DNA from: Paramesorhizobium deserti
GTDB lineage: Bacteria; Pseudomonadota; Alphaproteobacteria; Rhizobiales; Rhizobiaceae
Reading direction: 5' to 3'
Assembly: GCF_001558695.1 (NCBI RefSeq)
Contig: NZ_LNTU01000012.1
Location: forward strand, 310,001 to 374,000
DNA: 64,000 nucleotides
The translations under genes were made by a program, and so were the position numbers. Shown here piece after piece: positions 1 to 64,000 of this stretch (position 1 is its first letter; the number at the start of each line of letters is the position of its first letter). Under the pieces are notes generated by a model. The model had not been told where the DNA came from. It saw only the letters and a program-made list of their open reading frames with translations, and ran no database searches.

Positions 1-1743
1 AAGCCGCTTCTTGAGCCGTGCTTTACGCGCCTGCCATGCGCCGCCGCCGAGCTTGTCGAGCACCGCTTCCGAGCCTTCCGAACCATAGCGGGAAAGAAGC
101 TCGATATTTTCGACCGGCAGAAACAGCCGGTCGTCGCCCGCATAATGCAGTTCCAGACAGTCATGCGGCGCGCCGGCGGCTGTGATGGTGCGCAGACCGA
201 CGAATCGGCCGATGCCATGATCGACATGGACGACGATATCGCCCGCGGCAAGCGCGCCGACCTCGCTGATGAAATCGCGGTCACGCTTGCGGCGCTTCGA
301 ATGGCGCACCAGCCGGTCGCCAAGGATATCCTGTTCGGCGACCACGACGAGATCGCCGGCGTCGAAGCCGCTTTCGATGAAGAGAACCGTGGCCGTGATC
401 TTGTCGCGCGACAGCGCCTTGACTGTGCCGAGGTTCTCAACCGTTTCGATCTTTTCGAGCCCATGCTCGTCCAGGACCTGCGTCAGGCGGTCGAGCGAGC
501 CTTCGCTCCAGGCTGCCAGCAGCACCTTCTTGCCGTCGGCGCGCAGAGTTCCGATATAGCTGACGACGCTTTCGAAGAGGTTTGTGTCCTTGGCGGCGCG
601 TTCCTCGGCGAAGTTGCGGCCCTTATGCACATCGGCATGGATGACGAGACGTCCAGCCATATCCGGCTGGCCGAAGGGCGTCAGATCGATGCGGGGTCCG
701 GCTTCCGCGGCGGCGCGCTCTATGGCCTCGGGCGAGAGATAGAGCGTCGATGGCGCGACCGGCTTGTAGGGCACGGCATCGCCCGGCTCCTTGCCCTCCC
801 CCTGGCGCTTGCGCGCCTCATAGTGGTCAAGCACCATCTTGTGGCGTTCGGCCAGCGCCTCATGCGCCAGATGATCGAATACGATGGGCATTTCGCCGGC
901 GTGGTCGAAGATCGTTTCCAGCTCATCGTAGAAGAGCGGCAGCCAGTGCTCCATGCCGGCAAAGCGCCGACCCTCGCTGATCGCCTGATAGAGCGCATCG
1001 TCACGCAAGGGCGCACCGAAGGCCTGAACATAATTGGTGCGGAATCGGCTGATCGCATCGGGTGACAAAGTCACCTCGCTCATCGGCTGGAGGGAGAATT
1101 CCTTGGCTGTGCCGGTGGTGCGTTGCGACGCCGGATCGAAGGCGCGAATCGATTCCAGCGTGTCGCCGAAGAAATCGAGGCGCAGCGGCTCCTCCGCGCC
1201 CGGCGCATAGAGATCGAGAATGCCGCCGCGCACGGCGAATTCGCCGACATCGCGCACCGTCGGAACACGCTCGAAGCCATTTCTTTCAAGGCGTTGCACC
1301 AGTTCGTTCATGTCGACCCGGTTGCCGGGGCGCGCCACGAAGACTTGCCCCGCGATGGCGTCGCGCGGCGGCAGCTTCTGCAGTACGGCATTGGCGGTCG
1401 CCAGGATGATGCCGGGATGCTTCTTTGAGGCAAGCGCGGCCATGCCTGCCATCGCCGCCAGCCGGCGGGCAGCGGCATCAGCGCCCGGAGACACGCGGTC
1501 ATAGGGCAGGCAGTCCCAGGCCGGGAAATTTAGGATTGGAAGCTCGGGGCGAACGAAGCCCAGCACCTGCTCGATATCGGCGGCGCGCTGGCCATCGCGC
1601 ACGATGAAGAGGACCGGACCGCCCTCGCCCATTTCCTCGACGATGCGCGCGAGCGCGAACGCCTCATACCCATCCGCCACGCCATCGATGACGATGTGGC
1701 GCGCGAGGCCGGGTTTCAGTCCGATTTTCGAAAAGACAGGCAT
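1..1743 (-). CDS. mfd: Transcription-repair coupling factor Mfd, N-terminal part (gene runs off the window)
   Basis: Mfd is a DNA translocase that pushes stalled RNA polymerase off damaged DNA and recruits UvrA. The visible 581 codons read from the ATG at 1743 and start MPVFSKIGLKPGLARHIVID. They cover the UvrB-like N-terminal module, the middle domain and the start of the CarD-like RNA-polymerase-interacting domain (DIVVHVDHGIGRFVG, in the segment near 190-260). The helicase motor lies beyond the left edge. The frame is open throughout, so the gene looks intact. It follows sdhE on the same strand with a 55-base gap, and recG is divergent from that pair. No clear Shine-Dalgarno is seen before the ATG. 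The identification rests on family-typical sequence across the whole N-terminal half. Confidence 0.95.
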   Translation of the reverse strand, partial: MPVFSKIGLKPGLARHIVIDGVADGYEAFALARIVEEMGEGGPVLFIVRDGQRAADIEQVLGFVRPELPILNFPAWDCLPYDRVSPGADAAARRLAAMAGMAALASKKHPGIILATANAVLQKLPPRDAIAGQVFVARPGNRVDMNELVQRLERNGFERVPTVRDVGEFAVRGGILDLYAPGAEEPLRLDFFGDTLESIRAFDPASQRTTGTAKEFSLQPMSEVTLSPDAISRFRTNYVQAFGAPLRDDALYQAISEGRRFAGMEHWLPLFYDELETIFDHAGEMPIVFDHLAHEALAERHKMVLDHYEARKRQGEGKEPGDAVPYKPVAPSTLYLSPEAIERAAAEAGPRIDLTPFGQPDMAGRLVIHADVHKGRNFAEERAAKDTNLFESVVSYIGTLRADGKKVLLAAWSEGSLDRLTQVLDEHGLEKIETVENLGTVKALSRDKITATVLFIESGFDAGDLVVVAEQDILGDRLVRHSKRRKRDRDFISEVGALAAGDIVVHVDHGIGRFVGLRTITAAGAPHDCLELHYAGDDRLFLPVENIELLSRYGSEGSEAVLDKLGGGAWQARKARLKKRL

Positions 1744-1798
1744 GGTTTTATTTCAGAATTTCACTTGTTTCACGCAGTTCCGAACGCGAAACCGCTTC

Positions 1799-2092
1799 TC
1801 ATTCTTGCTGGAAATGTTTTTGGCGGAAAGCGATGATGTCGCGGAAGAGCGGCGTGTCGTATTCTCCGGGCGTGGCGGCCTCGCCCGTCACCCATTTCAG
1901 GAGATCGCGGTCGAGCACCTCCATCAGCCGCTCATATTCATCGAGATCGGCTTGCGCCATTTGCGCGATATATTCATCGGCATATTGGCCGAGAATGAGG
2001 TCCATCTCGCGCATGCCCCTGTGCCAGGAGCGGAACAGGAGCTTGCGTCGCCTTGGGTCGAGATCAGCGCTCGTGCGCGTGCTGCCCGTCAT
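1799..2092 (-). CDS. sdhE: FAD assembly factor SdhE (succinate dehydrogenase assembly factor 2)
   Basis: A 97-residue protein of the SdhE/YgfY/Sdh5 family, which helps attach FAD covalently to the flavoprotein subunit of succinate dehydrogenase in the cytoplasm. The family signature RGMREMD (the RGxxE motif that contacts the flavoprotein) is at about residues 25-31. The rest is the expected small helical bundle with an acidic DEYERLMEVLDRDLLKW segment. The length is normal for alphaproteobacteria. It lies between recG (divergent) and mfd (same strand, 55 bases downstream), an arrangement I recall from related Hyphomicrobiales. Start is the ATG at 2092. Confidence 0.93.
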   Translation of the reverse strand: MTGSTRTSADLDPRRRKLLFRSWHRGMREMDLILGQYADEYIAQMAQADLDEYERLMEVLDRDLLKWVTGEAATPGEYDTPLFRDIIAFRQKHFQQE

Positions 2093-2215
2093 ACCGTTAT
2101 GTCTCCGGATTGCCGCTCAACCATCGAAGCGGAAAAGGTGCTGCGGTGCATATAGCGCGGGATGAAGCGCGTGTCAGCCTTGCAAGGCGAAACGAACGCG
2201 TTAAAGCTCCATGTC

Positions 2216-4327
2216 ATGCGTCCGTCCCTGCTCGATCCCTTCTTCGCCTCGGTCCGTTCGCTTTCCGGCGTCGGCCCGAAAGTGGCAGTCCTGCTGGCGA
2301 AGCTGCTTGGAACGGAGGGACCCGGGGCATCCGAGCCGCGTGTCGGCCAGCTTCTCTTCCTGCCGCCGCACAGCGTCATCGACCGGCGCAACCGTCCCGG
2401 CATCGCCTTTGCGCAGGAAGGTGCCATCGTCACGCTGGAAGTGCGCGTCGACCGCCACCAGCCGGCGCCGCGCGGGCGCAGCAATGTCCCGCACCGCGTC
2501 TTCTGCCATGACGATACCGGCGAAATTGCGCTCGTCTTCTTTCACGCGCAGCAGCCCTGGCTGGAGAGAACCATGCCGGTGGGCGAGACGGTTATCGTCT
2601 CCGGCCGGATGGAATGGTTCAACGGGCGCGCCTCCATGGTGCACCCCGATCATATCGCCAGCATCGAGGATGCGGCGTCACTGCCACTGGTCGAACCCAT
2701 CTATCCGCTGACATCAGGCCTTTCGCCGAAGACACTGACGCGCGCCATCCGCGAGGCGCTGACGCGCATTCCACCGCTGCCCGAGTGGGTCGAGCCGGCG
2801 CTTCTGACGCGTGAACGGTTTCTCAGCCATGAAGAGGCACTCCGAACGCTGCATCAGCCGGAAGAGCCCGCCGACATCGCGCCGGAAAGCCCGGCGAGAC
2901 GCCGGCTCGCCTATGACGAGTTTCTGGCCGGCCAGCTTGCGCTGGCGCTGGTGCGGCTCAAGACGCGCAAACTCTCCGGTAGGCCGCTCGACGGTGACGG
3001 GCGCTTGGTCAACCAAGTGCTGGAGGCCCTGCCCTATTCGCTGACCCACAGCCAGCAAAAGGCGGTCGAGGATATCATCACCGATTTGAAGCAGCCGGAA
3101 CGCATGCTGCGGCTTCTGCAAGGCGATGTCGGATCGGGCAAGACCGTGGTCGGCCTCCTCGCCATGGCGCATGCGGCGGAGGCCGGCGGCCAATCAGCAT
3201 TGATGGCGCCGACGGAAGTGCTGGCGCGTCAGCATTACGCCACCATCGCGCCCATTGCCGAGAAAGCGGGACTTAGGGCCGCGCTGTTGACGGGACGCGA
3301 GAAAGGACGCGAGCGCCAGCAGATCCTCGATGACCTGAAAAGCGGCGATATCCACATCATCATCGGCACGCATGCGCTTTTCCAGGAAAAGGTGGAATAT
3401 CACGATCTGGTGCTCACCATCATCGACGAGCAGCACCGTTTCGGGGTGCATCAGCGCCTGCAGCTGACGGCCAAGGGCACGGCACCCGACATGCTGGTGA
3501 TGACCGCTACGCCTATCCCACGCACGCTGGTGCTGACCGCCTTCGGCGATATGGACGTCTCGAAGCTTACGGAAAAACCGGCCGGACGCCGCCCCATCAC
3601 CACCGCCACCATTCCCATGGAGCGGATGGACGAGCTGGTGGAGCGGATGCGCGGAGCAATCGCCGACGGCCAGAAGATCTACTGGATCTGCCCGCTGGTG
3701 GAGGAATCGGAGCTCGTCGAACTCACCTCGGCGGAAGAGCGTTTCCAGTCGCTGCAGCCCATTTTCGGTGAGCAGATCGGCCTCATCCACGGGCGCATGA
3801 GCGGCGCGGAGAAGGACGAGGCGATGCGTGCTTTCAAGAATGGCGAAACGCGCATCCTCATCGCCACGACCGTCATCGAGGTGGGGGTGGATGTGCCCGA
3901 CGCCACCGTCATCGTCATCGAGCATGCGGAACGGTTCGGGCTGGCGCAATTGCACCAGTTACGCGGTCGCGTCGGGCGCGGCGACAAGCCATCCACCTGT
4001 CTTTTGCTCTATAAAGGCCCGCTTGGCGAGGTGTCCCGCGCCAGATTGCAGGTCATGCGCGAAACGGAAGACGGCTTCCGCATCGCGGAAGAGGACCTCA
4101 AATTACGCGGCGAAGGCGAACTCTTGGGTACGCGCCAATCGGGAACGCCCGGCTTCCGTCTGGCCTCCATCGAGGCGCATGGCGATCTTCTGGAAGTCGC
4201 CCGCAAGGATGCACGGCTTATCCTCGAACGCGACCCGGATCTCGCGAGCGAGCGCGGCACAGCGTTGCGGCTCCTGCTCTATCTCTTCGGGCGAGATGAG
4301 GCGGTACGGCTTTTGCGGGCGGGTTAG
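2216..4327 (+). CDS. recG: ATP-dependent DNA helicase RecG
   Basis: RecG is a superfamily 2 branch-migration helicase that remodels stalled replication forks and Holliday junctions. Seen: an N-terminal wedge/OB-fold region, Walker A GDVGSGKT near residue 305, the DEQH box near residue 405, TATPIPRT (motif III), a C-terminal helicase domain with QLRGRVGRG, and the RecG tail. I chose the ATG at 2216 (MRPSLLDPFFASVRSLSGVG), giving 703 residues, because it matches the usual family N-terminus. An in-frame ATG at 2162 would add 18 residues of poor quality. The stop is one base from the convergent DUF502 gene. Divergent from sdhE. Confidence 0.96.
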   Translation: MRPSLLDPFFASVRSLSGVGPKVAVLLAKLLGTEGPGASEPRVGQLLFLPPHSVIDRRNRPGIAFAQEGAIVTLEVRVDRHQPAPRGRSNVPHRVFCHDDTGEIALVFFHAQQPWLERTMPVGETVIVSGRMEWFNGRASMVHPDHIASIEDAASLPLVEPIYPLTSGLSPKTLTRAIREALTRIPPLPEWVEPALLTRERFLSHEEALRTLHQPEEPADIAPESPARRRLAYDEFLAGQLALALVRLKTRKLSGRPLDGDGRLVNQVLEALPYSLTHSQQKAVEDIITDLKQPERMLRLLQGDVGSGKTVVGLLAMAHAAEAGGQSALMAPTEVLARQHYATIAPIAEKAGLRAALLTGREKGRERQQILDDLKSGDIHIIIGTHALFQEKVEYHDLVLTIIDEQHRFGVHQRLQLTAKGTAPDMLVMTATPIPRTLVLTAFGDMDVSKLTEKPAGRRPITTATIPMERMDELVERMRGAIADGQKIYWICPLVEESELVELTSAEERFQSLQPIFGEQIGLIHGRMSGAEKDEAMRAFKNGETRILIATTVIEVGVDVPDATVIVIEHAERFGLAQLHQLRGRVGRGDKPSTCLLLYKGPLGEVSRARLQVMRETEDGFRIAEEDLKLRGEGELLGTRQSGTPGFRLASIEAHGDLLEVARKDARLILERDPDLASERGTALRLLLYLFGRDEAVRLLRAG

Positions 4328-4328
4328 C

Positions 4329-5000
4329 TTAGCTCTCTTCCGTTTCCACAACCGCACCCGCCTCTTTCGCCAGCGCCTTGGTCCTTGCCTGGAATTCGGG
4401 CGAGACGAGTCCGGCGGAGATGACCAGCTTGGCGCCATCTTCCACTGACATCGACAGATTGATGATGTCGGATTTCGGGACGTAAAGCAGAAATCCCGAG
4501 GTGGGGTTGGGTGTGGTCGGGAGGAAGACGGCGGTCGTCTCCCCGGCTCTGTCTTCCAGCGTATCGGCAACCTCGCCCTCGGCATCGGTGGAGAGGAACA
4601 CGATCGCCCACATGCCCTTGCGCGGATATTCGATAAGGCCGACGCGCTTGAACGTATTGGATTTTCCCGAAAGCACGGTTTCGAAGATCTGCTTCAGCCC
4701 GCGATAGACGCTGCGCACCAGCGGCATCCGGTCGAGCACATATTCGCCAAGCCGGATGACAGCCCTGCCGACAATGCTCGCGGTCAGGAAGCCCACGAGA
4801 GTGAGCAGGACAACGGCGACGATCAGCCCGAAGCCGGGCACCGTGAACGGCAGATAATTATCCGGGTTGTAGGCGTGCGGGATGAGCGGCTTTACCCAGC
4901 CATCGACCCATCCGACAAAGGCCCATACCAGATAGGCCGTTATCGCGACCGGGGCGGTGACGACGATTCCGGTCAGGAAATAGTTCCTGAGCCGCATCAT
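4329..5000 (-). CDS. DUF502 family inner-membrane protein
   Basis: A 223-residue protein of the DUF502 family, whose biochemical role is not established. It starts MMRLRNYFLTGIVVTAPVAITAYLVW, and the N-terminal half carries two strong membrane segments (about residues 10-30 and 55-80). Then comes the family stretch with GAVVxE-type end, PTTPNPTSGFLLYVP near residues 155-170, and VEDGAKLVISAGLVSPE near the C-terminus. Length and pattern are normal. It is convergent with recG, whose stop is one base away, so the pair has no room for a terminator between them. Nothing here assigns a substrate. Confidence 0.9.
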   Translation of the reverse strand: MMRLRNYFLTGIVVTAPVAITAYLVWAFVGWVDGWVKPLIPHAYNPDNYLPFTVPGFGLIVAVVLLTLVGFLTASIVGRAVIRLGEYVLDRMPLVRSVYRGLKQIFETVLSGKSNTFKRVGLIEYPRKGMWAIVFLSTDAEGEVADTLEDRAGETTAVFLPTTPNPTSGFLLYVPKSDIINLSMSVEDGAKLVISAGLVSPEFQARTKALAKEAGAVVETEES

Positions 5001-5186
5001 GTCGTTATCTCCAGCAATTGCATCGGCCCTGCCCCATGAAAATTATCGGAATTGATCTACAACATCGGCTGGAAAACGGGAATCGGTTTTCGGATGGCCA
5101 GCATCAATTCAAATAGCCATGCCGCGCCCGCACGTCCAGATGGACATGCGAAGGCGCAGGCGGGATCGCGGGAAAACGGCCGGGTC

Positions 5187-7010
5187 CTATTCGACGGTGA
5201 CCGATTTCGCCAGATTGCGCGGCTGATCGACATCCGTGCCCATGAAAACGGCGGTGTAATAGGCGAGCATCTGGATCGGCAGGGCGTAGATCAACGGCGC
5301 GATGATCTCCGGCACGTCAGGCAGGACGATGGTATCCAGCGTCTTCACATTGGCATGCGCCGCGCCCTTGGCATCGGTGATCAGGATGATGCGCCCGCCG
5401 CGCGCCGCCACCTCCTGCATATTGGAGACGGTCTTCTCATAGAGCTTGTCATATGGCGCGATGACGATGACGGGCATGGTCTCGTCGATCAGCGCGATCG
5501 GCCCATGCTTCAATTCGCCGGCCGCATAGCCCTCGGCATGGATATAGGAGATCTCCTTCAGCTTCAGCGCGCCTTCCATGGCGAGCGGGAAGCTGGTTCC
5601 GCGACCGAGATAAAGCGCGTGCTTGACCAGCATAAGCTCGCGGCAGACGGCCTCGATCTGCGGCGAAAGGCGCAGCACCTCATTGGCGAAGCGCGGCGCG
5701 ACCGAGAGATGGCGGATGAGACGCTGCTCTTCCTTTTCATCGATCGTGCCGCGGTCCCGGCCGGCCTTGATGGCGAGAGAAGCCAGAACGGAGAGCTGGC
5801 AGGTGAAAGCCTTGGTCGAAGCGACGCCGATCTCTGGCCCCGCGAGCGTCGGGAACACCACGTCGGATTCCCGGGCGATGGTCGATTCCTTCACGTTGAC
5901 GATTGCAGCGATCTTCAGGCCCTGGCTCTTGCAATAGCGCAGGCTCGCCAGCGTGTCGGCGGTTTCGCCCGATTGCGAGACGAAGAGTGCGAGGCTGTCC
6001 TTCGACAGCGGCATTTCGCGATAGCGGAATTCCGAGGCGATATCGATATCGACCGGCATGCGCGCGATCTGCTCGAACCAGTATTTGCCGATCGAAGCGG
6101 CGTAGAAGGCGGTGCCGCAGGCGGAGATCGCCAGCCGGTCGATCTTGGAGAAATCGACCGAGACACTCTCCGGCCTGGCCTTGCCGCTGGTGAAATCCAG
6201 ATAATGCGCGAGCGTATGGGAGATGACCTCCGGCTGCTCATGGATTTCCTTTTCCATGAAATGGCGGTGGTTGCCCTTGTTGACCAGAAAGGCCGTGCCG
6301 GCGGATTTCTGGATCGCGCGGGAAACCACCGCGCCATTCTCATCATAGATGGTCGCGCTGTTGCGCGTCAGGACCGCCCAATCCCCGTCGTCGAGATAGG
6401 AGACGGTGTCGGTGAAGGGAGCAAGCGCGATGGCATCGGAACCCAGGAACATCTCGCCGTCGCCATAGCCGATGGCGAGCGGCGAGCCCTTGCGGGCGGC
6501 GATCAGGAGATCGTCCTCGTCGGTGAAGAGGATCGCCAGCGCGAAGGCGCCCTTGAGCTGCGACAGGCTTTCGCGCACGGCTTCAACCGGCGTCTTGCCG
6601 TTGTCCATCTCGCGTGTCACCAACTGCGCCACGGCCTCGGTATCGGTCTCGGTCTGGAAGTGATAGCCGTCGGATTCGAGCATCGCGCGCAATTCGGCGA
6701 AGTTCTCGATGATCCCGTTATGGACGACGGCGAGCTTCTCGGTCGCATGTGGATGAGCGTTCCGCTCCGTCGGCGCGCCATGGGTGGCCCAGCGGGTATG
6801 GCCGATGCCGATCATCCCGTCGAGCGGGTCCGACGCGAGCCGCTTTTCCAGATTGACCAGCTTGCCCTCGGCGCGGCGGCGGGCCAGCGCGCCTTCCTCC
6901 AGCGTGGCGACACCGGCCGAATCATAGCCGCGATATTCAAGACGCTTCAGCGCATCGACCAGAAGCGGTGCAACGGGCCTTGTTCCGACAATGCCGATAA
7001 TGCCACACAT
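5187..7010 (-). CDS. glmS: Glutamine--fructose-6-phosphate aminotransferase (isomerizing) GlmS
   Basis: GlmS makes glucosamine-6-phosphate from fructose-6-phosphate and glutamine, the first step towards UDP-GlcNAc for peptidoglycan and LPS. The 607-residue product is full length. It starts MCGIIGIVG with the catalytic N-terminal Cys2 of the class II glutaminase. Two SIS sugar-phosphate isomerase domains follow (SACGTAFYAA and the SQSGETADT phosphate-binding loop in the middle). The C-terminus ends PRNLAKSVTVE as in the family. glmU lies just upstream on the same strand, 156 bases away, so the last two enzyme functions of UDP-GlcNAc synthesis are linked. No glmS ribozyme-like leader is visible, as expected outside Gram-positives. 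Confidence 0.97.
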   Translation of the reverse strand: MCGIIGIVGTRPVAPLLVDALKRLEYRGYDSAGVATLEEGALARRRAEGKLVNLEKRLASDPLDGMIGIGHTRWATHGAPTERNAHPHATEKLAVVHNGIIENFAELRAMLESDGYHFQTETDTEAVAQLVTREMDNGKTPVEAVRESLSQLKGAFALAILFTDEDDLLIAARKGSPLAIGYGDGEMFLGSDAIALAPFTDTVSYLDDGDWAVLTRNSATIYDENGAVVSRAIQKSAGTAFLVNKGNHRHFMEKEIHEQPEVISHTLAHYLDFTSGKARPESVSVDFSKIDRLAISACGTAFYAASIGKYWFEQIARMPVDIDIASEFRYREMPLSKDSLALFVSQSGETADTLASLRYCKSQGLKIAAIVNVKESTIARESDVVFPTLAGPEIGVASTKAFTCQLSVLASLAIKAGRDRGTIDEKEEQRLIRHLSVAPRFANEVLRLSPQIEAVCRELMLVKHALYLGRGTSFPLAMEGALKLKEISYIHAEGYAAGELKHGPIALIDETMPVIVIAPYDKLYEKTVSNMQEVAARGGRIILITDAKGAAHANVKTLDTIVLPDVPEIIAPLIYALPIQMLAYYTAVFMGTDVDQPRNLAKSVTVE

Positions 7011-7092
7011 GAAAGCAATCCCTTCCCTTGACCCAAATCAGCCGCGCGACCGGAACGTGTTCCGATCTTTTCGCACATGCTCTAACCGCCGA

Positions 7093-7170
7093 TTACCGCT
7101 TCGGATATTCACAATAGATTTCAGTTTCTTTCGCGATGGAATTCACCAAAAGCGGTAAGAAATTCATCAT
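7093..7170 (-). CDS. Candidate 25-residue ORF overlapping the glmU stop (doubtful)
   Basis: The glmU stop codon is overlapped by two ATGs in another frame. They open a 25-residue ORF ([19 protein letters not shown]...) that ends 82 bases before glmS. The overlap would allow translational coupling after glmU. I see no family resemblance and no independent ribosome-binding site, so this may be chance. It is listed only because it fills part of the glmU-glmS gap. Confidence 0.15.
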
Positions 7171-8531
7171 TTCTCCGCCTTCTTCGCCGCTTTGATCGCC
7201 GCATATTGCTCCCGCAGAGCGGTCGCGCGTCCCTCTTTCGTCACCTGCCTTGCCCGTCCGAAGGCGAGCGCGCTGTCGGGCACGTTCTCGGTGATCACGC
7301 TGCCGGACGCGATATAGGCATTGCTGCCGATCGAAACCGGGGCGACCAGAGATGTGTTGGAGCCGACGAAAGCGCCCTCGCCGATCTCGGTTCGCCATTT
7401 GTTGTAGCCGTCATAATTGCAGGTGATGGTTCCCGCGCCGATATTGGCGCCGGCGCCAACCGTAGCATCGCCGATATAGGAGAGATGATTGACCTTCGCG
7501 CCCTTGGCGACGGTGGCGTTCTTGACCTCGCAGAAATTGCCGACCTTCGATTTCTCGCCAAGATCGGCGCCCGGCCGCAGCCGCGCGAACGGGCCGATCT
7601 CCGCATTGGGCCCGACACGTGCCTCCTCCAGATGGCAGAAGGAATGGATCAGCGCGCCGGATGCGACATGCACGCCGGGGCCGAAGAAGACGTTGGGCTC
7701 GATGATTGCGTCGGCCTCCACCAGCGTATCATGCGAGAAGAACACCGTTTCCGGCGCGATCATGGTGACGCCTGAGAGCATGACGGAGCGACGCTTGCGC
7801 GCCTGCCAGATGGCTTCGGCCTCGGCCAGCTCGACACGCGTGTTGATGCCGATCACATTATCCACCGGCACCTCGATGGTCGTCACCTTCCGTCCCTGGG
7901 CATGTGCAATTTCAACGATATCAGTCAGATAGAACTCGCCCTTGGCGTTATCGTTGCGCACTGCATCGAGCAGCGCCAGCGCAAGTTCGCCGCGCAGCGC
8001 CATCAGGCCGCCATTGCAGAAATTTATGCTTTTTTCTTCGGCTGTTGCGTCCTTTTCCTCACGTATCGCAACGAGCCGTCCTTCCTTCTCTATCAATCGT
8101 CCGTAACCCGCGGGGTCCGCCGGGCGGAAGCCCATGACCACGATGTCGAATCCTTCGGCGAGCTTCGAGCGTGCCTCTGTCAGTGCGCCCTCCTCGATCA
8201 GCGGCGTGTCGCCGAAGACGATCAGCAGATCGTCATAGCCGCGCGCAATCGCCTCGCGCGCCGCCAGAACGGCATGGGCGGTGCCGAGTCGTTCCTTCTG
8301 CTCATAGGCGGAAACATCAGGCGAAACCTTCTCGACTGCCGCCTTCACCTCATCCGCGCCCCTGCCGACGACGAGGGCTATATCGCCCTCGCCCGCGCCG
8401 CGGACGGCATTGGCGACATGGCATATGAGGGGTAGCCCCGCGATCCGGTGCAGCACCTTGGGCAGGGCGGATTTCATCCGTGTCCCTTCTCCGGCGGCAA
8501 GGATGATCGAGAGGCAGGTTCGGCTTGTCAT
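7167..8531 (-). CDS. glmU: Bifunctional GlcNAc-1-phosphate uridyltransferase / glucosamine-1-phosphate acetyltransferase GlmU
   Basis: GlmU acetylates glucosamine-1-phosphate and then uridylates it to UDP-GlcNAc. The N-terminal nucleotidyltransferase domain begins with [11 protein letters not shown] and PKVLH, and has the GDTPLI region near residue 100. The C-terminal half is a left-handed beta-helix of hexapeptide repeats ([15 protein letters not shown]) with the acetyltransferase signature. I start at the ATG at 8531 ([16 protein letters not shown]), giving 454 residues; an ATG at 8567 would add 12 residues without family support. glmS lies downstream on the same strand. Confidence 0.96.
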
Positions 8532-8630
8532 GAGATGGATATCCGGTGGTTGCTTGAGGCAGGTCATATATAGACCCGAAGCCTAATCACGAAAGCGTAT
8601 AAATAGGCTTACGCCAATGTCACGCCAGGA

Positions 8631-9377
8631 CTATCCCAATCGGCCAAGTGCGGGAAAGGTTTCAAGCAGCCAGAAGGAGAAGGACTGCATGCCGCCGGTA
8701 AGGAAGAGCAGCCCGGCGGCAACCAGAAGACCGCCCATCACCTTCTCGACCTTGCCCAGATGCACGCGGAACTTCGCGAGAAAGCGCATGAAGGCGCCGG
8801 AGAACAGCGCCGCCACGATGAAGGGAATGCCGAGGCCCAGCGAATAGGTGGCAAGAAGCGCCGCGCCCTCGCCCACGGTGCTCTTGGCGCCCGCAAGCGT
8901 CAGGATCGGCCCCAGTACCGGGCCGATGCATGGCGTCCATCCGAAGGCGAAGGCAAGCCCCATGACATAGGCGCCGACAGGCGTGGCCGGCGCACCCTTG
9001 GCCTGGAAGCGGGCCTCGCGCGAGAGGATCGACAGCCTGAGAACACCAAGGAAATTCAATCCCATCACGATGATGACGAGGCCCGCGACGATGGCGATCT
9101 CCTGCTGCCAGGCCCGCAGGAACGCACCGATCGACGATGCGCCGGCTCCCAGCGCGACAAAGACGGTGGTAAAGCCGAGGACGAAGGCGAAGGAGGAGGC
9201 GAACAGCGCCCGCCTGCCCGACGCGTCGGCAGGGTTCTCCGCCCGGAATTCCTCGACGCTGACGCCGGCCATATAGCAGAGATAGGGCGGGACGAGCGGC
9301 AGCACGCAGGGCGAAAGGAAGGAAAGCGCACCCGCGCCAACTGCCGTCACGTAAGAAACATCAAGCGCCACGCGCAT
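8631..9377 (-). CDS. ccdA: Cytochrome c biogenesis protein CcdA (DsbD-type transmembrane thiol transporter)
   Basis: A membrane protein of about 248 residues that carries reducing equivalents from cytoplasmic thioredoxin across the inner membrane, for apocytochrome c or periplasmic thiol reduction. About six hydrophobic segments are visible. The two redox-active cysteines sit in the usual places: LSPCVLPLVPPY near residue 23, and GWTPCIGPVLG near residue 146. The ATG at 9377 is preceded by GGAG; a GTG one codon upstream is possible. It stands alone, upstream of glmU on the same strand with a 100-base gap. No cytochrome c maturation genes are nearby. Confidence 0.92.
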   Translation of the reverse strand: MRVALDVSYVTAVGAGALSFLSPCVLPLVPPYLCYMAGVSVEEFRAENPADASGRRALFASSFAFVLGFTTVFVALGAGASSIGAFLRAWQQEIAIVAGLVIIVMGLNFLGVLRLSILSREARFQAKGAPATPVGAYVMGLAFAFGWTPCIGPVLGPILTLAGAKSTVGEGAALLATYSLGLGIPFIVAALFSGAFMRFLAKFRVHLGKVEKVMGGLLVAAGLLFLTGGMQSFSFWLLETFPALGRLG

Positions 9378-9608
9378 CACTCCATCGGCTGTCCGATCGC
9401 CTGATTTAGTCTCTCCGAACGGTAAAACCTAGTAAAATTGATGCTATCAATGACATAGCCGCTTGCGACGGAACGTCCCGGTCTTCGGCGCTGCCTGAAT
9501 GATTCCGGCGCGTCTGCCTCGCCGTGACGGGCATTGCATCGCGTTCTTGACGCTTGAATAGACCTGGGCCAGATCCGGAATGCGAGTAATGTTGGAAAAA
9601 ACGGAGAC

Positions 9609-9684
9609 TGGTGAGCGCGCAGGGATTCGAACCCTGGACCTACTGATTAAAAGTCAGTTGCTCTACCGGCTGAGCTACGCGCTC
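9609..9684 (-). tRNA. tRNA-Lys (anticodon UUU)
   Basis: The minus strand folds into a full cloverleaf of 76 bases. The 7-bp acceptor stem is GAGCGCG paired with CGCGCTC. The D arm contains TAGCTCAGCCGGTAGAGC. The anticodon stem CTGAC/GTCAG has loop CTTTTAA (anticodon UUU at 9649-9651). The T arm is CAGGGTTCGAACCCTG, the discriminator is A, and CCA is encoded (9609-9611). Confidence 0.97.
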
Positions 9685-9893
9685 CCGAAGGGAACGGTTC
9701 GTCCCCGGAAGTGCGGCGGAACATAAGTGCGCGGACAGCGCGGGTCAACAGCATTCTGCCCTGTTTTGCCTGTTGAAAATGCTTTTTTCAGGCCAATCCG
9801 GTTCCGCGATCGGCTTCATCGTCCACCGGCTTGCAGGAAATGCATAAATGGCTGGCTCATACGTCGGAATCAGCCCTGTCCCTCTCCTGCAAT

Positions 9894-9922
9894 AAAAAGG
9901 CGGCCCCGGAGGGCCGTCTTTT
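9894..9922 (-). terminator. Rho-independent terminator of the BA14K-like gene
   Basis: On the minus strand, GACGGCCC and GGGCCGCC-type arms (7 of 8 pairs) around a 4-base loop are followed by a T run (the A run at 9894-9898 on the plus strand). It lies 26 bases past the stop of the gene ending at 9948. Confidence 0.7.
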
Positions 9923-9947
9923 GCAGAGAGAATGTAGTGATCCGCAC

Positions 9948-10487
9948 TCAGCTATAAGGCGAATAACACTGGCGGCGCGGGCCGTTATAGGGCTGATAGG
10001 TGTTATCATAGGCCCGATAGGAGCGATACCTGTTGGCACACCACTGGACATGCGCGCTGCTGTAGCCCGGCGCAACCCGGGTCGGCTGATTGGTGATGGC
10101 ACCGCCGATGATCGCGCCGGCGCCGAAAGCCGCCAGAGGATACCACCATCCATCACGGTGACGCCGGTATCCATGGCGGTAATGCCGATAGCCGCGGTGA
10201 CCACCCCAATATCCGGGACGGTATCTCCCGTGATGCCCCCAACCTGGCCTGCTGGGTCCATGGCCCCAACCTGGCCTGCTTGGCCCGTGGCCCCAGCCAC
10301 CGCGGCGGCCGCCGCCTCGATGGCCCCAACGCTCGCGGACCTGCCGACGGTGCTGGATCTGTTCGACATTCGAGCCGGTCTCGATGCCTGTCGGCAACAG
10401 CGGAGCCGCGCTCACCGGAATGGCAGATGTGAACGCAATGCTCATGCCAAGCGCCCCTGCCAAAAATGCTGATAAGAGTTTCTTCAT
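9948..10487 (-). CDS. BA14K-family secreted protein
   Basis: A 179-residue exported protein. Start is the ATG at 10487 ([20 protein letters not shown]), followed by a signal peptide that probably ends near SAAPLL. A long low-complexity region rich in Gly, His, Arg and Trp then carries a tandem repeat of GHGPSRPGW. Next is a short hydrophobic stretch ([18 protein letters not shown]) and the C-terminal BA14K pattern [31 protein letters not shown]14K was first described as a Brucella immunoreactive, lectin-like protein, and relatives are found across Hyphomicrobiales. It has its own terminator, and a 10-bp-arm inverted repeat lies upstream. A longer start at 10562 is less likely. Confidence 0.85.
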
Positions 10488-10580
10488 AACAACTCCCGTT
10501 GATAAATCCGTCCCTTGAAAATAAACTGCACATATATTCATGAACACATGATGAACATGCACTATTCCATTGTCTTTATC

Positions 10581-10608
10581 CAGTATATACTTTGTCTAGA
10601 ATATACTG
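10581..10608. repeat. AT-rich inverted repeat upstream of the BA14K-like gene
   Basis: CAGTATAT and ATATACTG form perfect 8-base arms around 12 bases, 94 bases upstream of the start at 10487. This may be an operator, but no regulator can be named from sequence. Confidence 0.4.
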
Positions 10609-10671
10609 AATTGATTGGGTAATCAGGTCACATGCAGAAATACCCCGCCAATCCTTACGGCCTGTCTCAAA

Positions 10672-10736
10672 CCGTGATCCTCACGATCCCGCTTCCGCCA
10701 TCATTATCATGGAACCAGGATCACGGGGCGGGCGTT
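10672..10736. repeat. Inverted repeat with perfect 10-base arms
   Basis: CCGTGATCCT (10672-10681) and AGGATCACGG (10727-10736) are exact reverse complements separated by 45 bases. The second arm ends 31 bases before the start of the small gene at 10768, so it lies in that gene's promoter or 5' leader. No T run follows, so it is not an intrinsic terminator. Confidence 0.5.
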
Positions 10737-10767
10737 AAAAGCCGCATTTAACAGTCCGGAGGTTTTC

Positions 10768-10890
10768 ATGACCAATCAGACGATTCCCGCAGATATCTAT
10801 CAACGCCATGAGAGAGAATGGCAGATATTACGGAAATCCCTCGCCGGCTCCCAGCCACCGCCGCAGCCGCAGGATACGCAGAAGAAATAA
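10768..10890 (+). CDS. Small protein, 40 residues, unknown function
   Basis: The ORF MTNQTIPADIYQRHEREWQ... has 40 codons. It is preceded by a near-consensus Shine-Dalgarno (CCGGAGG, 7 bases before the ATG) and followed 28 bases later by a strong intrinsic terminator. That makes it a self-contained transcription unit. The product is soluble and charged, with a helical N-terminal half and a Pro/Gln-rich tail (PPPQPQ) ending in KK. No family is recognised. The strong initiation signal, short length and own terminator argue for a real gene. Confidence 0.6.
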   Translation: MTNQTIPADIYQRHEREWQILRKSLAGSQPPPQPQDTQKK

Positions 10891-10918
10891 TCCCTGGCCG
10901 ATTGGCCTACAAAGCATC

Positions 10919-10947
10919 GCCGGAAGCCGCCCGCGCTTCCGGCTTTT
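10919..10947 (+). terminator. Rho-independent terminator
   Basis: GCCGGAAGC (10919-10927), a 7-base loop, GCTTCCGGC (10935-10943) and then TTTT. The stem is a perfect 9 bp. It ends the transcript of the 40-residue gene. Confidence 0.85.
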
Positions 10948-11033
10948 CATTTCCTGATCTGCTCCTGTCTTTGGAGGGCACGCTTGCGCATGGTAAGCTG
11001 ACAGGTCGGTATCGCCAAAGGAAGGAATGCGCC

Positions 11034-11339
11034 ATGAACACCGCCAACCTTCAACTCGAAGGGCTCTGCCTTGCCGTCGCCTCGGTCAACCATCTGCTGG
11101 TTTCCAAGGGACTACTCTCGCAGGGTGAGATAGACACTGCCCTGCGCAAGGCCGAAGCGGCCATCGTCGGAGACGAACGCATTACCGGGCAGCTGTCGCC
11201 TGCCAACCGGGATGCGGTCTGCTTTCCCATCCGGCTGCTGCAGCTTGCCAATAATGCCGGCGCCGACACGCCGTGGTCGTTCTCGCATCTCGCCAAGCTG
11301 GTGGGTGAAACGAAGCGCCCCTATAACGATCAGATATAG
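11034..11339 (+). CDS. Hypothetical protein, 101 residues
   Basis: A small soluble protein, MNTANLQLEGLCLAVASVNHLL..., from the ATG at 11034, which has AAGGAAGG a few bases upstream. An in-frame extension back to 10818 would cross the preceding gene and terminator and is rejected. The sequence predicts mostly helices. It contains the stretch LVSKGLLSQGEIDTALRKAE, which resembles the helix-turn-helix phrase often found in small Hyphomicrobiales hypothetical proteins, but I cannot name a family. It is convergent with ugpC, 28 bases from its stop. Confidence 0.7.
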   Translation: MNTANLQLEGLCLAVASVNHLLVSKGLLSQGEIDTALRKAEAAIVGDERITGQLSPANRDAVCFPIRLLQLANNAGADTPWSFSHLAKLVGETKRPYNDQI

Positions 11340-11367
11340 CCTGGATTTCCGCAGGCGGCAGCGCAGC

Positions 11368-12441
11368 TCATATCCGCTTTCCTGCCTCGTCGAAGATATG
11401 CAGGTCGGCAGCGTTTGCGCCAACGCGTATCTTCGCCCCCGGCTCCACAACCGTCTTGCCAGCCACCCTGATGACGAGGCGCTCCTTTCCCGCATCGCCA
11501 TAGATGAAGCTCTCCGCACCGACAGGCTCGATCGCCTGCACGACGATGTCGAGCGTCGCGTCCGGCCGGCTGCCGTTACTGTCGCCGGTCACGAGGAACA
11601 GGTTTTCCGGGCGGATGCCGAGCGTTGCCGCTTCCTTCGAAAATGACAGGCCCTCGCCGCCGATCGTGGTGCCGTCGACAAGCACTGGCCGCCCCTCGCC
11701 CGGCTTAAGGGCCAGGAGGTTCATCGGCGGTGCGCCGATGAAGCTCGCCACAAACAGGCTCGCCGGCTTCTCGTAGATTTCGAGTGGCGCGCCGATCTGC
11801 TCGACATTGCCGCCGTTCATGACGACGAGAATGTCGGCGAGCGTCATCGCCTCGAGCTGGTCGTGGGTGACATAGACGCTGGTGACACCCAGCGAACGCT
11901 GCAAATTCTTGATCTCGACGCGCATCTGGCCGCGCAGCTTGGCATCGAGATTGGAGAGCGGCTCGTCGAACAGGAAGACCTTCGGGTTGCGGACGATGGC
12001 GCGGCCCATGGCGACGCGCTGACGCTGGCCGCCCGAGAGCTCGCGCGGCCGGCGCGCCAGAAGATGCGCGAGTTCGAGCGTCGCGGCCGCCTCGCGGACG
12101 CGCCTGTCGATTTCGGGCTTCGCCATGCGGCGGTTGCGCAGGCCATAGGCCATGTTGTCATAGACGCTCATATGCGGATAGAGCGCGTAATTCTGGAACA
12201 CCATGGCGATGTCGCGCTCGGCAGGCCCGAGATCGTTGACCACTCGCCCGTCGATGACGATCTCGCCCTCGGTGATCGATTCCAGGCCCGCGATCATGCG
12301 CAGAAGTGTCGATTTTCCGCAGCCGGACGGCCCGACCAGCACGCAGAGCGCGCCGTCAGGTATCGCCAGGTCCACTTTCTTCACGGCTTCGACGGCGCCG
12401 GCATAGACCTTGCGGACATTTTTCAAATCGAGGGTGGCCAT
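11368..12441 (-). CDS. ugpC: sn-Glycerol-3-phosphate ABC importer, ATP-binding protein UgpC
   Basis: A 357-residue ATPase of the CUT1 (MalK/UgpC) type that drives import by UgpAE. Walker [10 protein letters not shown] is at residues 37-45, followed by the LSGGQRQR signature, Walker [17 protein letters not shown] and the switch His (VTHD). The C-terminal TOBE/MalK-type domain runs from about residue 235 to the end. The start is the ATG at 12441, which overlaps the ugpE stop as TAATG, so the two are probably translationally coupled. It is the last gene of the ugpB-ugpA-ugpE-ugpC operon. Confidence 0.94.
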
Positions 12442-13289
12442 TATTTCTCCGTTTCGACGAGACCGCGGACAAACCAGCGCTGCATGAGGACGACGACGAG
12501 GATCGGCGGCAGGATGGCGAGAATGCAGGTCACCATCACCAGGTGCCATTCGGTATCGGCATCGGCGAAGGAGATCATCTTGCGCAGCGCGATGACGATC
12601 GTTCCCATGTCATTGCGGTTGGTAACGAGCAGCGGCCAGAGATATTGCGTCCAGCCATAGATGAACTGGATGACGAAAAGCGCGGCTATGTTGGTTTTCG
12701 ACAAGGGCAGCAGAATGTCCTTGAAAAAGCGCCACGGCCCAGCCCCGTCGACACGCGCCGCCTCGACCAGTTCGCCAGGGATGGTCATGAAGAACTGGCG
12801 AAACAGAAGGGTCGCGGTGGCGGAGGCCATCAGCGGTAGGGTCAATCCCGCATAGGTATCGATCAGCCCGAAATCGACCATCACCTTGTAGGTCGGCAGG
12901 ATGCGGACCTCGACGGGCAGCATCAATGTGATGAAGATCAGCCAGAAGAAGGTCATGCGCAGCGGAAAGCGGAAGAAGACCACCGCATAGGCCGACAGGA
13001 TGGAAATGAAGATCTTACCGACCGCGATCAGCACCGCGACGATGGTGCTGTTCCAGAGGAGCCGGTCGACGCCGACGCCGCCGATGCGCCCGATGCCGCC
13101 GAAGAGCGCCGTTGTGTAATTCTCGAGAAAATGACCGCCCGGGATCAGCGGCAGGGGCGGCCTGAGGATCGTCTGCAGCGAATGGGTCGAGGCGACGAAG
13201 GTGTAATAGATCGGAAAGGCGATGATGAAGACGCCGATGAGCAGAACGGTGTGAGCAATGATACGGCGCGAGGGTCTGTTGTCGATCAT
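12441..13289 (-). CDS. ugpE: sn-Glycerol-3-phosphate ABC importer, permease UgpE
   Basis: Inner-membrane permease of the CUT1 family with six predicted membrane segments and the EAA loop [24 protein letters not shown], which docks on UgpC. I use the ATG at 13289 (MIDNRPSRR), giving 282 residues, the usual length. GGGGAA lies about 5 bases upstream, whereas a GTG five codons earlier (13304) overlaps the ugpA stop and has no better signal. The stop overlaps the ugpC ATG. Confidence 0.93.
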
Positions 13290-13300
13290 CTGATTCCCCG

Positions 13301-14182
13301 TCACCCGTAATGCACGCGGCGCTCGACATAGCGGAATTGAACCGCCGTCAGCGCGATGACGATCACCATCAGGATGACCGACTGGGCGGCAGATTCGCCC
13401 AGGATCAGATTGACGAAGCCATCATTATAGACCTTGTAGACGAGCGTCTCCGTGGCCTTGCCCGGACCGCCGCCCGTCACGGCATGGATGATGCCGAAGG
13501 TATCGAAGAAGGCGTAGACGGTGTTGATGACCAGAAGGAAGAAGCTCGTCGGCGCCAGCAGCGGGAAGATGATGGTCCAGAACCGTTTCGTCTCGCCCGC
13601 CCCGTCGATGCTTGCCGCCTCGACCAGTGATTTCGGTATCGCCTGCAGGCCGGCGACGAAGAACAGGAAATTATAGCTGATCTGCTTCCAGGCGGCTGCC
13701 GCGACGACGAGGATCATCGCCTGCGGGCCATTGAGAAGCGGATCCCAGCTGATCCCCAGCGAGCGGAGCATGACGGCAATCGTGCCAATCGACGGATTGA
13801 ACAGGAACAGCCACAGCATGCCGGCGATGGCCGGGGCGACCGCATAGGGCCAGATCAGCAATGTGCGATAGATGCCGCGCCCCCGCACCACCTTGTCGGC
13901 CATAACAGCCAGATAAAGCGCGGGAACCATGGCGAACACGGCCGTGGCGACGGCGAAGATGATGGTGACCTGGAAGGAATGCAGGTAATTGGGATCGGCC
14001 AGCACATGCCTGAAATTGGCCAGCCCGACGAATTGCGTCGAGAGACCGAACGGGTCTTCCCTGAGCATGGATTGATAAAGCGCCTGCGACGCGGGCCAAT
14101 AGAAGAATATGGCCGTAATCGCGAGCTGCGGCGCCAGAAGCAGATATGGCAGGACTTTGTTGGGGAAGATTGCGCGGGGCAC
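13301..14182 (-). CDS. ugpA: sn-Glycerol-3-phosphate ABC importer, permease UgpA
   Basis: Partner permease of UgpE, with six membrane segments and the EAA loop [21 protein letters not shown] choose the GTG at 14182 (293 residues, the usual UgpA length) because AGAAGGA lies 8 bases upstream. The ATG at 14215 adds 11 residues and reads through that Shine-Dalgarno. The gene is separated from ugpB by about 300 bases that contain REP- and RIME-like palindromes, so transcript processing between the abundant binding protein and the permeases is likely. Confidence 0.93.
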
Positions 14183-14315
14183 TGGGTGGTCCTTCTGGCC
14201 GCCTACCTTCGTCATCCCCGGACTTTTCCCGAGGATCTACGACAGAGAAACATAGATCAGGACGGTTGCAGGCACTGTCATGAATGGCAGCGCCGTTTCC
14301 GTTTTCTTGTGGGCG

Positions 14316-14338
14316 ATCCTCGGGACAAGCCCGAGGAT
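14316..14338. repeat. REP-like palindrome (family with ATCCTCGGG arms)
   Basis: ATCCTCGGG, a 5-base centre (ACAAG) and CCCGAGGAT. The same core recurs at 25656, 37731, 50867 and 50992, with variants at 16571 and 37597. Here it lies in the ugpB-ugpA intergenic region. Confidence 0.8.
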
Positions 14339-14367
14339 GATGTTCGGTCCGGGTGTATCAGATTGCT

Positions 14368-14462
14368 CCTCATCCGCCTGCGTTCTTCGGACTATCCCCA
14401 CACGGGGAGAAGAAGGAAGCGGCGACGTTAACGCCTCCCTCTCCCCTGCTTGCGGGGAGAGG
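14368..14462. repeat. RIME-like intergenic repeat
   Basis: Two hairpins in tandem: CCCCACACGGGG leading into GAGAAG, then CTCTCCCC...GGGGAGAGG, introduced by CTCATCCG and TTCGG. The same order of blocks (CTCATCCG, TTCGG, CTCCCC/GGGGAGAAG, CTCTC/GAGAGG) is found inside cobG at 53113-53270. The architecture recalls rhizobial RIME elements. It lies between ugpB and ugpA. Confidence 0.6.
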
Positions 14463-14480
14463 TACGGATGCGGGGCAAGA

Positions 14481-15794
14481 TTACTGGCCGATCGCCTGCT
14501 TGATCGCGGCATTGCCGCGAGAGACCGCACTGTCGAGAGCCTGCTGCGCCGTCTGTTGCCCGGCCAGCATCTTCTCGAACTCCTCGTTCTCGATATCGCG
14601 GACCTGAGGCAGGTTTACGAGACGGACGCCGCGCGAATTCTCGGTCGGCGCCTTGCCCATCATCTGGGTGATCGGCGTCTCGCGACCGGGATTCTTCTCG
14701 TAGAAGCCGGACGCCTTGGTTTCCTCATAGGCTTTCAGCGTGACGGGCAGATAACCCGATACCTGATGGAGCCGCGCCTGGATCTCGGGGCTGGAGAGGA
14801 AATTGAAGAAGGCCGCGATGCCCTTGTACTTCTCGTCCGACTTTCCGCCGAACACCCACAGGCTCGCACCGCCTGGAATGGTGTTCTGCGGTGCGCCTTC
14901 CGCCTCCGGCTCGTAGGGCAGTTGCCCGATGCCGTAATTCATGCCCGACTTGACGATATCGCCGAGGCCGCCCGATGATTCGGTCAGGATGCCGCATTCG
15001 CCGGCGAGGAAGATCTGCTTGGCCTCCGAGGTGCGGCCGCCATAACGGAACACGCCCTCCTTGGCGAGATCGGCGATCTCCTGGAAATGCTTCACATAAA
15101 GCGGCGCATTGATCTCCAGGTTAACGTCCAGCCCCGCAAGGCCATTTTCATTGGTGCCGTAAGGAAGATTGTTCCAGGCGGCGAAATTCTCCAGATGGAT
15201 CCAGGTCAGCCAGGTCGAGGTATAGCCGCAAGGTGCTGCGCCACTGGTCTTGATCTTCTTGGCGGCTTCCCATACCTCGGGCCAGGTCTTCGGCGGGTTA
15301 TCGACATCGAGACCGGCCTTCTGGAAGATATCCTTGTTATAATAAAGAATGGGCGACGAGCTGTTATAGGGGAAGGACAGCATGGTGCCATCAGGCTTCG
15401 AATAATAGGCGACGATCCCCGGCAGATACTGGCTCTTGTCGAAGGTGGCGCCGCCTTCCGACAGCACTTCCGCCACCGGCTTGACCGCACCTTCGGCCGC
15501 CATCATGACGCCGGTTCCGACGTCGAATACCTGGATGATGTCGGGCGCCTGCTTGGCGCGGAACGCGGCGATGCCGGCATTCAGCGTTTCCGGATAGGTT
15601 CCCTTGAAGACCGGAACGACCTTGTAATCGCTCTGGCTCTCGTTGAATTCCTTAGAGAGGGTCTCGACGACTTCGTTGTTGGCGCCGGTCATGGCGTGCC
15701 ACCAACTGATCTCGGTGACGGCGAAGGAGGATGTCGAGGACATCAACAACGTCACGGCGGCAGCAAGGCCGGTGGAAATACCCCTGGATTTCAT
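14481..15794 (-). CDS. ugpB: sn-Glycerol-3-phosphate ABC importer, substrate-binding protein UgpB
   Basis: Periplasmic binding protein of 437 residues from the ATG at 15794 (MKSRGISTGLAAAVTLLMSSTSSFA), with a signal peptide cleaved near SFAVTEISWWHAM. The WWHAMTGANNE opening and the GGASLWVFGGKSDEKYKG segment are typical of UgpB. GGAGA precedes the start; in-frame sequence further upstream is not coding-like. It is the first gene of the ugp operon. About 60 bases upstream is an array of CTGT direct repeats with 11-base spacing that looks like a PHO box, fitting the known Pho-regulon membership of ugp. Confidence 0.94.
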   Translation of the reverse strand: MKSRGISTGLAAAVTLLMSSTSSFAVTEISWWHAMTGANNEVVETLSKEFNESQSDYKVVPVFKGTYPETLNAGIAAFRAKQAPDIIQVFDVGTGVMMAAEGAVKPVAEVLSEGGATFDKSQYLPGIVAYYSKPDGTMLSFPYNSSSPILYYNKDIFQKAGLDVDNPPKTWPEVWEAAKKIKTSGAAPCGYTSTWLTWIHLENFAAWNNLPYGTNENGLAGLDVNLEINAPLYVKHFQEIADLAKEGVFRYGGRTSEAKQIFLAGECGILTESSGGLGDIVKSGMNYGIGQLPYEPEAEGAPQNTIPGGASLWVFGGKSDEKYKGIAAFFNFLSSPEIQARLHQVSGYLPVTLKAYEETKASGFYEKNPGRETPITQMMGKAPTENSRGVRLVNLPQVRDIENEEFEKMLAGQQTAQQALDSAVSRGNAAIKQAIGQ

Positions 15795-15855
15795 AATGGT
15801 CTCCCTTATTGCTGGCGTCATGAGCGCGCCGCTTGTGGCCAGTATCTGTTCTATG

Positions 15856-15895
15856 TGACAGTTGAACAACAGTTTATTTGCAGTTTTGTGAACAG
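15856..15895 (-). promoter_or_regulatory. Tandem PHO-box-like array before ugpB
   Basis: Read on the minus strand, four CTG(T/C) half-sites follow one another with spacings of 12, 11 and 11 bases, ending in CTGTCA. They are separated by A/T-rich spacers (CTGCAAATAAA, CTGTTGTTCAA). PhoB binds 11-bp direct repeats of CTGTCAT plus an AT-rich spacer, and ugp operons are classic PhoB targets. The match is imperfect in three of the four repeats. Confidence 0.55.
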
Positions 15896-16018
15896 TTGCG
15901 ACCGCTATCCCCAGCCCAATCGCCGCGGCACAATTCCGCCGGCTTGCCGCCTTGGCCGGCAGCCCCGAAAAAGACGAAATTAATTTCTCTTTAAAGATGA
16001 CAAAGGGCTTCATATATT

Positions 16019-16035
16019 TTCAGAATAGTTCTAAA
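16019..16035 (+). promoter_or_regulatory. Irr box (iron control element) upstream of rirA
   Basis: TTCAGAATAGTTCTAAA matches the rhizobial ICE consensus TTTAGAA-N3-TTCTAAA at all but one arm position. It lies 55 bases before the rirA ATG, which suggests that Irr controls rirA. Confidence 0.65.
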
Positions 16036-16089
16036 CTGCTCGCTATTTGGTGCCCCCTTCGGACGGCTCCGAAAGAAAAGGATCATCCC

Positions 16090-16551
16090 ATGCGGCTTAC
16101 TCGCCAGACCAATTATGCAATCCGGATGCTGATGTATTGCGCGGCCAACGAAGGCAGCCTCAGTCGCGTTCCGGATATCGCCAGGGCCTATTCCGTTTCG
16201 GAACTGTTTCTCTTCAAGATCCTGCAGCCGCTCGTGGAAAACGGGCTGGTCGAGACGGTGCGCGGCCGCAATGGCGGCGTGCGGCTGGGCAAGCCGGCCT
16301 CGCAGATCACGATTTTCGATGTGGTGCGCGTGACGGAAGAGAGCTTCGCCATGGCGGAATGCTTCGAGAACGACGCGGCCGAATGCCCCCTCGTCGACAG
16401 CTGCGCGCTCAACTCGGCGCTGCGCGAAGCGCTTGGCGCCTTCTTCGAGGTGCTGGCGAAATATTCGATAGCCGATCTCGTCAAGGCGCGGCCGAACGTC
16501 CGCTCGCTCCTGGGACTGGATGAGTTGCGGCCGCAACTGGCTGCGGGTTAA
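16090..16551 (+). CDS. rirA: Iron-responsive transcriptional regulator RirA (Rrf2 family)
   Basis: RirA is the Fe-S cluster regulator that represses iron-uptake genes in Rhizobiaceae and Brucellaceae when iron is sufficient. The 153-residue protein starts MRLTRQTNYAIRMLMYCAAN at the ATG at 16090. It has the Rrf2 winged helix (about residues 1-75, with VSELFLFKILQPL and TVRGRNGGVRLG). Cys91, Cys99 and Cys105 lie in AECFENDAAECPLVDSC and are the cluster ligands of characterised RirA proteins. An Irr box lies 55 bases upstream. The gene is convergent with the hmu operon, and RirA-type boxes stand before hemP, hmuR and the siderophore-interacting gene in this window. Confidence 0.94.
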   Translation: MRLTRQTNYAIRMLMYCAANEGSLSRVPDIARAYSVSELFLFKILQPLVENGLVETVRGRNGGVRLGKPASQITIFDVVRVTEESFAMAECFENDAAECPLVDSCALNSALREALGAFFEVLAKYSIADLVKARPNVRSLLGLDELRPQLAAG

Positions 16552-16570
16552 AGGAGCCCCTCTGGCCGTC

Positions 16571-16593
16571 ATTCTCGGGACAAGCCCGAGAAT
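16571..16593. repeat. REP-like palindrome between convergent rirA and hmuV
   Basis: ATTCTCGGG, ACAAG, CCCGAGAAT: perfect 9-base arms. It is a variant of the ATCCTCGGG family and sits between two gene ends, where it may protect 3' ends. Confidence 0.75.
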
Positions 16594-16647
16594 GACGACG
16601 AGTCAGGAGCGTGGTCCCGCCAGCAGTTCCTTAAATTAGGATAGCCT

Positions 16648-17436
16648 CTACACCGCCGATTGCGGCAGGACGAAAGGCGCGCCGCTACCGGGCAGGACGC
16701 CGACCTTCAAAGCGCATTCATAGACGCGCAGGATGCGGTCGTCCGACAGCATATCGCGAGGCTCTCCAGCCGCATCGACCCGCCCGCGATGCATCATGAC
16801 AATCCGGTCGGCGAACATCGCCGTGAGATTAAGATCATGCAGGATGGCGATGACGCCCCCGCCCTCTTCGGCAAAGCTTTTCGCGATGCGCATGATGATG
16901 AGCTGATGTTTGATATCGAGGCTCGACACCGGCTCGTCGAGAAAGAGATAGCGCGGCTCGCCGTCGAGAACGGGCTGCCAGACCTGGCAGAGCACGCGGG
17001 CCAATTGCACTCGCTGCTGCTCGCCGCCGGAAAGCTCCTGATAGAAGCGCCCGGAAAAACCTTCGAGATCGACCATGGCGAGCGCCCGGTCCGGCAGGGT
17101 TTCGATGTCGTGCGAGCCTGCCCCGGAATAGCCGCTGGTGAGACCCAGACGAACGATTTCCCGCACCGTATAGGGGAAGGCCAGCGAAGTCGCCTGCGGC
17201 AGCACGGCGCGTATGTTCGCCATCTGCCACGGTTTCAGTGTTTCGAACGGCCTGCTGTTGATCGACGCCTGCCCCGTGAAGGGCAGATCGCCCGAGAGAG
17301 CGCGCAGCAGCGTGGTCTTGCCGGAGCCGTTCGGCCCGACGATTGCCGTCAACTCGCCCGGCCGGGCCTGAAAATCGATGTTCTCGATGATCCGTTTGCG
17401 GCCGATAGCGACTGACAGGTTTCTGGCTTCGATCAT
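16648..17436 (-). CDS. hmuV: Hemin ABC importer ATP-binding protein HmuV
   Basis: A 262-residue ATPase of the FepC/BtuD type that powers heme import through HmuU. Walker A GPNGSGKTT is at residues 34-42, the signature is ELSGGEQQRVQLAR, Walker B is YLFLDEPVSSLD and the switch His is in AILHDLN. The gene starts 7 bases after the hmuU stop. It is the last gene of hemP-hmuS-hmuT-hmuU-hmuV. A REP-like palindrome follows towards rirA. Confidence 0.94.
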   Translation of the reverse strand: MIEARNLSVAIGRKRIIENIDFQARPGELTAIVGPNGSGKTTLLRALSGDLPFTGQASINSRPFETLKPWQMANIRAVLPQATSLAFPYTVREIVRLGLTSGYSGAGSHDIETLPDRALAMVDLEGFSGRFYQELSGGEQQRVQLARVLCQVWQPVLDGEPRYLFLDEPVSSLDIKHQLIIMRIAKSFAEEGGGVIAILHDLNLTAMFADRIVMMHRGRVDAAGEPRDMLSDDRILRVYECALKVGVLPGSGAPFVLPQSAV

Positions 17437-17443
17437 GGCTGTC

Positions 17444-18535
17444 TCACAAATCGACGATCCCGCGCCGGCGCAGGAGAATCCAGAGGAAGAACGGTGCGCC
17501 AGCCAGCGCGGTGACGATGCCGATGGGCAGTTCCGCCGGGGCGACGATGGTGCGGCTCACCGCATCGGCGAGAAGCAACAGGATCGAGCCCAGCAGTGCC
17601 GATGCGGGCAGGAGGTAGCGGTGGTCCGGACCAATCACGAGGCGCAACAGATGCGGCACGATAATGCCGACAAAACCGATGCCTCCGCTCATCGCGACGG
17701 ACGCGCCGACTGCCGCCGCGACGGTGACGATGGCGACATTCTTCAGCCGCTGCACGGGTATGCCAAGATGGTGAGCCGATGCCTCACCCAGTGCCAGCCC
17801 ATTGAGGCCACGCCCCAGAAACGGCGCGGCAATGAGAGAGAGCAGGATAATAGGCCCGGAGGCCGCGATCTTGGTCCAGGTCGCGCCCGCAAGCGAGCCC
17901 ATCTGCCAGAACATCAAATCCCGTAATTGCCGGTCGTCGGCGATGTAGATGAGCGCGCCGGTCAGCGCCACTCCCAGCGCAGCCAGGGCAATTCCGGCCA
18001 GCAGCATGGTGGCAACGGATGTCTGGCCGCGCCGCGTGGCTATGCCGTAAAGCAGGAAGGTGGTAACAAGACTGGTCAGGAAAGCCATGACCGGCAGGGT
18101 ATAAATGCCCAAAACCGCCGCTGCCGGGGCGAGGACCGTGCCGCCGAAAATGATGGTGGCAAGCGCTCCGACACTAGCGCCTGACGAAACCCCGACAAGG
18201 CCGGGGTCGGCGAGCGGATTGCGGAAAAGTCCCTGCATGACCGCTCCCGAGACGGCGAGAGCGGAGCCGATCAGCACGCCCATGAAGATGCGTGGCAGGC
18301 GGATATCCATGACGATGAGACGGTCGCGCTGGGATAGCTCCGTCGAAAACAGCCAGTACTTGACGAGGCCCCAGGCGGAAGCGTCCGATGCACCGGCGGT
18401 GAGGCTGAACAGCGCGGTTGCGATGAGCAGGACGGCGAGCAGGGCAATCACGCCCCGGGCCATGCCGGAGCGGTCGCCGTGCTGGGGTCCTGCCCCATCG
18501 GCGATGGTGCGGACGAATTCCGTTCGCATCAGCAT
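17444..18535 (-). CDS. hmuU: Hemin ABC importer permease HmuU (FecCD family)
   Basis: A 363-residue permease with about ten membrane segments and FecCD signatures (PRIFMGVLIGSALAVSGAVMQ, GLVGVSSGA, GGIGFVGIIVPHLLRL near the C-terminal third). It forms the heme channel in the inner membrane with HmuV. The start at 18535 (MLMRTEFVRTIADG) leaves a normal length. The gap to hmuT is 227 bases and holds a MITE-like palindromic element, unusual inside such a tight operon. Downstream spacing to hmuV is 7 bases. Confidence 0.94.
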   Translation of the reverse strand: MLMRTEFVRTIADGAGPQHGDRSGMARGVIALLAVLLIATALFSLTAGASDASAWGLVKYWLFSTELSQRDRLIVMDIRLPRIFMGVLIGSALAVSGAVMQGLFRNPLADPGLVGVSSGASVGALATIIFGGTVLAPAAAVLGIYTLPVMAFLTSLVTTFLLYGIATRRGQTSVATMLLAGIALAALGVALTGALIYIADDRQLRDLMFWQMGSLAGATWTKIAASGPIILLSLIAAPFLGRGLNGLALGEASAHHLGIPVQRLKNVAIVTVAAAVGASVAMSGGIGFVGIIVPHLLRLVIGPDHRYLLPASALLGSILLLLADAVSRTIVAPAELPIGIVTALAGAPFFLWILLRRRGIVDL

Positions 18536-18567
18536 GGCGATATTACCGGGTACGCGGGCGGGATAGT

Positions 18568-18728
18568 ACCCCCCTCTGTCCTGCCGGACATCTCCCCCTC
18601 AAGGGGGGAGATCATGCTGTCATCGACATTCGGCACCAATCGCACAGCTTGCAGAAGGAAAGTGGAGAGTCGTGTCAGCCAATCTCCCCCCTTGAGGGAG
18701 AGATGTCCGGCAGGACAGAAGGGGGTGT
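18568..18728. mobile_element. MITE-like palindromic element inside the hmu operon
   Basis: About 161 bp with terminal inverted repeats of roughly 45 bp. The left end reads ACCCCCCTCTGTCCTGCCGG, and the reverse complement of the right end reads ACACCCCCTTCTGTCCTGCC; both continue through a CATCTC(C/T)CCCTCAAG block. The inner part holds GCACCAATCGC and TTGCAGAA, shared with the element at 43820-44066. No transposase is present, so it would be non-autonomous. It lies between hmuT and hmuU. Confidence 0.7.
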
Positions 18729-18762
18729 CTACAACCAGTGTTTCCATTTCAGCGCGAACCGC

Positions 18763-19671
18763 TCAATGCCGTGCCGCGTCGCCATAGAGCGCGACCGAAA
18801 GGTCATGCGCGGCGCTGGCCGTTCGCGGGCCGAAGCCCAGGAGATAGAGGGCATCCATGCGGATGAGCTTCTTGTTCGCGGCGGCAGGTGTGCCGGCGAA
18901 AGCCGGATTGCCGAAGATTTCCTCGTCGCTGGCCGCATGGTTGCCGGTGCGGTCCATCATCAGGATCACGTCGGGCGCGGCCTCGCCGATCGCCTCATCG
19001 GTCAATTGTTTGTAGCCATCATAGCCATCGATGGCGTTAACGCCGCCCGCAAGCTCGATGATGCCGTTCGCGGCGGTGTTTCTCCCGGAGGCCATGATCC
19101 GGCCCCCCTGCATCGACAGGATGAACAGGACGCGCTTGCGCTCCTTGACGGAGGATGCCGCCTTTTCGGCCGCCGCCAGATCAGCATCCGCCGACGCGGC
19201 AAGCTTCTCGGCCTTTTCCTCGACCCCCAGCGCCTTGCCGACGGCATGGATCTTTTCGAGTACGCCTTCGCGCGTGAAATGCTCCGGCACGATGACGAGG
19301 GGAATGGAAGCCTTTTTCAGCACATCGAGCGCCTCGCGCGGCCCGCTGCCCTCCAGAAGGACGATTCCCGACGGGTTGACCGAAAGGACACCCTCCGGCG
19401 ACAGGGCGCGCATATAGCCGACATCGGGAAGCTCCTTCGCTTCCGGCGGGAAGATGCTCGTCGAGTCGACCGCGACGAGGCGTTTCTCCTCGCCAAGCGC
19501 ATAGATGATCTCCGTCAGCGAGCCGCCGATGGAGACCAGTCTCGAACTATCTTCGATATGCGTGGTCTCTTCCGCTGGCGCGATTGTGGCCCCGGCGCAA
19601 GAAACAGCCATGGCAAGCAGCCCTGCCCGCACGGATTTGCCCAACAGGCGACGGAATCCCTTGTGCATCAT
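18763..19671 (-). CDS. hmuT: Periplasmic heme-binding protein HmuT
   Basis: A 302-residue helical-backbone binding protein (cluster A, BtuF/HmuT type) that delivers heme from HmuR to HmuUV. From the ATG at 19671 (MMHKGFRRLLGKSVRAGLLAMAVSCAGATIAPA) there is a signal peptide. Then comes RLVSIGGSLTEIIYALGEEKRLVAVDSTS, the conserved start of the mature fold, and LPDVGYMRALSPEGVLS. It starts 11 bases after hmuS. An in-frame start at 19761 would overlap hmuS by 80 bases and is rejected. Confidence 0.93.
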   Translation of the reverse strand: MMHKGFRRLLGKSVRAGLLAMAVSCAGATIAPAEETTHIEDSSRLVSIGGSLTEIIYALGEEKRLVAVDSTSIFPPEAKELPDVGYMRALSPEGVLSVNPSGIVLLEGSGPREALDVLKKASIPLVIVPEHFTREGVLEKIHAVGKALGVEEKAEKLAASADADLAAAEKAASSVKERKRVLFILSMQGGRIMASGRNTAANGIIELAGGVNAIDGYDGYKQLTDEAIGEAAPDVILMMDRTGNHAASDEEIFGNPAFAGTPAAANKKLIRMDALYLLGFGPRTASAAHDLSVALYGDAARH

Positions 19672-19681
19672 CTCATTCCTT

Positions 19682-20740
19682 TCAGGCGGCAGTCGATTGA
19701 CGCACGCGCGGCAAATTCTCGATGAGGAAGCGCCAGTCCTGCCGCTCGCCCTCGCCCTCATGCCTCTTGCCGAAAAACTGGATGATCATCTCGCCATTCG
19801 CGTTATAGGCTTCCAGCGACGTCACATGGCCGTCCCTGGTCGGCTTGCGGACGGCCCAGACCTCTTGGATATGGTCGGTGCGCAAATGGAGATGGAAAGT
19901 CGGGTCGAGCACGTTCAGCCACGGTCCCATCGTCTTCATCTCGCTGACTGGGCCGGAATGGATCTGGATGCAGCCGCGGTTTCCCACGAAGCACATGATC
20001 GGCAGCGCGATCTGCGCGGCATGGCTCATCATGGCGCCGACCGTCTGGCTGTCGAGCGGCCAGGCATATTCCTCGCCGATCACGTTGATCGCCTGATGCC
20101 TGTCCAGCTTGAAATCGCGCAACAGCCCGGCGAACTGGTGCACATCGGTCATCTGGCTCCAGCGGTGGCGGAAATCGTCACGGTCAAGCTCCTCGATACC
20201 ACCGCGCGCCTTCTTCGCGCCCTGCGCTACCGTCTCGATGGTTTTCGACTGGTCATCGGACCGCATCGTCTCGACGAGAGCGTGATAGGCGTCGAGATCG
20301 GACTGCGTGCGCAAATGGATCTTGTGAACGGCCTCGCCCGCCTCGTCGAAGAACTGCAGGCTGCGGCGCACATCGTCGCCAACACGCTTTTCCACCGCAA
20401 ACCCGTGCGCCCAGGCTTTGGGGAAAATGCGCAGGTCGATTTCCTTGCCCAACACCAGCGCCGCCCGCTGTCCCTGGACGACCTTGTCATAGACGCCGAT
20501 CTTCTCGTGCACGGCGCTTTCGTTGCGGGTCAGCGCCATCACCTCGCCGACGGCGCCTATGCCGCCCAGCAGCGTATCGACATCCGGCCTGATGCGGATG
20601 ACCGCGTCACCGCATTGCGCGGCGACATAATCGGCCTCCGAAATGTTCAAAGCTTGAGCGAATTCGCGCTCGCGCAGCTTCGGGTTTTCAGCGCGCGCGC
20701 GCAAGATTTCCTCGGGAGAAGGCTTGGAAGTGCCGGTCAT
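19682..20740 (-). CDS. hmuS: Hemin-degrading/handling factor HmuS
   Basis: A 352-residue cytoplasmic protein of the HemS/ChuX-type hemin-degrading family, made of two structurally similar halves (about 20-180 and 190-345). It begins EEILRARAENPKLREREFAQALNISEADYVAAQ and has WPLDSQTVGAMMSHA and FVGNRGCIQIHSGPV in the second half. Proteins of this family bind heme that enters through HmuUV and pass it on or break it down. It is the second gene of the operon, 10 bases after hemP, with a stop 11 bases before hmuT. A separate IsdG-type enzyme is encoded at 24055. Confidence 0.94.
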   Translation of the reverse strand: MTGTSKPSPEEILRARAENPKLREREFAQALNISEADYVAAQCGDAVIRIRPDVDTLLGGIGAVGEVMALTRNESAVHEKIGVYDKVVQGQRAALVLGKEIDLRIFPKAWAHGFAVEKRVGDDVRRSLQFFDEAGEAVHKIHLRTQSDLDAYHALVETMRSDDQSKTIETVAQGAKKARGGIEELDRDDFRHRWSQMTDVHQFAGLLRDFKLDRHQAINVIGEEYAWPLDSQTVGAMMSHAAQIALPIMCFVGNRGCIQIHSGPVSEMKTMGPWLNVLDPTFHLHLRTDHIQEVWAVRKPTRDGHVTSLEAYNANGEMIIQFFGKRHEGEGERQDWRFLIENLPRVRQSTAA

Positions 20741-20750
20741 GTGATATTGC

Positions 20751-20987
20751 CTATTTATTCAGGATGAGTTTGCCCTGACGGGTGATCTTGAGGCGGTAGA
20801 GCGAACCGGCATGCTCGATGCCGACTTCGGTGGAGCCGTCGAAGAGCTCGCTGCTGCCATAGGTTTTCAGTGGATGCTGCACCCGTTTGCGCGGTTCGAC
20901 ATACGGCGCGGATGCAAGCGAACCGGAGGACGATCCGGCCGCGCGCGGCAATTGAACCTTCATGTCGATGAAACTGCGTCTGTTCAT
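20751..20987 (-). CDS. hemP: Hemin uptake protein HemP/HmuP
   Basis: A 78-residue protein from the ATG at 20987 (MNRRSFIDMKVQLPRAAGSS), with AAAGGGA upstream. The C-terminal half carries the HemP core: SSELFDGSTEVGIEHAGSLYRLKITRQGKLILNK. In Bradyrhizobium and Sinorhizobium the homologue HmuP is needed for expression of the heme receptor gene. It is the first gene of the hmu operon, and a RirA-type box (21051-21065) lies 64 bases upstream. A longer start at 21041 would run towards that box and is not favoured. Confidence 0.9.
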   Translation of the reverse strand: MNRRSFIDMKVQLPRAAGSSSGSLASAPYVEPRKRVQHPLKTYGSSELFDGSTEVGIEHAGSLYRLKITRQGKLILNK

Positions 20988-21050
20988 TGCGCATCCCTTT
21001 CCATCCGGATGGGCGCATGACATATCGTCCGGCGCGCCCATCGCTTTTGT

Positions 21051-21065
21051 TGACTAAAATTATCA
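21051..21065 (-). promoter_or_regulatory. RirA-type iron-responsive operator before hemP
   Basis: TGACTAAAATTATCA fits the TGA-N9-TCA pattern given for RirA (IRO) boxes. Read on the minus strand it shares TGATA(A/T)TTTTAGTCAA with the site at 23507-23521. Confidence 0.6.
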
Positions 21066-21178
21066 TCTTTTTCCGCGCGCGCAATAGAGGAGTATATAAC
21101 TCAACTTATGTGAAGCGCCGTTTCGGATGATGCAGGCGCGCCGGCATCGCTGGAGGTGAGATGCCGGTGCGAACTGGC

Positions 21179-23371
21179 CTAGAACCGCTGCGTCATGGAG
21201 ATTTTGAAGGTGCGGCCCGGCTCGGTGTAATAATCCTTCGGGACGGAGCCGCTGTCCGGGATATCGAGCGCGTTCCAGTATTTCTTGTCAAAGATGTTGT
21301 AGACGCCCGCCTGGATGCGCAGCCCCTTGAACTGCTCCGGCTCCCACCAGCCCGTGGCGTCGAAGGTCGCATAGCCGGGCGTCTTGTTATAGTCGGAGTC
21401 GGGATTCTCGACCTTGTTGCGCCTGGCAACGGCGGTCATCATAAAATCGGTTCCCCAAGTCTCGGTCGCATAGCCGACACCCACGACGCCCTTCAGCGCG
21501 GGGACAGAGTTCAGATAGACATCCTCGTCCGTGTCCTTTCCGACCGCAAATGCGATGCCGCCCCAGGTCTTCCAGCCGTTCGAGAAGGCATAATGCGCCT
21601 TGGCTTCGGCGCCATAGATCTGCACATGAGCCCGGTTGACATATTCGGTGATGCCCATTGGGAACATGCCGGGCGGCACACCGGCTTCGGCCGCACTTAC
21701 GCTGACGGCGTCGATGAAGTTCTTGTAGTAATTGTTGTAGATGCTGACGGACCCGCCGAAGCGATCGTCGCCGAACCTCGCACCGACGTCGAAACCATTG
21801 CTGGTTTCAGGCTCCAGATCCGGATTGCCGATCCGAAGATAGGTTCCCGGCCCGCCATAGGTCATATAGAGTTCGGTCGAGGAAGGCGCACGGAACGCCT
21901 GGGCCCATTGGGCGTAGAGCACGACATTCTCGGCAGCGTCCCATTCCGCGCGCAGCTTGGGCGAGAATTTCGAGTCGCTCGAATCCGCCGGATATCCGTC
22001 AAACGCGGGGTTCTTCTCATAGAGCGGCGTTTCCTGCGGATTGCGCTCATACCAGTCGAAACGCAGCCCCGGCGTGATGCGCAGCCGGTTGTCGTAAAGG
22101 GCGATCTGGTCTTCCACGAACAGGCCCAGCGTTCCGCCGTCCACCTCAGGCATCTCGGCCTGGTTGGTGTGGAGGAAAGCACAGCTGAAAATCGCAGGCG
22201 TACAATTATCCTCGCCGAGCGCCTGCTGCTTGACCGTGCTCACATAGCCGTCGACGCCGAACTTGAAAGTGTGAGTGTAGCCGCCGAACTCGACCGCCTT
22301 CAGGCCGATGGCGTTGATGCCGACATCGGTTTCCTCGATCGTGTTGTCGCGACGGTAATCGCCAACCGGCGGAGAACGGCGCACGGCGCTCGTGTCATCG
22401 CCCTCAGTGAGGCGCTGCCAGTAGAGAATGACGGAGGCCTGATCGAGCCAGGCATCGCCACTGCCGTCATAATCGTAACTGGCCGAAATCCGCTCGCGCT
22501 TGCGGGTTTTGTCTTCCCAGAACGAACCGGGCACATAAGTCGTCGTGGAGGAGTCGAGCTTGTGGACATCGTTGTTCAGATAGAAGCGCTCCGCCGTAAA
22601 GCCGAAGCGGTGCCCGCCATCAACATGCTGATGCAGCTTGAACAGCAGATTGTTCTGGTCGTATTCGGCCGGGTTCTTCTCTGTGCGGGTGACGCCATAG
22701 CCGCCGATATCGCCCATGTTTTCGCGTTCATGGCCGGTGCGGTAGCCACCCTGCAGCAGGATATAGGTGTTGTTCGCCCGCGCGGCCAATGCCTGATTGA
22801 TGTTCCAACTGCGATCAGACGAGTCATAGGAGCCCTTGGTCAGGCTGCCCCAGCTCTTGCCTTCGGTCAGCAGATCTTCCGGGTTAAGCGTGCGCAGCGA
22901 GATGACGCCGCCCAGCGCGCCCGAGCCGAACAGGCTGGAATCCGCACCCCGGACGATATCGAGCGTCGACAGCGTATCGAAATCGACGGTCGAAATGCCA
23001 CCCTGCACGCCGCGCGCGCCATCATCGAGCCATGGAATCCTGATGCCGTCGACCGTCGTCAGGACACGGTTTTCGCCGAGGCCGCGGATGTTGATGCTGT
23101 CGCTGGTGCGGTTGTAGTTAATGCCGGGATCGAGGCGGCCGATATCGTCGATGCGGTCGACCTGTCGTTCCTGCATGTCCCTGGCTGTTTTCCGCTCCGT
23201 CAGGACGGTGGGCGCGTTGATGCCCCTTTCCTGCCCCTCGACCACGATCGGCTTGAGCTCGATCGCGTCCTGCTTGTCCGCATCCTGCGCGCCCGCGCTT
23301 CCCATGAACGATACGTTCAGGGCGCCGACTGCCGCGCAGCTTAGCCAGAATCTTCTTGAAATGTTGCTCAT
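21179..23371 (-). CDS. hmuR: TonB-dependent heme receptor HmuR
   Basis: A 730-residue outer-membrane receptor. It has an N-terminal signal region (MSNISRRFWLSCAAVGALNVSFMGSAGA) and a TonB-dependent plug domain over roughly residues 50-160 (TARDMQERQVDRIDDIGRLDP, INIRGLGENRVL). A 22-strand barrel follows, ending in ...FKISMTQRF with the terminal aromatic. The barrel contains FRAP near residue 490 and NPDL about 25 residues later, the pair of motifs typical of heme/hemoglobin receptors. It is transcribed on its own, upstream of and in the same direction as hemP. A RirA-type box at 23507 is shared with the divergent genes at 23595. Confidence 0.94.
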   Translation of the reverse strand: MSNISRRFWLSCAAVGALNVSFMGSAGAQDADKQDAIELKPIVVEGQERGINAPTVLTERKTARDMQERQVDRIDDIGRLDPGINYNRTSDSINIRGLGENRVLTTVDGIRIPWLDDGARGVQGGISTVDFDTLSTLDIVRGADSSLFGSGALGGVISLRTLNPEDLLTEGKSWGSLTKGSYDSSDRSWNINQALAARANNTYILLQGGYRTGHERENMGDIGGYGVTRTEKNPAEYDQNNLLFKLHQHVDGGHRFGFTAERFYLNNDVHKLDSSTTTYVPGSFWEDKTRKRERISASYDYDGSGDAWLDQASVILYWQRLTEGDDTSAVRRSPPVGDYRRDNTIEETDVGINAIGLKAVEFGGYTHTFKFGVDGYVSTVKQQALGEDNCTPAIFSCAFLHTNQAEMPEVDGGTLGLFVEDQIALYDNRLRITPGLRFDWYERNPQETPLYEKNPAFDGYPADSSDSKFSPKLRAEWDAAENVVLYAQWAQAFRAPSSTELYMTYGGPGTYLRIGNPDLEPETSNGFDVGARFGDDRFGGSVSIYNNYYKNFIDAVSVSAAEAGVPPGMFPMGITEYVNRAHVQIYGAEAKAHYAFSNGWKTWGGIAFAVGKDTDEDVYLNSVPALKGVVGVGYATETWGTDFMMTAVARRNKVENPDSDYNKTPGYATFDATGWWEPEQFKGLRIQAGVYNIFDKKYWNALDIPDSGSVPKDYYTEPGRTFKISMTQRF

Positions 23372-23506
23372 AGCCCCACCTAACCCGCTTCAATTTTGAG
23401 AAAACGATGTGGCTGGCGCAGGCTGCGGCCTTAGCTGGCTATGCTTGTTTCGGACCGGCCGTTTTCGAACCATCATCCCCGACGAGCAGCATCGGCCTAC
23501 AAAATA

Positions 23507-23521
23507 TGATATTTTTAGTCA
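23507..23521. promoter_or_regulatory. RirA-type operator between hmuR and the divergent heme genes
   Basis: TGATATTTTTAGTCA fits TGA-N9-TCA and shares 15 of 16 bases with the extended hemP site. It lies 136 bases from the hmuR start and 74 bases from the start at 23595. Confidence 0.6.
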
Positions 23522-23594
23522 AGATAATAGTTGCGAGCAATCCCGCTTTGAAATAGCCTTTTGGAAACAATGGTTCGCAAGCAGGGGAGACGAG

Positions 23595-24041
23595 ATGCAG
23601 CACCCGATGAAGACATGCCGATTTCTGACCGCGGTGTTGGCTTTTTCACTGGGTGCCGCCGGGCGGGCGCCGGCCCAGGAAACCGGGTCGGCGCCTGCCC
23701 TAAACCTGGAGCTCAACGCGCTCGACACGTCTGACAAGGGATGCCGCCTGACTTTCGTCGCCGCCAATCAGCTGAACGCCCAGCTCGACAAGGTGACCTT
23801 CGAGATGGTTCTCTTCAATACTGAGGAACGAGTGGAGCGTCTGGCCCTCCTCGACTTCAAGACATTGCCGGCCGGCAAGACCAAGGTGCGCCGTTTCGAT
23901 CTTGCCAATATCGCGTGCGACAGCATCAGCCGTATATTGATCAACGACGCGACGGAATGTGCGGGCGAAGGCGTTGCCGAGGGCACGTGCATCAAGCAGT
24001 TGAAGACGAGCTCCAAATCGTCCGTCCGCTTCGGTATTTGA
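23595..24041 (+). CDS. Exported protein of unknown function linked to heme uptake
   Basis: A 148-residue protein from the ATG at 23595 (MQHPMKTCRFLTAVLAFSLGAAG), with GGGGAG upstream. A signal peptide ends near APAQETG. The mature part has three widely spaced cysteines (in DKGCRL, NIACDS and TECAGE) plus TCIKQ, and looks like a small beta-sandwich (NLELNALDTSDKGCRLTFVAANQL, VTFEMVLFNTEERVERLALLDF, LPAGKTKVRRFDL). I do not recognise a characterised family. It is divergent from hmuR across a RirA-type box. Only 13 bases separate it from the heme monooxygenase gene downstream, so a periplasmic role in iron/heme supply is a fair inference. Confidence 0.8.
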   Translation: MQHPMKTCRFLTAVLAFSLGAAGRAPAQETGSAPALNLELNALDTSDKGCRLTFVAANQLNAQLDKVTFEMVLFNTEERVERLALLDFKTLPAGKTKVRRFDLANIACDSISRILINDATECAGEGVAEGTCIKQLKTSSKSSVRFGI

Positions 24042-24054
24042 AAGGAATGCATGC

Positions 24055-24369
24055 ATGTATATCGCCATGAACAGGTTTAGGGTTCAGGACGGTTCCGAGG
24101 AAGCATTCGAGAACGTCTGGAAAAACCGCGATTCGAGCCTGAAGGAATTGCCGGGGTTCGTTGAGTTCCATCTGCTGCGCGGCCCGCACAATGCTGATGA
24201 GAACTATACGCTCTATGCCTCGCATACCGTCTGGCGCAGCCAGGACGACTTCATCGCCTGGACCAAATCCGAGCATTTCCGCAACGCGCACAAGAATGCC
24301 GGCAACAACAAGGTGCTTTATCTCGGGCCGCCGCAGTTCGAAGGATTCAATGTCGTCGAAGGCGCGTGA
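24055..24369 (+). CDS. hmuQ: IsdG-type heme-degrading monooxygenase (HmuQ/HmuD-like)
   Basis: A 104-residue ABM-fold protein: MYIAMNRFRVQDGSEEAFEN. The Asn-Trp-His set that defines IsdG-type heme monooxygenases is present as Asn6, Trp69 (DDFIAWTKS) and His79 (FRNAHK). Homologues HmuQ/HmuD of Bradyrhizobium open the heme ring to release iron. The gene follows the exported protein by 13 bases, divergent from hmuR. With HmuS in the other operon, this gives the cell two cytoplasmic heme-handling proteins. The symbol hmuQ is by family resemblance; hmuD is equally possible. Confidence 0.85.
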   Translation: MYIAMNRFRVQDGSEEAFENVWKNRDSSLKELPGFVEFHLLRGPHNADENYTLYASHTVWRSQDDFIAWTKSEHFRNAHKNAGNNKVLYLGPPQFEGFNVVEGA

Positions 24370-24542
24370 TTCCGCTCCTTCGATTTGCCAACGTCGGCAA
24401 TTCCGGCCCTGGGGGATGCGAATCCCCTGGGGATTCCCCCCATGAGGCGATTTGACGCACATTCGGAGCCGGCCGCCGCGCAGCGCTTTTTTTTCCATTG
24501 CCGAAACAAATTCCTTACTTAAAGCTGGCACTTCCACTCAAG

Positions 24543-24559
24543 TTTAGAATTATTCTAAC
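24543..24559 (+). promoter_or_regulatory. Irr box 1 upstream of bfd-bfr
   Basis: TTTAGAATTATTCTAAC is a near-perfect ICE (TTTAGAA-N3-TTCTAAA). A second site follows with centres 26 bases apart. Confidence 0.7.
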
Positions 24560-24568
24560 CTCTTGATA

Positions 24569-24585
24569 TCTAGAACTATTCCAGA
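24569..24585 (+). promoter_or_regulatory. Irr box 2 upstream of bfd-bfr
   Basis: TCTAGAACTATTCCAGA keeps the TAGAA-N3-TTC core of the ICE with weaker flanks. It lies just before a possible -35 hexamer TTGACA (24596-24601). Confidence 0.5.
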
Positions 24586-24595
24586 AGATAGAATT

Positions 24596-24625
24596 TGACA
24601 TACGGACCGTCCCTCCCCCATATGA
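24596..24625 (+). promoter_or_regulatory. Candidate promoter for the bfd-bfr transcript
   Basis: TTGACA at 24596-24601 and CATATG at 24620-24625, 18 bases apart, directly downstream of the two Irr boxes. The -10 is weak (CATATG against TATAAT). Confidence 0.35.
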
Positions 24626-24690
24626 GAGGGCGCTTATCAAGTGCAACCCTTTGATGTTTGGGCCTTTAACCCTTTCGATTGGAGGAACCT

Positions 24691-24849
24691 GTGGTCGGTT
24701 CAGCATGGCCGTCAAGTAAAACGGCGACATATCCCTGGAATAGGCAAAGATATTTTGCGTTGAAAATGCGCCTGCATTCTGACGCTTTCTTGCCGACGAC
24801 TTATTCACGGAACATCATTTCTTTGCATCGCATGGGTTTTGCGTTCTGA
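24691..24849 (+). CDS. Candidate 52-residue upstream ORF coupled to bfd
   Basis: A GTG at 24691 is preceded by GGAGG at 5-base spacing and opens 52 codons (MVGSAWPSSKTATYPWNRQ...). The TGA overlaps the bfd ATG as TGATG. bfd itself has no Shine-Dalgarno. The product resembles no family I know and may matter only as a translated leader, but the initiation signal and exact overlap are unlikely to be chance. Confidence 0.4.
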   Translation: MVGSAWPSSKTATYPWNRQRYFALKMRLHSDAFLPTTYSRNIISLHRMGFAF

Positions 24850-25160
24850 TGCTTGTCTGCCACTGCAATATTATTACCCAGAAAGAGATCGAGGACACCA
24901 TCATCGGGCTCCTCGACGAAGATTGCTGGCAACTTATTGTTCCGGCCAAGGTCTACCATGCCCTGCAGAAGCGCGGGCGCTGCTGTGGATGCTTCCCAAA
25001 CGTTGTCGAAACGATCATAAAAGTGACCGAAGAATATCATCTTCGGCACGACCCTAACGATAGCGACGTCATATCGTTCATGGACCGTGTTCGTTCGCTA
25101 CGTCAGCAATACGGGAGCATACAGCATGAAAGGCGAAATAAAGGTCATCGAGCGGCTTAA
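24849..25160 (+). CDS. bfd: Bacterioferritin-associated ferredoxin Bfd
   Basis: A 103-residue [2Fe-2S] protein that reduces the iron core of bacterioferritin so iron can be mobilised. Ligand cysteines are Cys4 and Cys6 (MLVCHC) and Cys45/Cys48 in GRCCGCFP; Cys46 is an extra cysteine between them. The N-terminal 60 residues are the BFD domain, and the C-terminal 40 are charged and variable. It has no Shine-Dalgarno, and its ATG overlaps the stop of a well-initiated upstream ORF. Its 3' end overlaps the start of bfr by 35 bases. Two Irr boxes lie about 300 bases upstream. Confidence 0.9.
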
Positions 25161-25611
25161 CGAGGCGTTGTTCCTCGAGCTGGGCGCGGTCAACCAATAC
25201 TGGCTGCACTACCGGCTCCTCGACGACTGGGGTTTCAAGCGCCTCGCCAACAAGGAGCGGGCCGAATCCATCGAAGAGATGCATCACGCGGATCGCATCA
25301 TCGAGCGCATCATCTTCCTCGAAGGCCATCCGAACCTGCAGACCGTCGCACCACTGCGCATCGGCCAGAACGTCAAGGAAGTGCTGGAGGCGGATCTCAA
25401 GGGCGAATACGACGCCCGCACCTCCTACAAGAAATCCCGTGAAATCTGCGACGAACTCGGCGATTACGTCACCAAGCAGCTCTTCGACGAGCTTTTGAAG
25501 GACGAGGAGGGCCATATCGACTTCCTCGAAACCCAGCTCGACCTGCTCGCCAAGATCGGCGAGGAGCGTTACGGGCAGCTCAATGCGGCTCCGGCAGATT
25601 CCGCGGAGTAA
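25126..25611 (+). CDS. bfr: Bacterioferritin
   Basis: A 161-residue heme-containing ferritin that oxidises and stores iron in a 24-subunit shell. From the ATG at 25126 ([31 protein letters not shown]), the ferroxidase ligands Glu18, Glu51 and His54 are visible, with further Glu/His residues in the fourth helix ([12 protein letters not shown]). Met52, the axial ligand of the shared heme, is present. The length is typical, so the in-frame start at 25087 is rejected. It overlaps bfd by 35 bases, implying coupled translation. Confidence 0.95.
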
Positions 25612-25655
25612 TTTCAAGACAGAGTGTTGGGGCACAGCCCTCACCTCCCACCGTT

Positions 25656-25678
25656 ATCCTCGGGCTTGACCCGAGGAT
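25656..25678. repeat. REP-like palindrome downstream of bfr
   Basis: ATCCTCGGG, CTTGA, CCCGAGGAT, with perfect arms, 44 bases after the bfr stop. Same family as 14316, 37731, 50867 and 50992. Confidence 0.8.
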
Positions 25679-25766
25679 CCACGGCGAGAGGATTGAAATG
25701 GCGGCATTTACGAAATGGCCAGCTATGTGCTAATGCGCGCCAAATTTTAATGCAGGGTTCCCATAT

Positions 25767-27080
25767 ATGAGCGCTCCGCGCGTCAGCTTCGTTTCTCTCG
25801 GCTGCCCGAAGGCACTTGTCGATTCCGAACGTATCATCACCAGCCTCCGCTCCGAGGGCTACGAGATTTCGCGCAAGCATGACGGCGCCGACCTCGTGAT
25901 CGTCAATACATGTGGCTTTCTCGATTCCGCGCGCGATGAATCGCTCGAAGCGATCGGTCTGGCGCTCAATGAAAACGGCAAGGTCATCGTCACCGGCTGC
26001 CTTGGTGCAGAGCCCGATGTCATCCGCGAAAAGCATCCCAACGTGCTGGCGATCACCGGACCGCAGGCCTATGAGAGCGTCATGACGGCGGTACACGAGG
26101 CCGCCCCGCCCGTGCATGATCCGTTCGTCGATCTGGTGCCGCCGCAGGGCGTCAAGCTGACGCCGCGCCATTATGCCTATCTCAAGATTTCGGAAGGCTG
26201 CTCCAATCGCTGCTCCTTCTGCATCATTCCGGCGCTGCGCGGCGATCTGGTGTCCCGTCCTGCCGCGGACGTGCTGCGCGAAGCGGAGCGGCTTGTGAAG
26301 GCCGGCGTCAAGGAAATCCTCGTTATCTCGCAGGATACCAGCGCCTATGGCGTCGATATCAAATATCAGGAAAGCGTCTGGCAGGACCGTCAGGTGCGCG
26401 CCAAGTTCATCGATCTGGCGCGCGAGCTGGGCGAGATGGGCGCTTGGGTGCGGATGCACTACGTCTACCCCTACCCGCATGTGGACGAGGTCATTCCGCT
26501 GATGGCGGAAGGCAAGATCCTGCCCTATCTCGACATTCCCTTCCAGCACGCCTCTCCTCAAGTGCTGAAATCCATGCGCCGCCCGGCGCATCAGGAGAAG
26601 ACTTCGCGCCGCATTCAGGCCTGGCGCGAGACCTGTCCGGACCTCGCCGTCCGCTCCACCTTCATCGTCGGTTTCCCCGGCGAGACGGAGGAGGATTTCG
26701 AAATGCTGCTCGACTGGCTCGACGAGGCGAAGATCGACCGCGCCGGCTGCTTCAAATATGAGGCGGTGAAGGGTGCGAAGGCCAATGATCTCGGCCTGGA
26801 GATGGTGCCGGAGGAGGTCAAGGAAAGCCGCTGGCATCGCTTCATGGCCAAGCAGCAGCAGATTTCGGCAAATCTCCTGAAGAAGAAGGTCGGCAAGCGC
26901 CTGCCCGTGATCATCGACGAGGCCAACGGCACTGTTGCCAAAGGCCGCACGCGTTATGACGCGCCGGAGATCGACGGTTCCGTGCATATCCAGTCGCGGC
27001 GTCCCTTGCGCGTCGGCGATATCGTCACCGTCAAGATCGAGCAGAGCGATGCCTACGATCTGCACGGGATGGCCGTCTGA
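25767..27080 (+). CDS. rimO: Ribosomal protein S12 methylthiotransferase RimO
   Basis: A 437-residue radical-SAM enzyme that adds a methylthio group to the conserved aspartate of ribosomal protein S12. It has an N-terminal UPF0004 domain with cysteines in [17 protein letters not shown] and TGCLGAE. The radical-SAM cluster motif is Cys145/Cys149/Cys152 (GCSNRCSFC). A C-terminal TRAM domain follows. [10 protein letters not shown] near the N-terminus and the lack of MiaB-specific features favour RimO over MiaB. The stop overlaps the ATG of the next acetyltransferase gene. Confidence 0.94.
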
Positions 27081-27550
27081 TGCAGGAAGATCAGGCTTCA
27101 CTGACATTCAGGAAAGCCGTCTTCAGCGACCTGCCCGAAATCGTGGCGATGCTGGCCGACGATGAGCTAGGCGCCAGGCGGGAGGACACGACCCTCCCCT
27201 TGCGCGCGGAATATCTCAAGGCATTCGAAGCCATCAATCAGGATCCCAACCAGTTTCTCGCCGTTGCGGAAGCGGGAGGCAAGGTTGTCGGCTGCCTGCA
27301 GATCACCTTCATTCCCGGCCTGTCGCGGATCGGCCTCTGGCGCGGCCAGATCGAAAGCGTGCGCATCTCGCGCGATTTCCGCGGCGGCGGCATCGGCCGC
27401 AAGATGATCACCTGGGCGATCGAGCAGTGCCGGGCGCGCAATTGCGGTACAGTCCAGCTGACGACAGACAAATTGCGCCTGGATGCCCACCGCTTCTACA
27501 AATCCCTGGGCTTCATCGACAGCCATGAGGGCATGAAGCTGACGCTTTAG
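27080..27550 (+). CDS. GNAT family N-acetyltransferase
   Basis: A 156-residue acetyl-CoA-dependent transferase. The GNAT core is clear: ESVRISRDFRGGGIGRKMITWAIEQCR gives the acetyl-CoA loop (R-G-G-G-I-G), and HRFYKSLGFIDSHEGMK is the usual C-terminal motif. The ATG shares its first base with the end of the rimO stop, so it is probably co-translated with rimO. The substrate is unknown. It is convergent with another GNAT gene 12 bases downstream; the two differ too much to be recent duplicates. Confidence 0.88.
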   Translation: MQEDQASLTFRKAVFSDLPEIVAMLADDELGARREDTTLPLRAEYLKAFEAINQDPNQFLAVAEAGGKVVGCLQITFIPGLSRIGLWRGQIESVRISRDFRGGGIGRKMITWAIEQCRARNCGTVQLTTDKLRLDAHRFYKSLGFIDSHEGMKLTL

Positions 27551-27561
27551 ATGAGAAGCGC

Positions 27562-28104
27562 TTACAGACGGAGCCGGGCCATGTTCAGCGCGTCGACATA
27601 TCGGCCGGCTTTGAACGCAAAAGCACGGCTAACGCCTTCCTGTTCGAAGCCGAACTTCTCATAGAGGCGGATCGCCGGTTCATTATCGACATATACGTTG
27701 AGTTCAAGGCGTTTCAGCGCCAGCCAGTTGTCGGCCGCATCGGTGAGCGCCCCCAGCAGGGCCGTCCCGATCCCCCTGCCCTGATAATCATCATGCACGC
27801 CTATGGCGACCCAGGCGGCGTGAGAACGGCGCCCGGGATACCGGTTAAGGCTTGCATATCCGACGAGGCAGCCGTCAAGCTCAGCAACGATGCTGAGCCC
27901 ATCCACACCCTGGTTTTCCAGCCATTTCCGGGTCCATTCGACGGAGTGGTACGGTAGCCGCAACGTCCCTGCCCGGAACCTCGGCAGGTTGATGAGCGCG
28001 GTCAGGGCCTCGCAGTCCTCGGCTCGTGCCGCACGCAGGGAAAGATTCACGGCGCCGGCATGGGGCCGAATGTTGCGGTTCGCAGGATCGTCTTCAGAAA
28101 TCAT
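27562..28104 (-). CDS. GNAT family N-acetyltransferase (RimJ/RimL/PAT-like)
   Basis: A 180-residue acetyltransferase from the ATG at 28104 (MISEDDPANRNIRPH), with GGAG 7 bases upstream; an ATG at 28143 would add 13 residues without support. The acetyl-CoA loop is VHDDYQGRGIGTALLGALTDAAD, and the C-terminal part reads LELNVYVDNEPAIRLYEKFGFEQEGV. The pattern suits the branch containing phosphinothricin or ribosomal-protein acetyltransferases, but the substrate cannot be read from sequence. Confidence 0.88.
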   Translation of the reverse strand: MISEDDPANRNIRPHAGAVNLSLRAARAEDCEALTALINLPRFRAGTLRLPYHSVEWTRKWLENQGVDGLSIVAELDGCLVGYASLNRYPGRRSHAAWVAIGVHDDYQGRGIGTALLGALTDAADNWLALKRLELNVYVDNEPAIRLYEKFGFEQEGVSRAFAFKAGRYVDALNMARLRL

Positions 28105-28557
28105 TTTCGCTCTCCAATTCAGCCAAGGAGAGCGGCGGGGCATGACCCTGCTCGGCCTTGGCAGGGTTCACAGGGCTATGGACGCGCGGCTAATACGACA
28201 CGAATCCTGCTCCCCCTTTCCGAAGCATGGTTATAAAGGTCATTATTGAAATTCGCACTACCATAGGATGCGTTATACCACTCAGGCGCGCCATGCAATC
28301 TCCGCCATTGCGCCTTCGCTTGCACTGCGCATCACCAACCCCTCCCCCCTCCGACGCATTTTTTCTCGACCTAGCCGCCATGGACAGGCATTCTTGAGGA
28401 ACATTTGCCCCTTTGGATGATTCCGAAGGAGGCAATCTCCGGAAGTGCGTAGCCAGACCTCGATCCTATCAAGCCCGGCCAGATTCTTGGAGTATCCCAT
28501 GCCTGAAAGCCCGACGAGCGCCACCCTGTCTTCCAACCGAGCGGAGGGGCAATCGGC
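28105..28557. other. Gene-free stretch before cydA
   Basis: I see no convincing gene here. A 57-codon plus-strand ORF near 28229 lacks an RBS and protein-like composition. No FNR/FixK-type TTGAT-N4-ATCAA site is present. The cydA Shine-Dalgarno (GCGGAGG) is the only clear signal. Confidence 0.4.
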
Positions 28558-29976
28558 ATGTTCGGGCTGACCGCACTGGAACTGGCGCGCATCCAGTTCG
28601 GCTTCACCATCTCCTTCCACATCATCTTTCCAGCCATCACCATCGGTCTTGCCAGCTATCTGGTGGTGCTGGAAGGCCTGTGGCTGTGGAAGCGCGACGA
28701 GGTCTATCGCGACCTCTATCATTTCTGGCTGAAGGTTTTCGCCATCAACTTCGCCATGGGCGTCGTCTCGGGCCTCGTCATGGCCTATCAGTTCGGCACC
28801 AACTGGAGTTATTTCTCGGCCTTCGCCGGCAGCATCACCGGGCCGCTTCTCACCTATGAGGTGCTGACCGCCTTTTTCCTCGAGGCAGGCTTCCTCGGCG
28901 TCATGCTCTTCGGCTGGAACAAGGTCGGCCCCGGCCTGCACTGGTTCGCCACCATCATGGTGGCGGGCGGGACGATCATCTCCACCTTCTGGATCCTCGC
29001 TTCCAACAGCTGGATGCAGACGCCGCAGGGCTTCGAGATCATTGATGGCCGGGTGGTGCCCGTCGACTGGCTGAAGGTCATCTTCAACCCGTCCTTCCCC
29101 TTCCGGCTGGCGCATATGACGGTCGCCGCCTATCTCGCCACCGCGCTTTTCGTCGGCGCTTCCGGCGCCTGGCACCTTTTGCGCCGCGACGACACGCGCG
29201 CGACCCGCACCATGCTCTCCATGGCCATGTGGATGATCGCAATCGTCGCACCCATCCAGATCGCCATCGGCGATGCCCACGGGCTCAACACGCTCAAGCA
29301 CCAGCCGGCCAAGATCGCCGCCGTCGAGGGCCATTGGGAGAACAAGCCAGGCGAATCGGTGCCGCTCATTCTTTTCGGCTGGCCTGACATGGAGGCCGAG
29401 ACGACCCGTTATGCCATCGAGATCCCCGAACTCGGCAGCCTCATCCTGACGCATGAATGGGGCGGCACGATTCCGGGCCTCAAGGAATTCGCACCCGAGG
29501 ACAGGCCGAATTCCACCATCGTGTTCTGGACCTTCCGCATCATGGTAGGGCTGGGCTTTCTCATGCTGTTCCTCGGCCTGATCAGCCTGTGGCTGCGCTA
29601 CAGGAACCAGCTTTATCAGTCGAAGCCGTTCCTGCGTTTCGCCCTGGCCATGGGGCCTTCCGGCCTGATCGCCATACTGGCGGGATGGTACACCACCGAG
29701 ATTGGCCGTCAGCCCTGGGTGGTCTACGGCATCATGCGCACCAAGGACGCCGTCTCCGACCATTCGGTGCTCGCCATGTCCGCCACGCTCGGCCTGTTCA
29801 TCGTGATGTACTTCGCTGTCTTCGGAACGGGCGTCAGCTATATGCTGAAGCTGGTGGCGAAGGGGCCGGACACCTTCGTGGATACCCGCGAACAGGGCCA
29901 GACCGAGCGCGCCGCGCGGCCGCTCTCCGCCGCGCCCGACGACATCGATCCTGCTCCTGACAGAACTGGGGATTAA
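28558..29976 (+). CDS. cydA: Cytochrome bd-type (probably cyanide-insensitive) ubiquinol oxidase subunit I
   Basis: A 472-residue membrane subunit that oxidises ubiquinol and carries hemes b558, b595 and d. It starts MFGLTALELARIQFGFTISFHIIFPAITIG, with the heme-ligand His21 equivalent. It has the quinol-loop residues GLNTLKHQPAKIAAVEGHWE and the short Q-loop seen in CIO-type oxidases, then GWYTTEIGRQPW near the C-terminal half. GGAGG lies upstream. cydB follows after 4 bases and a DUF2474 gene after that. No cydDC assembly transporter is nearby. The symbol cioA would be equally proper. Confidence 0.93.
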   Translation: MFGLTALELARIQFGFTISFHIIFPAITIGLASYLVVLEGLWLWKRDEVYRDLYHFWLKVFAINFAMGVVSGLVMAYQFGTNWSYFSAFAGSITGPLLTYEVLTAFFLEAGFLGVMLFGWNKVGPGLHWFATIMVAGGTIISTFWILASNSWMQTPQGFEIIDGRVVPVDWLKVIFNPSFPFRLAHMTVAAYLATALFVGASGAWHLLRRDDTRATRTMLSMAMWMIAIVAPIQIAIGDAHGLNTLKHQPAKIAAVEGHWENKPGESVPLILFGWPDMEAETTRYAIEIPELGSLILTHEWGGTIPGLKEFAPEDRPNSTIVFWTFRIMVGLGFLMLFLGLISLWLRYRNQLYQSKPFLRFALAMGPSGLIAILAGWYTTEIGRQPWVVYGIMRTKDAVSDHSVLAMSATLGLFIVMYFAVFGTGVSYMLKLVAKGPDTFVDTREQGQTERAARPLSAAPDDIDPAPDRTGD

Positions 29977-29980
29977 CATC

Positions 29981-30988
29981 ATGGGCATCGATCTTCCGCT
30001 TATCTGGGCCATCATCATCGCCTTCGGGCTGATGATGTATGTCATCATGGACGGGTTCGATCTCGGGATCGGCATTATCTTTCCCTTCATCCCCGACCGC
30101 ACCGACCGGGACACCATGGTCAATACCGTCGCCCCCGTCTGGGACGGCAACGAGACATGGCTCGCCATGGGCGGCGCGGGGCTGCTGGCGGCCTTTCCGC
30201 TCGCCTATTCCGTCGTCCTCTCCGCGCTCTACCTGCCGGCGGTGCTGATGCTCGCCGGCCTGATCTGGCGCGGCGTCGCCTTCGAGTTCCGCTTCAAGTC
30301 GGACGAGGCGCACAAGCCCTTCTGGGACAAGGCCTTCGCCTGGGGCTCCTATATCGCCACCATCTCGCAGGGCATGATCCTGGGTTCCTTCATCAACGGC
30401 TTCGAGGTGGTCGACGGCGCCTATCGCGGCGGCGCGCTCGACTGGATAAGCCCGTTCAGCCTGTTCACTGGCGTTGCCCTCGTCGTCGCCTATGCGCTTC
30501 TCGGCTGCACCTGGCTGATCATGAAGACCGAGGGACCGCTGCAGCAGGAAATGCGAAAGCTGGCAAAGCCCGGCGTGCTGGCGCTGCTCGTGATGATCGG
30601 CATCGTCAGCATATGGACGCCGCTCGCCCATCCAGCCGTTGCCGCCCGCTGGTTCTCCTTGCCAAACATGTTCTATTTCGCCCCCGTCCCCGTGCTGGTG
30701 ATCGCCGTGACATGGGCGATGCTCCGCCTGCTCAAGGGCGAGCCGCATGCCTCACCGTTCCTTCTGACGCTGCTGCTTCTGTTTCTAGGCTATAGCGGCC
30801 TCGCCATCAGCCTGTGGCCGAACATCATCCCGCCTTCTATCTCCATCTGGGATGCGGCGGCGCCGCCGCAGAGCATGGGCTTCACCCTGGTCGGCGCGCT
30901 GTTCATCATTCCCTTCATTCTCGCCTATACGGCATGGTCCTATTATGTCTTCCGCGGCAAGGTCAGGGCCGGCGAGGGTTATCACTGA
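29981..30988 (+). CDS. cydB: Cytochrome bd-type ubiquinol oxidase subunit II
   Basis: A 335-residue partner of CydA with eight to nine membrane segments. MGIDLPLIWAIIIAFGLMMYVIMDGFDLGIG and PVWDGNETWLAMGGAGLLAAFPLAYS are the conserved CydB opening. It begins 4 bases after cydA. Its stop overlaps the ATG of the DUF2474 gene (ATGA-type overlap), so all three products are probably made together. Confidence 0.93.
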   Translation: MGIDLPLIWAIIIAFGLMMYVIMDGFDLGIGIIFPFIPDRTDRDTMVNTVAPVWDGNETWLAMGGAGLLAAFPLAYSVVLSALYLPAVLMLAGLIWRGVAFEFRFKSDEAHKPFWDKAFAWGSYIATISQGMILGSFINGFEVVDGAYRGGALDWISPFSLFTGVALVVAYALLGCTWLIMKTEGPLQQEMRKLAKPGVLALLVMIGIVSIWTPLAHPAVAARWFSLPNMFYFAPVPVLVIAVTWAMLRLLKGEPHASPFLLTLLLLFLGYSGLAISLWPNIIPPSISIWDAAAPPQSMGFTLVGALFIIPFILAYTAWSYYVFRGKVRAGEGYH

Positions 30989-31134
30989 TGCCGCAGAGCC
31001 CGACGATCACCAAACGCCTGTGGCTGCGCCGTTTGGGCTGGCTGGTGCTCATATGGAGTTTAAGCGTGGCGGCGCTTGGCCTGGTGGCATGGCTGTTCCG
31101 CGTCTTCATGGGGCTTGCTGGGCTGACCTTGTGA
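30988..31134 (+). CDS. DUF2474 small membrane subunit of the bd-type oxidase
   Basis: A 48-residue protein, MPQSPTITKRLWLRRLGWLV..., with a basic N-terminus and one long membrane helix (about residues 18-42). Its ATG overlaps the cydB stop. DUF2474 proteins regularly follow CIO-type cydAB genes and are thought to play a role like CydX, stabilising the complex. Position, length and topology all fit. Confidence 0.85.
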   Translation: MPQSPTITKRLWLRRLGWLVLIWSLSVAALGLVAWLFRVFMGLAGLTL

Positions 31135-31158
31135 TATCGGCGGGAGGGAGAAAAACGG

Positions 31159-31443
31159 ATGGATCGTAATAAAACGGCAGTGCTGGCACGGATCACCGGA
31201 AAGGTGCAGGGCGTGAGCTTCCGCATGTGGGCACGCGCCGAAGCCATGAAGCTGGGTCTGACCGGCTGGGTGCGCAACGAGAAGGATGGTTCGGTGAAGG
31301 CCCTGATCGCCGGGCCGGAAGAGGCTGTATCGACCATGCTGAAGCGGCTTCGCCAGGGGCCACCGGGCGCCTCCGTCTCCGGTGTCGTCTCCGAGAAGGC
31401 CGATCCCGACGAATGGCCGGAGACCTTCAGCATTACGGGGTAG
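31159..31443 (+). CDS. acyP: Acylphosphatase
   Basis: A 94-residue alpha/beta sandwich enzyme that hydrolyses acyl phosphates. The catalytic Arg22 lies in [13 protein letters not shown] and Asn40 in [14 protein letters not shown], the two family signatures. It starts 24 bases after the DUF2474 gene with GGGAGGGAG upstream, so it could be on the same transcript. A 13-base-arm inverted repeat follows at 31483. Confidence 0.93.
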
Positions 31444-31482
31444 GCTATAAATCTTCTGCACCGTTGGTGTTGCTGTAAAGAC

Positions 31483-31523
31483 GAGGAATGGATCCGAGTG
31501 ACAAGCACTGGGATCCATTCCTC
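31483..31523. repeat. Inverted repeat with perfect 13-base arms
   Basis: GAGGAATGGATCC (31483-31495) and GGATCCATTCCTC (31511-31523) pair exactly across 15 bases. The GGAATGGATCC block also flanks the REP-like palindromes at 37597 and 50867. It may end the cyd-acyP transcript, although no T run follows. Confidence 0.6.
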
Positions 31524-31571
31524 ACCCTTTCCACTGCCTCAACGGCGCAGAACGGCCCAGCAGTTCACCCC

Positions 31572-31602
31572 TTGACCTTCCCACGATTGGAAACCCTATC
31601 TT
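31572..31602 (+). promoter_or_regulatory. CueR-type promoter of the copper ATPase gene
   Basis: TTGACC (31572-31577) and TATCTT (31597-31602) are separated by 19 bases, the long spacer of MerR-family promoters. The spacer contains TTCC-N7-GGAA, and with the -35 it gives ACCTTCC...GGAA as in CueR sites. No cueR gene is in the window. Confidence 0.65.
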
Positions 31603-31633
31603 GCACTCACTTGAGAAAATGAAAGGGTGAATC

Positions 31634-34003
<2,370 letters not shown>

Positions 34004-34052
34004 ATACGAAGAGTGACCGCCCGGAAGCCGGAGCAGGCTTTCGGGCGGATAT

Positions 34053-35537
34053 TCAGTGACCGAATGCACGCTCCAGCGCGGCGGGATCGTTGTGGACGGC
34101 GAGCTTGTCCATGATGGTGGCGCTTGCCTCGTTCATCCCGACCACCTCGACCTCGACATCCTCTTTCCGGAATTTCAGAACCGCCCGATCGATCGCTCCC
34201 ACTCCGGTCAGGTCCCATATATGGGCGTGCGTGACGTCGATGCGCACGCGATCCAGATCCTCGCGGAAATCGAGGGAATTGAGGAAATCGTCCGCCGTGG
34301 CAAAGAAGAGCTGTCCAAGGACGGTATAGGTCCGCGTGCGGCCATCTTCCGAGAGCTCCGAGCGCATCCCGAAAATCTGCGCCACCTTCCAGGCAAAGAA
34401 GATGCCCGAGAGCAGCACCCCGACACCAACGCCGAGCGCCAGATTGTGCGTGCCGACCACGGTGATCACGGTCGCCAGCATGACGATGCTGGAGCGGCGG
34501 GGATGTTTGCGCAGATCATTGAGCGACGACCAGGAGAACGTGCCGATCGACACCATGATCATGATGGCCACGAGGGCCGGCATCGGGATGATCCGCACCC
34601 AATCATTGAGAAGCAGAAGCAGAACCAGGAGGAAGGCCCCCGCGACAAAGGCCGAAAGCCTTCCGCGTCCCCCCGACTTCACGTTGATCACCGACTGTCC
34701 GATCATGGCGCAGCCCGCCATGCCGCCCAGGAAACCGGTGCAGAAATTGGCGATGCCCTGGCCGACGCATTCGCGATTCTTGTCGCTCCTGGTGTCGGTC
34801 ATCTGATCGACTATGGAAGCCGTGAGCAGGCTTTCCAGCAGTCCGACCGCGGCCACGCCCACCGAATAGGGGAAAATGATCCAGAGCGTTTCCAGCGTGT
34901 ACGGCACGTCGGGGATAAGGAATGTCGGCAGGCTCGACGGCAGTTCACCGAGATCGCCGACAGTGCGCACATCAACCCCAAGCGCCAGCGACGCGATGGT
35001 CAGCACCACGATGCAGACCAGCGGGGAAGGAACGGCCGTGGTAAGCCGCGGAAAAAGATAGATGATCGCCAGCCCCGCCGCGATCATCGCATAAGTTTCC
35101 CAGGATTTGCCCATCAATTCAGGGAGTTGCGCCATGAAGATGAGAATGGCGAGCGCGTTGACGAATCCCGTGAGAACCGAGCGGGACACGAAGCGCATGA
35201 CATATCCCAACCGGGCAAATCCCGCGAGAACCTGCAGCACACCTGCCAGAATCGTCGCCGCCAGCAGATATTGCAGCCCATGATCGCGCACGAGCGACAC
35301 CATGAGCACGGCGGTTGCGGCCGTCGCAGCGGAAATCATCCCGGGACGGCCGCCGGTGATCGAGATGATCACGGCGATGGAGAACGAAGCATAGAGCCCC
35401 ACCTTGGGATCGACACCGGCGATGATGGAAAACCCGATCGCCTCGGGAATCAGCGCCAGGGCGACAACGATCCCCGCCAGAACGTCGCCCCGTATATTGA
35501 AAAGCCAGTCACGGCGAAAACTATCAATTGAAGACAT
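34053..35537 (-). CDS. SulP family inorganic anion transporter
   Basis: A 494-residue membrane protein of the SulP/SLC26 family, transporting sulfate, bicarbonate or similar anions. The N-terminal signature [33 protein letters not shown] is present, followed by ten or more membrane segments and a C-terminal STAS domain (about residues 380-490, with [18 protein letters not shown]). I start at the ATG at 35537 ([11 protein letters not shown]); an ATG at 35564 would add 9 residues. It is convergent with copA, 49 bases apart. No carbonic anhydrase or cys genes are adjacent, so the anion is open. Confidence 0.9.
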
Positions 35538-35705
35538 GAGATCCGAAATGCATAGCAAGGCCACGTCGCATAACGGGCGAACTTGCTGTCAGCTTTGCAG
35601 GTTGTCCGGCGGGTTGGCGGCCGGAAGAGCCACCCGGAGTCGCACCGGGTCCAATCGAATGCCCTTCTATAGCAGAGGATCGCTGCGATGCAACATGGTC
35701 CTGCC

Positions 35706-36119
35706 TCAGAAGAACGTGCCGAGATACGCTGCCGCTTCATCGGAAATGCCGACGATCTTGTTGGTCGCCTGGCGGTAGAATTTGAAATTGAGTTCGGTTC
35801 CGGGCTGGCCGTCATTCCACTCGGTGAGATGTTTGAGCTCGTTGCGCCCCAGCGGCTGCTTCGCCAGGGCGGTGCGCCGGATAGCGAGCGTGACACGCGG
35901 CGTTTGCCGGGCGATGCCGGGTTTCTTGGCAACCCCGTCGGCGGAGGTGACAACGCCGCGAGCGACAAGCCCGTGCCCGCCCTCGTTCTCGCTCACAAAC
36001 AGGAAAATGGTATCGCCTCTGGCGATATGCTTGCCGCCATACATCGTCTTTTGAGCGGTGAACATGAGTGTTTCCGCCTCTGGATTGCTTATCTCGGCCT
36101 TGATCGCGAATGCCGCCAT
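35706..36119 (-). CDS. Hypothetical protein, possible PUA/EVE-like fold
   Basis: A 137-residue soluble protein from the ATG at 36119 ([18 protein letters not shown]); ATGs at 36128 and 36281 are also in frame, and the last would run past the end of the neighbouring transporter gene. It contains [28 protein letters not shown], a strand-turn-strand pattern like that of EVE/ASCH domain proteins, and ends ...[14 protein letters not shown] cannot confirm the family. It follows the cation transporter gene on the same strand at 124 bases. Confidence 0.65.
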
Positions 36120-36243
36120 TCGAGCCATTCCAGGAGCCTGCCAGATATCCCGCTTCTCCGCCCATTGTGTATGATCAAGAACCGTTGCTGCAACCCTGCA
36201 TCGGCCCCGGACAACGGGCGGAGAGCAGATAATCGCCGTTTCC

Positions 36244-36981
36244 TCACTCGGCCGCGGCCGGATGAACGCGCTGCTCCTCACGGTACTCGCTCCATGCCTG
36301 CCGCAGGATCTGGATGGAGGAGGTCAGGAATATGCCAGCCATCAGCGCGGCCACCGCCAGGTCCGGCCAAGCGGTCTTCGTGCCCCAGACGCCGAGCGCG
36401 GCCGCCATCACCACCACATTGCCGATCGCGTCGTTGCGCGAGCAGAGCCAGACCGAGCGGACATTGGCGTCGCCGTCCTTATAGGGCCGCAGCAACAGGA
36501 CGGAGCCGAGATTGGCGGCGAGCGCCATGAAGCCGATCACGCCCATCACCTCCGCGCTGGGGAGCCCCAGGACAAGCGTGTGATAGACGGTCGAGCCGAA
36601 GACCCATAGGGCCATGAGCGAGAGCGACAGCCCCTTGAACAATGCCGCCGTCGCCCGCGTGCGCAGGGAGGCACCGATGACGGCAAGGCTGAGGCCATAG
36701 GTGATCGTGTCGGCGAGGAAATCGAGCGCATCGGCTTTCAGCGCCTGCGAGCCCGCCAGCTGGCCCGCCACCATCTCGGTCAGGAACATCGCCCCGTTAA
36801 TGGCGATGACGGTCCATAAAATCCGCTTGTAGCGCATGTCCATGCCGTCGAAAACCGGCACGCCGCCAGAACAGCAGGCATCCCCGGCATGGTGATGCGC
36901 CGCGGCTTTCTTACCGGGCAGGACAAGCGCCGGCGGGGCGCAGATTCTGTCTTTTTTGTGGTCGCAGCACTGATCATTCAT
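36244..36981 (-). CDS. CDF-like cation transporter lacking the C-terminal domain
   Basis: A 245-residue membrane protein of the cation diffusion facilitator superfamily, probably exporting a divalent metal (Zn, Cd or Co). The N-terminus is Cys/His-rich (CCDHKK, HHHAGDACC), followed by six membrane segments. TM2 carries ADALDFLAD (Asp-x3-Asp style), while the TM5 site reads SRNDAIGN rather than the usual His-x3-Asp. The protein ends right after TM6 (EYREEQRVHPAAAE), so the usual cytosolic CDF domain is missing. It is divergent from a MerR regulator, with a 19-bp-spacer promoter between them. Confidence 0.85.
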   Translation of the reverse strand: MNDQCCDHKKDRICAPPALVLPGKKAAAHHHAGDACCSGGVPVFDGMDMRYKRILWTVIAINGAMFLTEMVAGQLAGSQALKADALDFLADTITYGLSLAVIGASLRTRATAALFKGLSLSLMALWVFGSTVYHTLVLGLPSAEVMGVIGFMALAANLGSVLLLRPYKDGDANVRSVWLCSRNDAIGNVVVMAAALGVWGTKTAWPDLAVAALMAGIFLTSSIQILRQAWSEYREEQRVHPAAAE

Positions 36982-37004
36982 GAATGGTCTCCTTTAATGA
37001 AGGG

Positions 37005-37035
37005 ACCCTACTTCCTATAGTGACTATAGGTTCAA
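37005..37035 (-). promoter_or_regulatory. MerR-type promoter/operator for the cation transporter
   Basis: On the minus strand TTGAAC (37035-37030) and TAGGGT (37010-37005) are 19 bases apart. The spacer overlaps the palindrome CCTATAGTGACTATAGG (37014-37030). This is the classic under-twisted MerR/CadR/ZntR-type promoter, with CTATAG half-sites as in metal-responsive members. Confidence 0.75.
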
Positions 37036-37047
37036 GAGGTTTTTTCG

Positions 37048-37473
37048 ATGGATTTCTCGATTGGTGAACTTTCCCGCCGCACCGGGGTAAAAGTGCCGAC
37101 CATCCGCTATTACGAGCAGATCGGGCTGTTGCCTTCGCCGCCGCGCACCGAAGGCCAGCAGCGGCGCTATGGCAAGGATGCCGTGTCGCGGCTCGCCTTC
37201 ATCCGCCATGCACGCGAACTGGGCTTCGAGCTCGATGCCATCCGCGCGCTTCTCTCGCTGCAGGACAATCCGGATCAGTCCTGCGCGGCGGCAGACACAA
37301 TCGCCAAGGACCGTCTCGTCGAAGTCGAACGGCGCATCGCCGCCCTCACCGCATTGCGGACGGAATTGCGCCGGATGATCGATGAATGCGCCTGCGGCCG
37401 GGTTGCCGAATGCCGCGTCATCGAAACCCTTGCCGATACAAGCCATAGCCATGGCCGGCTGGCCGAGGGGTGA
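37048..37473 (+). CDS. MerR family metal-responsive regulator (CadR/ZntR/PbrR-like)
   Basis: A 141-residue regulator: MDFSIGELSRRTGVKVPTIRYYEQIGLLPSPPRTEGQQRRYG is the MerR winged helix. A dimerisation coiled coil follows, and the metal site comes from Cys in DNPDQSCAAAD (about residue 79) and CACGRVAEC near residues 113-121. That cysteine pattern suits Zn/Cd/Pb sensors rather than CueR. It is divergent from the CDF-like transporter and is expected to activate it from the operator at 37005-37035. Confidence 0.9.
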   Translation: MDFSIGELSRRTGVKVPTIRYYEQIGLLPSPPRTEGQQRRYGKDAVSRLAFIRHARELGFELDAIRALLSLQDNPDQSCAAADTIAKDRLVEVERRIAALTALRTELRRMIDECACGRVAECRVIETLADTSHSHGRLAEG

Positions 37474-37596
37474 AGCGGCTCATGTTTTGATGGAATCGCA
37501 GCGCGCCCCTCTGGGCTGCTGCTATTTATATGAAGTGTTTTCGAGCATGATGCCGAAACTGCAAAGCGGTTTTCCGTTTTGACCGTTCCGGAATGG

Positions 37597-37619
37597 ATCA
37601 TCGGGGCAAGCCCGATGAT
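37597..37619. repeat. REP-like palindrome, variant
   Basis: ATCATCGGG, a short centre and CCCGATGAT, preceded by CCGGAATGG. It is paired with the inverted copy at 37731, as the copies at 50867 and 50992 are paired. Confidence 0.7.
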
Positions 37620-37730
37620 GACGAGTGTGGGGACGGAGGCGGCTAATGGCAGACGTTGTGACCGACATTTTGTCAGCCTGTTTGGCAGGCACTGTGGCAG
37701 AAGATGAGTGTTTCCATCCCTCCCTTCGTC

Positions 37731-37753
37731 ATCCTCGGGCTTGACCCGAGGAT
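37731..37753. repeat. REP-like palindrome with conserved flank
   Basis: ATCCTCGGG, CTTGA, CCCGAGGAT, followed by CCATTCCAGAACATCGCC. The flank to about 37845 closely matches the one after 51014. Confidence 0.8.
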
Positions 37754-37881
37754 CCATTCCAGAACATCGCCACTCCACCAGCGGACGGGTATCAAGGCCA
37801 TCATTATCTAAAGCAATCCGATTCCATCAAAACAGGAACTGTTTTAGGCGGATGGTTGCGATTGAAATATCGAGGTAATCC

Positions 37882-38091
37882 ATGGACGAGATGGCAGGCT
37901 ATCTGGCTGTTCTTGCCGACAGTGATCTGTTCGGGACAATGGCGCTGATATCGCTGGCCGTCGCCCTGATGGGTCTTTCGAGGGCCGCACGGGGCTCTCG
38001 CGCATATCAACTGGCCGCCTTTGCCTGCCTTCTCTTCATGCCGGTCTTGTACGGAGTGGGCATATACATCCTGAACCTGCCGCCGGCATAA
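37882..38091 (+). CDS. Small membrane protein, 69 residues
   Basis: MDEMAGYLAVLADSDLFGTM... has two probable membrane helices (about residues 17-33 and 45-65) joined by a basic loop (SRAARGSRAY). CGAGGT lies 8 bases before the ATG, a moderate Shine-Dalgarno. No family is recognised. It stands alone between a repeat-rich region and a convergent hypothetical gene. Confidence 0.5.
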   Translation: MDEMAGYLAVLADSDLFGTMALISLAVALMGLSRAARGSRAYQLAAFACLLFMPVLYGVGIYILNLPPA

Positions 38092-38181
38092 CGTTCAGGG
38101 CGGGCGCGATAATCAATCCTCAGCCGGCCAGTCAGCCAGCAGGGTGATACCAAATTTTTCCGGGAAGCCTTCCTGAGGCGG

Positions 38182-38703
38182 TCAATGTGGCCGATCAGGT
38201 AATGCGTGGCCGTTGACGATCGTTTCACGTCCGATTGTAACGGGCGGCAATACGCATCGTCCGCCTGGCGCGCGGATGCGGCTGCATGCCGCTCTGGGCA
38301 GCGTCAATCCCATGGCCCTGACCAGCGCCGCGGCGACAGAATTGCTGTTGCGGCGCAGGAGCGAGTAGCGTAGTTCCATGCACTCGATCGCGCGTGCGGC
38401 GGCTAGTGCGTCGGCCCAGCGCTCCTCGCTTTCTCCCGCATTTCCCTCGAACAGAGTGAGAAAACGGGAGGACGGGCGGATGTGGAATTCCGGGAAATAG
38501 AGGGGATCGCGTCTCGAATAATCGGTTTCGACGACCGTCAGCGGCCCGTGGAGCGCCTGGTAATTGTAGGTGCCGTCCGCCTTGCGCGCGCCGCCATTGA
38601 GCTCGCGCACGGGTTCTCCGGCCTCGTTCACGAGCGCCAGGAAATTGTGAAAGGGTATGCTCGCGAAAAAGCGGATCGGCCATGAACCGAAAACGATCTT
38701 CAA
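38182..38703 (-). CDS. Hypothetical protein with a TTG start, 173 residues
   Basis: The frame reads MKIVFGSWPIRFFASIPFHN... from a TTG at 38703. AAGGAGA lies about 10 bases upstream, and there is no suitable ATG near the start of the coding-like region. In-frame sequence further upstream to 39975 is antisense to the SLC13 gene and is not part of it. The product is soluble and shows phrases such as ARKADGTYNYQALHGPLTVVETDYSRRDPLYFPEFH. I do not recognise the family. Confidence 0.55.
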   Translation of the reverse strand: MKIVFGSWPIRFFASIPFHNFLALVNEAGEPVRELNGGARKADGTYNYQALHGPLTVVETDYSRRDPLYFPEFHIRPSSRFLTLFEGNAGESEERWADALAAARAIECMELRYSLLRRNSNSVAAALVRAMGLTLPRAACSRIRAPGGRCVLPPVTIGRETIVNGHALPDRPH

Positions 38704-38916
38704 TGCTTGCGGTCTCCTTGTCTCAAAACCGAGATTCCCGGAAAAATGAAGACTTAAGCAGGATAACTTACAGCATTCTTGCCTGTGTTCCAAAGCATCG
38801 GTAGCGCCCTCCGCCCCGCCCTCTCCCTTCAAGCAACTTTGAACCTGCTTTCTTTGCACGGGGCCGGATGGTAATTGGGACGAGTCGCGTGTTTCAGCCG
38901 GAGTGAAGACGGCCCC

Positions 38917-40002
38917 ATGACAAACCAGCAGATATTGGCGATCATTGTCATCGTGCTGATGATGGCGGCATTCATCTGGGGGCGATTCCGTTACGATGTC
39001 GTGGCCGCGTGTTCGCTTCTCGTCGCGGTCGCCGTAGGCGTAGTGCCCTTCGACGCCGCCTTCCAGGGGTTCAGCGACGAAATCGTCATCATCGTTGCGA
39101 GCGCGCTTATCGTCAGTGCCGGCGTGGCGCGATCCGGGCTGATGGAAACGGTGGTCCAGCGCATGACGCCGAGACTGACCTCGGTGCGGGGGCAACTCGC
39201 GGTCCTGGTTATAACCGTCACCGTGCTGGCCGCCTTCGTCAAGAATATCGGCGCGCTGGCGATCATGATCCCCATTGCCTTCCAGTTCGCCCGACGCTCC
39301 AATGTCTCGCCATCCGTATTCCTGATGCCGATGGCCTTCGGCTCGCTGCTCGGCGGCCTGATGACCCAGATCGGCACCTCGCCCAACATCGTCGTCTCTC
39401 GCATCCGCGCCGAGATGACCGGCGAGAGCTTCACGATGTTCGATTTCACGCCGGTCGGCGCCACGCTCGCCGCCGTCGGCATCGTCTTTCTCGTGCTGTT
39501 CTACTGGCTCGTTCCGCCCCGCACGCGCGAGACGGCCTCGATGGACGAGGCGATCGAGATCAAGAACTATGTCTCGGAGGCGACCGTCTCGAAGGATTCC
39601 TCCGCTCTCGGCAAGACGGTGGGCCAGCTCGTGAAATCCGCCGAGGGCGACGCCATGGTGACCTCGATCGTGCGCGGCGACCGCCACATGCCGCCGCTGC
39701 CCGACGCCCTCCTGCGAGAAGGTGACGTTCTCCTGATCGAAGGCGATCCGAAGGCGCTCGACCAGATCATCACCCAGGGCAAGCTGGTCCTTTCGGCCGA
39801 GCGCAAGCCTTCCGCCGACGAGCGTTCGGCCGAGATCGACGCCATCGAGGCGGTGATCGTCGACGGTTCGCCGCTCGTCGGCCTTTCCGCCAGGCAATTG
39901 GCGCTGTTCGACCGCTATGACGTCAATCTTCTCGCCGTCAGCCGTCAGGGCGAGCGCATCAAGGAGCCGGCGCATTGCATATCGGAGTTCAATTCATGTT
40001 GA
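38917..40002 (+). pseudogene. SLC13-type anion permease, 3'-truncated
   Basis: From the ATG at 38917 (MTNQQILAIIVIVLMMAAF) the frame encodes the first half of an SLC13/ArsB-like permease: about six membrane segments, including KNIGALAIMIPIAFQ and MTQIGTSPNIVVSR, then a complete TrkA-C (RCK-C) domain (about residues 205-295) and the start of a second one (LVGLSARQLALFDRYDVNLLAVSRQGERIKE). It stops after 361 residues at AHCISEFNSC, where relatives have a second TrkA-C domain and a second membrane half (near 590 residues). The last codons are the upstream region of the omp gene, so a deletion joined the two. It may still be translated, but is probably not functional. Confidence 0.7.
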
Positions 40003-40634
40003 GGCGCAACCTTCATCTCGCCGCCCTCGCCGGGCTTGCAGCCACCCTCGCCGCACCGGCGGCATTCGCAGCCGATCTGGGAGCCGGCGACTACTATTCC
40101 GATCCGGCCCCGCTCGACATGCCGCAGGACTGGGCCGGCAATTATGTCGGCGCCCAGATCGGCGCATCCTCCTCGCAATTCCCGAGCCCGTTCTCCAACC
40201 GCACCGGCGCGCTCGGCGGCGTCGTCGCGGGCAAGAATTTCCAGAACGGCAAGTTCGTCTACGGCGGTGAGGTCGAGGCCAATTTCTCGGAAGCCGAACA
40301 TCGCCTGGGACGCGGCGGCACCCTGCAGCAGTCCTGGACCGGCGCCGCCAAGGCGCGCGCCGGCGTCGCGATGGACAAGACGCTCGTCTATGGCACGTTC
40401 GGCTACGGCGTCACCAAGTTCAAGCCGAAGGGCACCGTCACCTCGGGCAGCGATTGGGAGGGCGGCGTCCTCCTCGGCGCCGGCATCGAACAGAAGCTCT
40501 CCGGTCCGCTCTCGCTCAAGGCCGAATATGACTACATGCGTTTCGGCGACGTGAAGACGGAGGTCGCGGGCCGCAGCCAGCGCGACAATCTGAAAAATCA
40601 CGCGATCAAGGCAGGCGTCAATTACAGGTTCTGA
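39996..40634 (+). CDS. Outer-membrane beta-barrel protein, Omp25/Omp31 family
   Basis: A 212-residue protein from the ATG at 39996 (MLRRNLHLAALAGLAATLAA), with GGAG 10 bases upstream. The signal peptide is probably cut at FAADLGAG. An eight-stranded barrel follows: WAGNYVGAQIGASSSQF, FVYGGEVEANFSEAE, AAKARAGVAMDKTLVYGTFGYG, LSLKAEYDYMRFGDV. It ends ...IKAGVNYRF with the terminal aromatic needed for barrel assembly. The first codons overlap the truncated SLC13 frame. Its native promoter may have been lost in the same event. A terminator follows at 40665. Confidence 0.9.
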   Translation: MLRRNLHLAALAGLAATLAAPAAFAADLGAGDYYSDPAPLDMPQDWAGNYVGAQIGASSSQFPSPFSNRTGALGGVVAGKNFQNGKFVYGGEVEANFSEAEHRLGRGGTLQQSWTGAAKARAGVAMDKTLVYGTFGYGVTKFKPKGTVTSGSDWEGGVLLGAGIEQKLSGPLSLKAEYDYMRFGDVKTEVAGRSQRDNLKNHAIKAGVNYRF

Positions 40635-40664
40635 CGCCTTCCGCCATTTCCTGTCGGCAAAGAG

Positions 40665-40690
40665 AAAAGCCGCCTTTCGGGGCGGCTTTT
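40665..40690 (+). terminator. Rho-independent terminator of the omp gene
   Basis: AAAAGCCGCC, a short TTTCGG loop, GGCGGCTTTT, 31 bases after the omp stop. Confidence 0.85.
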
Positions 40691-40714
40691 CCATGGGGAG
40701 GAGGAAAGAAAGAA

Positions 40715-40760
40715 GAGACCCGGTTATCCGGGGCTAGCGGGCTTGGGAGCACCGGGTCTC
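40715..40760. repeat. Inverted repeat in the omp-dipeptidase gap
   Basis: GAGACCCGGT (40715-40724) and ACCGGGTCTC (40751-40760) are exact 10-base complements around 26 bases that themselves contain CCGGGGCTAGC. It is preceded by the purine-rich GGGGAGGAGGAAAGAAAG. Otherwise nothing is seen from 40690 to 41027. Confidence 0.5.
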
Positions 40761-41027
40761 AAGGCTGGGTGGGTTGCCAGCAGAAGTATCGTGCACCAGA
40801 ATTCGGCCAAGCGAAACCCCAATTAAATGGAGCCTATATATTATTATACTTATCCACATCTATCGATGAAAAGTATTGCAAAATCATAGAGTCAAGCCGC
40901 AGCGTCTATACTTAGAACCTCTGCTGAACGCGAATTTTCTTGTATGAAGAAGGCGACTCGTCACAGCTTCTCGTCTAAATTCTTCTCCACACCGCTTCCC
41001 GCCACTCCATCAACCGAGGATCATGCG

Positions 41028-42083
41028 ATGCAAGCCGTTTTCGACGGTCACAATGATGTGCTTTTGAGATTGTGGAGGAATGCCCGCAGAGGCTCCGATC
41101 CCGCGCGGGAATTCATCGACGGCACCGACCGCGGCCATCTCGACCTGCCGCGCGCGAAGAAGGGCGGCGTCATCGGCGGGCTCTGCGCCATCTATATCCC
41201 ATCCGAACAGGGGCTCTCCCTGAAAGCGCCCGATGCGAACGGCCATTATGAGACGCCGCTTTCCGCGCCGCTCGAGCGTCCCCGCTCCCTCGACATAGCG
41301 CTGGAACTCGCGGCAATCGCCCATAAGGTCGAGCGCGCCGGCGGCTGGAGCCTGTGCCGCACAGGCGCCGATATCGACAATGCAATCGCGCAGAACCGCT
41401 TCGCCGCCGTGCTGCACATGGAGGGCTGCGAGGCGATCGACAAGGATCTGTCGGCGCTCGAAGTCTTCTATGCCGCGGGTCTGCGCTCGCTCGGCCCCGT
41501 CTGGAGCCGCAACAACATCTTCGGCCACGGCGTGCCCTTCTCCTACCCGATGAGCCCCGACACCGGGCCGGGACTGACAGATGCCGGCCGCGAGCTCGTC
41601 AAGGCCTGCAACGGCCTCGGCATCCTGATCGACCTTGCCCATATGACCGAAAAGGGCTTCTGGGACGTGGCGAAGCTGAGCGATCAGCCGCTCATCGCCA
41701 GCCATTCCAATGTCCATGCGCTGACGCCCGTCGCCCGCAACCTCACCGATCGCCAGCTCGATGCGATCCGGGAAAGCAAGGGCCTCGCCGGTCTCAACTA
41801 TGCCGTCACCATGCTGCGCGCCGACGGCCGCGAAAACGCCGACACGCCTGTTGAGGACATGGTCCGCCACATCGACTACATGGTTTCCCGCGTCGGCATC
41901 GATTGCGTGGCGCTTGGCTCGGATTTCGATGGTGCCCTGATCCCCAGGGAGATCGGCGATGCCGCAGGCACGCAAAACCTGATTGTGGCCTTGCGCAGGG
42001 CCGGATATGGTGAAGACGACCTCGCTAAAATATGCCGCGAGAACTGGCTTAGGGTCCTGCGCTCCGCCTGGCACGAAGCATGA
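41028..42083 (+). CDS. Membrane dipeptidase (peptidase family M19)
   Basis: A 351-residue zinc dipeptidase from the ATG at 41028 (MQAVFDGHNDVLLRLWRN). The His-x-Asp zinc pair is in DGHNDVLLR, the bridging Glu in VLHMEGCEAI, further His ligands in IDLAHMT and IASHSNVHAL, and the end motif is VALGSDFDG. GAGGA lies upstream. The in-frame start at 40944 is not supported. It precedes the dpp transporter on the same strand (97-base gap), suggesting uptake and hydrolysis of dipeptides. Confidence 0.93.
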   Translation: MQAVFDGHNDVLLRLWRNARRGSDPAREFIDGTDRGHLDLPRAKKGGVIGGLCAIYIPSEQGLSLKAPDANGHYETPLSAPLERPRSLDIALELAAIAHKVERAGGWSLCRTGADIDNAIAQNRFAAVLHMEGCEAIDKDLSALEVFYAAGLRSLGPVWSRNNIFGHGVPFSYPMSPDTGPGLTDAGRELVKACNGLGILIDLAHMTEKGFWDVAKLSDQPLIASHSNVHALTPVARNLTDRQLDAIRESKGLAGLNYAVTMLRADGRENADTPVEDMVRHIDYMVSRVGIDCVALGSDFDGALIPREIGDAAGTQNLIVALRRAGYGEDDLAKICRENWLRVLRSAWHEA

Positions 42084-42091
42084 TCGCCGAT

Positions 42092-42128
42092 AAAGTTGCA
42101 GACTTTTCGGATAAGATCATGCGATTGA
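42092..42128 (+). repeat. Short dispersed repeat, copy 1
   Basis: The 37 bases carry AAAGTTGCAGACTT and TAAGATCATGCG. The same blocks in the same order occur on the minus strand at 57524-57560. It lies 53 bases before the binding-protein gene. Confidence 0.5.
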
Positions 42129-42180
42129 AAGACTATCCGCAGGCTGACGCGCGCCGGACTGATGTTAAATAAAGGGAACG

Positions 42181-43794
42181 ATGAGAATGATGATGAATTT
42201 CGGACGGTTTCGCATTCTGGCCGCGGGCGCGGCGATCTCCGCAATCATGATGGCCACGGGGCCCGCCTGGACCGCGACGCCACAGGACACGCTGGTGATT
42301 GCATGGGCGTTCGACGACATCATCACGCTCGACCCGGCCGAATCCTTCGAACTCAGCACCGGCGAGATCCTCGGCAATGGCTATGACCGGCTGGTCCGTC
42401 TCGACATCAACGATACGTCGAAAGTCGTCAACGACATTGCCGAAAGCTGGACCGTTTCCGACGACGGCCTGACCTATACGTTCAAGATCAAGCCGGATCT
42501 CAAATTCGCCTCCGGCAATCCGGTCACGGCCGAGGACGTGGCCTTCTCCATCCAGCGCGCGGTAAAGCTCGACAAGAGCCCGGCCTTCATCCTCACCCAG
42601 TTCGGCCTTACCCCGGATAATGTGGACGAGAAGGCCAAGGCTACCGATCCCGCCACCTTCGTGCTCACCGTCGACCAGTCCTATGCGCCAAGCTTCGTCA
42701 TCAACTGCCTGACGGCCGACGTCGGCTCGGTGGTGGACAAGAAGCTGGTGATGGAGAACGTCGTCGACAATGACTACGGCAATGCATGGCTGAAGACCCA
42801 TTATGCCGGCTCCGGCCCGATGAAGATCCGCGACTGGCGCGCCAACGAAATCCTCGTCCTGGAGCGCAATGACAGTTATTACGACGACAAGGCAAAGCTC
42901 ACCCGCGTCATCTACCGCCACGTCAAGGAAAGCGCGACACAGCGCCTGCTGCTCGAAAAGGGCGACGTCGACGTGGCCCGCAACCTCAATCCCGGCGACA
43001 TGGAAGCCGTGTCGAAGGAAGAGGGTATGTCGCTGACCAGCAAACCGAAGGGCACCATCTACTATTTCGGCCTGAACCAGAAGAATGAGACGCTGGCCAA
43101 GCCGGAGGTGCGCGAGGCGCTGAAATATCTCATCGATTACGACGCGATCGGCGCCACCCTCATCAAGGGCCTGGGTGAAATCCACCAGACCTTCCTTCCC
43201 AAGGGCATGCTCGGTGAGCTCGACGAAAAGCCGTATAACCTCGATGTCGACAAGGCCAAGGAGCTCCTGGAAAAGGCCGGCCTCAAGGACGGCTTCTCCG
43301 TCACCGCCGATATCCGCAGCATTCAGCCCGATTCCGGCATCGCGGAATCCGTCCAGCAGACCTTCGCCAAGGCCGGCGTCAAGCTGGAGATCATCCAGGG
43401 CGACGGCAAGCAGACCCTGACCAAATATCGCGCCCGCAACCACGATATCTATTATGGCCAGTGGGGTGTCGATTATTGGGATCCGCACAGCAACGCCGAT
43501 ACGTTCTCGTCCAACCCTGACAACAGCGACGACGCCTCGTCGAAGACGCTCGCCTGGCGCAATTCCTGGGAAATTCCTGAGTTGACCAAGGAGACCAAGG
43601 AAGCAGTGCTCGAACGCGATACCGAAAAACGCGCCGAAATGTATCGCGACCTCCAGAAGAAGGTCCTCGACACCGGCCCCTTCATCCTGCTCTACCAGCA
43701 GACCGAAGTGGCCGGCGTGCGCGACAATGTGGTGGATTACAAGCTCGGCCCATCCTTCTCCACCAATTACGTGTTCAACGTTTCGAAGAAATAG
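42181..43794 (+). CDS. dppA: Peptide ABC transporter substrate-binding protein (DppA/OppA, family 5)
   Basis: A 537-residue periplasmic binding protein with a signal peptide (MRMMMNFGRFRILAAGAAIS...AWTATPQ). Family 5 features are DTLVIAWAFDDIITLDPAESFE, ESWTVSDDGLTYTFKIKPDLKFASGNPVTAEDV and REALKYLIDYDAIGATLIKG. It probably binds di- or oligopeptides and feeds DppBCDF, encoded downstream. A MITE-like element of about 250 bp separates it from dppB, so the binding protein may be expressed at a higher level than the permeases. Confidence 0.9.
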   Translation: MRMMMNFGRFRILAAGAAISAIMMATGPAWTATPQDTLVIAWAFDDIITLDPAESFELSTGEILGNGYDRLVRLDINDTSKVVNDIAESWTVSDDGLTYTFKIKPDLKFASGNPVTAEDVAFSIQRAVKLDKSPAFILTQFGLTPDNVDEKAKATDPATFVLTVDQSYAPSFVINCLTADVGSVVDKKLVMENVVDNDYGNAWLKTHYAGSGPMKIRDWRANEILVLERNDSYYDDKAKLTRVIYRHVKESATQRLLLEKGDVDVARNLNPGDMEAVSKEEGMSLTSKPKGTIYYFGLNQKNETLAKPEVREALKYLIDYDAIGATLIKGLGEIHQTFLPKGMLGELDEKPYNLDVDKAKELLEKAGLKDGFSVTADIRSIQPDSGIAESVQQTFAKAGVKLEIIQGDGKQTLTKYRARNHDIYYGQWGVDYWDPHSNADTFSSNPDNSDDASSKTLAWRNSWEIPELTKETKEAVLERDTEKRAEMYRDLQKKVLDTGPFILLYQQTEVAGVRDNVVDYKLGPSFSTNYVFNVSKK

Positions 43795-43819
43795 GCGGCC
43801 AGCAGGCTGGTGCTCTATG

Positions 43820-44066
43820 ACACCCCCCTCTGGCCTGCCGGCCATCTCCCCCACAAGGGGGGAGATTATGTCTTCCTAGGCGTTTTGCGCCAATCGCCAA
43901 CGTTGCAGAATGAAGGCGGAGGGTGCTGTCAGCCAATCTCCCCCCTTGTGGGGGGTGAGGAGCATTCGGCCGAAGGCCGAGGAAAAGCCAACGATTTGGC
44001 TTTTTCAGCAACGAACGCGCGGAGCCATAGCGAAGCGCCGCAACCCGGCAGGGCAGAGGGGGGTGT
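43820..44066. mobile_element. MITE-like palindromic element between dppA and dppB
   Basis: The left end reads ACACCCCCCTCTGGCCTGCC. The reverse complement of the right end begins ACACCCCCCTCTGCCCTGCC. The inner part shares GCCAATCGC, TTGCAGAA and GTCAGCCAATCTCCCCCC with the copy at 18568-18728. The right arm is split by about 85 extra bases containing a second hairpin (AAAAGCCA...TTGGCTTTTT). No coding sequence is present. Confidence 0.7.
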
Positions 44067-44105
44067 TGTCCCGCCATTATTTCCGTCAAAAGCGGCACCC
44101 ATCTC

Positions 44106-45167
44106 ATGACAACACTCAGCATGACGCCAACAGCCCGGCATTCCCCCGCCAGCCGACTGGCCATGTCGATCGGCACATTCCTGGTGATCGTGGCCACCAC
44201 CTATCTCGGCCTTCTCGCCGTGACCTTCTTCATCGGCCGCGTCATTCCGATCGATCCGGTTCTCGCCATCGTCGGCGATCGGGCGCCGGCAAGCACTATC
44301 GAGCGCGCGCGCCAGGAGCTGGGGTTGAACGAACCGCTCTATGTGCAGTTCTATATCTATGTCTCGAAGGTGCTGCACGGCGATTTCGGCACGTCGGTGC
44401 TGACCACCAATCCCGTCATGACCGATATCCGCCGCGTCTTTCCCGCTACGATGGAGCTGGCGACGCTCGGCACGCTCATCGGCTCGCTGATCGGGGTTCC
44501 GCTCGGCGTGCTCGCCGCCGTCCGGCGCGGCAGCTTCATCGACCAGACGGTCCGCGTCATCGGCCTCTTCGGCTATTCGGTGCCGATCTTCTGGCTGGGC
44601 ATGATGGCGCTTCTGGTCTTCTATGCCCGTCTCGGCTGGACGGCGGGACCGGGGCGCATCGATGTCGTTTTCGAGTACACCTTCACGCCGATCACCGGCT
44701 TCTACATCATCGATGCCATCATTCAGCGCCAATGGGATGCGCTGCGCGATATCCTCGCCCATATCGTGCTGCCGGCCTGCCTGCTCGGCTATTATTCGCT
44801 CGCCTATATCAGCCGCATGACCCGCTCCTTCATGCTGAACGAGCTGGAGCAGGAATATATCGTCGCCGCGCGCGCCAAGGGCCTGTCGGAGCGGCGCATC
44901 ATCTGGGGCCATGCCTTGCGCAATGCCGCCGTGCCGCTGGTGACCGTGATCGCGCTTTCCTATGCGGGCCTGCTGGAAGGCTCGGTCCTGACCGAAACCG
45001 TCTTCGCCTGGCCGGGTCTTGGCCAATACATCACCAACTCGTTGCAGAACGCCGACATGAACGCCGTTCTCGGCGGCACCATCGTCATCGGCTCCGTCTT
45101 CATCGCCCTCAATCTCTTTTCCGATCTTCTCTATCGGACACTCGATCCCCGGACGCGCGCACGATGA
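44106..45167 (+). CDS. dppB: Peptide ABC transporter permease DppB
   Basis: A 353-residue permease with six membrane segments. It has the family N-terminus (LLAVTFFIGRVIPIDPVLAIVGD...RARQELGLNEPLYVQFYIYV) and the EAA-type loop YIVAARAKGLSERRIIWGHALRNAAVPL. It is longer than E. coli DppB because of an extended region before the last helices (PGRIDVVFEYTFTPITGFY). The stop overlaps dppC (ATGA). Confidence 0.93.
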   Translation: MTTLSMTPTARHSPASRLAMSIGTFLVIVATTYLGLLAVTFFIGRVIPIDPVLAIVGDRAPASTIERARQELGLNEPLYVQFYIYVSKVLHGDFGTSVLTTNPVMTDIRRVFPATMELATLGTLIGSLIGVPLGVLAAVRRGSFIDQTVRVIGLFGYSVPIFWLGMMALLVFYARLGWTAGPGRIDVVFEYTFTPITGFYIIDAIIQRQWDALRDILAHIVLPACLLGYYSLAYISRMTRSFMLNELEQEYIVAARAKGLSERRIIWGHALRNAAVPLVTVIALSYAGLLEGSVLTETVFAWPGLGQYITNSLQNADMNAVLGGTIVIGSVFIALNLFSDLLYRTLDPRTRAR

Positions 45168-46093
45168 GCGATATTGCAAACACAACCCGGCAGAGCCGCC
45201 GCGAATGGCTCCTCTCCGACCGGCCGCAATCGCGCATGCAGGCGCGGCTCGGCCGTTTCTATGTGACCTGGCGGCGTTTCACCGCCAACAGGCTCGCCGT
45301 CATCGGCCTTCTCATCATCCTGGGGCTCATCTTCGTCGCCGCCTTCGCGGACCTGCTAGCGCCACATTCGCCCACCGTCGGCGACCTGCGCACCACGCGG
45401 CTCCTGCCGCCCGGCGGCGAATTTCTGCTCGGTACCGACGACCAGGGCCGCGATATCCTCTCGCGGCTGATCTACGGCTCGCGGCTGACACTCTATGTTG
45501 TCCTGCTCGTCGCCATCATCGCCGCGCCCGTCGGCCTTCTGGTCGGTACCGTCGCCGGCTATGCCGGCGGATGGATCGATGCGGTGCTGATGCGCATCAC
45601 AGACATCTTTCTCGCCTTTCCCAAGCTCATCCTGGCGCTCGCCTTCGTCGCCGCGCTCGGGCCGGGCATCGAGAATGCCGTCATCGCCATCGCCATCACC
45701 TCCTGGCCGCCCTATGCCCGCATCGCCCGGGCCGAAACGCTGACGGTGCGCAATTCCGATTACATCGCCGCCGTGCAGCTGATGGGCGCCTCCCCTGCCC
45801 GCATCGTCATCCGCCACATCATGCCGCTCTGCCTCTCTTCACTCATCGTGCGCGTGACGCTCGACATGGCCGGCATCATCCTGACCGCCGCCGGCCTCGG
45901 CTTCCTCGGTCTCGGCGCGCAGCCGCCCCTGCCGGAATGGGGCGCGATGATCGCCTCCGGCCGCCGCTTCATCCTCGACCAATGGTGGGTCGCCGCCATG
46001 CCGGGACTCGCGATCCTCATCGTCAGCCTTGGCTTCAACCTGCTGGGCGACGGTCTGCGCGACGCGCTCGACCCCAGGGGGAGCGGCCAATGA
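45164..46093 (+). CDS. dppC: Peptide ABC transporter permease DppC
   Basis: A 309-residue permease from the ATG at 45164, overlapping the dppB stop by 4 bases. It starts MSDIANTTRQSRREWLLSDR, then has an OppC-type N-terminal helix (FTANRLAVIGLLIILGLIFV), GTDDQGRDILSRLIYGSRLTL, and the EAA loop RNSDYIAAVQLMGASPARIVIRHIMPL. It ends LGDGLRDALDPR as in the family. The stop overlaps dppD. Confidence 0.93.
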   Translation: MSDIANTTRQSRREWLLSDRPQSRMQARLGRFYVTWRRFTANRLAVIGLLIILGLIFVAAFADLLAPHSPTVGDLRTTRLLPPGGEFLLGTDDQGRDILSRLIYGSRLTLYVVLLVAIIAAPVGLLVGTVAGYAGGWIDAVLMRITDIFLAFPKLILALAFVAALGPGIENAVIAIAITSWPPYARIARAETLTVRNSDYIAAVQLMGASPARIVIRHIMPLCLSSLIVRVTLDMAGIILTAAGLGFLGLGAQPPLPEWGAMIASGRRFILDQWWVAAMPGLAILIVSLGFNLLGDGLRDALDPRGSGQ

Positions 46094-46916
46094 GCACGCT
46101 GCTGAATGTCGAGGATCTGCGCGTGCGTTTCCCCACCCGCACCGGTGTGGTCGAGGCGGTGCGCGGCGTCTCCTTCTCGCTCGGACGCGAACGTCTCGGC
46201 ATCGTGGGAGAGTCCGGTTCCGGCAAATCGCAGACGGGCCGCGCCATCATGGGGCTGACGCCGCATGCGGAAGTCACCGCCAAGCGTCTCGAATTCGACG
46301 GTATCGATCTCCTGAATGCCTCGCCACGCGAGCGCCGCCACTTGCGCGGCGGCCGCATCGCCATGGTGCTGCAGGACCCGAAATATTCGCTCAATCCTGT
46401 CATGACCATCGGCCGGCAGATCGTCGAGACGCTGCGCACGCATGAGGATGTCGGCCAAAATGAAGCGAAGCGGCGCACGCTCGAAATGCTGGAGGCGGTG
46501 CAGATCCGCGATCCAGAGCGCGTTTTCGGTCTTTATCCGCATGAGGTCTCCGGCGGCATGGGCCAGCGCGCCATGATCGCCATGATGCTGATCGCCGGAC
46601 CGGAACTGCTGATCGCGGACGAGCCGACCTCGGCGCTCGACGTCACGGTGCAGCTCGAAGTGATTGATATTCTCGATCGCCTGGTGGCGGAGCGCGGCAT
46701 GGGGCTGATCTTCATCAGCCACGATCTGCGCCTTGTCTCCTCCTTCTGCGACCGCGTCATCGTCATGTATGCGGGCCGCATCGTCGAGGAGATCGCAGCG
46801 AGCGACCTTGCCAATGCCAGGCATCCCTATACGCGCGGGCTGCTCGACTGCATGCCGAAGATCGGCGCCGACCGCCATCCCCTGCCCACCCTGCAGCGCC
46901 AGGCGGAGTGGTCGCG

Positions 46917-46920
<4 letters not shown>
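46090..46920 (+). CDS. dppD: Peptide ABC transporter ATP-binding protein DppD
   Basis: A 276-residue ATPase from the ATG at 46090, overlapping the dppC stop by 4 bases. Walker A GESGSGKSQ is near residues 40-48, followed by the Q-loop MVLQDPKYSLNP, signature VSGGMGQR, Walker B LLIADEPTSALD and switch His FISHDLRL. The C-terminal oligopeptide/dipeptide transporter extension (HPYTRGLLDCMPKI) is present but short. It pairs with DppF. Confidence 0.93.
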
Positions 46921-47681
<761 letters not shown>

Positions 47682-47784
47682 AATCAAAGGTTTGCATAGA
47701 GATTTTTGAGTGATTCCGGAACCGCCATCCCACCAGCGGCGTATAAACAGAAGCGCCAAGGTTTCCGTCTTAAACGGAACCGCT

Positions 47785-49509
47785 TCAGCTCCCCACCATC
47801 TCGAACTGCGCATCGTGCAGCCGCCGATAGATGCCACCGGCAGCGATCAGCTCCCCATGCCGGCCCTGCTCGGCCACGCCGGTCTCATCCACCACGACGA
47901 TACGGTCGGCGTTGCGGATCGTCGCCAGCCGATGCGCGATGACGAGCGTGGTGCGTCCCGCCGAAAGTTCGGCCAGGGATTGCTGGATCGCCCGCTCGGT
48001 TTCGGTGTCGAGCGCCGAAGTCGCCTCGTCGAGGATGAGGATCGGCGGGTTCTTTAGGAACATGCGCGCGATCGCCAGGCGCTGCTTCTGCCCGCCCGAG
48101 AGCTTCACGCCGCGCTCGCCGATGATGGTGTCGTAGCCGTCCGGCAGGCTCGCGATCATCGCATCGAGCCGTGCGCGCCGCGCCGCCGCCTCGATCTCGC
48201 CGTCGCTCGCGCCGAGCCGGCCATAGGCGATGTTCTCACGGATCGAGCCGCCGAACAGGAACACGTCCTGCTGCACGATGCCGATTTGCTCGCGCAGCGA
48301 GGCGAGCGTCATCCTGCGGATGTCCAAGCCGTCGATCGTGATCTGGCCCGCATCGGTCTCGTAGAAGCGCGGCAGCAGCGAGCAGAGCGTCGTCTTCCCC
48401 GCGCCAGACGGCCCGACGAAGGCCACCGTCTCGCCGGCGCGGATTTCGAGATCGATGTCGCGCAGCACCTTCTTCTCCGCGCTATAGCCGAAACTGACGC
48501 CGCGATAGCTGATATCGCCCTTGAGATGCGATACCGCGACCGCCTCCGGTGCATCGACGACATCGGGCTCGGTATCCAGAAGCTCGGTATAGCGGCGGAA
48601 GCCGGCGATGCCCTTCGGATAAGTCTCGATGACCGAATTGATCTTCTCGATCGGGCGGATGAACACCCCGACCAGGAGCAGGAAACTGATGAAGCCGCCA
48701 TTGGTCAGCTGCCCGTGCAGCACGAACCAGGTTCCCGCCAGCATGACGACGAGCTGCGTCAGCCGCATGGACATGTAGGAGAGCGAAGTGCTCGCCGCCA
48801 TGATGCGGTAGGCGTCGAGCTTGGTCTCGCGATAACGGCTGTTGTCGCGCGCGAAGAGCCTGCGTTCATGGTCCTCGTTGGCGAAGGCCTGCACGACACG
48901 CATGCCGCCGACATTCTCCTCGATCCGCACGTTGAAATCGCCGACGCGGCCATAGAGCACCTGCCAGTTGCGCGTCATCCGCCCGCCATAGCGGCTCGTC
49001 AGCCACGCCATCAGCGGCACCACGGCCGCCGTGATCAGCGCCAGATGCACATTGATCGAGAACATCAGCGCGAAGGCGCCGAGAAAGGTCATGACGGCGA
49101 TGAAGAGGTCCTCCGGCCCGTGATGCGCGACCTCGCCCACCTCCTCCAGATCCTTGGTGACGCGGGCTATCAGGTGCCCGGTCTTGTTGTTGTCGTAGAA
49201 GCGGAAGGAGAGTTTCTGCAGATGGTCGAAGAGCTTGCGCCGCATCTCCGTCTCGATGTTGATCCCCAGCATGTGACCCCAATAGGTCACGACCGCCATC
49301 AGCCCGGTATTGACGAGATAGACCATGAGCAGCCCGGCGGAGGCCAGCAGAATCAGCGCCCAGTTCTGCCCCGGCAGGAGATGGTCGACAAAGGCCTTGA
49401 TGGCCATGGGAAAGGCGAGCTCGAGAAGGCCCGACAGCACCGCACAGCCGAAATCGAGAAGAAAAAGGCCCTTATAGGGCCTGTAATAGGAGAAAAACCG
49501 CCGCAGCAT
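47785..49509 (-). CDS. ABC exporter, fused permease-ATPase (MsbA/MDR type)
   Basis: A 574-residue half-transporter. The type I exporter membrane domain has six helices over about residues 1-310, starting MLRRFFSYYRPYKGLFLLD. The ATPase domain has Walker A GPSGAGKTT near 375, LSGGQKQRLAIAR, Walker B ILILDEATSALD and VIAHRL. It starts 40 bases after the siderophore-interacting reductase gene on the same strand, and a RirA-type box lies before that gene. Export of a siderophore or another iron-related compound is therefore plausible, but family sequence alone does not give the substrate. Confidence 0.88.
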   Translation of the reverse strand: MLRRFFSYYRPYKGLFLLDFGCAVLSGLLELAFPMAIKAFVDHLLPGQNWALILLASAGLLMVYLVNTGLMAVVTYWGHMLGINIETEMRRKLFDHLQKLSFRFYDNNKTGHLIARVTKDLEEVGEVAHHGPEDLFIAVMTFLGAFALMFSINVHLALITAAVVPLMAWLTSRYGGRMTRNWQVLYGRVGDFNVRIEENVGGMRVVQAFANEDHERRLFARDNSRYRETKLDAYRIMAASTSLSYMSMRLTQLVVMLAGTWFVLHGQLTNGGFISFLLLVGVFIRPIEKINSVIETYPKGIAGFRRYTELLDTEPDVVDAPEAVAVSHLKGDISYRGVSFGYSAEKKVLRDIDLEIRAGETVAFVGPSGAGKTTLCSLLPRFYETDAGQITIDGLDIRRMTLASLREQIGIVQQDVFLFGGSIRENIAYGRLGASDGEIEAAARRARLDAMIASLPDGYDTIIGERGVKLSGGQKQRLAIARMFLKNPPILILDEATSALDTETERAIQQSLAELSAGRTTLVIAHRLATIRNADRIVVVDETGVAEQGRHGELIAAGGIYRRLHDAQFEMVGS

Positions 49510-49549
49510 GTGCCTGACCTGAATTTATCCGGCCCTGCTCTGCCGGATA

Positions 49550-50653
49550 TCAATTGCTTTCATCTTTTTCACGCCTTGCATTATCGCCATCAAAGCCGCG
49601 ACGCCAGTAGGCAACGACCAGATGATCCTGCCGGTCGAGCTTGCGTTCCTTGCGCAGATAGGTGCGGATGGCACGGAACGCCGCGAACTCGCAGGCCGCC
49701 CAGGCGAACAGACGCGTCCCATCGCCGGGAAATTCCACCGCGCGGACGGCATCCTGAAGCAATGTGGTCGTGCCCGCCTCCCGGCCGTTGCGATGCAGCC
49801 AGACGAGATCGACATCGGCGGCCGAGCGCAGAGCCTGCTCCTCGGCGACGCCGTCCACCTCGATGCGCACCACGGCCTTGGCGTGGGCCGGCAGCCCCTC
49901 CAGAATGCGACCGATGGCCGGAAGCGCCGTCTCGTCGCCGGCAAGGAGATACCAGTCGGCCTCGCCCGCGCTGCCGCCGCCAGGCCCGGTCATGCCGACC
50001 AGATCGCCCTCTTTGGCGTTCAGCGCCCAGGAGGAGCCGGGCGTGTCGTCGCCCTCGTGGATGACGATGTCGATATCGACCTCGCCCTTCTCCACATCGA
50101 TATTGCGGATCGTATAGACGCGATGGACAAGCTTCATCTCGCCGTCCGGCCAGACAGGTCGTCCGTCTTCTCCTGTGACAGGCCATTGCGGCTCGGCCAC
50201 GCCCTTCGGCGGAAAAAGCAGGCGGATATGCAGCCCGCCATAGGCGAAACGCCCGAGATTGCGGCCCTTGAGCCGCACGCGGCGCATATGCGGCGTCATA
50301 TTATGGGCGGAGACGACCCGCATTTCGCGGAAATAGGGCAGCGGCGCGCCGGCCACGCCATCCCCGACCCAGACGATCTTCGGCTGCTGGCCGTCGGCGA
50401 ATTCAAGGATATGCTCGGCCACGGCATGCTTCATATAGGCAAGCCCGGTATCGTCTTCGCCTTCGGCACGGAAAGTCAGGCTCTCATCGTCAGCCTCGAC
50501 GATCGCGCGGCCATAGGAAAGCGCGATTTCGCCCCGCCGCTCCGCCGTGGAGATATCGGCATATTCCGAAAAATGCTCGATAAGCCTGCCCAGGATGACA
50601 TCCGGCTGCGAAAGCGTCACGCGCGCGGTCGCACTCAAAAGGCTGTGCTGCAT
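49550..50653 (-). CDS. Siderophore-interacting protein with N-terminal DUF2218 domain
   Basis: A 367-residue protein from the ATG at 50653 (MQHSLLSATARVTLSQPDVIL), with GGGAG 8 bases upstream. Residues 1-90 form a DUF2218 domain (IEHFSEYADISTAERRGEIALSYG, HAVAEHILEFADGQQP). A ViuB-type FAD-binding reductase domain follows (VVSAHNMTPHMRRVRLKGRNLGRFA, HRVYTIRNIDVEKGEVDIDIVIH) and then the SIP NAD(P)H domain (GDETALPAIGRILEGLP, AWAACEFAAFRAIRTYLR). Such enzymes release iron from ferric siderophores by reduction. A RirA-type box at 50716 is 63 bases upstream, and the ABC exporter follows. Confidence 0.9.
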   Translation of the reverse strand: MQHSLLSATARVTLSQPDVILGRLIEHFSEYADISTAERRGEIALSYGRAIVEADDESLTFRAEGEDDTGLAYMKHAVAEHILEFADGQQPKIVWVGDGVAGAPLPYFREMRVVSAHNMTPHMRRVRLKGRNLGRFAYGGLHIRLLFPPKGVAEPQWPVTGEDGRPVWPDGEMKLVHRVYTIRNIDVEKGEVDIDIVIHEGDDTPGSSWALNAKEGDLVGMTGPGGGSAGEADWYLLAGDETALPAIGRILEGLPAHAKAVVRIEVDGVAEEQALRSAADVDLVWLHRNGREAGTTTLLQDAVRAVEFPGDGTRLFAWAACEFAAFRAIRTYLRKERKLDRQDHLVVAYWRRGFDGDNARREKDESN

Positions 50654-50715
50654 TTCCAAAACTCCCGGAGAAAATCCAATGGGCTATGATGCGCAAGGAT
50701 TAGCCGAGAGTAATA

Positions 50716-50730
50716 TGACATTTCAAGTCA
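50716..50730 (-). promoter_or_regulatory. RirA-type operator before the siderophore-interacting gene
   Basis: TGACATTTCAAGTCA fits TGA-N9-TCA and extends to the palindrome ATGAC-ATTTCAA-GTCAT. Confidence 0.6.
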
Positions 50731-50866
50731 TGTTTTTTTGAAGAAGCATTTTGGGCCGTGAGCGCCGCTGGAGTGGTTCGCTTTGAGACGGACGTTTTCG
50801 CGAAGCATCTTGGAGACTGAAGCCGGAACTGTAAGGTGGTTTTCCATTGGGACTGTCCCGGAATGG

Positions 50867-50889
50867 ATCCTCGGGTCAAGCCCGAGGAT
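50867..50889. repeat. REP-like palindrome
   Basis: ATCCTCGGG, TCAAG, CCCGAGGAT, preceded by CCCGGAATGG. Paired with the inverted copy at 50992. Confidence 0.8.
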
Positions 50890-50952
50890 GACGAACTTGA
50901 GAGAATGACGGACTGGCGAGGATGACGGGCTGGAGAGGCTTGTGCCCAGTCC

Positions 50953-50976
50953 CAACGTTGGCGATTGGCGCAAAAC
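50953..50976 (-). repeat. Block shared with the MITE-like element at 43882
   Basis: The 24 bases from CAACGTTGGCG to GGCGCAAAAC are the exact reverse complement of 43882-43905, inside the dppA-dppB element. Confidence 0.75.
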
Positions 50977-50991
50977 ATCCCTGCAATCGTC

Positions 50992-51014
50992 ATCCTCGGG
51001 CTTGACCCGAGGAT
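50992..51014. repeat. REP-like palindrome with conserved flank
   Basis: ATCCTCGGG, CTTGA, CCCGAGGAT, followed by CCATTCCAGAACATCGCC as at 37754. The flank similarity runs on to about 51105. Apart from repeats and the RirA-type box, nothing else is seen from 50654 to 51117. Confidence 0.8.
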
Positions 51015-51117
51015 CCATTCCAGAACATCGCCACTACTCCAGCGGCCGGCTATTAACGCCTTGCTATTCAAAGCAACCCGTTTCGATCAAAACAGCAACC
51101 GCCCCAATACGGTTATC

Positions 51118-52329
51118 TCACACCAACTTCACCGCCGAGAGTATCGTCACCGGCAGGGCCTGGCGCCAGACGTCAAAGCCGCCCAGGGGAGCGGCATGCG
51201 CGACCGCGAGACGCGTCAGCTCGCCGCCTACCCGTTTCTGCCATTGAACGAGCATCATTTCGCTCTGGATCGTCACCGCATTGGCGACAAGGCGGCCGCC
51301 GGGCTTCAAGCTTTGCCAGCAGGCTTCCGCCACGCCATCGTCGGTAAAGCCGCCGCCGATGAAGATCGCGTCCGGCGCTTCAAGGCCGGCAAGGGCCGCC
51401 GGTGCCTCGCCCTTGACAAGCTCAAGGCCGGGCACGCCGAGCGCCAGGCGATTGCGCTCGATCATCCCCTGCCGCCCTTCATGCGCCTCGATGGCGATGG
51501 CGCGGCAGGTGGGGTGCGCCCGCATCCACTCGATGCCGATCGAGCCGCACCCCGCTCCCACATCCCAGAGCAGTTCCCCCGGCATCGGCGCGAGGTGCGC
51601 GAGCGTGACGGCGCGGACATCCCGCTTGGTCAGCTGTCCGTCATTCTCGAAGGCGGCATCGGGCAATCCCGCCACCGGGGAATAGGCCATGGCCTCAGCC
51701 CCTCCCCGGCACTCGACGGCGAGAACGTTCAGGTCGGCGGCGCGCCCATGCGCCCAGCCGCTCGCGCTGCCATCGATGCGACGTTCCTTCGGTCCGCCCA
51801 GATGTTCGAGCACGGTGAGCCGGCTTTCGCCGAAATCGCGCGCCTCCAGAAGCTTTGCCACCGCATCGGGCGTTTGCCCGTCATTGCTGAGGATCAGCAG
51901 GCGGTTGCCGGGCTGGAGATGGGCATGGATGATCTCCAGCGGCCTGCCATGCACGCTCAGGAGCGTCGCGTCCTGCAGCGGCCAGGCCATGCGCGCCGCC
52001 GCAAGCGAGAAGGAGGACGGGAACGGCAGGATATGCATCTCCTCCGGCGGGATATGACGCGAAAGCGTCGCGCCCATGCCGTAGAACATCGGATCGCCGC
52101 TCGCCAGCACCACGACCGCCTTGCCCCAGTGCGAAAGGATCATGTCGGTGGCAGCGGAAAACGGCGTCGGCCATGTGATCCGCTCTCCCCTGATATCGTT
52201 ATCGAGAAAATCGAGATGCCGTTTGCCGCCGAAGACGATTTCGGCGCTCGTCAGCGCCTCACGCGCGGCGCGGCCCAAACCCTCCACACCGTCTTCCCCG
52301 ATGCCGATAATCGTCAGCCATGGCGCCAT
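51118..52329 (-). CDS. cobL: Precorrin-6Y C5,15-methyltransferase (decarboxylating) CobL
   Basis: A 403-residue fusion of CbiE and CbiT that methylates C5 and C15 of precorrin-6Y and decarboxylates the C12 acetate. The N-terminal CbiE half (about 1-200) starts [26 protein letters not shown] and has [16 protein letters not shown]. The C-terminal CbiT half has [18 protein letters not shown] (the SAM-binding glycine loop), [15 protein letters not shown] and [11 protein letters not shown]. It is divergent from cobGHIJ across about 200 bases without a recognisable cobalamin riboswitch. Confidence 0.95.
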
Positions 52330-52453
52330 GTCGCTTCCAGACCTTGCCCGTTGCCCATTTTCCGATAGTTGAGTTGATACGGTTTGCCTGTGGCGAGGGC
52401 AAGCAGGGCGGCGTATAACGCGGGGAGAACAGTGCGTTGAATGTCGGGATGAA

Positions 52454-52488
52454 GCGGTTTTCCAGTTTGGACCGTTCCGGAAAACCGC
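52454..52488. repeat. Inverted repeat in the cobL-cobG gap
   Basis: GCGGTTTTCC and GGAAAACCGC are perfect 10-base arms around 15 bases. The left arm and centre also occur near 37565 and, in altered form, near 50838 as part of the dispersed repeats. Confidence 0.6.
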
Positions 52489-52530
52489 CTGCCTTGGTTG
52501 GTATTAAGAATCGGGAACGGAGAGAACATC

Positions 52531-54093
52531 GTGCGAAAACTTGGTGTCATCGAAGGTGACAGGGTGGAAAGGCGGTCCGCCTGCCCCGGCCTGTTCCGCA
52601 TGACGCCCGCGCGTGATGGCAGCATATGTCGTGTAAAACTCTCCTGCGGCCGCCTCACCAAGGAACAGGCGCGCGTGGTCGCCGATGTCGCGGATAGATA
52701 TGGCAACGGCATCATCGAACTGACCAATCGCGCCAATCTGCAATTGCGTGGGATTGATGGGGCCGACGCCGATCATCTGATTCTGGCACTGACCCAGGCC
52801 GGTCTCGGTCCTCTCGTTCCCGAAGGCGACGATATCCGCAATGTGATGGTCAACCCGACCGCCGGCATCGACGAAGCGCTTGCCTTCGACACCCTGCCTC
52901 TTGCGGAACGCCTGCTTGAAACGCTGCAGACGACGCCGGCCTATCATGCCCTTTCGCCGAAATTCTCTATCCTGCTCGATGGCGGCGAAGCCTGCGCCAT
53001 GGTCCGGCATACGAGCGATATCTGGCTCGCGGCGACCGAGGACGGCAAGGCCTTCGCCTTCGGTTTTGCATCGTGCCCGCCAGTGGCGCCGAAATCGGAT
53101 ATGGCGTGCGGCCCCCTCATCCGGCCCTTCGGGCCACCTTCTCCCCGATGGGGAGAAGAGGGGGCGGACGGCAACGCAGCGACTCCTCTCTCCTTGGGGA
53201 GAGGTGGTGAGCCCACGGGTCTTGCCTCCGGCAAGCCCGAGGACAGGCTATGCGAACCGGTGAGGGAGCCCTCAAATCCACCTCCCGCCGAAATACGGGA
53301 AGAATTGCGCGCCCTCGGCATCGTCGCGGCCGAGAATGCCCACGCGCTCATCACCAACCTTCTCGACCTCTTCCTTGAGATTAGCGCGGAATATCCGGGC
53401 ATCGTCCGCATGAAGCACCTTCTTGCCGCAATGCCCGCGTCGGACATTCTCGAACGGCTGCGCCCTCGCCTCGCCTTCACCATCGAAGCCGCTTCCGAAT
53501 GGCGGCGAGCTGCCCCCCGTTCTTTCGCGCATCTGGGTACCCATAGCCAACGGCAGCGGGAATTTTCCTATGCCGGCGCCGCCGTGCCGCTCGGCCGTCT
53601 CACACCACAGGACATGCGGGCGCTTGCCGAGATCGCGGCGCAGGCCAATGGCGGGCAGATCCGGCTGACGCCGTGGCAAAGCGTGCTCCTGCCGGATATC
53701 GCCACAGGCCGCGCGGCCGGCATTCTCGAACGCATGCGCGCCATCGGCTTTGCTGACGATCCGGGCGATCCCCTCGCCTCGATGATCGCCTGCTCCGGCT
53801 CGACCGGCTGCGCTTCGGCGCTGGCCGATACGCAAGGAGACGGTGCGAAACTCGCGCAACTGCTGAAGAACAGCGAGGCAATGCCCGTCCACCTGACCGG
53901 CTGCGCCAAATCCTGCGCTTCCATCCGCCCGGCCCCGGCCACGCTCGTGGCAAAAGAACCCGGACGTTACGACCTCTTTTTGCGTAAGCCGACTGGACCA
54001 ACGCGCTTCGGGCGGCTATTGGCGGCCAACGTCACAATCGAGGAAGCAGCGCGGCTTCTCAACGCATACCGCCAGGAAATGACCGATGCTTGA
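52531..54093 (+). CDS. cobG: Precorrin-3B synthase CobG (carries an in-frame repeat insertion)
   Basis: CobG is an Fe-S mono-oxygenase that converts precorrin-3A to precorrin-3B. I choose the GTG at 52531 because GGAGAG lies 7 bases upstream. Two nitrite/sulfite-reductase-like halves are seen (RVKLSCGRLTKEQARVVADVADRYGNGIIELTNRANLQLRG, and a second copy around AAQANGGQIRLTPWQS). The 4Fe-4S cysteines are in ACSGSTGC near residue 420 and GCAKSC near 460. At 520 residues it is about 60 longer than the Pseudomonas denitrificans enzyme; residues 195-247 are a translated RIME-like repeat rich in Pro, Gly and Arg. It overlaps cobH by 8 bases. Confidence 0.9.
   Translation: MRKLGVIEGDRVERRSACPGLFRMTPARDGSICRVKLSCGRLTKEQARVVADVADRYGNGIIELTNRANLQLRGIDGADADHLILALTQAGLGPLVPEGDDIRNVMVNPTAGIDEALAFDTLPLAERLLETLQTTPAYHALSPKFSILLDGGEACAMVRHTSDIWLAATEDGKAFAFGFASCPPVAPKSDMACGPLIRPFGPPSPRWGEEGADGNAATPLSLGRGGEPTGLASGKPEDRLCEPVREPSNPPPAEIREELRALGIVAAENAHALITNLLDLFLEISAEYPGIVRMKHLLAAMPASDILERLRPRLAFTIEAASEWRRAAPRSFAHLGTHSQRQREFSYAGAAVPLGRLTPQDMRALAEIAAQANGGQIRLTPWQSVLLPDIATGRAAGILERMRAIGFADDPGDPLASMIACSGSTGCASALADTQGDGAKLAQLLKNSEAMPVHLTGCAKSCASIRPAPATLVAKEPGRYDLFLRKPTGPTRFGRLLAANVTIEEAARLLNAYRQEMTDA
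53113..53270. repeat. RIME-like palindromic repeat inside the cobG coding sequence
   Basis: The blocks are CTCATCCGGCCCTTCGGGCC, CTTCTCCCC-GATG-GGGAGAAG, then CTCTCTCC-TT-GGGGAGAGG, followed by CTTGCCTCCGGCAAG. It has the same order of blocks as the intergenic copy at 14368-14462. The cobG frame stays open across it. Confidence 0.75.
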
Positions 54094-54712
54094 CTACATC
54101 AAAGACGGCCAGCAGATCTATGACCGTTCCTTCTCCATCATCCGCGCCGAGGCGGACCTGACCCGCATCCCCGCCGATCTGGAAAAGCTCGCCGTGCGGG
54201 TGGCGCATGCCAGCGGCATGGTGGATGTGGTGGGCGATCTGGCCTTTTCCGAGGGCGCGGGTGAAGCCGGCCGCAAGGCGCTGGCCTCCGGCGCGCCTGT
54301 TCTTTGCGATGCCCGCATGGTGGCCGACGGCGTGACCCGCTCGCGCTTGCCCGCCGATAACAAGGTGATCTGCACGCTTTCCGACCCGTCCGTGCCGGAA
54401 CTGGCGAAGGAGCTCGGCAACACCCGCTCCGCTGCCGCAATGGAACTGTGGCGGCCCTATCTCGCGGGCAGCGTGGTGGCCATCGGCAATGCGCCGACGG
54501 CGCTCTTCCGGCTCCTCGAAATGCTCGACGAGGGTGCGCCGAAGCCGGCGCTGATCCTCGGCTTCCCCGTCGGCTTCGTGGGTGCCGCGGAATCGAAGGA
54601 CGCGCTTGCCGAGAATAGCCGCGGCGTGCCCTTCGTCATCATCCGCGGGCGGCGCGGCGGCAGCGCCATGGCGGCGGCTGCGGTCAATGCGCTCGCCACG
54701 GAGCGCGAATGA
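54086..54712 (+). CDS. cobH: Precorrin-8X methylmutase CobH
   Basis: A 208-residue enzyme that moves the C11 methyl to C12 to give hydrogenobyrinate. It starts [41 protein letters not shown] contains the catalytic His, and [15 protein letters not shown] and [11 protein letters not shown] are family motifs. It overlaps the end of cobG by 8 bases, and its stop overlaps cobI by 4. Confidence 0.96.
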
Positions 54713-55443
54713 TGGCTAAACCCGGACGGCTTTTCGGCCTGGGCGTCGGCCCCGGCGACCCCGAACTCATCACATTGAAGGCGTTGAAGCGCCTGAAAGC
54801 CACGCCCGTCGTGGCCTATCACGCCGCCAAGGGCAAGAAAGGCAATGCCCTTTCGATCGTCGAGGACTATCTCTCGCCGGATCAGCTACTGGTGCCGCTG
54901 GTCTATCCCGTGACGACGGAGAAGCTCCCCTCCCACATGAATTACGAGGAGATCGTCAGCGATTTCTACGCCGAGATCACCGGCACGCTTGCCGCCCATC
55001 TCGATGCCGGCCGCGATGTCGCCGTGATCGCCGAGGGCGACCCCCTCTTTTACGGCTCGTTCATGTATATCCATGACCGGCTGGCGCATCGATACGAGAC
55101 GGAAGTCGTGCCGGGTGTCTGCTCGTTCTTGGGCGCCGCCTCGGTGCTGGGCGCGCCCGTCGCCTATCGCAACCAGACGCTCACCATCCTTTCAGGCGTT
55201 CTTGACGCCCGCGAGTTGAAGCGCCGCCTGGCAGATACAGAGGCCGCGGTGATCATGAAGCTCGGCCAGAATCTCGCCAAAGTACGCGGCGTTCTCGAAG
55301 AACTCGGGCTGATGGACCGCGCGCTCTATGTCGAGCGGGCCACGATGGCGGCGCAGCGCATCCTGCCGCTCGCTGAAGTCGAGCCGGAGAAATCGCCCTA
55401 TTTCTCACTGATCCTCGTGCCCGGTCAGAAGTGGAACGGCTGA
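54709..55443 (+). CDS. cobI: Precorrin-2 C20-methyltransferase CobI
   Basis: A 244-residue SAM-dependent tetrapyrrole methylase. It starts [20 protein letters not shown] (the GxGxGDPE SAM-site motif), and [18 protein letters not shown] and [18 protein letters not shown] are the other family blocks. The ATG overlaps the cobH stop, and the stop overlaps the cobJ ATG (TGATG). Confidence 0.96.
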
Positions 55444-56900
55444 TGAGCAGCGAAGAAACCGCTCGCCCCGCCATCCTGGTACTGGGGGAATTGAGCCTTG
55501 AAACGGCGAAGCATATCCGTCTCGCGCTCGGCGACGGGGATATTTACGGGCTCGACCCCCGTGTCAAACAGGCCGATATCCCCTTCTCCGATTTCGGCGG
55601 CACGCTGCGGGACCTCTATGAAGCCGGACGGCCGATCATCGCCATCTGCGCCGCCGGCATCATCATCCGGGCACTGGCAAGCCTCCTCGAAAACAAGCGG
55701 GCGGAACCGCCGGTGCTGGCCGTGGCGGAGGATGGCAGCGCCGTGGTGCCGCTGCTGGGGGGCCTCTCCGGCGTCAACGATCTGGCGCGGCGGATTGCCG
55801 CCGCCTTCAATGTCGCTCCAGCGATCACCACCACGGGCGAGCTGCGCTTCGGCGTCAACCTGCTGCATCCGCCGGCGGGCTATACGCTTCTCAATCCGGA
55901 AGCCGGCAAGACATTCATCTCCGACCTTCTGGCCGGCGAAAAGGTGAAGCTTGCAGGCAATGCCCCGTGGCTGTCGCAAGCGCGGCTACCGTTCGATCCG
56001 GCGGGCCGGCTGACCATCACCGTGACGACCGAAAGCCGCGAGCCGGAAGCGGGCGAGCTTCTTTATCTTGCGCCCGTCGAACATAAGCGCGGGCGGCTTG
56101 CCGTCGTGGGCCTGGGTCCCGGCGATCCCAAGCTGATGGCACCCGCCGTCCGGCAGGAATTGAGCCAAGCGCAGGATATTCTGGGCTATGAGACCTATGT
56201 GCGCATGGCCGGTCCCTTCCGGGCCGATCAGGTGCAGCACATGACCGACAATCGCGAGGAGATGCAGCGCGCCCGCCATGCCTTCGCGCTTGCCGCGACC
56301 GGCCGCTCGGTCGTCATGGTCTCGTCGGGCGATCCCGGCATCTTCGCCATGGCGGCGGCGGTTCTTGAGGCGCTGCACGAATCCGACGATCCGGCCTGGC
56401 ATGGCGTCGAGCTGGTCGTCCTTCCCGGCATCTCGGCGGCCATGGCGGCGGCGGCCCGCATCGGCGCGCCGCTCGGCCATGATTTCTGCATCCTGTCGCT
56501 TTCCGACAATCTGAAGCCCTGGGACACAATCATTCAGCGCCTCGACCATGCCGCGCAGGCCGATTTCGCCATCGCCCTCTATAACCCGATCTCGAAGGCG
56601 CGTCCCTGGCAGCTTGGGGAAGCGCTCGGCCTGCTTCGCAAACGCCGTGAACCGCAGACGCCGGTTGTGCTCGGCCGCGATGTCGGACGGCCTGGCGAAA
56701 AGGTCTCCGTCACCACTCTGGGCGCGCTGACGCCGGGCGAGGTCGATATGCGCACGGTCGTCATCATCGGCTCCTCGACCACGCAGCGCTTTGCGAGGCG
56801 TGACGGCGGCGAATGGGTCTATACGCCGCGCTGGTATGGAACCGTACCCGCGGGTACGGCAAAACCACCCGAAAAGGCTGAAAAACACCCCCATAAATGA
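55443..56900 (+). CDS. cobJ: Precorrin-3B C17-methyltransferase CobJ with N-terminal CbiG-like domain
   Basis: A 485-residue two-part protein. Residues 1-215 look like a CbiG-type region: LLGGLSGVNDLARRIAAAFN and TTTGELRFGVNLLHPP are the CbiG N-terminal and linker phrases, from the protein that opens the lactone ring in the anaerobic route. From about residue 218 the CobJ methylase follows: RGRLAVVGLGPGDPKLMAP, VVMVSSGDPGIFAMAAAV, VVLPGISAAMAAAARIGAPLGHDFCILSLSD, DFAIALYNPISKARPWQL. It performs ring contraction and C17 methylation of precorrin-3B. The start is the ATG at 55443 (MSSEETARP), overlapping the cobI stop. A bidirectional terminator follows. Confidence 0.93.
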   Translation: MSSEETARPAILVLGELSLETAKHIRLALGDGDIYGLDPRVKQADIPFSDFGGTLRDLYEAGRPIIAICAAGIIIRALASLLENKRAEPPVLAVAEDGSAVVPLLGGLSGVNDLARRIAAAFNVAPAITTTGELRFGVNLLHPPAGYTLLNPEAGKTFISDLLAGEKVKLAGNAPWLSQARLPFDPAGRLTITVTTESREPEAGELLYLAPVEHKRGRLAVVGLGPGDPKLMAPAVRQELSQAQDILGYETYVRMAGPFRADQVQHMTDNREEMQRARHAFALAATGRSVVMVSSGDPGIFAMAAAVLEALHESDDPAWHGVELVVLPGISAAMAAAARIGAPLGHDFCILSLSDNLKPWDTIIQRLDHAAQADFAIALYNPISKARPWQLGEALGLLRKRREPQTPVVLGRDVGRPGEKVSVTTLGALTPGEVDMRTVVIIGSSTTQRFARRDGGEWVYTPRWYGTVPAGTAKPPEKAEKHPHK

Positions 56901-56901
56901 C

Positions 56902-56931
56902 AAAAAGGCGGGATTTCCCCCCCGCCTTTTT
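56902..56931. terminator. Bidirectional terminator between cobJ and a convergent lipoprotein gene
   Basis: AAAAAGGCGGG (56902-56912), an 8-base loop and CCCGCCTTTTT (56921-56931), perfect 11-base arms with T runs on both strands. Confidence 0.92.
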
Positions 56932-56958
56932 CGCGTTTTCGCCGGGAAAATCCCCGTC

Positions 56959-57405
56959 TCAGCCGCTCTTTTTCTTGCTTTTCGCAGCCGGCTTGGCTGG
57001 CTGGGCCGCATCGCGCTTGCGGGCGGCTTCCTCGGCGGCGATCTGGTCGGCGCTCTTGGGCGAGGTATCGACCACCGAACGCACCGTGCCGCTGGAGCTG
57101 ACCGTGCAGAGCGCATCGCGGAGATCGACCTTCAGCACGACCGCTGTGTTGCCGCCGGCGGCGGAACGGGAATCGACCGCGGAGATGACGCTCTCGGGCA
57201 GGAAATATTTGTCCGCCGCCGCCGCGATGCAGGGCTGGGCGAGCGCAGGGTCGACATTGGCGCGCAGTGGCTGCGGCAGGATGCGCGGCAGCGGATTGCC
57301 GGCCGGTCTGGAAGACGGCTCTCCCGAAGTGATCGCGCAGGCTGCCAGCGGCGCCAGCATGGTTAACAGGAGAATACGTGTCCCGGTCCGGACGCAGGCG
57401 TGCAT
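56959..57405 (-). CDS. Putative lipoprotein, unknown function
   Basis: A 148-residue protein from the ATG at 57405 (MHACVRTGTRILLLTMLAPLAAC), with GAGG upstream; an ATG at 57420 is also possible. The lipobox LAAC marks it as a lipoprotein. The mature part has Pro-rich GNPLPRILPQPLRANVDP, then QPCIAAAADKYFLPESVISAVDSRSAAGGNTAVVLKVDLRDALCTVS, and a Lys/Ala-rich tail ending KSKKKSG. The middle resembles small exported Hyphomicrobiales proteins of unknown role. It ends 28 bases before the shared terminator. Confidence 0.75.
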   Translation of the reverse strand: MHACVRTGTRILLLTMLAPLAACAITSGEPSSRPAGNPLPRILPQPLRANVDPALAQPCIAAAADKYFLPESVISAVDSRSAAGGNTAVVLKVDLRDALCTVSSSGTVRSVVDTSPKSADQIAAEEAARKRDAAQPAKPAAKSKKKSG

Positions 57406-57523
57406 GGCGTAAAACCTCATGAGCGGTGGCTGTTGATATAGCCCGGAAACTATTCGGTTTTGCCGAATTGTCGAGTGGCACGGCGGCCACATCAAGAGAA
57501 TTTCGAATCACTCCACAATCTAT

Positions 57524-57560
57524 TGAGCCGCATGATCTTACCTAGAAGTCTGCAACTTTC
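57524..57560 (-). repeat. Short dispersed repeat, copy 2
   Basis: Minus-strand copy of the block at 42092-42128, with GAAAGTTGCAGACTT and TAAGATCATGCG. It lies in the gap between the esterase-like gene and the lipoprotein gene. Confidence 0.5.
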
Positions 57561-57572
57561 CGGGATCATGCC

Positions 57573-58457
57573 CTATTTAGGTTGAACCGCGAGCATCCAG
57601 TTGAGCGCCCCACGCCAGTCGGTCATGCGGATCGGCGTGCCGTGGTTTCCGGTTTCGAAGCGGTGGAAGCGCACGGGGTAGCCGGGAGCGGCCTTGCGGA
57701 TGGCGCGGTAAAAGGCCTCCTGCTTTTCAACCGGGAAAACCGGATCGCGGCTGCCATGGCCGAAGAACACCGGCACGCGCCGCTTGAAGGCGGGCGAGGT
57801 CAGGAAATCCTCGTCCCAGAGCGACCCGAGAAGGACGAGGCCTGAAAGCATTTTTGCAGCCTCTGGGTCATTTGCGAGCCGCCAGCACAGCATCCCGCCA
57901 GCCGAACCGCAGGCGACGATGACGGGCGCGCGCGGCGAGGCTGCCTTCGCCTGGGCGATCAATCCGGATATCTGCGCCTCGCCCTTTTTATCGAAATCGC
58001 TGAAATCGGGCGAGAGATAGAGCCCGCCATTGCGCGCCATCAAATTCTTCAGCCGGTTGAAATTGCCGCCAAACGTATAGTCGTTCATGCCCTGGAGACG
58101 ATTGCCGCCCTGCCCGTGCAGATAGATGACGATGACGGACGCGTTGCCCGGAATATCGCCGACGGCCAGCGTCTTCACCGATCCCGCCGGTGTTGCAACG
58201 GTCAGATCCTTCAGCGAGCGCCGGGGCTTCAAGGAGACATAGGCATCCCTAACGCGGCGCTCCGGCGTCGCATCGCGCCCATTGATATCGCGCATCTCGG
58301 AATAGTCGATGACGAGATAATCGCCGTTATCGGCTTCTTTCAGAATGCCAGGATAGGCGAAATAATCGTCCTTGTAAGGTGCAAGTTGCGCCTGAGCGGC
58401 GGCGGGCAGGCTTAGAAGGCAAAACGCCGCCAGAAATATCCGATATCCGATCCCCAT
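57573..58457 (-). CDS. Exported alpha/beta-hydrolase (esterase/phospholipase-like)
   Basis: A 294-residue protein with a signal peptide (MGIGYRIFLAAFCLLSLPAAAQAQ). The alpha/beta-hydrolase fold is visible in VIVIYLHGQGGNRLQGM (oxyanion region), VACGSAGGMLCW (nucleophile elbow G-S-A-G-G, Ser near residue 185), VFFGHGSRDPVFPVEKQEAFY (acid region) and ETGNHGTPI (catalytic His). It is probably periplasmic. No neighbour gives a substrate. It stands between the lipoprotein and flavin reductase genes, all on the minus strand but separately spaced. Confidence 0.82.
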   Translation of the reverse strand: MGIGYRIFLAAFCLLSLPAAAQAQLAPYKDDYFAYPGILKEADNGDYLVIDYSEMRDINGRDATPERRVRDAYVSLKPRRSLKDLTVATPAGSVKTLAVGDIPGNASVIVIYLHGQGGNRLQGMNDYTFGGNFNRLKNLMARNGGLYLSPDFSDFDKKGEAQISGLIAQAKAASPRAPVIVACGSAGGMLCWRLANDPEAAKMLSGLVLLGSLWDEDFLTSPAFKRRVPVFFGHGSRDPVFPVEKQEAFYRAIRKAAPGYPVRFHRFETGNHGTPIRMTDWRGALNWMLAVQPK

Positions 58458-58528
58458 GGCTCCCCCGGACTAGTGTCTGTCAGAACTAGCTTGAAACAGC
58501 TTTTCCCCGATCGTCACAGCCTCTAGGA

Positions 58529-59050
58529 TCACAGATCCAGCGCGTGATAGCGGCGGTTGAGATAGACCAGCGCCTGGTCCTGTTCTCCCATCCGGAGATC
58601 GACGACCTGGCCGAACAGCACATAATGCGTCGCGTAGTCCTGCTGGCTGACGATGCGGCAGTCGAAAACGGCGAGCGCATCCTTCAGGATTGGCGCGCCG
58701 GTCTCAAGCGTCTCCCATTCGCCGAGCGCGAAGCGCTCCTCCGGCGATAGCGCCAGCCGTCCCGAAAACGCTTCCGAGAGCGGGCGGTGCTTGGCCGCCA
58801 GCGTGTTGATGGCAAAGACGCCGTTCTCGATGAAAAGCCTGTTTTGTTCATGTTCGCGCAAAAGGCAGATCAGCACCGTCGCCGGATCGTCCGAAACCGA
58901 GCAGGTGGCGGAAATCGTCACGCCGCGCCGCCCGGCCGGCCCGTCCGTCGTCGCGACATGCACCGCGCCGGCGAAATGGCTCATGGCATTGCGGTAGGAA
59001 AGCGGATCGATGATGGGCGTCTTCTGCGTATCGTCTTTCACGTAAAGCAC
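58529..59050 (-). CDS. Flavin reductase family protein
   Basis: A 173-residue FMN-binding split-barrel protein of the HpaC/RutF type. MSHFAGAVHVATTDGPAGRRGVTISATCSVSDDPATVLICL is the conserved flavin-binding part. FAINTLAAKHRPLSEAFSG and HYVLFGQVVDLRMGEQDQALVYLNRRYHAL follow. Such enzymes give reduced FMN to two-component mono-oxygenases, but no oxygenase is next to it. Start is the ATG at 59050. Confidence 0.9.
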   Translation of the reverse strand: MLYVKDDTQKTPIIDPLSYRNAMSHFAGAVHVATTDGPAGRRGVTISATCSVSDDPATVLICLLREHEQNRLFIENGVFAINTLAAKHRPLSEAFSGRLALSPEERFALGEWETLETGAPILKDALAVFDCRIVSQQDYATHYVLFGQVVDLRMGEQDQALVYLNRRYHALDL

Positions 59051-59221
59051 GTTTTCACTTTCATGGTCTGCGGGCTTATGCCGTCATTGCTGCCCTGAAC
59101 ATAAGGATTTATGACCGTTTGTACACGCACCCGCTTATGGAAGTGATAAGCGCCATTGCGCAGCCGGACGGAAACCGCTACCCGCTTACATAGTGTGACA
59201 TTCTAGGATCAACAAAGCAGA

Positions 59222-60319
59222 ATGAAGCATTTATCGCTTCTCCGAACGATGTTTTTGAGCCTCGCGGTGCCATTTGCGGCAGCAATACCCGCCGCCGGGG
59301 CCGAGATGCGCATCGGCGTTGCGGCACCGCTCACTGGTCCCTTCGCGCTTCTGGGCCAACAACTGACCGATGGCGCGCATCTGGCGACGACAACGGCGCC
59401 TACCGGGGAGGCAACCACCCCTATCATCATCGACGACAAATGCTCGGCCGAGGGCGGGGCCGAAGCGGCGGAGACATTCATCAAGGCGGGCGTGCGGATC
59501 GTCACCGGTTTTCTGTGCACCGAGGCGCTGGAGGCGGCCCTGCCGCTCTTGGGCGAGAAGAACATTCCCGTGGTCACACCGGCCATCCGCGAGGCGGGTC
59601 TCATCGAAAGGCGGGCGAAGGAGCCCCTGCCCGTCTTCCGCCTTCTCCTTCCAAGGGATCGGGAAGCCGTCGCGGCGGGCGATATTCTCGCGAATTTGTG
59701 GCATGACAAGGCCTTCGCCATCATCGACGACGGCACGATCCGCGGCCGGGAGTTGGCGCATGCCGTCCGCACCCAGATCGAGGAAAAGGGGTTGAAACCG
59801 GTCCTGACCGAGACTTACCGGCCCGGACTGGACAATCAGGGCGCGCTCGTCGCGCTGTTGCGCCGCGCCGGGGCCACAGAGGTCTTCATCGGCGGCGAGC
59901 GCGACGATGCGGCGGCGATCGCCGCTGCCGCTGCCCAGCTCAACTATCCCCTGACGATCGTCGGCGACGAAGCGCTGCGCGCCGCCCCCGGCGCCGTGGA
60001 CCTTGCGCCCGATACATTGATGATCGCCGCGCCGGAAGCCGAAACCCTGCCCGCCGCCGCACCCGCCGTGGCAGCGCTGCGCGCGGCGGAAAGACCCGCC
60101 GAGGGCTATGCCGTGCCGGGATATGCGATGCTGCAGATTGCCATTCAGGCGGCGACGGCGGCGGAGACCGAGAAGCAGCCGGTACTTGCCACGCTGCGCA
60201 CCAAGACATTCGACACAGCGCTCGGCACCATCCGTTTCGACGAAAGCGGCTATCGCAGCGATAATCCCTACCGGCTGTTCCGCTATGACGGCAGCCAATT
60301 CGTCCCCGCGGCGGAGTGA
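59222..60319 (+). CDS. Leucine/amide-type ABC substrate-binding protein (orphan)
   Basis: A 365-residue periplasmic binding protein of the LivJ/AmiC type I fold. The signal peptide is MKHLSLLRTMFLSLAVPFAAAIPAAG, and the mature start MRIGVAAPLTGPFALLGQQLTDGAHLA is typical of the family, as is the C-terminal LGTIRFDESGYRSDNPYRLFRYDGSQF. No permease or ATPase genes are near, so it is an orphan. Its stop overlaps the GTG of the P1-family peptidase (GTGA), which implies a shared job, for example handling amides or peptides. Confidence 0.87.
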   Translation: MKHLSLLRTMFLSLAVPFAAAIPAAGAEMRIGVAAPLTGPFALLGQQLTDGAHLATTTAPTGEATTPIIIDDKCSAEGGAEAAETFIKAGVRIVTGFLCTEALEAALPLLGEKNIPVVTPAIREAGLIERRAKEPLPVFRLLLPRDREAVAAGDILANLWHDKAFAIIDDGTIRGRELAHAVRTQIEEKGLKPVLTETYRPGLDNQGALVALLRRAGATEVFIGGERDDAAAIAAAAAQLNYPLTIVGDEALRAAPGAVDLAPDTLMIAAPEAETLPAAAPAVAALRAAERPAEGYAVPGYAMLQIAIQAATAAETEKQPVLATLRTKTFDTALGTIRFDESGYRSDNPYRLFRYDGSQFVPAAE

Positions 60320-61332
60320 CGGCATTGAAACACGGGCCCCGCAATCTCCTGACCGATGTGGGCGGCCTGCGTGTCGGCAATGCCTTGGATGTGCGCATCA
60401 AGAGCGGCGTCACCGCAATCCTCTGCGATAATCCCGCCACCGCCGCCGTACACGTCATGGGCGGCGCTCCCGGCACCCGCGAGACCGACCTTCTGGAGCC
60501 GCACAACACGGTGGAGGCGGTCAATGCGCTGGTTCTGTCAGGCGGCTCGGCCTTCGGCCTCGATGCCGCCTCCGGCGTGCAGGCGGCGCTGCGCGAGCGG
60601 GGCATCGGCTTCGAGGTCGGCGGATATCGTGTCCCCATCGTGCCCGCCGCCATCCTCTTCGATCTCAGGAATGGCGGGGACAAGGATTGGGGCCGCTATC
60701 CGCCCTATCGCGAGCTCGGCTATCAGGCCGTGGAGAACGCCACGCAGGATTTCGCTATCGGCACGGCGGGCGCGGGCACCGGCGCGCTGGTCAGCGGCCT
60801 GAAGGGCGGGCTCGGCTCCGCCTCGACCGTTCTCGACAATGGCATCACCATCGGCGCGCTCGCCGCCGCCAATGCGATGGGCTCGGTCACAATTGGTCAA
60901 AGCCGGCATTTCTGGGCGGCGCCCTTCGAAATCGGCGCGGAATTCGGCGGCCTCGGCCTGCCGCATCCCCTGCCCGCCGATGCGACCGACATCAGGCTGA
61001 AATTCCGAGACCCCGCGCCGCTCGAAAACACCACCATCGCCGTCATCGCCACCGATGCGATCCTCACCAAGGCGCAGGCAAAACGCCTCGCCACAGCGGC
61101 TCATGACGGCTTCGCCCGCGCCATCTGGCCGGCGCACACGCCGTTTGACGGCGATCTGGTTTTCGCGCTGGCGACGGGGACAGGCGGCGCCGCGCCGCAG
61201 ATCGAGGATTTCATCGATCTCTGCGCCGCAGCCGCCTCCACCATGGCCCGCGCCATCGCCCGCGGCGTCCATGCGGCGCAACCTGCGGAGAATGATCCAT
61301 TTCCGGTCTGGAAAGCGCGTTCCGGGCCGTAA
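60316..61332 (+). CDS. P1-family peptidase (DmpA/NylC-type Ntn hydrolase)
   Basis: A 338-residue enzyme from a GTG at 60316 that overlaps the upstream stop. Family blocks: NLLTDVGGLRVGNALD, VMGGAPGTRETDLLEPHNTVEAVNALVLSGGSAFGLDAASGVQ, ATQDFAIGTAGAGTGALVSGLKGGLGSAS and ENTTIAVIATDAILTKAQAKRLA. In this family the chain cuts itself before a Thr/Ser that becomes the nucleophile; here Asn238-Thr239 in LENTTIAV fits. Likely substrates are N-terminal amino acids of peptides, D-amino-acid amides or oligomeric amides. Confidence 0.9.
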   Translation: MTALKHGPRNLLTDVGGLRVGNALDVRIKSGVTAILCDNPATAAVHVMGGAPGTRETDLLEPHNTVEAVNALVLSGGSAFGLDAASGVQAALRERGIGFEVGGYRVPIVPAAILFDLRNGGDKDWGRYPPYRELGYQAVENATQDFAIGTAGAGTGALVSGLKGGLGSASTVLDNGITIGALAAANAMGSVTIGQSRHFWAAPFEIGAEFGGLGLPHPLPADATDIRLKFRDPAPLENTTIAVIATDAILTKAQAKRLATAAHDGFARAIWPAHTPFDGDLVFALATGTGGAAPQIEDFIDLCAAAASTMARAIARGVHAAQPAENDPFPVWKARSGP

Positions 61333-61470
61333 GCGCCGGGCGATGGTGGGGTATTCAGGGCCGGTCTTGAAGGTTGGTTTTTGCAGCGTCGGAGTCGGGG
61401 GGAAGCGGGTCTCACGCTGCGGCTTGCGTGCGCGGCCGCTGCGAGAGTAGTCGGTCGCAAACTCGACTGA

Positions 61471-62676
61471 TTAGCGGCTGTCGTCCAATGAAGCACGTTC
61501 CAGATAGTGTGTACTCAGAGCTGCTGCGAGTGCAATCGTCGCAGAGCTCAGCATGACGAGAAGAAGCGTATAACGGGCGTTCTCATCTGTCAGAACGGCG
61601 CCCGCGATCGATGACATCGCGGCGCCACCTGTGACTGCAATCGCGCTCGCCAGACCCGCAGCGCTTCCAGTGAGCTTCGGGCGAACTGAAATCGCGCCTG
61701 CGTTTGCACTCGGCATTGTCAGGCCGTTTGACACTCCAACAAACATGCACGGGCCAAACAGTGCCATTACATGGTCGATTCCCATGAAATGCAGGATCAG
61801 GCCGAGCAGAAGACCGGCGCAGGCGATCACCCGTCCCGCGATCAGCGTGGTGGTCAACTGGAATCGACACGCGAAACGCCCGGAAAGAAAGCTTCCGAAC
61901 ATGAAACCTCCGGTTATCGAGCCCATATAGATGCCGAGCGTCGCCGGAGACAGGTCAAAGGCGGAACTGGCGACGAGAGGTGCGCCGGCCAAAAACGCAT
62001 AGAAAGCGCCGACCGAAAAGGCCATACACAACGCATAGGCCCAGAAACGTCTCGATCCGAGTAATTCAGGATAGGCACGCAATTGCTCGGCAATCGTGTT
62101 CGACGGGCTGCGGTTCGTCTCATGCAGATCGATCCAACATAAGGCAAACACAGCGATCCCGAAGATGGCGAGAAACCAAAAGCTGGCCCGCCACCCGAAC
62201 GCCTCGTCAAGCAGACCGCCAAAGCTCGGGCCAAGCATAGGCGCCACGGCCCACGCCGCCGCGACATAGCCGATCTTGCTGGCAGCCTGTTCCTTGCTGG
62301 CCGTATCCCGAATGACAGCCATCGACACCGCATAGGTCGGCGCAATAACAGCCTGGATCATCCTGCAGGCGAGAAAGGTCCGGACATCAGGGGCAACAAC
62401 ACATCCGATCGTGGCGATCACAAAGACCGCCAGCCCCCAAAGGATCACAGGACGACGCCCAAACCTGTCCGACAGCGGCCCCATCACAATCTGGAGGCAT
62501 GCCGAAGCAGCAGCGTAGACGGCGATCGTAAGCCCGACGACGCCGTAATCCACACCGAACTCCGCTGCCATGTTCGTCAAAGAAGGAAGAAAGATGTTGA
62601 CGGGAAGAATACCGAGCGCCGACAGCAGAATCAGCGTGGATAGGTGTGGAGGGTGTGGTAATTTTGGCATGGCCAT
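61471..62676 (-). CDS. Multidrug efflux MFS transporter, Bcr/CflA family
   Basis: A 401-residue exporter with 12 membrane segments, a Bcr/CflA (DHA1) drug:H+ antiporter. MGPLSDRFGRRPVILWG is the MFS motif A, and MIQAVIAPTYAVSMAVIRDT and GPSFGGLLDEAFGWRASFWFLAIFG are further family blocks. I use the ATG at 62676 (MAMPKLPHPPHLSTLILLS); 62712 and 62670 are alternatives. There is no clear Shine-Dalgarno. A short leader-peptide ORF, a hairpin and an intrinsic terminator lie just upstream (62713-62859), so expression is probably controlled by attenuation. Confidence 0.9.
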   Translation of the reverse strand: MAMPKLPHPPHLSTLILLSALGILPVNIFLPSLTNMAAEFGVDYGVVGLTIAVYAAASACLQIVMGPLSDRFGRRPVILWGLAVFVIATIGCVVAPDVRTFLACRMIQAVIAPTYAVSMAVIRDTASKEQAASKIGYVAAAWAVAPMLGPSFGGLLDEAFGWRASFWFLAIFGIAVFALCWIDLHETNRSPSNTIAEQLRAYPELLGSRRFWAYALCMAFSVGAFYAFLAGAPLVASSAFDLSPATLGIYMGSITGGFMFGSFLSGRFACRFQLTTTLIAGRVIACAGLLLGLILHFMGIDHVMALFGPCMFVGVSNGLTMPSANAGAISVRPKLTGSAAGLASAIAVTGGAAMSSIAGAVLTDENARYTLLLVMLSSATIALAAALSTHYLERASLDDSR

Positions 62677-62712
62677 TGGGGTGAAGTCCCGGGGATGGTG
62701 AATTCTGGGCAT

Positions 62713-62733
62713 AAAAAAAGCCCCGTCCGGGGC
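62713..62733 (-). terminator. Intrinsic terminator (attenuator) before the MFS gene
   Basis: On the minus strand GCCCC, a GGAC loop, GGGGC and then seven T (62719-62713), ending 36 bases before the MFS start at 62676. It follows the leader ORF and would stop transcription before the transporter gene. Confidence 0.88.
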
Positions 62734-62741
62734 CTAAGTAC

Positions 62742-62789
62742 CGCGCATGGGTGCTTCGCCTGGCGGCTATGCCGCCTTGCCCATGCGCG
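62742..62789 (-). promoter_or_regulatory. Long hairpin overlapping the leader-peptide ORF
   Basis: CGCGCATGGG (62789-62780 on the minus strand, codons 12-15 of the leader) pairs perfectly with CCCATGCGCG (62751-62742). It encloses a second hairpin, GGCGGC-ATA-GCCGCC, that spans the leader stop codon. The attenuator terminator begins 9 bases further on. Confidence 0.8.
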
Positions 62790-62823
62790 TTCCTACTACG
62801 ACAAAGATCATTTCAACATTCAT
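62767..62823 (-). CDS. Leader peptide of the MFS exporter gene (18 codons)
   Basis: The ORF MNVEMIFVVVGTRMGKAA ends in TAG inside a hairpin and precedes an intrinsic terminator and the MFS gene. The ATG lies only 7 bases after the -10 element (TAACTA), so the transcript probably begins at or next to the start codon and is leaderless, as known for rhizobial trpL. IFVVV recalls the IFVI and IAVV arrest motifs of macrolide-resistance leader peptides (ErmCL, ErmAL). The role is regulatory by inference. Confidence 0.7.
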   Translation of the reverse strand: MNVEMIFVVVGTRMGKAA

Positions 62824-62830
62824 GGTGAGA

Positions 62831-62859
62831 TAGTTAGAGGGGAATTGACGTGGGGTCAA
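62831..62859 (-). promoter_or_regulatory. Promoter of the leader-peptide/MFS transcript
   Basis: -35 TTGACC (62859-62854), 17-base spacer, -10 TAACTA (62836-62831), then 7 bases to the leader ATG. Confidence 0.65.
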
Positions 62860-63118
62860 CGTCTGCAAAGAGGTCGAAAGCAACTGCCCGGAATGGTGCA
62901 GAATTCCTGAGCAGCCGACGCGATCGTGATTGCGAATTGGGCATGAAAGCCTGTTCAATAGAATCTCAACCGATGTCTGCACCGGGCCTGCGCCATCGCG
63001 CGGCACCGGTGCGGCGGAACCTGCCGCGCGTGCCCCTTTCCGGTCTTGAGTCGGCGATAAGGCTTCCCCGCCTCGCCTCTCCGTGCTAACGGCGCTCTAG
63101 TTTTCCACGGAGACCGCC
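62860..63118. other. Divergent intergenic region between the MFS leader and rpe
   Basis: I see no further gene. An in-frame extension of the leader ORF back to 63006 would read through its promoter and is not favoured. rpe has only a modest GGAG-like signal (CACGGAGAC) before its ATG. Confidence 0.4.
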
Positions 63119-63799
63119 ATGCCCCGTCCGCTCGTCATTTCGCCATCGATCCTCGCTTCCGATTTCGCGAAGCTCGGCCAGGAAGTCACCGATGTCCTCG
63201 ATGCGGGCGCGGACTGGATTCATATCGATGTCATGGACGGGCATTTCGTGCCGAACATCACCTTCGGCCCGGATGTGGTGAAGGCGATAAGACCGCTCAC
63301 CGAGGCGGTGTTCGACACGCATCTGATGATCGCGCCCTGCGATCCCTATCTCGAAGCCTTCGCCAAGGCGGGCTCCGACATCATCACCGTCCATGCCGAG
63401 GCCGGCCCGCATCTCCACCGCTCATTGCAGACGATCCGCGCGCTCGGCAAGAAGGCCGGCGTCTCGCTCAATCCGGCGACACCGGAGACGGTGCTGGAAT
63501 ATGTGCTTGACGATGTCGACCTGATCCTGGTCATGACGGTCAATCCCGGTTTCGGCGGCCAGAAATTCATCCCGGCCACGCTTGAAAAGATCCGCCGCGT
63601 CAAGGCAATGATCGGCGATCGTCCGATCGATATCGAAGTGGATGGCGGCATCACCGTGGAAACAGCGGCCGACGTCGGCATGGCGGGCGCCAATGCCCTC
63701 GTCGCCGGCTCGGCCATCTACAGGGGCGGTTCGGTCGACGCTTACCGCGCCAGTATCGACGCCATCCGCTCGGCGGCGCTGGGCGTGCGAAAGGGATGA
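63119..63799 (+). CDS. rpe: Ribulose-phosphate 3-epimerase
   Basis: A 226-residue TIM-barrel enzyme that interconverts ribulose-5-phosphate and xylulose-5-phosphate in the pentose phosphate and Calvin pathways. It has [35 protein letters not shown] (metal-ligand His/Asp), [23 protein letters not shown] and [11 protein letters not shown], all family signatures in order. The stop overlaps the ATG of the DUF2259 gene (ATGATG region), suggesting co-transcription. Confidence 0.96.
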
Positions 63800-64000
63800 T
63801 GCAGATGCGGACCGTTCTCGCGGCAATCTTTCTTTTCCTATCGGCGGCCTTTGCCGCTCATGCCGGAGATGCGGCACGCCTTGATATCATCGGCTTTTCG
63901 AAAGACGGCGGAATCTTCGCCTTCGAGGAATATGGTGTGCAGGACGGCTCCGGCTTTCCCTATGCCAATCGCTTCTATATCTCGACCGAAGACGACCGCT
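63799..64000 (+). CDS. DUF2259 domain exported protein, N-terminal part (runs off the window)
   Basis: The first 67 codons are visible. [19 protein letters not shown] is a signal peptide, cleaved near AAHAGDAARL. The mature start reads LDIIGFSKDGGIFAFEEYGVQDGSGFPYANRFYI, which is the characteristic opening of DUF2259 secreted proteins (function unknown). The ATG shares its first base with the last base of the rpe stop. An identical coupling of rpe to DUF2259 is expected in related Hyphomicrobiales, though I could not check. Confidence 0.82.
   Translation, partial: MQMRTVLAAIFLFLSAAFAAHAGDAARLDIIGFSKDGGIFAFEEYGVQDGSGFPYANRFYISTEDDR

Follow-up and report, generated by a model that had tools for sequence, protein, structure and literature searches.

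The Bcr/CflA transporter gene on the minus strand of a 64,000-nucleotide stretch of the Paramesorhizobium deserti genome (hereafter the window) is preceded by a complete member of the RNA family RF02502, and this leader is likely an ilvIH-type attenuator that controls the major facilitator superfamily (MFS) gene by branched-chain, above all valyl-, tRNA charging. The initial annotation had proposed a leaderless leader-peptide attenuator at this place. Its layout, its conservation and the type of the downstream gene stood up to analysis, but the proposal had missed that the RNA belongs to a known, ilvI-linked family.

Identity and distribution of the leader RNA

The match to RF02502 (Atu_C8) spans positions 62703–62821 on the minus strand (cmscan 95.1 bits against a cut-off of 50, E 1.5e-20) and takes in the whole model, 1–122, whose first position falls on the last base of the leader ATG and whose end lies past the terminator. 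Rfam (Rfam 15) enters the family as a small RNA (sRNA) of Rhizobiales, under a label that mentions neither ilvI nor a leader open reading frame (ORF). The window copy agrees with the family over its complete sequence and structure; it differs from the entry in that the latter is labelled an sRNA, while the window copy serves an MFS gene. Nearly all of the fetched members that we read lay upstream of ilvI (acetolactate synthase), and the rest lay upstream of transporters; at L027, only the later part of an ilvI-like frame is visible. The genome of the window holds two copies, one before ilvI (L001), which encodes MKTILIVVRTRVGRMV, and one before the Bcr/CflA MFS gene. Judged by its usual place before ilvI and by the peptide core described below, RF02502 would evidently be the alphaproteobacterial ilvIH attenuator leader, and the window leader would be a second, transporter-linked copy of it. 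RF02502 was detected at E 0.001 or better in 47/61 relatives, 161/297 genomes from the order and 381/394 Rhizobiaceae genomes; above the Rfam cut-off, these counts were 39/61, 49/297 and 374/394. It was absent from all 14 control genomes. At one locus, L187 (G258:C2:18000-23000), about 2.6 kb separate two ilvI-like motifs, and the region has two weak RF02502 matches.

In Caulobacter, ilvIH is reported to be subject to attenuation by ilvL (PMC4117421), and an ilvIH cis-regulatory element is listed for Sinorhizobium meliloti (PMC2573895, citing Vitreschak et al. 2004). The RF02502 members before ilvI are presumably this same element. The window leader shares with ilvIH attenuators a short ORF with branched-chain codons followed by a terminator, and their leader ORF and helices are homologous to its own. 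Unlike them, it precedes an MFS gene and not ilvI, and MFS-linked copies of the RF02502 type (form A) have mostly lost the second Ile/Leu codon. With trp-type attenuators it has in common a leader ORF with regulatory codons ahead of an intrinsic terminator. The initial annotation had pointed to rhizobial trpL, which is a system of the right kind, though ilvIH is more closely related. In the open-licence literature, among the matches listed (titles and starts of abstracts), we found no description of an ilvIH-type leader before an MFS exporter.

Layout of the leader locus

The promoter, the 18-codon ORF, the hairpins and the terminator that had been noticed earlier were all located on the minus strand. 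The –35 element TTGACC (62854–62859) is separated by a 17-nt spacer from the –10 element TAACTA (62831–62836), which was placed by this spacing, and 7 nt lie between TAACTA and the leader ATG. Of 112 related leaders, 109 have TTGAC ahead of the leader ATG, 106 of them at a distance of 35–38 nt; among 56-nt stretches drawn at random from the window, about 3.5% contain TTGAC. The promoter was thus upheld by its conservation in relatives, but it was not listed in a strict promoter scan because TAACTA matches TATAAT poorly. The leader ORF (62767–62823; MNVEMIFVVVGTRMGKAA plus stop) runs from the ATG at 62823–62821 to the TAG at 62769–62767, and its valine codons 8–10 are GTC GTA GTA. Its peptide core is conserved in 115 parsed leaders, and across the family translation appears to start leaderless or nearly so.

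A large hairpin of 10 bp (62742–62789), in which 62789–62780 pair with 62751–62742, was borne out by sequence and fold, with its 5′ arm in leader codons 12–15 as previously read. It encloses a stop-codon hairpin (62762–62776; 62776–62771 paired with 62767–62762), likewise confirmed by the fold, with TAG in and beside the loop. The GC stem with seven T was recovered by a terminator scan as well as by folding, and forms an intrinsic terminator at 62713–62735 (stem 62735–62718, T run to 62713). The fold of the leader RNA had a z-score of –2.87 relative to shuffled sequences, and 0 of 200 shuffles folded as well.

The transporter gene

The downstream gene (61471–62670, minus strand) encodes a Bcr/CflA (DHA1) MFS transporter, as had been proposed: its product passed TIGR00710 (223.2 bits, cut-off 200.9) and matched MFS_1 at E 6e-50. 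The CmlA/FloR model gave 155 bits, under its cut-off of 450. The longest MFS ORF opens at an ATG at 62712 that sits in the post-terminator sequence TTTATGCCC. The N-termini of homologous MFS proteins (MPSPHHGPRLSTLI, MPQLPPGPRLSTLI) align by eye with a start at 62670 (MPKLPHPP...), 42 nt past the T run, and this is the likely start. An ATG 36 nt after the T run (62676), as first suggested, is possible, but the homologues favour 62670 in the same by-eye alignment. Among more distant leader-linked relatives, L173, L175 and L182 reached 172–174 bits with TIGR00710, below the cut-off of 200.9, and L180 had no TIGR00710 match at E 1e-40; the MFS proteins of these four loci are 44–52% identical to that of the window.

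The neighbours in the window are a divergent ribulose-phosphate 3-epimerase gene (63119–63799) and a convergent gene for a peptidase S58 family protein (60316–61332), neither of which is a branched-chain gene. An operon with branched-chain genes was considered and rejected, as the neighbours varied in nine MFS loci and no ilv or leu gene was recognised by eye.

Conservation of the peptide and the helices

The peptide core shared by the relatives reads Ile/Leu-Ile/Leu-Val-Val-Gly-x-Arg. For the four core codons, pN/pS was 0.20 in 112 leaders, whereas the two alternative frames gave 6.3 and 35.8. The leader ORF is real and under coding constraint. For the peptide counts, 7 of 122 leaders were dropped, having no ATG-started ORF of 12–24 codons; by eye, some of these start with GTG.

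The helices were examined in an alignment of 36 leaders that includes MFS-linked copies. Fifteen of 21 base pairs had changed on both sides and 96% of cells were paired, a level reached by 0 of 500 shuffles. When partners were slid by 1–3 columns, 32–53% paired, and this control is the safer one, because kinship among sequences can by itself exceed shuffles. In the large hairpin, nine pairs were counted, with 100% standard pairs and changes on both sides in five; in the stop-codon hairpin and in the terminator stem alike, five of six pairs had changed on both sides and 93% of cells were paired. Comparison of the upstream regions of relatives, which the initial annotation had named as a check, hence found both the peptide and paired changes in the stems conserved.

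Linkage of the leader to a transporter clade

Two RF02502 copies were present in 18 of the 394 Rhizobiaceae genomes, that of the window included, in a scan that scored at most 8 candidates per genome and may therefore have missed second copies. In 11 of the 18, a related MFS gene follows the second copy; in five it is a second acetolactate synthase gene and in one (G559) an ABC transporter gene, and the second copy of one genome (G641) lies at a contig edge. The other ten MFS proteins are 44–80% identical to that of the window over the match, and one of the 11 second copies, in G573, is of a divergent form (form B, see below) scoring 30.5 bits. The five second acetolactate synthase large-subunit genes (L159, L162, L163, L164, L174), each with its own RF02502 leader, carry the motif GYPGAAVLP in place of GYPGGAVLP, and the frames of L162 and L164 end early. 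The leader in G559 (L181, G559:C10:1141-1260; MMRMKTALMVVIGRMGRMV) is followed by an ABC exporter-type gene whose family matches are strong, yet below every NCBIfam cut-off listed.

A protein search found orthologues of the MFS gene in several alphaproteobacterial families and in Burkholderiaceae. In a transporter tree of 76 rows, built by a quick method that placed the long rows L182 and L180 with doubt, a clade of 52 rows (SH-aLRT 92) contained 22 with form A, 21 with form B, three with a TPP riboswitch and six with neither leader nor riboswitch. Eight MFS rows had entered via the RNA search (L042, L043, L173, L175, L176, L180, L182, L186); the 44 clade rows found by protein alone comprised 14 with form A, 21 with form B, three with a TPP riboswitch and six with neither. 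The window's own clade (12 rows, SH-aLRT 100; 10 of the 12 found by protein) had a leader in 12 of 12, nine of form A and three of form B. No leader or riboswitch was found in the 24 other tree rows, mostly paralogues from Rhizobiaceae. Rows dropped from the tree were L068, with almost no upstream sequence, L092 and L093, which were short or partial, and L177, the same locus as L114.

TPP riboswitches (RF00059) lie directly upstream of orthologous MFS genes at L069 (2327–2443), L095 (2306–2422), L102 (1238–1353) and L203 (2315–2431), in two Mesorhizobium species, another Rhizobiaceae genome and the Agrobacterium plasmid pAt2. The three tree rows with this riboswitch form one clade (SH-aLRT 96). 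The riboswitch occupies the same place before the same transporter family as the leader, but it is a metabolite-binding RNA of another Rfam family.

The widespread linkage bears on whether the window copy could be a neutral relic, in which the ilvI leader was copied before the MFS gene by recombination and has no regulatory role. The RNA is present in 381 of 394 family genomes, so that chance copying is conceivable, and six of the 52 transporters in the clade lack both a leader and a riboswitch. The linkage, however, recurs in Stappiaceae, Thalassobaculaceae, Rhodospirillaceae, Kiloniellaceae, Rhizobiaceae, Phyllobacteriaceae and Burkholderiaceae, and the paired changes in the helices come from a set that includes MFS copies.

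Form B and probable transfer between bacteria

Form B shares the GCGCATGG / CCATGCGC arms with form A and encodes peptides such as MKTACFIVVVHRRRVR. Most of the members that we read have an AGGAG-like ribosome-binding site before the ATG, and the terminator follows directly after the large hairpin, with an overlap of about 3 nt. No Rfam match was found at E 0.1 for the form B loci L064–L067, and that of L099 was below the cut-off. When 82 loci were scanned at E 0.05 or better, the form B model (R2, without form A rows) found 24 of 25 form A loci and the form A model (R1, without form B rows) found 12 of 21 form B loci, both models having been built from some of the loci later scanned. Two imperfect cases were counted as form B, namely L070, with the leader about 1.4 kb from the MFS gene, and L084, with no ORF at the model start. 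At L070, in Burkholderia cepacia LK29, the leader lies at 984–1087 and the MFS match begins at 2501, as if there had been an insertion between them.

Form B was also found upstream of ilvI in one alphaproteobacterium (L193, G735). MFS genes of Burkholderia and Paraburkholderia carry form B, and six ilvI loci of Burkholderia, Paraburkholderia and one similar genome showed no match to the form A or the form B model. Five of these six Burkholderia-type genomes have a form B MFS gene, and the MFS gene of G964 is without a leader. Because form B stands before these MFS genes and neither form before these ilvI genes, leader and transporter probably travel together; the simplest account is that both moved jointly into these bacteria. 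The Burkholderia and Paraburkholderia ilvI loci (L196–L201) share a conserved 5′ region of their own (TCTCATTTGAGG ... GGCCCAAGAAGC), about 60–200 nt before the ilvI match, which is unlike the form A and form B leaders and, in L196, has no Rfam match at the gathering score.

Six of 19 plasmid records were examined. In keeping with joint movement, the transporter occurs with form B on Phaeobacter and Roseobacter plasmids typed as conjugative, with form A on a Phyllobacterium plasmid and with a TPP riboswitch on an Agrobacterium plasmid; on the Robbsia and Pseudorhodobacter plasmids it had no leader or riboswitch.

Regulatory codons and the probable signal

The window leader has isoleucine at codon 6 and valine at codons 3 and 8–10, and no leucine. 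In the ilvI leaders, the two codons before Val-Val specify Ile or Leu in 90/93 and 85/93, whereas in the form A MFS leaders they do so in 12/22 and 5/22. This loss was significant at both positions (Fisher p 2e-6 and 2e-10, in a test that ignores kinship), while all 22 form A MFS leaders had retained Val-Val. Among the 402 valine codons of 112 leaders (ilvI and MFS), 333 were GTA or GTG, compared with 34% in 38 window ORFs. One valine tRNA reads both GTA and GTG, and a single valine tRNA is probably what is sensed.

Of the form B peptides, 17 of 23 contain Val-Val, a count that overstates their independence because 14 are near-copies from Burkholderia; in two plasmid peptides, four valines stand consecutively. 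Of the remaining six, L084 was unparsed from the model start, and L064, L065, L066, L099 and L100 combine Ile, Leu and Val but have no Val-Val; three of these, L064, L099 and L100, are members of the window's own clade. Valine tuning is not general across transporter leaders.

These codons lead us to infer that leaders at transporter genes respond to the charging of branched-chain tRNAs, chiefly that of valine. As RF02502 normally stands before ilvI, the sensed signal is most likely the charging of Val (and Ile/Leu) tRNA and not a drug; this suggests that what switches the transporter is scarcity of valine or related amino acids.

Search for the switching structure

The initial annotation had found no mutually exclusive antiterminator, and neither covariation nor folding revealed one here. 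Covariation across 96 leaders (24 near-copies of 120 having been dropped) recovered only the three known helices. When leaders of type A were folded with the ribosome at successive positions, the terminator was formed almost throughout among the nine leaders listed, with exceptions in L002 and L086 without a ribosome and in L051 at two positions. Across 111 leaders, placing the ribosome on the regulatory codons did not hide the 5′ arm of the terminator any better. For the window copy alone, the computed terminator probability was 0.13–0.22 with the ribosome at Val10, and was also low, 0.17–0.54, with the ribosome around the stop codon. In this copy GAAGCACCC competes for the 3′ arm of the terminator when the ribosome covers the 5′ arm of the large hairpin, a pairing that was not shared by L169 in folding. 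In seven form B leaders, the computed terminator probability never fell below 0.54, wherever the ribosome was placed. A further candidate, in which the Val-Val-Gly codons (GGGA/AGGA) would pair with UCCC/UCCU in the terminator, was rejected, since by eye it fails in leaders with Arg codons and in MFS copies with GGCCCC.

With the terminator staying formed in these models and no antiterminator found, the terminator may be constitutive. Since the searches were negative, we infer from homology to ilvIH that stalling would change termination, and in which direction it would do so.

Discussion

In the mechanism that we propose, RNA polymerase would start at or a few bases from the AUG, and a ribosome would engage the leaderless ORF of 18 codons. 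As long as branched-chain tRNAs, and valyl-tRNA in particular, are well charged, the ribosome would pass the tandem valine codons and reach the stop codon; transcription would then end at the terminator, giving a short RNA of about 110 nt. When charged tRNAs are short, the ribosome would stall at codons 6–10, before the large hairpin, and more polymerases would read through into the MFS gene.

The strongest competing explanation, which we nonetheless consider unlikely, is that the RNA acts mainly in trans as an sRNA, perhaps together with its peptide, with a terminator that is almost constitutive and an MFS gene transcribed from another promoter. Rfam files RF02502 as an sRNA gene, the covariation and folding searches yielded no antiterminator, and there is a model for such a role in S. 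meliloti: rnTrpL is reported to be a translated leaderless attenuator sRNA (PMC10117765) and the peTrpL peptide to act on a multidrug operon (PMC7298713). The trpL/rnTrpL system, likened here by description, resembles the window leader in its leaderless leader ORF, in being an attenuator that yields a small RNA and in having a peptide tied to multidrug efflux in trans; it differs in the amino acid and the gene concerned, and in the window the link to an efflux-type gene is in cis. An RNA acting in trans, however, has no need to adjoin the same transporter, yet 11 of the 18 genomes with two copies have the second one ahead of a related MFS gene, and the leader switches between forms A and B inside a single transporter clade but keeps its position. 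Moreover, no promoter was found between the terminator and the MFS gene in the strict scan, which also missed the leader promoter. A trans role of the leader RNA is possible, since the family is described as an sRNA.

Improbable in our view is a drug-sensing leader, in which an antibiotic would stall the ribosome on the nascent peptide and so induce the exporter. The downstream gene is of the Bcr/CflA type, and the window peptide holds IFVV at codons 6–9, which resembles the ErmCL arrest motif; the translation-attenuated cmlA is related. Against this, form A MFS leaders differ in the residues that precede Val-Val (S, A, T, F, M and R among others), the usual gene is ilvI, and the valine codons are shifted to GTA/GTG. 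A macrolide-type arrest motif was set aside because form A keeps only Val-Val. The neutral relic considered above is just as improbable, given the range of families that show the linkage and the intact Val-Val of all 22 form A MFS leaders.

Control by branched-chain tRNA charging does meet an objection of physiology: an exporter induced by valine starvation would be odd, as a valine exporter is unwanted at that time. The MFS protein might instead be an importer, or might export either an intermediate of the pathway (2-oxobutyrate, for example) or a pathway inhibitor. Acetolactate synthase is a TPP enzyme, and one may speculate that the TPP riboswitch in another clade fits a tie to acetolactate synthase. 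A broader and more tentative reading, which we hold to be possible though doubtful, is that the "drug exporter" is a mobile module of acetolactate-synthase and valine homeostasis with its own, mostly valine-directed sensor. It would be switched on when charging or, in another clade, TPP is short, and would move a branched-chain pathway compound or inhibitor, selection having swapped three RNA sensors (form A, form B and the TPP riboswitch) in place.

At ilvI, an Rfam sRNA family of unstated function gains a likely cis role. For many genes labelled as multidrug exporters, neither substrate nor inducer is known. In this case the upstream RNA indicates a physiological signal, namely valine and related amino acids or, in another clade, TPP, and thereby makes the function of the transporter clade testable. 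Control of the MFS gene by an ilvIH-type leader would show an amino-acid attenuator leaving its biosynthetic operon, with its codons retuned, and travelling with a new gene between classes and on conjugative plasmids.
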